IMG/VR virus record: IMGVR_UViG_3300030333_003252
Span: 1-20,222 of that record
Reading direction: 5' to 3' (one strand)
Source of the DNA: a virus
DNA length: 20,222 bases
Below are positions 1-20,222 of the stretch, piece by piece. Each line of letters starts with the position of its first letter. Position 1 is the first letter of the stretch. The notes under the pieces are model-generated. The model worked only from the letters and a program-made list of their open reading frames with translations. It was not told where the DNA came from and ran no database searches. The position numbers and the translations under genes are program-made.

Positions 1-104
1 CTGAAGGTACAATCGATGAAAAGATTGTTAACTCATTGAATAATAAGATAGATTTAGCTAGTCAAGTTATGGGTGAAGACCCAAAGAAAATTTTATTTGC
101 TTAA
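1..104 (+). CDS. C-terminal fragment of a probable phage SNF2/DEAD-type DNA helicase
   Basis: An open frame enters from the left edge (first complete codon at position 3) and ends at TAA 102-104, giving 33 residues. The tail starts GTIDEKIV and continues with a short amphipathic stretch ending in KKILFA. In phage SNF2-like helicases the protein commonly ends just after a T-I-D/E-E-K-I motif followed by a helix of this kind, which is the basis for the call. No helicase motif lies inside the window because they would all be upstream. The last 12 bases overlap the end of the convergent 68-aa gene, so this is where the replication genes meet the structural operon. The family is inferred from a short tail only. 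Confidence 0.5.
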   Translation, partial: EGTIDEKIVNSLNNKIDLASQVMGEDPKKILFA

Positions 105-299
105 TGCTTCTTCCAACAATATTTCGAGTCGTATTACTCGTTCTTTTATTTCTGGTATGTCTTGCATTATTGCCTTTTCTATTAATAGTTGCTTCGATTC
201 TAGAGCCTCTAGTTTCTGGGAAACCATACCGTAGGATATACCTGCGGACACGAGAATTATACCGAACCAAACGGCGTTTTTAAAATTTATTTCAATCAT
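93..299 (-). CDS. Small one-pass membrane protein with coiled-coil tail
   Basis: This 68-aa protein is the last gene of the leftward operon. Its ATG overlaps the stop of the preceding 477-aa gene (ATGA, 296-299), which suggests coupled translation. Residues about 9-26 (AVWFGIILVSAGISYGMV) form one hydrophobic segment. The remainder, about 27-68, is charged with regular Leu/Ile spacing, as expected of a coiled coil. There is no signal-peptide cleavage site. The topology is compatible with a small holin, a spanin-like protein or a membrane-associated virion component, but no lysin lies next to it, so none of these is established. Its 3' end overlaps the convergent helicase end by 12 bases. Confidence 0.75.
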   Translation of the reverse strand: MIEINFKNAVWFGIILVSAGISYGMVSQKLEALESKQLLIEKAIMQDIPEIKERVIRLEILLEEALSK

Positions 300-1729
300 T
301 TGTTATCCGCAATACCATCAGCGATGGCTTTTAATTTATCAAATGTAGACATGTTTTGATTACCAAATATTTCTCCACCATCAGCTCTAGTGTTAAAAGT
401 TTCTGGGTCTCTAATTTTACTATCGGGTGCGGGTGAAAAATCTAAGTCTCCTAAACTTTCATAAAATGGCAAAAACTCAAAAGGTCTCTCTAAAAAAGTA
501 GGTGCACGTCCTGGTCCAAATGTTTCTGGATCTTGAAAGTCATCATATGTAGATCTGTCATCACCACCACCAAAAAAGCTACCTTCAAAATTAACAGGGA
601 ATTGATCTGTTGGTAGTCTTCCAGGAAAAACAAAATCTCCTGTGTTTACAAGTTTGCCTCTGTCTTCTAGTTCTTGTTGAGGATCGATGGCATTTGGTTC
701 TTCTAATCTACCGCTAGTGCCAGATAAATCTACTAAATTATCAGGTGCTGTAAGATCAAATCCTGGTGCAACATCTTCTTCTCTACCAGTTACGTCAGCT
801 CTTGGGAAAGGGTCTGGTGCAACATCCTCTGCTCTACCAGTCACGTCAGCTCTTGGAAAAGGATCTGGTGCAACATCATCTTGTCTTAAAGGTGAATCTT
901 CCTCTAATTCATCCATACCTATTAATTCAGCACCAAATATATCGTCTCCAGTTGTTATATCTATTGGATCGCCGTACATAGCAGTGAGGTCTGCTTCAGT
1001 CATGCCTCTAGCTTTGCCATCATCTCTCTCTTCTTTGATATTTCTTTGTAAGTTGTTAACTATAGTATCTATGTCAGTGTCTTTATCTTTTGCTATTTCA
1101 ACATTCTTAGCATCAACACCACTAATTTTTTCTACCATGTTTTTTACGCCATCAAGATAATTATCTGCTAAATTTTTAATTATTCTACCAGGCGTGCCAA
1201 TCAATCCTTCTGCACCTTTTCTTAACATTTTTTCAAAGGCAGCTGTCTTTGGAAATCTTCTAACATAGGCTGCTTCATTCTCTGGACTAGCTTTTCTAAA
1301 TTTATCTAGATCTAATTGATATTGTGTTCTATTAGTTAAATAAGAATTTAATCTAGCTTTTGCAGCTTCATTTAATCTTCCACCAGTTTTTTTCATTTGT
1401 TCATCTACAAACTTCTTTGCGGATGCTGGAGCTAAATCATAAGCAGTGTTATAATTCATACCTGCACCTTGTTCATTTCTATATCTTTCATCGTTTCTTG
1501 ATTTGATGACTAAATTATTAAGCTGTCTGTCTGCTGTATTTGCTTTGACAACAGGTGCCTGTCTTTTTCTCTCTGTTGTCGTCATGCCCGCTGGACCTCC
1601 ACGACCACCACCTGTTGATTTTGCACCTGTTGATCCTGCATATGATCCTAGACTTGCAGTCAACACAGGCTCTCCCATAATACCACCATTAGCCATAAGC
1701 ATTTTTTCTATTTGCGATCTGTTTATCAT
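296..1729 (-). CDS. Putative virion-associated protein with tandem Asp/Pro-rich repeat (477 aa)
   Basis: I do not recognise a catalytic domain. The N-terminus contains LMANGGIMGEP (residues 11-21) and a Gly/Ser/Thr-rich stretch to about 50, a style seen in virion proteins of marine phages. Residues about 70-250 are charged and helical. A YGDPIDI motif lies at 252-258 and recurs at the N-terminus of the 603-aa protein of the same operon. Residues about 284-322 hold two and a fraction copies of a 17-residue unit (core DVAPDPFPRADVTGR), followed by an acidic, Pro/Phe-rich region that looks disordered. The gene is fifth in the leftward operon: its ATG overlaps the 963-aa gene stop, and its stop overlaps the 68-aa gene start. 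A structural, scaffolding or ejected role is inferred from position and composition only. Confidence 0.7.
   Translation of the reverse strand: MINRSQIEKMLMANGGIMGEPVLTASLGSYAGSTGAKSTGGGRGGPAGMTTTERKRQAPVVKANTADRQLNNLVIKSRNDERYRNEQGAGMNYNTAYDLAPASAKKFVDEQMKKTGGRLNEAAKARLNSYLTNRTQYQLDLDKFRKASPENEAAYVRRFPKTAAFEKMLRKGAEGLIGTPGRIIKNLADNYLDGVKNMVEKISGVDAKNVEIAKDKDTDIDTIVNNLQRNIKEERDDGKARGMTEADLTAMYGDPIDITTGDDIFGAELIGMDELEEDSPLRQDDVAPDPFPRADVTGRAEDVAPDPFPRADVTGREEDVAPGFDLTAPDNLVDLSGTSGRLEEPNAIDPQQELEDRGKLVNTGDFVFPGRLPTDQFPVNFEGSFFGGGDDRSTYDDFQDPETFGPGRAPTFLERPFEFLPFYESLGDLDFSPAPDSKIRDPETFNTRADGGEIFGNQNMSTFDKLKAIADGIADNK
762..877. repeat. In-frame 51-bp tandem repeat inside the 477-aa gene
   Basis: Copies start at 762, 813 and 864, exactly 51 bases (17 codons) apart. 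The third is partial, covering about the first 14 bases. Each begins with CTGGTGCAACATC on the + strand and encodes, on the - strand, the unit with core DVAPDPFPRADVTGR. Copies differ by scattered substitutions, mostly at third positions (for example GGGAAAGGG against GGAAAAGGA), so this is an established, selected protein repeat and not a recent slippage event. Confidence 0.9.
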
Positions 1730-4617
1730 ACTCTTCTATTCCCCAAAGCTATGGCTTCATCTAGATCACCACGAGCTAGAGCTACTCTTTGTTCTTGAGA
1801 TAGTCTGCTGGCTGCCTCTGATACATTGCCAATACCTACACCTGATTGTTTAACAAGATTTTGAAAATCATCAATTAAAAAAGGATCTGTTTGAGCGCTG
1901 GATACTTGTTTTTCTTGTTGATTGACTGGTTGCATGTCATTTATGACTGATTGCGCGTCTTGAGAAAACTCACTTTTAGTGTTGGCTTTTACAATTTGCG
2001 TATCTAATGCATAGCCATTCGGGGCAACTTTTATCTGCATACTTTCAGAACCAGGGAAAGTTACGTTATTATCAGCCATAAATATTAAATATTTCATAAC
2101 ATCATAAGGATTACCAGGATCTAAATTTTGTAATTCTGCTGGCACGTCCTCTCTGCTTTCTTTCATACCTAAAGCTAACTCTGGAGCCAATGCCACCGTA
2201 TTTATTAATGCTTGTCTTCTAGCAAGATCACTTAATTCTGGATTTAATACTTTTGTCAAACCCTCCATGAATTTTGGATCAGCCATTTTACTCATACCAT
2301 ATCTTGCCGCTAAAACTAAACCAATATTACCAAAAGGATTGTTGGCTACAAAACCAGCAAATGCTAAATTAGTTATTGCATTAACACCACCTAAGAAACC
2401 ACGACGTTTTACAAAGGCAGATACATCACCAAAACTTGTTTGTTGAACTTGATCAGCTAACGCCATGACATCTTCTATTTGTTTGTATTGCTCTTTACCA
2501 AATATTAGTTCCATTGATTGTCTTTTGTTAGGATTGTCTAGACCAAAAACACTACGTAATTGTACGGTGTCTATAATTGGTATTGAAAAATTAGCACTGA
2601 AAGTTTTACTTACAGGTTCTTTACCAGTTAAGAATGCTGTTCCTCTACTAATTAAACCAGCTTCACCAGTTATATTAACATTAGCTTGAATGTATTTTGT
2701 TGAGTTACGTAAACCCTCATCAATAAATGATCTAGCTACAGCTTTAACTGGATCTACAATCTGACCATTAGGTAATTTTACAGGCTTCATAACAGCTTGC
2801 ATTTCTTTAATTGCTGCTGGAGAATACAATGTTTCATCGTTTAATAATATTTTTAAGACTTGTTCGCCAGTTAGTTGAGTTGGATCAACATCATCAGTAA
2901 TTTTTGCAATGTTTTTATCTGCTAAACCTAATATTTGTGCTACTCTACCTTTTGTAAAGTTTACGTTGTTAAAGAAAAATTCATTAGCTATACCCATAGA
3001 CCCAGCAAACTCTGAAACTAATGCATTTTTACCTGCATCATCAAACTTCCTAAAATTATCAAAGTCATTTAACATTTCAATCATTGCTCGTGTAAAATTG
3101 TCTACACCGCCAAGCTCAGTGCCCAGTTTAGGATCACCCGCTGCTACTTTTTTTAGATTGTTTAATTGAGTTTGTAATTTTTTAAACTCACGACCAGTAA
3201 TGTAATCATCAGCTAAATACTGCAGGTCTATTAACGCATCAATAAACTCATCGTTTTTACCAGTAAATCCTTGTAACAATTCATCAACTGTTTGTGGTCT
3301 TGAGTAGTCAGGTTGATTTAATCTTAATTGACCTTCACCTCTTGCTGGTCTTTTACCACCATAATATTCTAATTCTAAATTTTGTGCTACGTCTCTTAAT
3401 TTTTGCACGGGTATAAACTTGTCACCTATCTTATCACCGATATCCATAGCACGATTGTACAAAAGAGTTTTAGTGCTAGTAAAATTTTTAATCATTGTTT
3501 TAAAGCTTTTGTTTGCAAGTACAGCAGAATCAGAAAACAAACCAATAGGTGATAAATTATTTAATGTTCTATTTATATTATCAGCGATTGCTAGTTGCTG
3601 TGCATTTTGTGCTTGTCTTGCTTTTGTTGCAACAAAAGGGAACAAACCAATGACAGAACCTGCACCTTTAACAAAACTAGCTTCTGACGTTGAGAATACG
3701 TTCATTGGTATTCCATACTTTTTAGCTAGCTGTAACATGTTTTCATTTACAGGAACGGTATTGCCCGCTTCATCTATTCTGGTGCCTGTTTGTATTTTTA
3801 TATCATCAGTCACACCAAAAATATTTTTTCCTAAAAAAGGTTTTACAAAAGGCCATACATGTTGAAGACCCATCGCTCCACCAGACCATACAAGCTCTGC
3901 TCTCATGTCCATCAAGTTTCTCATTGCTTCGTCATTTTGATAAGCAGCTTCTGGATCTGGCAGTTGCATTATTGTTCTGGTAGCATCATTAATTAAATCA
4001 TAAACCGCATTACCACTGCCTTTAGCAGCTACGTTTGCTCCAACCAATGTAGCGAAACCTAAAGCAGGGTTTTGTCTTAATTTTGCAAATATAGCGTTTC
4101 TTAAATTAAATTTACCATTTGGCAAACCTTCAATTAAATTTGCAGCAATAGCCATATCCGTTCCGATTACACCAATGTCTGATATAACTTGTTTAGGTTC
4201 ACCAGCTCCTGATAATAAAGCAGCTCCAGAATTAATTATACCTTCAATCATTTTACCTGGTTCAGGTGATTTACCGCCTGGGAAAATCTCAGTAATTTCA
4301 CCTAGTGTAGTTCCTATGTTAATACCTGGTCCAGCAGAACTATCATATGCATTCTTTGCTTTATTTTTTATCATTGTACCAATTGGATCATTAATAAGTT
4401 CTTGTCTTGCGTTACCTAACTCAACAGCACCAGCTATGGTATCACCTTGAGTTTTTTGTAACTCTGTTAAAATAATTTGCTGCAATGCTTTTTGTTCTTC
4501 TTCATTTCTTGGAAAACCATCTGTTCCTTGACCATTAATCATGTCAGGAACTTGCAACCTTACTTTTTTATCTATACCGTGCTGTGATAGATCATATTCA
4601 AAAACTACTGCAGGCAT
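1726..4617 (-). CDS. Large putative internal virion/ejection protein (963 aa)
   Basis: This is the longest gene in the window. It starts at an ATG overlapping the stop of the 603-aa gene by one base (TAATG), with a GGAG ribosome site about 9 bases upstream. The protein is mostly alpha-helical and Ala/Asn/Leu-rich in appearance, with hydrophobic Gly/Ala-rich stretches around residues 165-200 (early) and 740-775 (GGVNAITNLAFAGFVANN and onward). The C-terminus ends in an Arg/Asp-rich helix (QRVALARGDLDEAIALGNRR). I see no lysozyme, transglycosylase or protease motif. Size, composition and position downstream of other virion-type genes suggest an internal core or DNA-ejection protein, comparable in role but not recognisably in sequence to the large T7-type internal proteins. 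That role is inference. Confidence 0.7.
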   Translation of the reverse strand: MPAVVFEYDLSQHGIDKKVRLQVPDMINGQGTDGFPRNEEEQKALQQIILTELQKTQGDTIAGAVELGNARQELINDPIGTMIKNKAKNAYDSSAGPGINIGTTLGEITEIFPGGKSPEPGKMIEGIINSGAALLSGAGEPKQVISDIGVIGTDMAIAANLIEGLPNGKFNLRNAIFAKLRQNPALGFATLVGANVAAKGSGNAVYDLINDATRTIMQLPDPEAAYQNDEAMRNLMDMRAELVWSGGAMGLQHVWPFVKPFLGKNIFGVTDDIKIQTGTRIDEAGNTVPVNENMLQLAKKYGIPMNVFSTSEASFVKGAGSVIGLFPFVATKARQAQNAQQLAIADNINRTLNNLSPIGLFSDSAVLANKSFKTMIKNFTSTKTLLYNRAMDIGDKIGDKFIPVQKLRDVAQNLELEYYGGKRPARGEGQLRLNQPDYSRPQTVDELLQGFTGKNDEFIDALIDLQYLADDYITGREFKKLQTQLNNLKKVAAGDPKLGTELGGVDNFTRAMIEMLNDFDNFRKFDDAGKNALVSEFAGSMGIANEFFFNNVNFTKGRVAQILGLADKNIAKITDDVDPTQLTGEQVLKILLNDETLYSPAAIKEMQAVMKPVKLPNGQIVDPVKAVARSFIDEGLRNSTKYIQANVNITGEAGLISRGTAFLTGKEPVSKTFSANFSIPIIDTVQLRSVFGLDNPNKRQSMELIFGKEQYKQIEDVMALADQVQQTSFGDVSAFVKRRGFLGGVNAITNLAFAGFVANNPFGNIGLVLAARYGMSKMADPKFMEGLTKVLNPELSDLARRQALINTVALAPELALGMKESREDVPAELQNLDPGNPYDVMKYLIFMADNNVTFPGSESMQIKVAPNGYALDTQIVKANTKSEFSQDAQSVINDMQPVNQQEKQVSSAQTDPFLIDDFQNLVKQSGVGIGNVSEAASRLSQEQRVALARGDLDEAIALGNRRV

Positions 4618-6428
4618 TAGTTTACTCCAATGCTATAATCAAATGTTACTGCTCCTGGAGCTGTAGCCTCACCAGGTATGTAGTAATCAGATTTAGGATC
4701 AGTAACGTATCCTAAAGTTTTTCCTCTGTCATAAGTAGCATAACCTTGTTCTAATAGTTTATCATAAAAATTATCTTTACCAGATCCATACATTAATTGA
4801 ATCATGCCTAGGTTATCATTTCTACTTCTAATTAATTGTGTTCTTAGCACACCAATCTTTGAAATAACGTCAGCAGATGAATCACCGTATATGTTTAAGT
4901 CTTTTGCTGCACGTTCAATATCATCTAAGTTTAATCTACCAGATGACTTACGAGCCCTTGCTATTGCGTATATAATTGCATTTGCTCTAACTTGGTTTGC
5001 AGGAAGTTCTGTATCAAACAATCTTAATTTTTTAAAAATTAAGTTTTTCTCTTGTTCTGCACTTCTACCATTTGTTCCTTCAAACAAAGGATCACCAAAT
5101 AAATTGTTACCGCCCCTTGCTTCTATTTTCATTTGTGCGTAACCCTGAGCTGCTAGCTGTCCAAAAACAGTATTTGCAGACTGCAAAGCTTTTAAATCGT
5201 TTTCACTAATAACTCCATTTGCAATATCTTCTTGTGTTTGAGGATCTTGTAGATATAAATTTATTGACGTCGCTAAGTTTTGAAACTTGTCCATCTTTTC
5301 ACCTTTAAACTGACCTGTTTCATATTTTAAATTTTCTTGATTATTAAACTGTACAAGGTCGTTGTCAGAAAAAAATTCATTGAACTGTGAATTATACAAA
5401 TCACTAAATATTTGTGCGTATGTTTGAAATCTACCTCTAATACCAGCCACGAAACCTGCACGTGATGGATCTTCTCTAAAAGATTGTTCTAGCTCATCAA
5501 GTGTTAACAAAGCTCTGTCAGTTGTTTGTATGCTGGATAGAATATCTCTAAACGTGGTCATACCACTTGAGCTACCAAAATCTGATTTACTACCAGTCAT
5601 GCTCACAGGAACTTCTACAATATTAGCTGGATCTGTAATTAGCTCCATAATTGGCATGCCGTCTGATCCTATCTCGTTAGTAGATCTATAAAATTGTGGT
5701 GCAGAAAACCTTCCGTCACCTAAATCTTGTTGAACAGTGAATGCTGTAAAAACATTACCTAAACTTCCATCCTCTTGCACTCTTGCTACTGTTATTTGTT
5801 TTGGCGTTGTTACCTCTAAACCATGATCCAAAAATTTAGATTTAGCAGTTTTCATCATTTGATTGTAAACTTCCATTTCATTCTCATTGGCTTTTAAATC
5901 AGCCATGTAATTCTTGTTTGCAATATCCATGAACAAAGATCTGTTAGAATCAAAGATAAATTTTCTATCCATAATCGCTTGAGCGTCACGTTGCAACTTA
6001 GCAGTAACTTTTGCTTGAGCCATTTGCTGTGCATTTTGTTTCTGTGCTGTGTTTATTGCACTCATGTCTGCAGATAGCTGTGCACCAGAAGCTGCCAATG
6101 TATCGCCAATACGACCCATCGGTGTTGGTCTTAATAGTCCAAAACCAAATTTAGCTAGTGCTCCTCTTCTTTCACTTTTAAAATCAGCAGGTTTGTATAG
6201 CTCATCTATTTGTTCATCTGTTAATCCAGGTGTGGCAAAATCTTTAAGGTATGATTCATTATCTAACAAAAATGGTAAATAGTAATCCATTGCGTTTACA
6301 GGCACCTGCACTGGTTTTTTTGGTATACCAAAAGTTAATTGTGAGGGAAAAGCTGCTCCTGCTGGAACATTTTGTTCTTCATCTAGATCTATTGGATCTC
6401 CGTAAATTGTTTCGTAATTTGTTACCAT
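4617..6428 (-). CDS. Putative virion structural protein (603 aa)
   Basis: The start ATG overlaps the stop of the 330-aa gene by one base, and its own stop overlaps the next start in the same way. The N-terminus has a YGDPIDL motif at residues 9-15, also present inside the 477-aa protein. Residues about 115-200 are strongly helical and rich in Gln, Ala and Lys, with coiled-coil character. The centre is mixed, and a helical C-terminal domain contains ANAIIYAIARARKSSGRL followed by LDDIERAAKDLNI, a segment type I associate with structural proteins of marine phages. No enzymatic motif is seen. Its place in a five-gene virion-type operon supports an internal or structural virion role, which remains inference. 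Confidence 0.7.
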   Translation of the reverse strand: MVTNYETIYGDPIDLDEEQNVPAGAAFPSQLTFGIPKKPVQVPVNAMDYYLPFLLDNESYLKDFATPGLTDEQIDELYKPADFKSERRGALAKFGFGLLRPTPMGRIGDTLAASGAQLSADMSAINTAQKQNAQQMAQAKVTAKLQRDAQAIMDRKFIFDSNRSLFMDIANKNYMADLKANENEMEVYNQMMKTAKSKFLDHGLEVTTPKQITVARVQEDGSLGNVFTAFTVQQDLGDGRFSAPQFYRSTNEIGSDGMPIMELITDPANIVEVPVSMTGSKSDFGSSSGMTTFRDILSSIQTTDRALLTLDELEQSFREDPSRAGFVAGIRGRFQTYAQIFSDLYNSQFNEFFSDNDLVQFNNQENLKYETGQFKGEKMDKFQNLATSINLYLQDPQTQEDIANGVISENDLKALQSANTVFGQLAAQGYAQMKIEARGGNNLFGDPLFEGTNGRSAEQEKNLIFKKLRLFDTELPANQVRANAIIYAIARARKSSGRLNLDDIERAAKDLNIYGDSSADVISKIGVLRTQLIRSRNDNLGMIQLMYGSGKDNFYDKLLEQGYATYDRGKTLGYVTDPKSDYYIPGEATAPGAVTFDYSIGVN

Positions 6429-7420
6429 TAATTAATTAGATTAAAGCCTGCACCGCTATTGTCTCCTCCGAATAAATTAAATGTCCCTAAACCAAGACCT
6501 AATGCACCAAGTAATGGATTAGTAAACGTAGGCTGTTGCATTGTTATTGCTTGACCAGATGAAGGAACACCTCTTAGTATATCACTAAAGAATCCTAATC
6601 GTTTTAAACCCTCTTGTTGCGTTTCTTGGTCTTGTCTAAATTGTTCAGCAGCTTCAGCTTGTTTTAATGCTTGTTGCTGTTGACCGATGCCAAATAATGC
6701 TCCTAAGCCTCTTTGCTCTAAACCAAACTGTTGAGCACCAAGTCCTGCTCCTTGAGCACCAATACCTGCCTGAAAACGTCCTACATTTGCAAATTGTGGT
6801 GCAGCTTTTAATCTTCTCTGCGCTGCTGATTCAAACGTGTTCATTGCTTTTGCTTGTGCTTGTTGGAAGTTTTGTGACAAGTCTTGAAATATTCTTCTTG
6901 ATTTAATGTCTTGTAAATTTTTAGCTAGCTCCGCTTCTTGTACAGCCATTCTAGATCCACCAAAAGCACCAGCTTTTTGCGCTTGCGTAGCTAAATTTTG
7001 TTGAGCGATAGCTGCTTGCTCATCCATTTGTTTTAATGCTTCATTTGTAACATCTTGTTGATACTGGTCTTTAAACTGTTGATAATTACTTGTGCTTGGA
7101 TCAAACTGAGCTTGTGCTGCTTGTAATGATGGTATGCCCATTGTGGTGGTTTGTACACCAGCTCTAACTGTGTCTAGAGCTTCTTTAAAAGCAGGATCAA
7201 AAGACGCTGGGCCTGTTCTTGCACCCGTGGTTGGGTCTAAACCAAATGATTTAGCCATCTCCGCAATAGTGCCAGTTTGTAATGGCTGCATACCAACAAT
7301 TTGTTGTTTTGGTATACCTCCAGGCAACGGCTGTTGCGTTCTATCAAAAGCTCCTTGTAAAAGTCTTCTTGTAAAATCCTCCAAGAAAGGAGGCATTCCA
7401 GATCCTTGAAACACTGACAT
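6428..7420 (-). CDS. Putative Gln/Ala-rich coiled-coil virion protein (330 aa)
   Basis: Second gene of the leftward operon, coupled by one-base overlaps at both ends. The protein is unusually rich in Gln, Ala and Gly. Residues about 110-205 are helical, with KAGAFGGSR (149-157) in the middle, a motif I recall from many marine-phage proteins annotated as structural or internal. Residues about 215-250 are Gly/Gln-rich, and the C-terminus has a Gly/Leu/Phe-rich segment (LLGALGLGLGTFNLFGG) that could contact membrane. Length and composition resemble small internal-core proteins that are ejected with the DNA. No enzyme motif is visible, and a tail-associated role is equally possible. Confidence 0.7.
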   Translation of the reverse strand: MSVFQGSGMPPFLEDFTRRLLQGAFDRTQQPLPGGIPKQQIVGMQPLQTGTIAEMAKSFGLDPTTGARTGPASFDPAFKEALDTVRAGVQTTTMGIPSLQAAQAQFDPSTSNYQQFKDQYQQDVTNEALKQMDEQAAIAQQNLATQAQKAGAFGGSRMAVQEAELAKNLQDIKSRRIFQDLSQNFQQAQAKAMNTFESAAQRRLKAAPQFANVGRFQAGIGAQGAGLGAQQFGLEQRGLGALFGIGQQQQALKQAEAAEQFRQDQETQQEGLKRLGFFSDILRGVPSSGQAITMQQPTFTNPLLGALGLGLGTFNLFGGDNSGAGFNLIN

Positions 7421-8352
7421 TAAATAATTCCTCTACCCTTTGATGAATCAGGATCTAATTTGTTCATCATATTATACATGGCACGTGGGCCACCAGCGTT
7501 TTCTACTGCTTTGGCAGTAAATACAAACTCGCCGTCGCTTAACATTGCAGGAATCTTGTCATCTTTTGGTCCACCTGGACCATCTATCATGCCTAGTCTT
7601 CTAGGAAAAAATGCTGTTATGCCTGGATTATCTTCAATAGTGTCCATCATTTCAGATCCTGACATATCTGGTGTTAAACCTGGTACACCAGTAGCTTGTC
7701 CACCCATGTTCATTGTTGGTGGCATAACTTGTCTTAATGGTGTCTCTGCTATCATCCCAGATACTGTATTCATAGGATTAAATGGATTGTTAGCAGATGC
7801 ACCCATAGGGCTGTCAGATGAACCAAACTGGCCCATATCTTGCTCTGGTGGTCCACCAGCCATTAAGGATGCTATACCACCTGTTTTACTAGTTACAGGT
7901 ACAGCTTTACCGCTCTCATCTGCTTCTGTTCTTATTGGATTACCTTTTTCATCAAACTTATCAAAAGTTTCACCTGTTCTTATGTCAGCAATTAAATTAC
8001 CAAATTGTTCTGTTTTTAAGGGGCTACCGCCAAACTCTGATCCAAATTTTCTATCAGTTGCCAACAACCTATTCATCATGTCGTTGTACATTTTCATCTG
8101 AGTATCTTTATCTCTCATGAATTGCTGATAACCTAAGACACCAGCTCCACCACCTAACAATAATTTTGCAAGACTAGGTAAACCTCCTGCTGTCGTGTTA
8201 CCAAAAAGAGAGGCACCTAATGAAGGAAAACCCTTGCTAAATAAAAATGGTGTTCCGAGAGCCGCGGTCGCTAAAGGGTTGCTAGTCGCAAAACTACCAA
8301 TATCTCTTATGGCTTTTGTAGCTCTATTTACTATACTTTTAAGTCCTAACAT
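7420..8352 (-). CDS. Putative virion protein with marine-phage DGEFV motif (310 aa)
   Basis: First gene of the leftward operon. The ATG at 8352 is preceded by AGGAG six bases upstream and by a good promoter at 8429-8457. Residues about 55-75 are hydrophobic and Gly/Leu-rich, a possible membrane-active segment. The middle (residues about 155-235) is Met/Pro/Gly-rich and probably disordered, with GGIASLMAGG. The C-terminus carries DKIPAMLSDGEFVFTAKAV followed by ENAGG (about 265-288). I have repeatedly seen a motif of this kind (GP...DDIPAMLSDGEFV) in structural or internal proteins of marine phages, where its function is unknown. Its leading position suggests it is made in stoichiometric amounts with the other virion proteins. 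Confidence 0.75.
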   Translation of the reverse strand: MLGLKSIVNRATKAIRDIGSFATSNPLATAALGTPFLFSKGFPSLGASLFGNTTAGGLPSLAKLLLGGGAGVLGYQQFMRDKDTQMKMYNDMMNRLLATDRKFGSEFGGSPLKTEQFGNLIADIRTGETFDKFDEKGNPIRTEADESGKAVPVTSKTGGIASLMAGGPPEQDMGQFGSSDSPMGASANNPFNPMNTVSGMIAETPLRQVMPPTMNMGGQATGVPGLTPDMSGSEMMDTIEDNPGITAFFPRRLGMIDGPGGPKDDKIPAMLSDGEFVFTAKAVENAGGPRAMYNMMNKLDPDSSKGRGII

Positions 8353-8400
8353 AATCTCCTATTGCAATTTATGTGATTGTTGATGGCAAGAAGGCTACGC

Positions 8401-8430
8401 TTGAAATAATAAGCCAATTAATTCTATATT
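8401..8430 (+). promoter_or_regulatory. Candidate sigma70-type promoter for the rightward operon
   Basis: TTGAAA at 8401-8406, an 18-base spacer and TATATT at 8425-8430 lie about 50 bases upstream of the first rightward start (8480). Transcription from here would give a leader of roughly 43 bases with a strong GGAGGAG ribosome site. The -10 box overlaps that of the opposing promoter, so the two may compete for RNA polymerase. Assigned by eye from the consensus. Confidence 0.5.
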
Positions 8431-8457
8431 TATAGGCAAATTATTGGTATATGACAA
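8429..8457 (-). promoter_or_regulatory. Candidate sigma70-type promoter for the leftward virion operon
   Basis: Read on the - strand: TTGTCA (8457-8452), exactly 17 bases, then TATAAA (8434-8429). This is a near-consensus match with optimal spacing, about 77 bases upstream of the 310-aa gene start. It is the best promoter match I found in the window and would drive the whole six-gene leftward operon. Its -10 box shares two bases with the -10 box of the rightward promoter. Confidence 0.55.
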
Positions 8458-8479
8458 TAGATAAATGGAGGAGATCAGA

Positions 8480-9166
8480 ATGCAGAAAGAAATAAAACTC
8501 AAATTTGACGCTATAAGACCTTTTGGCCCCACTGTAGTTAAGGGCAAAGTGCCTGATTTTATTTTAAATATTGTAAATCAAAAGTGTGACGAGATACTTG
8601 GCGACCCTAAATTAGCTAAACAGTGGGATTGGTCTCCTAATTTAGCTGGTAATGTTAAACAAGAAGTTCGTATGCCACCAGAGTGGATTGACAAAGAAGG
8701 ACAGCAATTAGTTTTTTTAATTGGTGAAATGGTAAAACAATATTTATCCATACCACCTGCTAGTGAAACATTAGCACCAGAAAAAATAGATAAAATGGTT
8801 ATTGAATCTATGTGGGCCGTGAGTCAATGGGCGGGAGACTTTAATCCTGCACACATGCATGACGGTGATCTATCAGGAGTTTTTTATACAAAGATGCCAA
8901 AAAGTATAGACAAAGAAAGAAAAGCAGAAGATCACTATCCCAGTGTTGGTGATATACTTTTTATGTGTGGTGATCCTAAAACTTTTAGTGGACATAAACT
9001 TCAACATCCACCAGAGGTTGGTGACATATTTATGTTTCCGTCATGGTTGACTCACATGGTGTACCCTTTTAGAACACCAAATGAAGAAAGGAGATCTGTA
9101 TCATTTAATTTACGTTTAGTTCCAAAGGATGCAACTTTTACTACAGATAAAGATAAGGAGAAATGA
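8480..9166 (+). CDS. 2OG-Fe(II) oxygenase, TIGR02466/PF13759 type
   Basis: Start 8480 is chosen over the in-frame ATG at 8465 because GGAGGAG (8467-8473) sits at ideal distance before 8480 and would lie inside the longer reading. The 228-aa protein has the double-stranded beta-helix signature of this family. FNPAHMHDGDLSGVFY carries the first metal ligands, H125 and H127 (with D128 adjacent). The strand FMFPSWLTHMVYPF has the distal H192, and ERRSVSFNLR has the Arg pair 204-205 expected to bind the 2-oxoglutarate carboxylate. It probably hydroxylates a protein or small molecule using O2 and 2OG, but the substrate is unknown. It is the first gene of the rightward operon, and its stop overlaps the next start (ATGA). 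Confidence 0.85.
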   Translation: MQKEIKLKFDAIRPFGPTVVKGKVPDFILNIVNQKCDEILGDPKLAKQWDWSPNLAGNVKQEVRMPPEWIDKEGQQLVFLIGEMVKQYLSIPPASETLAPEKIDKMVIESMWAVSQWAGDFNPAHMHDGDLSGVFYTKMPKSIDKERKAEDHYPSVGDILFMCGDPKTFSGHKLQHPPEVGDIFMFPSWLTHMVYPFRTPNEERRSVSFNLRLVPKDATFTTDKDKEK

Positions 9167-9684
9167 TTAAAGTTACCGATAATGTTTTCGACGAAAAAGA
9201 CATAGATTTTTTTTATTCTGAGTTTAGAGACAATATGGGTTGGACCTTTACGGGGACGGGGGGATCAGAAAATAGTGATTGGAGAAAATTTCACATGCTT
9301 CTTAATAGAGATAATCCTGTGCATTCAAAACTTTTTGATAAATCAGATAAACTATTTAAAGAAACTTTACCATCATTTGCAGAGACACATGAACTAAAAA
9401 ATTACTATGCAAGTGGATATTTATATGGAACTCATCATCAAATACATACAGACTATGATAAAGGAGGTTTTACAGTTATGTTTTACCTTAATAAACTTTG
9501 GGACGTATCATATGCAGGTGAAACAATTTTTCTAAATAATATAGGAGATATTACTAATTCAGTTATCCCTAAACCAGGTAGGGCTGTAATATTTGATGGT
9601 AACATACCTCATGCCGCTAGAGAAGTCAGTAGAATTTGCGTTGAGTTAAGAATGGTGGCAACTTTTAAATATGAAGCAAAATGA
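9163..9684 (+). CDS. 2OG-Fe(II) oxygenase, prolyl-4-hydroxylase-like
   Basis: 173 aa, coupled upstream by ATGA with AAGGAG before the start and downstream by another ATGA. Metal ligands are H95-T-D97 (HHQIHTDYDKGGFTVMFYLN) and H150 (IPHAA), with R163 thirteen residues later as the likely 2OG-binding Arg. This is the layout of the PF13640 (2OG-FeII_Oxy_3) group. The second half aligns well by eye with the 190-aa oxygenase at 11822: both have a W-D-V, (G/A)GE, VIP-P-R-A-(A/V)-(V/I)F and VSRIC order, so they are paralogues. The substrate is unknown. Members of this fold hydroxylate Pro, Lys, Asn or small molecules. Confidence 0.85.
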   Translation: MIKVTDNVFDEKDIDFFYSEFRDNMGWTFTGTGGSENSDWRKFHMLLNRDNPVHSKLFDKSDKLFKETLPSFAETHELKNYYASGYLYGTHHQIHTDYDKGGFTVMFYLNKLWDVSYAGETIFLNNIGDITNSVIPKPGRAVIFDGNIPHAAREVSRICVELRMVATFKYEAK

Positions 9685-10301
9685 TAGAGATTTTAAAAAC
9701 TCCAATATTTACACATGAAGTTTTTAGTTTTAGCCTACCAAATTTTGAAACTTACAAAAAACAAATTGAACAGATAGTCTTGGTAGAGGAAAATAAATCT
9801 ATACATAAAATTGACACGTCACCAGAGAATGAGTGTAATGTAAAAGCTAAAAGAACTGCTTGGAACTCACATCAAAAATATTTTGCTTTACAAAGAATTT
9901 GTGATGATGTTTCTAATTATGTAGAGCAATTTGTTGCCAGTGAAGATTATGATGCGCCAAAATTTGAAACGCAAGAATGTTGGATTAATTGGTATGGAAA
10001 AGGTCAAAACGCCTTACCTCATCATCATGGTTCTAATTTATCTGCGGTTTTGTTTGTTGATGTTGAGAACACAGATGCTAATTTTTATTTTCACGCGGAT
10101 AAAAATTTAGTTCTTCATAAAAAAACTGATGTGCACACTAATTTTAACGATATCGTTGAGGTAAAGGCTAAAAACGGCACAGTTTTATTTTTTGATGGTA
10201 GCATTTCGCACTCTGTATCACCAAACTTAACAGAAAAAAGAAGAGTCACAATGGCTATAAATTTTAAACCTGTTTATACGTATGAAAGAAGTGAATATTA
10301 A
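9681..10301 (+). CDS. 2OG-Fe(II) oxygenase, TIGR02466-like, divergent
   Basis: 206 aa, starting in an ATGA overlap with the previous oxygenase. The metal-binding loop reads ALPHHHGSNLSAVLFVDV (H114-H116), in place of the usual H-x-H-P, followed by a beta-rich stretch. FFDGSISHSV contributes the distal H177, and EKRRVTMAINFK supplies Arg 187/188 for 2-oxoglutarate. The overall order (N-terminal PIF/H segment, WINWYGKG strand before the His cluster, terminal RR-x-x-MAINF strand) matches the TIGR02466/PF13759 group. Three consecutive His residues make the exact ligand pair uncertain. Its last 20 bases overlap the following small gene. Confidence 0.8.
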   Translation: MIEILKTPIFTHEVFSFSLPNFETYKKQIEQIVLVEENKSIHKIDTSPENECNVKAKRTAWNSHQKYFALQRICDDVSNYVEQFVASEDYDAPKFETQECWINWYGKGQNALPHHHGSNLSAVLFVDVENTDANFYFHADKNLVLHKKTDVHTNFNDIVEVKAKNGTVLFFDGSISHSVSPNLTEKRRVTMAINFKPVYTYERSEY

Positions 10302-10566
10302 TAAAGTTCCAATGGTTAGGATTACTTGGCTTGATGCAAGAGATATGGAAACAGGTTGGCTTTCTATAAAAGAAATAATGGAAGCGCCTTTGGCCGTGTG
10401 CCAAGAAGTAGGATACATGGTTGTAAACAATGATGATAAGATTGTAATTATGCGATCTTGGTGTATAGACAAAGATGATAATCACGGAGGGGGTGCCATT
10501 GCTATTCCAAGAGGCTGGGTAAGAGAGATAGAATATTTGAAAGTGGATTATGCTGTTAAAAAATAA
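10282..10566 (+). CDS. Conserved small phage protein of unknown function
   Basis: 94 aa from the ATG at 10282, which overlaps the upstream oxygenase by 20 bases. An internal ATG at 10312 would begin the protein at MVRITWLDARD. I favour that as a possible true start, because relatives I recall begin close to a V-x-I-T-W-x-D-A segment. Neither start has a strong ribosome site. The sequence reads as a small beta-barrel-like domain: VRITWLDARDMETGW, a YMVVNNDDKIVIMRSW strand pair, then GAIAIPRGWVREIEYL. No catalytic residues are apparent. The 3' end overlaps the JmjC-like gene by 17 bases, tying it into the oxygenase operon. Function unknown; possibly a substrate-handling or regulatory partner. 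Confidence 0.7.
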   Translation: MKEVNINKVPMVRITWLDARDMETGWLSIKEIMEAPLAVCQEVGYMVVNNDDKIVIMRSWCIDKDDNHGGGAIAIPRGWVREIEYLKVDYAVKK

Positions 10567-11059
10567 AGATATAAAAAGAATTAAGAACAAAAAAGTTACT
10601 TATGTAAAAAAGTTCACTCAAAATTTAAGAAATTATAATTTTGATATTCTTGCTAGTTTAATCGATGATTATTCTTTAACTGTCTTAAACAAAAGTAATA
10701 TACTGAATTTTAATGCTACTTGGCAGGTTAAAGATGTTCATAAAACAAATACTGATTTTTTTGTTTTTTTAGATTTTCTGTATAAGATTTTTAAATACAC
10801 TCCTGAAACAAGGGATGGAGTTGATTTATTTTTTTCTTTCGTCACAAATACAGGAATATCACATGTAGATACAGAAGATGTTTTTTTAATTGGCATGCAC
10901 GGTAAAACTATTTATCGAATAACAGATACTAATAAAGATTATTTGTTAGAATATGGAGATCTTCTTCACATACCAAAAGGAATTAGACATAAATCAATAT
11001 CATCTACCCCTCGTATAATTGCTTCAATAGGTTTTTATGGCGGAAAATATGCAAATTAA
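10550..11059 (+). CDS. Mini JmjC/cupin-type putative 2OG oxygenase
   Basis: 169 aa. The C-terminal half shows the Cupin_4 (JmjC ribosomal oxygenase) pattern: GISHVDTEDVFLIGMHGKTI with H105-x-D107 as metal ligands, LLEYGDLLHIPKGIRH with the distal H147, and then PRIIASIGFY. Cellular members such as bacterial RoxA are much longer and hydroxylate ribosomal proteins. Here the N-terminal part is short and the dimerisation and winged-helix domains are missing. The protein overlaps the preceding gene by 17 bases and the glycosyltransferase by 23 bases. It is the only oxygenase in the island of this fold class. Whether it is active or a 2OG/metal-binding cupin is not decidable here. Confidence 0.7.
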   Translation: MLLKNKDIKRIKNKKVTYVKKFTQNLRNYNFDILASLIDDYSLTVLNKSNILNFNATWQVKDVHKTNTDFFVFLDFLYKIFKYTPETRDGVDLFFSFVTNTGISHVDTEDVFLIGMHGKTIYRITDTNKDYLLEYGDLLHIPKGIRHKSISSTPRIIASIGFYGGKYAN

Positions 11060-11825
11060 ATTATTTATAGGCACACCTTGTTATGGTGGTATGATAACGG
11101 CCGACTACTTTAAAAGTTGTATGCAACTCGTAGCTCTTGCATCCACACAAAAAATAGAATTACAGTTTGGCACGATAGGTAATGAATCATTAATTACTAG
11201 AGCCAGAAATACTTTGGTGCAATTGTTCATGGATGGTGATTATACTCACCTTTTATTTATAGATTCTGATTTAGCTTTTAATCCAGAGGCAGTAATAAGA
11301 ATGCTTGAGTATGATAAAGATGTTGTCACGGGCATATATCCAAGAAAAACAATCGATTGGATAAAAGTTAAGAAAAGATTAAAAGAAAACCCAGAAATGT
11401 CAGAAGATGAGTTATTAGCAGCATCTCTTCAATATAATTTAAATGTAAAAGATCCTAAAAATATACTTACACAAAAAGGTTTTATTGAGGTTATGGATGG
11501 TCCTACTGGTTTTATGTTAATACAAAGAGATGTATTTGTAAGAATGGCTAGCGTTTATCCAGAGTTAAAATTTGTGCCTGACCAGCATATTAATCAATCT
11601 CATGATAAAGAATTTAATTATCACAAAACATCTGATTGGAATTATACTTTTTTTGATACTATGATAGAGCCACAAACAAAAAGATATTTATCAGAGGACT
11701 ATGCTTTCTGTCGTTTGTGGCAAAATATGGGCGGTAAAATTTATGCAGATGTATTAAGCGGTTTGACACATTACGGAAACTATGCTTTTAAAGGCAATGT
11801 TGGAACACAGTTTAAATTAAAATGA
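11037..11825 (+). CDS. GT-A fold glycosyltransferase
   Basis: 262 aa from ATG 11037; a second ATG at 11049 follows GGCGG and gives MQIKLFIGTPCYGG, an N-terminus more like family members, so the true start may be 11049. The first beta-strand and loop (IGTPCYGG), SLITRARNTLV (about 51-61) and the DSD metal motif in LLFIDSDLAFNPEAV (72-86) are those of a nucleotide-sugar-dependent GT-A enzyme. GPTGFMLIQRDVF and YLSEDYAFCRLW supply the acceptor-side and catalytic-acid region. Such single-domain transferases are frequent in marine phages. With oxygenases on both sides (an ATGA overlap with the next one), transfer of a sugar to a hydroxylated acceptor is an attractive but unproven role. Confidence 0.85.
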   Translation: MAENMQIKLFIGTPCYGGMITADYFKSCMQLVALASTQKIELQFGTIGNESLITRARNTLVQLFMDGDYTHLLFIDSDLAFNPEAVIRMLEYDKDVVTGIYPRKTIDWIKVKKRLKENPEMSEDELLAASLQYNLNVKDPKNILTQKGFIEVMDGPTGFMLIQRDVFVRMASVYPELKFVPDQHINQSHDKEFNYHKTSDWNYTFFDTMIEPQTKRYLSEDYAFCRLWQNMGGKIYADVLSGLTHYGNYAFKGNVGTQFKLK

Positions 11826-12394
11826 CTATTCTTAAAGTAATTGATAATGCTGCGCCTGAAGAAATTTTCACATTAGCTTCTAAAGAATGCACTAAAGGAA
11901 TTTGGCAATTTAATAATGTTTCTTTTGAAGGAGACACTAATTCTGGTTTCGGGGCAAGTGATTATATATCTGAAGTTAATTCCTCGATAAAAAAAGGTGA
12001 GTTTAATAAATCAAATATTATTTATAATCTTTGGAATGCAATTAATGATAAAATAAAAGTAGAGGATAATTTTAAAAACACATTAAAAAGAGTTCATTTA
12101 AATTGTGGTCCTCCTTTATATGACCAAGCATGGCATCGAGATGATCCTGCTGTTTTTTCAAAAGACATAACTGTCGTTCACTTTTTACATGCAACATGGG
12201 ATGTAAAATGGGGTGGAGAGATGATTATATTTGATGAAGCTTTAACAAGAGTAACATCAGGAGTTATTCCTCTTCCCAACAGGGCTGCTGTTTTTCCTTC
12301 ATATCTTCCTCATAGAGGAGTTACTGTGTCCAGAATATGCCCTGTTATGAGAGTATCTATTGCATTTCAATGTGCTTTTAATAATACCCTTTAA
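11822..12394 (+). CDS. 2OG-Fe(II) oxygenase, prolyl-4-hydroxylase-like
   Basis: 190 aa, translationally coupled to the glycosyltransferase (ATGA 11822-11825). Metal ligands are H105-R-D107 (DQAWHRDDPAVF) and H164 (YLPHRGV), with R177 thirteen residues beyond as the probable 2OG ligand. Between them, ATWDVKWGGEMIIFDEA and GVIPLPNRAAVFP are classic PF13640 strands. The C-terminal half is clearly paralogous to the 173-aa enzyme at 9163, including VSRIC before the Arg. The gene is followed by a 31-base gap and then the tail-protein gene. Pairing with a glycosyltransferase upstream and a virion gene downstream makes a virion protein a candidate substrate (inference). Confidence 0.85.
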   Translation: MTILKVIDNAAPEEIFTLASKECTKGIWQFNNVSFEGDTNSGFGASDYISEVNSSIKKGEFNKSNIIYNLWNAINDKIKVEDNFKNTLKRVHLNCGPPLYDQAWHRDDPAVFSKDITVVHFLHATWDVKWGGEMIIFDEALTRVTSGVIPLPNRAAVFPSYLPHRGVTVSRICPVMRVSIAFQCAFNNTL

Positions 12395-12425
12395 TTTTGA
12401 ATAAAATAGGTTAAAATAATTAGCC

Positions 12426-14282
12426 ATGCAATTAGTAGATCTTAAATTTAGACCAGGCATTGATAAGCAAGATACAGCATATTCTGCTGGTGATGAGCGT
12501 AAGTATGTTGATTCTGATTTTGTTCGATTTCACTACGGTAAACCTGAAAGATGGGGTGGCTGGGTTAATCTTCCAAATCCTAATGTAACAGTGGTGGGCG
12601 TTGTTAGAGATACACACTCATGGATTGGTTTAGATGGTACGAGATATTTAGCTTTAGGAACAGACAGAAAACTCTATATTTTTTCTGAAGGTAAAGTTTA
12701 TGACATAACACCACTTAGAGAAACACAAGCTTTAACTAATCCATTTGCAACATCATCTGGTTCTTCAACTGTGACTGTAACAGACGCTGGCCACAACGCT
12801 GAAGTCGGTGCTTTTGTAACATTTGACAACGGATCTGCCACAAACGTGGTTGATGGTATAGATTTTAATGCTGAGTTTGAAATACTTACAGTGCCTACCA
12901 ACAACACTTTTACAATAAACGCGGGCACTAATGCCTCTGGCACTACGGCTGCTGGTGGAGGCTCAGTAACTGCTACATATCAAATAAATCCTGGACCAAC
13001 GTCGTCAACCTACGGATATGGGTGGGGCACTGAAACATGGGGAGCTAGCACATGGGATACAGCTAGATCTTCTTCAAATGTTGTTGTTGCGGCAAGAAAC
13101 TGGTCTCTAGACAATTTTGGTGAAGACTTAATTGCAACAGTTTTAAATGGTGGCACATTTATTTGGGACACCTCAGGGGGTTTAGGTGCAAGATCCACCG
13201 CTTTGTCAAATGCACCCACAGCATCAAGATTTAGTTTGGTATCAACAGACACAAGACACCTATTAATATTTGGAACAGAAACAACAATAGGAAATACCGC
13301 TACACAAGATGATTTATTGCTTAGATTTTCAGATAGAGAAGATGCAACTGATTACACACCGGTATCTACAAATGAAGCAGGATCTCTTCGTATATCTGAT
13401 GGATCAAGAATAATAGGCGCAGTAAAATCAGCTGGTCAAATCTTAATTTGGACTGACACATCTTTACATGGTTTACAATTTGTAGGAACACCTTTTACTT
13501 TTGGTCTTCGTCAACTTGGAGCAAATGCGGGTTTGATAGCACAGCACGCAGCCATAGAGGTAAATGGCATTGCTTATTGGATGTCTGATAATGCGTTTTA
13601 CTTATATGATGGTGTCGTAAAAAAAATGCCTTGTTCTGTGCAAGATTTTGTTTTTGACGACATTAGTTATACAAATAAAAATGATATAGCCGTCGGTCTA
13701 AACACTGCATATAATGAAATTATTTGGTATTACCCATCAGCTAATGCAACTCAAATAGATAGGTCTGTTGCTTACAACTATTTAGAAGGAACTTGGTATA
13801 CTAATTCTTTAGGTAGAACGACTTGGCTTGGAGCATATGTTTATGAATTACCTATAGCCACAGAATACAGCACATCCACCACTGCTAACGCCACATCTAT
13901 TCTAGGTTTAACTGCAGGGGCTTCTTTTGTTTATGAACACGAAGTAGGTAACAATCAAGCAGATGGCTCAGCAATAACTGCCTTTTTAGAAACTGGATCT
14001 GTAGAGATAGCAGACGGTGATCAATTAATGTCTGTAAGTAAATTAGTACCAGACTTTGACAATTTAACTAATACCATGACAGCTACTTTAACTTTAGAAC
14101 AATACCCACAGTCATCTGCAAATGTAACGACCTCAGGAAACATTACAAATACTACTGAAAAAATTAATGTTAGAGGTAGAGGTAGAGCGGTAAAAATAAA
14201 ATATCAAACAAACACTGTTGATGATACACCTTGGAGACTTGGTTCTCAAAAACTACAAATAAGACCAGATGGCAGGAGATGA
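12426..14282 (+). CDS. Phage tail/stabilisation-type structural protein (618 aa)
   Basis: The N-terminus (VDLKFRPGIDKQDTAY, then DSDFVRFHYGKPERWGGW) matches a protein common in short-tailed marine phages and reminiscent of the phage stabilisation family (P22 gp10-like) at the tail. The body is beta-rich with recurring YLALGTDRKLYIF, NGGTFIWDT and LLIFGTE-type strands, suggesting a beta-propeller. Residues about 110-187 are a Ser/Thr/Gly-rich segment (GSSTVTVTDAGHNAEVGAF onward) that looks like an inserted beta domain. The gene has no close ribosome site, and a weak TAAAAT -10-like box lies at 12412. Its stop overlaps the next oxygenase start (ATGA). Abundant exposed Ser, Thr and Asn would make it a natural acceptor for the neighbouring modifying enzymes; this is inference. 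Confidence 0.75.
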   Translation: MQLVDLKFRPGIDKQDTAYSAGDERKYVDSDFVRFHYGKPERWGGWVNLPNPNVTVVGVVRDTHSWIGLDGTRYLALGTDRKLYIFSEGKVYDITPLRETQALTNPFATSSGSSTVTVTDAGHNAEVGAFVTFDNGSATNVVDGIDFNAEFEILTVPTNNTFTINAGTNASGTTAAGGGSVTATYQINPGPTSSTYGYGWGTETWGASTWDTARSSSNVVVAARNWSLDNFGEDLIATVLNGGTFIWDTSGGLGARSTALSNAPTASRFSLVSTDTRHLLIFGTETTIGNTATQDDLLLRFSDREDATDYTPVSTNEAGSLRISDGSRIIGAVKSAGQILIWTDTSLHGLQFVGTPFTFGLRQLGANAGLIAQHAAIEVNGIAYWMSDNAFYLYDGVVKKMPCSVQDFVFDDISYTNKNDIAVGLNTAYNEIIWYYPSANATQIDRSVAYNYLEGTWYTNSLGRTTWLGAYVYELPIATEYSTSTTANATSILGLTAGASFVYEHEVGNNQADGSAITAFLETGSVEIADGDQLMSVSKLVPDFDNLTNTMTATLTLEQYPQSSANVTTSGNITNTTEKINVRGRGRAVKIKYQTNTVDDTPWRLGSQKLQIRPDGRR

Positions 14283-14731
14283 TTTATATTAAAGACGATT
14301 GTCTTGAAGAAAAAGAAATACAACAATTAAATACATTACTAACTCATCCACATCAGAGAGAGTGGGGAGAGGGCCTTGTTCGTGAGCTATCTACAGAACA
14401 TAATATTGTACAAAAAATAGCTAGTTTTATTGACGATAAAAAATTTGCAGATGTAGAGTATTGTAATATCACAACTTATTCAAAGGATAGTGCTATGCAT
14501 TTTCATAAGGATGCTGCGAGAGACGAAACAACTGGCACTTCTGTAACTTTCATAAATGACGATTTTCAGGGTGGACAAGGGGTAGTAGAAGGAGTTACAA
14601 TAGATCCATTAGTAGGTAGAACTTACTATTTTGACGGACAAAAATTAAGACATGGAGTGTTAAATGTGATAAAAGGAGAGCGAAAAGTTATATTAATATG
14701 GTATACAAATGGCAAAAATAACAATAACTAG
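14279..14731 (+). CDS. 2OG-Fe(II) oxygenase, small
   Basis: 150 aa from the ATG at 14279, chosen because it forms an ATGA overlap with the tail-protein stop and has CAGGAG just upstream; the frame stays open further upstream but without signals. Metal ligands are H76-K-D78 (SAMHFHKDAARDETT) and H125 (QKLRHGV), with R135 ten residues later (GERKVILIWYT) as the probable 2OG ligand. FINDDFQGGQGVVEG is the usual strand pair. At 150 residues it is close to a bare double-stranded beta-helix core. The H-to-R spacing of 10 groups it with the oxygenase at 19088 and apart from the 9163/11822/19616 set, which has 13. Coupling to the tail gene suggests that protein as a substrate (inference). Confidence 0.8.
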   Translation: MIYIKDDCLEEKEIQQLNTLLTHPHQREWGEGLVRELSTEHNIVQKIASFIDDKKFADVEYCNITTYSKDSAMHFHKDAARDETTGTSVTFINDDFQGGQGVVEGVTIDPLVGRTYYFDGQKLRHGVLNVIKGERKVILIWYTNGKNNNN

Positions 14732-14876
14732 ATTACCAAACGCTACGCCAGAATATGATGCTAGTCAATTTGACCAAATGATAAAATTATTAGATCAAAT
14801 AATATTATTATTAAATACTAATTATCAACAAGATTTAAAAGAAGAATCAGAGGCGGAGGGTTTTTTCCTTGGCTAA
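14709..14876 (+). CDS. Conserved small marine-phage protein ending in FFLG (55 aa)
   Basis: ATG at 14709 overlaps the oxygenase end by 23 bases; the stop is TAA 14874-14876. The protein begins MAKITITRLPNATPEYD, has a Leu/Ile-rich helix (DQMIKLLDQIILLLNTNY) and ends EAEGFFLG. A very similar plan (LPNA-PxxYD near the start, a QL-helix, NTTYQxD, terminal FFLG) recurs in many marine phages next to tail genes, from memory. It is probably a small coiled-coil structural or adaptor protein. It was found by translating the gap between the flanking genes and overlaps the next gene by 8 bases. Confidence 0.8.
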   Translation: MAKITITRLPNATPEYDASQFDQMIKLLDQIILLLNTNYQQDLKEESEAEGFFLG

Positions 14877-15231
14877 TACATTTAAAAGCTCAATGGTTGA
14901 TATGACATCAACAGATTTAACAACCATATTAACGGTGCCAACAGCTGACCCTGGTGCTACACCACCTGTGCCTCCTACAACTGACGTAATTAAATCTATT
15001 TTAATTTGTAATGACTCAGGAAACACTACACTTGTAGACTTAGAGGTGCTTAGATCCTCTGCTACTTTTGAATTATTTAAGGCTAAGAGTGTTGCAACAA
15101 ATACAACAACAGAATTATTATCTCAGCCTTTAGTTTTACAAGAATCTGATGTATTAAAAGCACAGGCTAATGCTGCTAACCAAGTTCACATTATTGTAAG
15201 TTTTATGGAGGTTACAAAAGGTCAACTTTAG
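14869..15231 (+). CDS. Putative small virion protein, TTG start (120 aa)
   Basis: Translation most likely starts at TTG 14869, which follows GGAGG at about nine bases and overlaps the preceding gene by eight. The product starts MANTFKSSMVDM. It is Thr/Ser-rich and beta-strand-rich, with a Pro/Thr linker (DPGATPPVPPTTD, about 27-39) and a C-terminal strand VHIIVSFMEV. The arrangement (short start, TILTVP, ILICNDSGN-TLVDLEV) resembles small beta-sandwich head-tail or decoration proteins of marine phages near the FFLG protein. No enzyme motif is seen. It has no overlap with the following oxygenase; 11 bases separate them. Confidence 0.7.
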   Translation: MANTFKSSMVDMTSTDLTTILTVPTADPGATPPVPPTTDVIKSILICNDSGNTTLVDLEVLRSSATFELFKAKSVATNTTTELLSQPLVLQESDVLKAQANAANQVHIIVSFMEVTKGQL

Positions 15232-15242
15232 AAAGGAATATT

Positions 15243-15833
15243 ATGAATTTACAGTCACTATTTATTACACCTGTTATGATGACAGAGGTCACGGGCCACG
15301 GTCATTTAATAGATAGACTTTATGAGATAAAGGCTAAAGACAAAAAAGGTATGCCAAGATCCAATGTTGGAGGCTGGCACAGTGACGATGAACTTTATAA
15401 AGATGAAGAATTTAAAAGCACAGTAGGTGATATATTATTAAAAGCTAAAGAGTGCTTTAATCATTTAGATGTGCAAGATAAATACGTTCCAGAAATGACA
15501 GGTTTGTGGGGCATGATTAATCCTCCAGGATCTAGAAATAATGTCCACACACATCCTTACAATTACTTGTCTGGAGTGTACTATCTAAAAGTGCCTCAAA
15601 AAAGCGGTAATTTAGTGTTTCTAGAGCCTAAACCACAGGCTGAGGTATTATCACCCCCAAAGAAGAAAAACGCCTCTGTGCATATCGCACATAGCGTAGA
15701 TTTCGAACCAAAGGAAAATTCATTGATTTTTTTCCCATCATGGTTACAACATGAAGTTAAAATAAATAGTTCTAATGAAGATAGAGTTATTTTAAGTTTT
15801 AACATAAATTGGAGAGAAAATGCCGATAATTGA
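15243..15833 (+). CDS. 2OG-Fe(II) oxygenase, TIGR02466/PF13759 type
   Basis: 196 aa with AAAGGA before the ATG. This is the clearest TIGR02466 match in the window. The N-terminal LFITPVM segment is typical. GLWGMINPPGSRNNVHTHPYNYLSGVYYLKVP (given here in parts) provides H102 and H104; LIFFPSWLQHEV gives distal H170; and EDRVILSFNIN gives R181 for 2-oxoglutarate. The inserted stretch around 125-150 (EPKPQAE, PPKKKNAS) is hydrophilic. It overlaps the next gene by 14 bases. Family members are described only as putative oxygenases, so the substrate is open. Confidence 0.9.
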   Translation: MNLQSLFITPVMMTEVTGHGHLIDRLYEIKAKDKKGMPRSNVGGWHSDDELYKDEEFKSTVGDILLKAKECFNHLDVQDKYVPEMTGLWGMINPPGSRNNVHTHPYNYLSGVYYLKVPQKSGNLVFLEPKPQAEVLSPPKKKNASVHIAHSVDFEPKENSLIFFPSWLQHEVKINSSNEDRVILSFNINWRENADN

Positions 15834-16074
15834 ACCCGCAGAACAAATAGGAACAATAACTTTAGAAGACGGAAGAACAATTCCTAGATATAAAGTTAAA
15901 ACTGAAACCACGTTAACTAATATGGACACTGGTCAGGAATATGAATCAGAAGAAGCTATGCAAGCTGATATAGATGATCCAAACACTTCAACTACTGCTG
16001 AAAAAATTAGAAGAGATGTTAAAGTATTTGCTCCGTCATTAAAAGATATGTTAGGTCAAACACCAAAAGAATAG
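15820..16074 (+). CDS. Conserved marine-phage protein of unknown function (84 aa)
   Basis: The ATG at 15820 has GGAGAG just upstream and overlaps the preceding oxygenase by 14 bases. The protein reads GTITLEDGRTIPRYKV, then TTLTNMDTGQEYESEEA, then IRRDVKVFAP. It is acidic overall and beta-rich in the first half. I recognise the TNM-TG-EYES core from small proteins that are common beside tail and accessory genes in marine phages, where they are unnamed. No metal-binding or catalytic signature is visible. It could be a small head or tail component, or a partner of the flanking modification enzymes. Confidence 0.75.
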   Translation: MPIIEPAEQIGTITLEDGRTIPRYKVKTETTLTNMDTGQEYESEEAMQADIDDPNTSTTAEKIRRDVKVFAPSLKDMLGQTPKE

Positions 16075-16076
16075 TT

Positions 16077-17039
16077 TTGACAGTCGGTGTAAATATATCA
16101 CACGACTCTTCAATTTGTATTAAGAAAGAAAACAGTATTGAATTTTTTGAAGAAAGTCGTTTTAATAAAAAAAAGTTTTGGGGTCCCTCTGCTAATGACT
16201 TTGATTATCTTTCATTAAAACATGTAAAAAATTTTGATGATACTTTTGTGTTTGCTTGTTGTGGTAGGTTAGAGGATGACCACGAAAAAGTTATAGAAAA
16301 TCTTTGCAAAAAATACAACATTAAAAATTTTGTATTTAATGAATTTATGCATCACATATATCATGCATGTGCTGCGTTTCATGTTTCTTCCTTTAATGAA
16401 GCAATGGCGATTGTTATAGATGGGGGTGGCGCTATTTTAAGACAATTAGAAAAGTCTTATAGAGAGAGTGACAGCATCTATTATATAAATAACATGCAAG
16501 TAAAAGCAAAATATAAAAGTTATAACAATTCTAGATTTAGTGCTTTGTACAATGATTTTAAAAATAAAAATAAATTATTAAAATTAATTGAAACCTGTCA
16601 AAATAAAAATCAAATAAACAATGTTCTTGATTATTTTTATATGCAAAATGATTGTTTATATAGAATGACAAATAATTATAATCCAGGTGATTTGTTTAAT
16701 CATTTATGTAACACGATAGGATTAGTAACACTTGATGAGAATGAACCAGGTAAAGCAATGGGTTTATCTTCTTATGGTAATAGTCATGGCAAAAGAGACG
16801 AAGATTTAGCTAAACAAGTGCAAGAGGTAACTGAGGAGTATACAATAAATTTAATAGAAAAAGCTCTTACATTAGGTAATACAAAAAATATTATTTTATC
16901 TGGAGGATACGCACTAAATTGTGTTAACAATTACAAATATACTGAATACTTTAAAAATGTAAATTTTTTTATTGATCCGTGTCCTCATGATGGTGGAACT
17001 GCCTTGGGTGCAGCTGTATGGTATGATTATTACAGATAA
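16077..17039 (+). CDS. Carbamoyltransferase, N-terminal (Kae1-like) domain as a separate gene
   Basis: 320 aa from TTG 16077, directly after the previous stop. Motifs of the NodU/TobZ O-carbamoyltransferase family (PF02543) run in order: SHDSS at 8-12, HHIYHACAAF at 92-101 (metal-binding His residues), IVIDGGG at 112-118, GKAMGLSSYG at 225-234, SGGYALNCVNN at 275-285 and PHDGGTALGAA at 303-313. This domain makes or uses carbamoyl-adenylate from carbamoyl phosphate and ATP. In most relatives the same polypeptide continues into a C-terminal domain. Here it stops at 17039, and that domain follows in another frame with a 17-base overlap. The acceptor hydroxyl is unknown. The coding sequence is visibly more AT-rich than the tail genes. 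Confidence 0.85.
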   Translation: MTVGVNISHDSSICIKKENSIEFFEESRFNKKKFWGPSANDFDYLSLKHVKNFDDTFVFACCGRLEDDHEKVIENLCKKYNIKNFVFNEFMHHIYHACAAFHVSSFNEAMAIVIDGGGAILRQLEKSYRESDSIYYINNMQVKAKYKSYNNSRFSALYNDFKNKNKLLKLIETCQNKNQINNVLDYFYMQNDCLYRMTNNYNPGDLFNHLCNTIGLVTLDENEPGKAMGLSSYGNSHGKRDEDLAKQVQEVTEEYTINLIEKALTLGNTKNIILSGGYALNCVNNYKYTEYFKNVNFFIDPCPHDGGTALGAAVWYDYYR

Positions 17040-17577
17040 ACAAAAAGCAATAGAAAAAATTTTAGATCAAGAAGTAGTTGCTATTTACCAAAGTAGTTCT
17101 GAGTACGGCCCTAGAGCATTAGGTAACAGGTCTTTATTGTTTGATCCTAGAAATAAAAACGGTAAAGATATTGTAAATACAATAAAGAAAAGAGAATGGT
17201 TTAGACCTTTTGCTGGCACTGTTTTATTAGAACACGCAACAGAATGGTTTGAAATGGGTAGAATAAAAGAGTCACCCTACATGTCATATGCTATTCCTGT
17301 AAAAGAACATAAAAAAAATATTATACCCGCTATAACACATGTCGATGGCACGTGTAGAATTCAAACTCTTACTATGGAGCAGAACAAAAATTTTTATGAA
17401 TTAATACAATTGTTTTATTTAAAAACAGATGTGCCTATACTTTTTAATACTTCTTTTAATTTAGCTGGTGAACCTTTAGTTGAAACAAAAGAAGACGCTC
17501 TGGATACGTTAAAAAGATCCGATATTAATTATATTTATTTTCCTGATTTGCATTCACAATCATCACAGCAGTGTTGA
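17023..17577 (+). CDS. Carbamoyltransferase, C-terminal domain as a separate gene
   Basis: The frame is open from 16972, but ATG 17023 is the sensible start: it gives 184 aa, overlaps the upstream gene by 17 bases and falls in the natural linker. Family (PF16861) motifs are complete: SSEYGPRALGNRSLLFDPR (25-43), REWFRPFAGTVLLE (57-70), SPYM (84-87), THVDGTCRIQT (105-115) and PILFNTSFNLAGEP (138-151). It supplies the carbamoyl phosphate and acceptor side of the active site. Relative to the N-terminal gene it lies in the +1 frame. I see no obvious slippery site, so two coupled subunits is the simplest reading. The last 43 bases overlap the convergent 52-aa gene. Confidence 0.85.
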   Translation: MIITDKQKAIEKILDQEVVAIYQSSSEYGPRALGNRSLLFDPRNKNGKDIVNTIKKREWFRPFAGTVLLEHATEWFEMGRIKESPYMSYAIPVKEHKKNIIPAITHVDGTCRIQTLTMEQNKNFYELIQLFYLKTDVPILFNTSFNLAGEPLVETKEDALDTLKRSDINYIYFPDLHSQSSQQC

Positions 17578-17693
17578 TCCGCATTTTTAATATGTCTTTC
17601 AACATCTCTTTCCATAGCAAGTAGTCGTTCGTGATATTTGCTCACCTTATCTGCAAGGTAGGCAATGGCTTTATTAAGGTCTTGGTTATCCAT
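17535..17693 (-). CDS. 52-aa coiled-coil protein with C-terminal Cys cluster
   Basis: This gene runs against the surrounding rightward operon. ATG 17693 on the - strand is preceded by AGGAG at good distance; the stop is TAA at 17535-17537. The product begins MDNQDLNKAIAYLADKVSKY, forms a charged helix with heptad-like Leu, Val and Met spacing (about 6-37), and ends HCCDDCECKSGK (41-52) with four Cys and a preceding His pair. The Cys-rich end could bind zinc or iron or form disulfides. I recognise no family. A strong ribosome site, a clean frame and an upstream promoter-like pair support it as real. The first 116 coding bases fill most of an otherwise non-coding gap. Confidence 0.7.
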   Translation of the reverse strand: MDNQDLNKAIAYLADKVSKYHERLLAMERDVERHIKNADQHCCDDCECKSGK

Positions 17694-17703
17694 ATTTGTC
17701 TCC

Positions 17704-17713
17704 TGTGATTGTT
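17704..17713 (-). promoter_or_regulatory. Leader motif AACAATCACA shared with the leftward virion operon
   Basis: The ten bases AACAATCACA occur on the - strand immediately before the ribosome site of the 52-aa gene (17713-17704), and again in the leader of the 310-aa gene (8381-8372). Both are upstream of first genes of leftward transcripts. It could be a binding site or part of a shared leader, but a ten-base match in AT-rich DNA can arise by chance. Confidence 0.3.
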
Positions 17714-17730
17714 AATTTTGGTGAGAACCT

Positions 17731-17758
17731 AATGTAAGCATATTTTTTAAGTCTGCAA
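17731..17758 (-). promoter_or_regulatory. Possible promoter for the 52-aa reverse gene
   Basis: Read on the - strand, TTGCAG (17758-17753), 16 bases, then TACATT (17736-17731), 37 bases before the ATG at 17693. The match is moderate and the region is AT-rich, where chance matches are frequent. It is offered because the gene is opposite to all neighbours and needs its own promoter. Confidence 0.3.
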
Positions 17759-17800
17759 TAGTATTTTTTAAAAATGTTTTCTTGACACAAAATTTATGGT

Positions 17801-18415
17801 ATGAAAGTGCTAGAAATAAGAATGACAAGCAAAATATATGTTAGTGGTAAAATCATTAAGAGGTATGTAATACCTAAAGAACAAATAGATGAACTAAACA
17901 CAGAATACGAAAAAAATAGAGAAAATTTATCTAGTGACAGTTCAAAACTAGCAGGAAGAATTGACTCAGAAAAAAGTGTAATACCAATTATTCAATCATG
18001 TAAGATATATAATACTTTAACAAAAAACATGGGCGACTACATAATGTCACTAAACAATTTTGATTTAAGCAAAGATCCCATGTTTAACACTAATATCTTA
18101 AGTTGTTGGATTAATGATATGAAGCCAGGTGAATACAATCCGCCACACACACATCACGATACTACAGGATGGTCTACAGTATTATTTTTAAAAGTTCCAA
18201 AAACAATAAATGATGCAAAACATAAACATAAATTTAGAGATGGTCAATTAGGTTTTATTTTTGATGGTCACACGACTAAATACTTTACTCCAGAGGTGGG
18301 TCATTTTTACATTTTTGAAGCATCGCATCAACATTTTGTAATGCCTTTTAAAAGTGTTGAAAATGAAATAAGAAGATCAATGTCATTTAATTTTATAAGA
18401 GATAATGCTAGATAA
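17801..18415 (+). CDS. 2OG-Fe(II) oxygenase, TIGR02466-like
   Basis: 204 aa from ATG 17801; an in-frame ATG at 17822 (MTSKIYVSG) is an alternative, and neither has a good ribosome site. Metal ligands lie in YNPPHTHHDTTGWSTVLFLKVP: H116 and H118 as H-x-H. The distal His is in FEASHQHFVMPF (H178 by alignment with the 8480 enzyme, or H176), and EIRRSMSFNFIR supplies Arg 191/192 for 2-oxoglutarate. The RRS-x-SFN-x-R ending is nearly the same as in the 8480 enzyme, which marks the two as paralogues. It opens a second cluster (17801-20125) of AT-rich genes after the reverse gene, and overlaps the DUF6065-like gene by 11 bases. Confidence 0.85.
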   Translation: MKVLEIRMTSKIYVSGKIIKRYVIPKEQIDELNTEYEKNRENLSSDSSKLAGRIDSEKSVIPIIQSCKIYNTLTKNMGDYIMSLNNFDLSKDPMFNTNILSCWINDMKPGEYNPPHTHHDTTGWSTVLFLKVPKTINDAKHKHKFRDGQLGFIFDGHTTKYFTPEVGHFYIFEASHQHFVMPFKSVENEIRRSMSFNFIRDNAR

Positions 18416-19091
18416 AAAAATAGAGTTTATCATAACAAATAAAGATCATTTAGATATATGGCCCAGTCCAAAACCAGCTTTAAAATTTATACCTGAAGAT
18501 TATAAAAAACTTGGTAGATTAAAAAATAATAATCTACACGACCCTACTGTAAAAACATGCATGCCTTTTTTAGACGCCATGACAGCTGGTTACATAATAC
18601 CTTTTGAACAAGATTATATCGTAGATCCAACGGAGGATGACTTCTCCATGACACCTGCTAATAAACAAAATAATATGTATGGTATGCATCCTAAACAGCA
18701 GCTCACTGAGTCTATGGCAAAAAAAGCAAAAGAAAATGCTGGAAAATTTCATAACAAATGGCTGATAAGAACACCACCTGGTTATAGTTGTTTATTTGTT
18801 CATCCTTTAAATAGAGTTGATGATAGGTTTGAAATTTTGTCTGGAGTTGTCGAAACTGACACTTACATTAACACAGTTAATTTTCCTTTTATACTAAAGA
18901 AAAGAGACAATCAGTTTTTATTTAAAAAAGGTGAGCCTATGGTGCAAGTAATACCTTTTAAAAGAGAGTCTTGGAAAATGTGGTCTGGTTTTAAATTTGA
19001 AAAAGAGCACAGTATCACTGATAATAAATTAGGTAGTCTTATTATTGATAGATACAAAAGATTTTTTTGGAGGAAAAAAACTTATAAATGA
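18405..19091 (+). CDS. DUF6065-like conserved protein of unknown function (228 aa)
   Basis: No catalytic motif that I can name. The layout recalls DUF6065-type proteins common in marine phages and some bacteria: WPSPKPALKFIPEDYK near the start, KTCMPFLDAMTAGYIIPF (50-67), a central Met/Gln-rich stretch, NKWLIRTPPGYSCLFVHPLNR (117-137, quoted in part), FEILSGVVETDTYI (142-155) and GEPMVQVIPFKRESWKM (176-192). The second half alternates strands and turns like a cupin-type beta barrel, though a metal-binding triad is not evident. It is coupled on both sides to oxygenases (11-base overlap before, ATGA after), so a shared pathway is likely. The family assignment is from memory of motif order. Confidence 0.65.
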   Translation: MLDKKIEFIITNKDHLDIWPSPKPALKFIPEDYKKLGRLKNNNLHDPTVKTCMPFLDAMTAGYIIPFEQDYIVDPTEDDFSMTPANKQNNMYGMHPKQQLTESMAKKAKENAGKFHNKWLIRTPPGYSCLFVHPLNRVDDRFEILSGVVETDTYINTVNFPFILKKRDNQFLFKKGEPMVQVIPFKRESWKMWSGFKFEKEHSITDNKLGSLIIDRYKRFFWRKKTYK

Positions 19092-19615
19092 AAAATTTAA
19101 CTGATTATATTCATAGATATGATGATGTGTTAAGTGGACAATTGTGTAAATCTATTATTAATAAATCAAGATGGCATGATTTTGTAAAAGCTAACACGGT
19201 TGGTGAAAGTAATTCTAGAAAATGTTACATAAAAGCAATTAATCAAGAATTTGATAAAGACATATTTAAAAGTGTAGGACAAATTATTGAAAAATATGCA
19301 AAAGCACATAAACATTTTAGTACAGGTTTAACTTGTGAAGATACTGGTTATCAACACTTAATTTATTTGGGATCTCAAAAAGGAGAGTACAAAGAACACA
19401 CTGATCACGGTGACATTACACCTAGAGTTTTAACAATATCTTTTATTTTAAATGATAGTTATGATGGAGGAGACTTTGTTTTTTTTGGAGGGACTTACAC
19501 TGTTCCTAAAAAACAAGGTAGTGTGGTTGTCTTTCCAAGCAATTTTTGTTTTCCTCACGCAATAACACCTGTTACCAATGGTAATAGACACGCAATAATT
19601 ACATGGGTGCATTAA
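19088..19615 (+). CDS. 2OG-Fe(II) oxygenase, prolyl-4-hydroxylase-like
   Basis: 175 aa, starting in an ATGA overlap with the DUF6065-like gene; GGAGG lies at a longer distance, so coupling probably matters. Metal ligands are H104-T-D106 (GEYKEHTDHGD) and H157 (FCFPHAITPV), with R167 ten residues later (GNRHAIITW) as the 2OG ligand. ISFILNDSYDGGDFVFFGG and GSVVVFPSNF are textbook PF13640 strands. The sequence around the distal His (FPSNFCFPHAITPVTNGNRHA) is especially close to bacterial prolyl-hydroxylase-like proteins of the PKHD group. The next gene begins directly after its stop. Confidence 0.9.
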   Translation: MKNLTDYIHRYDDVLSGQLCKSIINKSRWHDFVKANTVGESNSRKCYIKAINQEFDKDIFKSVGQIIEKYAKAHKHFSTGLTCEDTGYQHLIYLGSQKGEYKEHTDHGDITPRVLTISFILNDSYDGGDFVFFGGTYTVPKKQGSVVVFPSNFCFPHAITPVTNGNRHAIITWVH

Positions 19616-20125
19616 GTGGTAAAAATTTATAAAAAATTTTTAGATAAAGACTTAATAGATGACGTTATTAATTATGTAAAAGAAAATAGAAACAATCATA
19701 TTTGGAGAGTTAATCAATTATCTTGGGATGATAGTATTTTAGGAAAAGGTAAAGAAGTATCAATATTAAATCTTGAAAAATTTAAAGATAGATTTTCAAA
19801 AATTTATAAAGACAAAAAAATTTTAAATAATAATTTAGAGATTGCAGGAGTATTTTTTTATATATGGAGCAGGGGTAGTTATATTCCTTTTCATAATGAT
19901 GGCTCACACGCTGCAGCTAGTAGCATATATCTTAATGATGTTTGGGATGCTGATGATGGAGGTCTTTTTCTTTGGAGGGATGAACAGAATAATTTAAATG
20001 TAGTAGAGCCAGAATATAATAAAATGGTTTTTAATTTAAATAAAACTTTTCATGGAGTAACTATGATAACACCTTTCAGTGCACAATTAAGATATAGTAT
20101 ACAAATATTTTTTAAGAATAATTAG
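19616..20125 (+). CDS. 2OG-Fe(II) oxygenase, prolyl-4-hydroxylase-like, GTG start
   Basis: 169 aa, initiating at GTG 19616 immediately after the preceding TAA, presumably by reinitiation since the ribosome site is weak. Metal ligands are H93-N-D95 (SYIPFHNDGSHAAAS) and H146 (KTFHGVTMI), with R159 thirteen residues later as the 2OG ligand (AQLRYSIQIFF). LNDVWDADDGGLFLW parallels the LNKLWDV-AGE and ATWDV-GGE strands of the 9163 and 11822 enzymes, so this is a third, more distant member of that subgroup. The final 14 bases overlap the convergent partial gene at the right edge. Confidence 0.85.
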   Translation: MVKIYKKFLDKDLIDDVINYVKENRNNHIWRVNQLSWDDSILGKGKEVSILNLEKFKDRFSKIYKDKKILNNNLEIAGVFFYIWSRGSYIPFHNDGSHAAASSIYLNDVWDADDGGLFLWRDEQNNLNVVEPEYNKMVFNLNKTFHGVTMITPFSAQLRYSIQIFFKNN

Positions 20126-20222
20126 AATCGTAGTCTCTCCAGGTTTTACCAACTGTATTAGTTGTGCCATTATCTACGTCAGCTTGAACTGCTGTATTAA
20201 AATCTGTTTTAGCTTGTTCTAT
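20112..20222 (-). CDS. C-terminal fragment of an unidentified (possibly tail-fibre) protein
   Basis: On the - strand a frame is open from the right edge to TAA at 20112-20114, giving 36 residues that begin IEQAKTDFNTAVQADVDNGT and end in TVGKTWRDYDSNYS. The Thr/Asp/Asn-rich, regular sequence and the terminal W-R-D-Y-D/Y-S style ending look like the tip of a phage structural or fibre protein, but this is only an impression. It is convergent with, and overlaps by 14 bases, the last oxygenase, so it marks the right boundary of the rightward operon. Confidence 0.5.
   Translation of the reverse strand: MEQAKTDFNTAVQADVDNGTTNTVGKTWRDYDSNYS

Follow-up and report, generated by a model that had tools for sequence, protein, structure and literature searches.

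The O-carbamoyltransferases of the NodU/CmcH type, such as TobZ, GdmN, NovN and VtdB (PF02543 plus PF16861), are single chains, in which an N-terminal Kae1-like domain is followed, after a linker, by a C-terminal YrdC-like domain, and all of the solved O-carbamoyltransferases returned by our searches were single chains as well, in which one domain hands an activated intermediate to the other. According to PMC9654439, the domain orders of HypF and TobZ differ from each other, and both proteins have a channel for the intermediate that is formed by the two domains. The same paper describes t6A synthesis as using threonylcarbamoyl-adenylate, which TsaC and TsaD make and use without a fused chain, and names the KxR and SxN motifs for Kae1 and TsaC. 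The metal ligands of GdmN were taken from PMC9633730.

We analyzed a 20,222-base virus record from IMG/VR (hereafter the window, meaning the entire stretch), in which the two domains are encoded separately:

16077..17039, + strand: N gene, encoding a metal-binding subunit of the Kae1-like kind that would serve the acceptor (320 aa from a TTG start)
17023..17577, + strand: C gene, encoding a YrdC-like subunit expected to be the carbamoyl-adenylate synthase (184 aa, ATG start)
17023..17039, + strand: overlap of the C start with the N stop, a candidate translational coupling site (17 bases; offset common to 46 loci)

The initial annotation had described a carbamoyltransferase split between the Kae1-like and C-terminal domains into two overlapping genes at these positions, and both the ORFs and Pfam confirmed this. 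The N ORF runs from TTG at 16077 to TAA at 17037-17039, and the C ORF from ATG at 17023 to the stop at 17575-17577 in the +1 frame relative to N; upstream of this ATG, the C frame of the window stays open back to TTG at 16972. N matches PF02543 with 60.8 bits (cut-off 24) and C matches PF16861 with 197.6 bits (cut-off 27). In PHROGs, N and C align to positions 4-320 and 357-524 of phrog_1601, respectively, and C also to phrog_20469. Sequence searches against the PDB assigned N to the N-terminal (Kae1-like) and C to the C-terminal (YrdC-like) domain of carbamoyltransferases. Megablast of the whole window against phage records returned no match, and no tRNA was found in the window.

All of the family motifs had been reported as present, and the metal ligands and KxR...SxN were indeed intact. 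H92, H96, D115 and D305, which correspond to GdmN H133, H137, D156 and D333 by spacing and alignment, were kept together with H9 in all 107 split N domains. K55xR57 and S144xN146 were kept in all of the 96 C domains (3 of them contig-edge C's) on an ORF without N. The locus has the sequence hallmarks of the NodU/TobZ family, namely a Kae1-like domain with the H, H, D and D ligands in N and a YrdC-like domain with KxR...SxN in C, except that two ORFs take the place of a single polypeptide with a linker. Because of the two ORFs and the mostly absent linker (see below), we file the pair as a split variant and not as an ordinary NodU/TobZ member. Judging from the sequences and the predicted structures, 16077-17577 probably encodes a genuine two-subunit NodU/TobZ-type O-carbamoyltransferase, to which we assign a probability of roughly 0.83.

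Relatives were collected by two protein scans of IMG/VR (76 and 60 loci), a profile scan, of which the best 80 of at least 592 matches were used, and a scan of cellular genomes, of which the best 80 of 252 were used. After 16 repeat fetches of the same contigs had been removed, 269 loci (the window, 182 from IMG/VR, 80 cellular and 6 from phage records) were classified by ORF, near-identical contigs from different metagenomes being counted separately. Since the searches were seeded with the proteins of the window and best-N lists were used, the locus counts below are not prevalences. The window belongs to the class N-C. The 182 IMG/VR loci comprised 74 fused, 60 N-C, 17 C-N-C-N, 8 C-N, 6 N-C-N and 5 fused-fused loci, two each of C-N-C-N-N, fused-N and C only, and one each of C-N-N-C-N-N, C-N-N-C-N, C-N-C, fused-N-N, N-fused and N only. 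Some of the labels are imperfect, as the array of L048 is cut at its start, L091 and L100 begin at or near a contig edge, and L111 and L099 carry lesions. Among the best 80 of the 252 cellular matches, 72 were fused, 3 fused-fused, 2 C only (both at a contig edge), 2 N-C and 1 fused-N; one of the two N-C loci, L133, is a 4 kb contig with the neighbours of the window's phage type, and the other, L138, is a 5 kb contig. The six phage records comprised two C-N (the isolates S-RIM44 and Sf-FP1), one C-N-C-N (S-SCSM1), two fused (P-SSM2 and marine virus AG-345-E02, at the places examined) and one fused-N (S-SSM7, L132, with a fused gene followed by a lone N). Altogether, within this seeded sample, almost all of the split loci are on phage-like contigs.

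The junction of the two genes was compared by the offset of the C start from the base after the N stop. C starts with ATG at -17 in 46 classified loci including the window (one of them, L262, is a separate lineage). The offset is -4 in 25 loci, a part of which are N1-C2 junctions of arrays, +1 in 5, -20 in 4 and +3 in 4, and -14, -11, -1, +2, +29, +50 and +102 were found in a single locus each (that of L111 being undefined). As the offsets vary, the frame relations between N and C differ among the relatives. The N proteins with a -17 junction fall into 25 clusters at 95% identity and share 54-94% identity among themselves when L262 is left out, so that the conservation of this junction exceeds chance. 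In the 43 loci with a -17 junction and full N, the codon aligned to the TTG start of the window is ATG in 18, GTG in 16, TTG in 8 and another codon in 1 (L262).

A one-base indel error had been raised, and faulty sequencing or assembly of an ordinary fused gene, or a recent mutation that inactivated it, would leave such a break. Breaks of this kind do occur in the set (L111 and L099), but the junction is shared by 46 loci from different metagenomes, purifying selection acts on both halves, their motifs are intact, and linker residues are missing. We therefore regard the chance of an error or lesion as practically negligible. As an observation on its own, L111 is broken inside the C domain and a lone N of L099 is interrupted; these random-looking lesions show what an ordinary break looks like. 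Neither relaxed selection nor motif loss was found, and the pair was not classed as a pseudogene.

Programmed +1 ribosomal frameshifting in the overlap, which would yield one fused carbamoyltransferase, had also been proposed. In its favour, N and C are adjacent and overlap, and the window, like the -17 loci in general, has them in a +1 relation. On the other hand, relatives include pairs in other frames (-4), pairs without overlap and pairs in reverse order. The codon that precedes the N stop is variable (AGA, AAA or AAG), and inspection of the junctions by eye showed none of the usual +1 slippery motifs. Moreover, C has its own ATG, and that at -17 is the sole start codon available for C in many relatives. 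A joined N-C chain would have a linker of about 13 residues instead of 33 or more. Frameshifting is very unlikely in light of these points. The combination of a single frame relation with a conserved slippery site was not found, and the pair was not listed as a programmed +1 frameshift gene.

The break had been placed in the inter-domain linker. It does lie between the domains, but most of the linker itself is absent. Between identical profile ends, the linker of fused enzymes has 33-52 residues in phages (median 42, n=92) and 34-60 residues in cellular genomes (median 48, n=79), whereas the window retains 13, of which 2 follow the N domain and 11 precede the C domain. In many of the other split loci, N stops 16-20 residues past the profile, just after a YLG-like motif; N of S-RIM44 extends 27 residues past the profile, and the second and third N proteins of the arrays have tails of 33-56 residues, so that the site of the break varies from group to group.

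Selection was assessed by Nei-Gojobori dN/dS in the 43 loci with a -17 junction and full N, using the pairs with 0.05<dS<1.2 out of 903. The median was 0.317 for N (777 pairs, one at 1 or above) and 0.121 for C (718 pairs, the highest 0.429 and none at 1 or above). Against the window alone, dN/dS was 0.07-0.36 for N and 0.07-0.19 for C except for L262 (0.756 and 0.407, respectively). Purifying selection is acting on both halves.

For the phylogenies, in which the window stands as row L001, identical domains, domains shorter than 90% of the profile and near-identical rows were left out, and the N tree is without L102, L141, L162, L152 and L176. The N tree comprised 131 rows. In it, the window type fell in a clade of 34 rows, all of which are split, with an SH-aLRT of 99; this clade also holds the phages with C-N order and N1 of the arrays. 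The initial annotation had named a continuous gene in all close relatives as a refutation, but none of the 34 representative rows in the N clade of the window is fused. A second N clade united 14 split rows (N2/N3 of arrays) with an SH-aLRT of 98. In the C tree, which is weaker than the N tree and in which the rows L102, L141 and L162 labelled as split are contig-edge artefacts, the window type grouped in an all-split clade of 12 rows with a support of 97. As to the number of origins of the split, the N tree needs six label changes, four of them forced by starred branches, and these changes include long or single rows (e.g., L227, L138 and L262). The two main split groups are not demonstrably separate (p-AU of 0.193 in a 51-row subset picked after viewing the tree). 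C of L227 is placed within the window-type C clade, whereas its N is extremely divergent and groups elsewhere; of the N proteins of L258, one falls inside the 34-row clade and one outside.

AlphaFold2, with inputs restricted to the window and IMG/VR rows, modelled N alone with a pLDDT of 90.2 and a pTM of 0.90 and C alone with 88.8 and 0.86, so that each half is predicted to fold by itself. The final helix of the N model (307-319) ends at the stop, and the C model opens with the first strand and helix and has its last seven residues disordered. No four-base word gave a joined N-C chain that retains the N end. Foldseek placed TobZ and GdmN at the top for N and TsaD and HypF lower, with loose superpositions (rmsd about 8); for C, it returned GdmN, VtdB and TobZ (rmsd about 1.5), then TsaC/Sua5. 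In VIA-align, N and TobZ (chain 2-353) superposed with a Z of 23.8 and an rmsd of 2.5 over 251 residues, at an identity of only 23%. As the split is conserved, both halves are under selection, the motifs are retained, each half is predicted to fold and the linker is lost, both the indel error and the +1 frameshift fit poorly. The two-subunit reading, which the initial annotation had offered, gains support from the conserved split, the selection, the predicted folds and the other frames, gaps and reverse order in relatives. The variant is real and conserved, and it represents a known family of enzymes in a two-gene form.

The genes around N and C recur in their order in 57 loci, mostly of the window type, wherever the contig reaches (N in 57/57 and C in 56/57). 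The counts are given as found, uncorrected for contig reach, and 2OG paralogues can substitute for one another:

15243..15833, + strand: upstream 2OG-Fe(II) oxygenase (PF13759; synteny 39/57 loci)
15820..16074, + strand: small gene directly upstream, with no match in Pfam or PHROG (synteny 45/57 loci)
17801..18415, + strand: downstream 2OG-Fe(II) oxygenase (PF13759; synteny 39/57 loci)
18405..19091, + strand: downstream DUF6065 protein (PF19541, phrog_7084; synteny 36/57 loci)
19088..19615, + strand: downstream 2OG-Fe(II) oxygenase (PF13640; synteny 25/57 loci)

A virion protein (25/57) and another small gene (28/57) recur as well. The oxygenase at 17801..18415 is a possible source of the acceptor hydroxyl. 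Between 8465 and 20125 of the window, nine genes within about 12 kb score above a 2OG-Fe(II) oxygenase cut-off of Pfam; a further gene, at 10550-11059, does so for a JmjC-type domain. In comparison with 15243-19615 of the window, the upstream neighbours are 87 and 90% identical in L044 and 93 and 86% in L030, while N is only 38 and 60% identical, respectively, despite these close neighbours; this pattern would fit an exchange of the cassette that starts with N.

The C-first units have a different companion. A thyX gene (PF02511) lies upstream in 29 of the 33 C-first loci (e.g., L126 2825-3475 and L129 2751-3398), and the four without it (L069, L091, L100 and L228) begin in or beside the C gene. 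In addition, thyX was found between C and the second N in three of the six N-C-N loci and 11.6 kb off in one N-fused locus, and in none of the 148 fused and 63 N-C loci within the flanks examined. Common descent of the cyanophage region could account for this link without any function.

If the established chemistry of the family applies, C would form carbamoyl-adenylate from carbamoyl phosphate and ATP, and N would take it over and carbamoylate an acceptor hydroxyl. Docking of the two chains would largely resemble that of the TobZ domains, with no covalent linker between them. If the chemistry needs contact but no fixed order, two docked subunits are plausible, and the missing linker and the free gene order fit them. 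The 17-base overlap suggests coupled translation of C, by which ribosomes finishing N would start C and keep both in proportion; the bases just upstream of the C start are constrained by the N protein.

N genes outnumber C genes within a cluster in L089, L090, L062, L063, L224, L228 and L132, and thus one C may serve several N subunits. It is also conceivable that N and C are independent enzymes without a lasting complex, C releasing carbamoyl-adenylate to be collected by one or several N, as TsaC and TsaD manage their intermediate without a fused chain (PMC9654439). Extra N without their own C in L089 and L090 (both N-C-N), L062 (C-N-N-C-N-N) and S-SSM7 would agree with this, but in the window type each N has a single C next to it, at a constant overlap, and the channel between the domains of TobZ and HypF (same source) speaks against free release. 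Altogether, we regard independent enzymes as improbable and prefer the two-subunit enzyme. A broader proposal is rather doubtful: a modular system of marine phages in which one C serves one or several N as acceptor-specificity subunits and N is swapped and multiplied between phages, the thyX-linked cyanophage form carbamoylating a 5-hydroxymethyl-type pyrimidine in phage DNA and the window type acting on hydroxyls made by the 2OG oxygenases next to it. If the two-subunit reading is true, this natural split would let each half-reaction be measured apart, and a conserved split with a missing linker, free order and extra N would test whether the covalent linkage matters.

We found no published description of the split in the literature searched, most subscription papers being outside its scope. 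The records of S-RIM44, Sf-FP1 and S-SCSM1 do not remark on it and annotate both halves with one name, carbamoyltransferase, so that the gene names hide the split. PMC9146016 and PMC10436341 assign the carbamoyltransferase of cyanophages to pyrimidine synthesis, as its first step, and the matches in the S-MS29 record are of the NodU/TobZ type; if the same gene is meant, that assignment may be a misattribution.

Among the known systems, TsaC (YrdC) and TsaD (Kae1) of tRNA t6A synthesis resemble the window in being separate chains and were Foldseek matches to its two models, but they belong to a different family. N scored only 19.7 bits against TIGR00329 (TsaD; cut-off 207.8), and C matched only PF16861 in Pfam at E 0.001 and only NodU in NCBIfam, none being a TsaC/Sua5 sequence family; the predicted likeness of C to TsaC/Sua5 is of fold only. 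HypF (PMC9654439; Foldseek) combines YrdC and Kae1 domains in the C-N order of the C-first phage units, but is one chain with further domains and serves hydrogenase maturation, unlike the window. The 5-hydroxymethylcytosine carbamoyltransferase found by MetaGPA (PMC8670742) is a phage enzyme with a thymidylate-synthase homologue, which recalls thyX beside the C-first units. In contrast to the two-gene form, it is one chain of 63 kDa with a PF00303-type partner, and the words split, subunit and heterodimer do not appear in the main text of that paper. The 'Nol-like carbamoyltransferase' genes of S-RIM44, Sf-FP1 and S-SCSM1 are stand-alone C and N as in the window, but these cyanophage units (C-N and C-N-C-N) differ in the reverse order, the longer N tail and thyX alongside. 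The phrog_20469 family, which is C only with 181 aa, is like the stand-alone C of the window. With TobZ, GdmN, NovN and VtdB, the window shares both domains, the metal ligands, KxR/SxN and the predicted folds, and differs from them in having two genes with the linker nearly gone.
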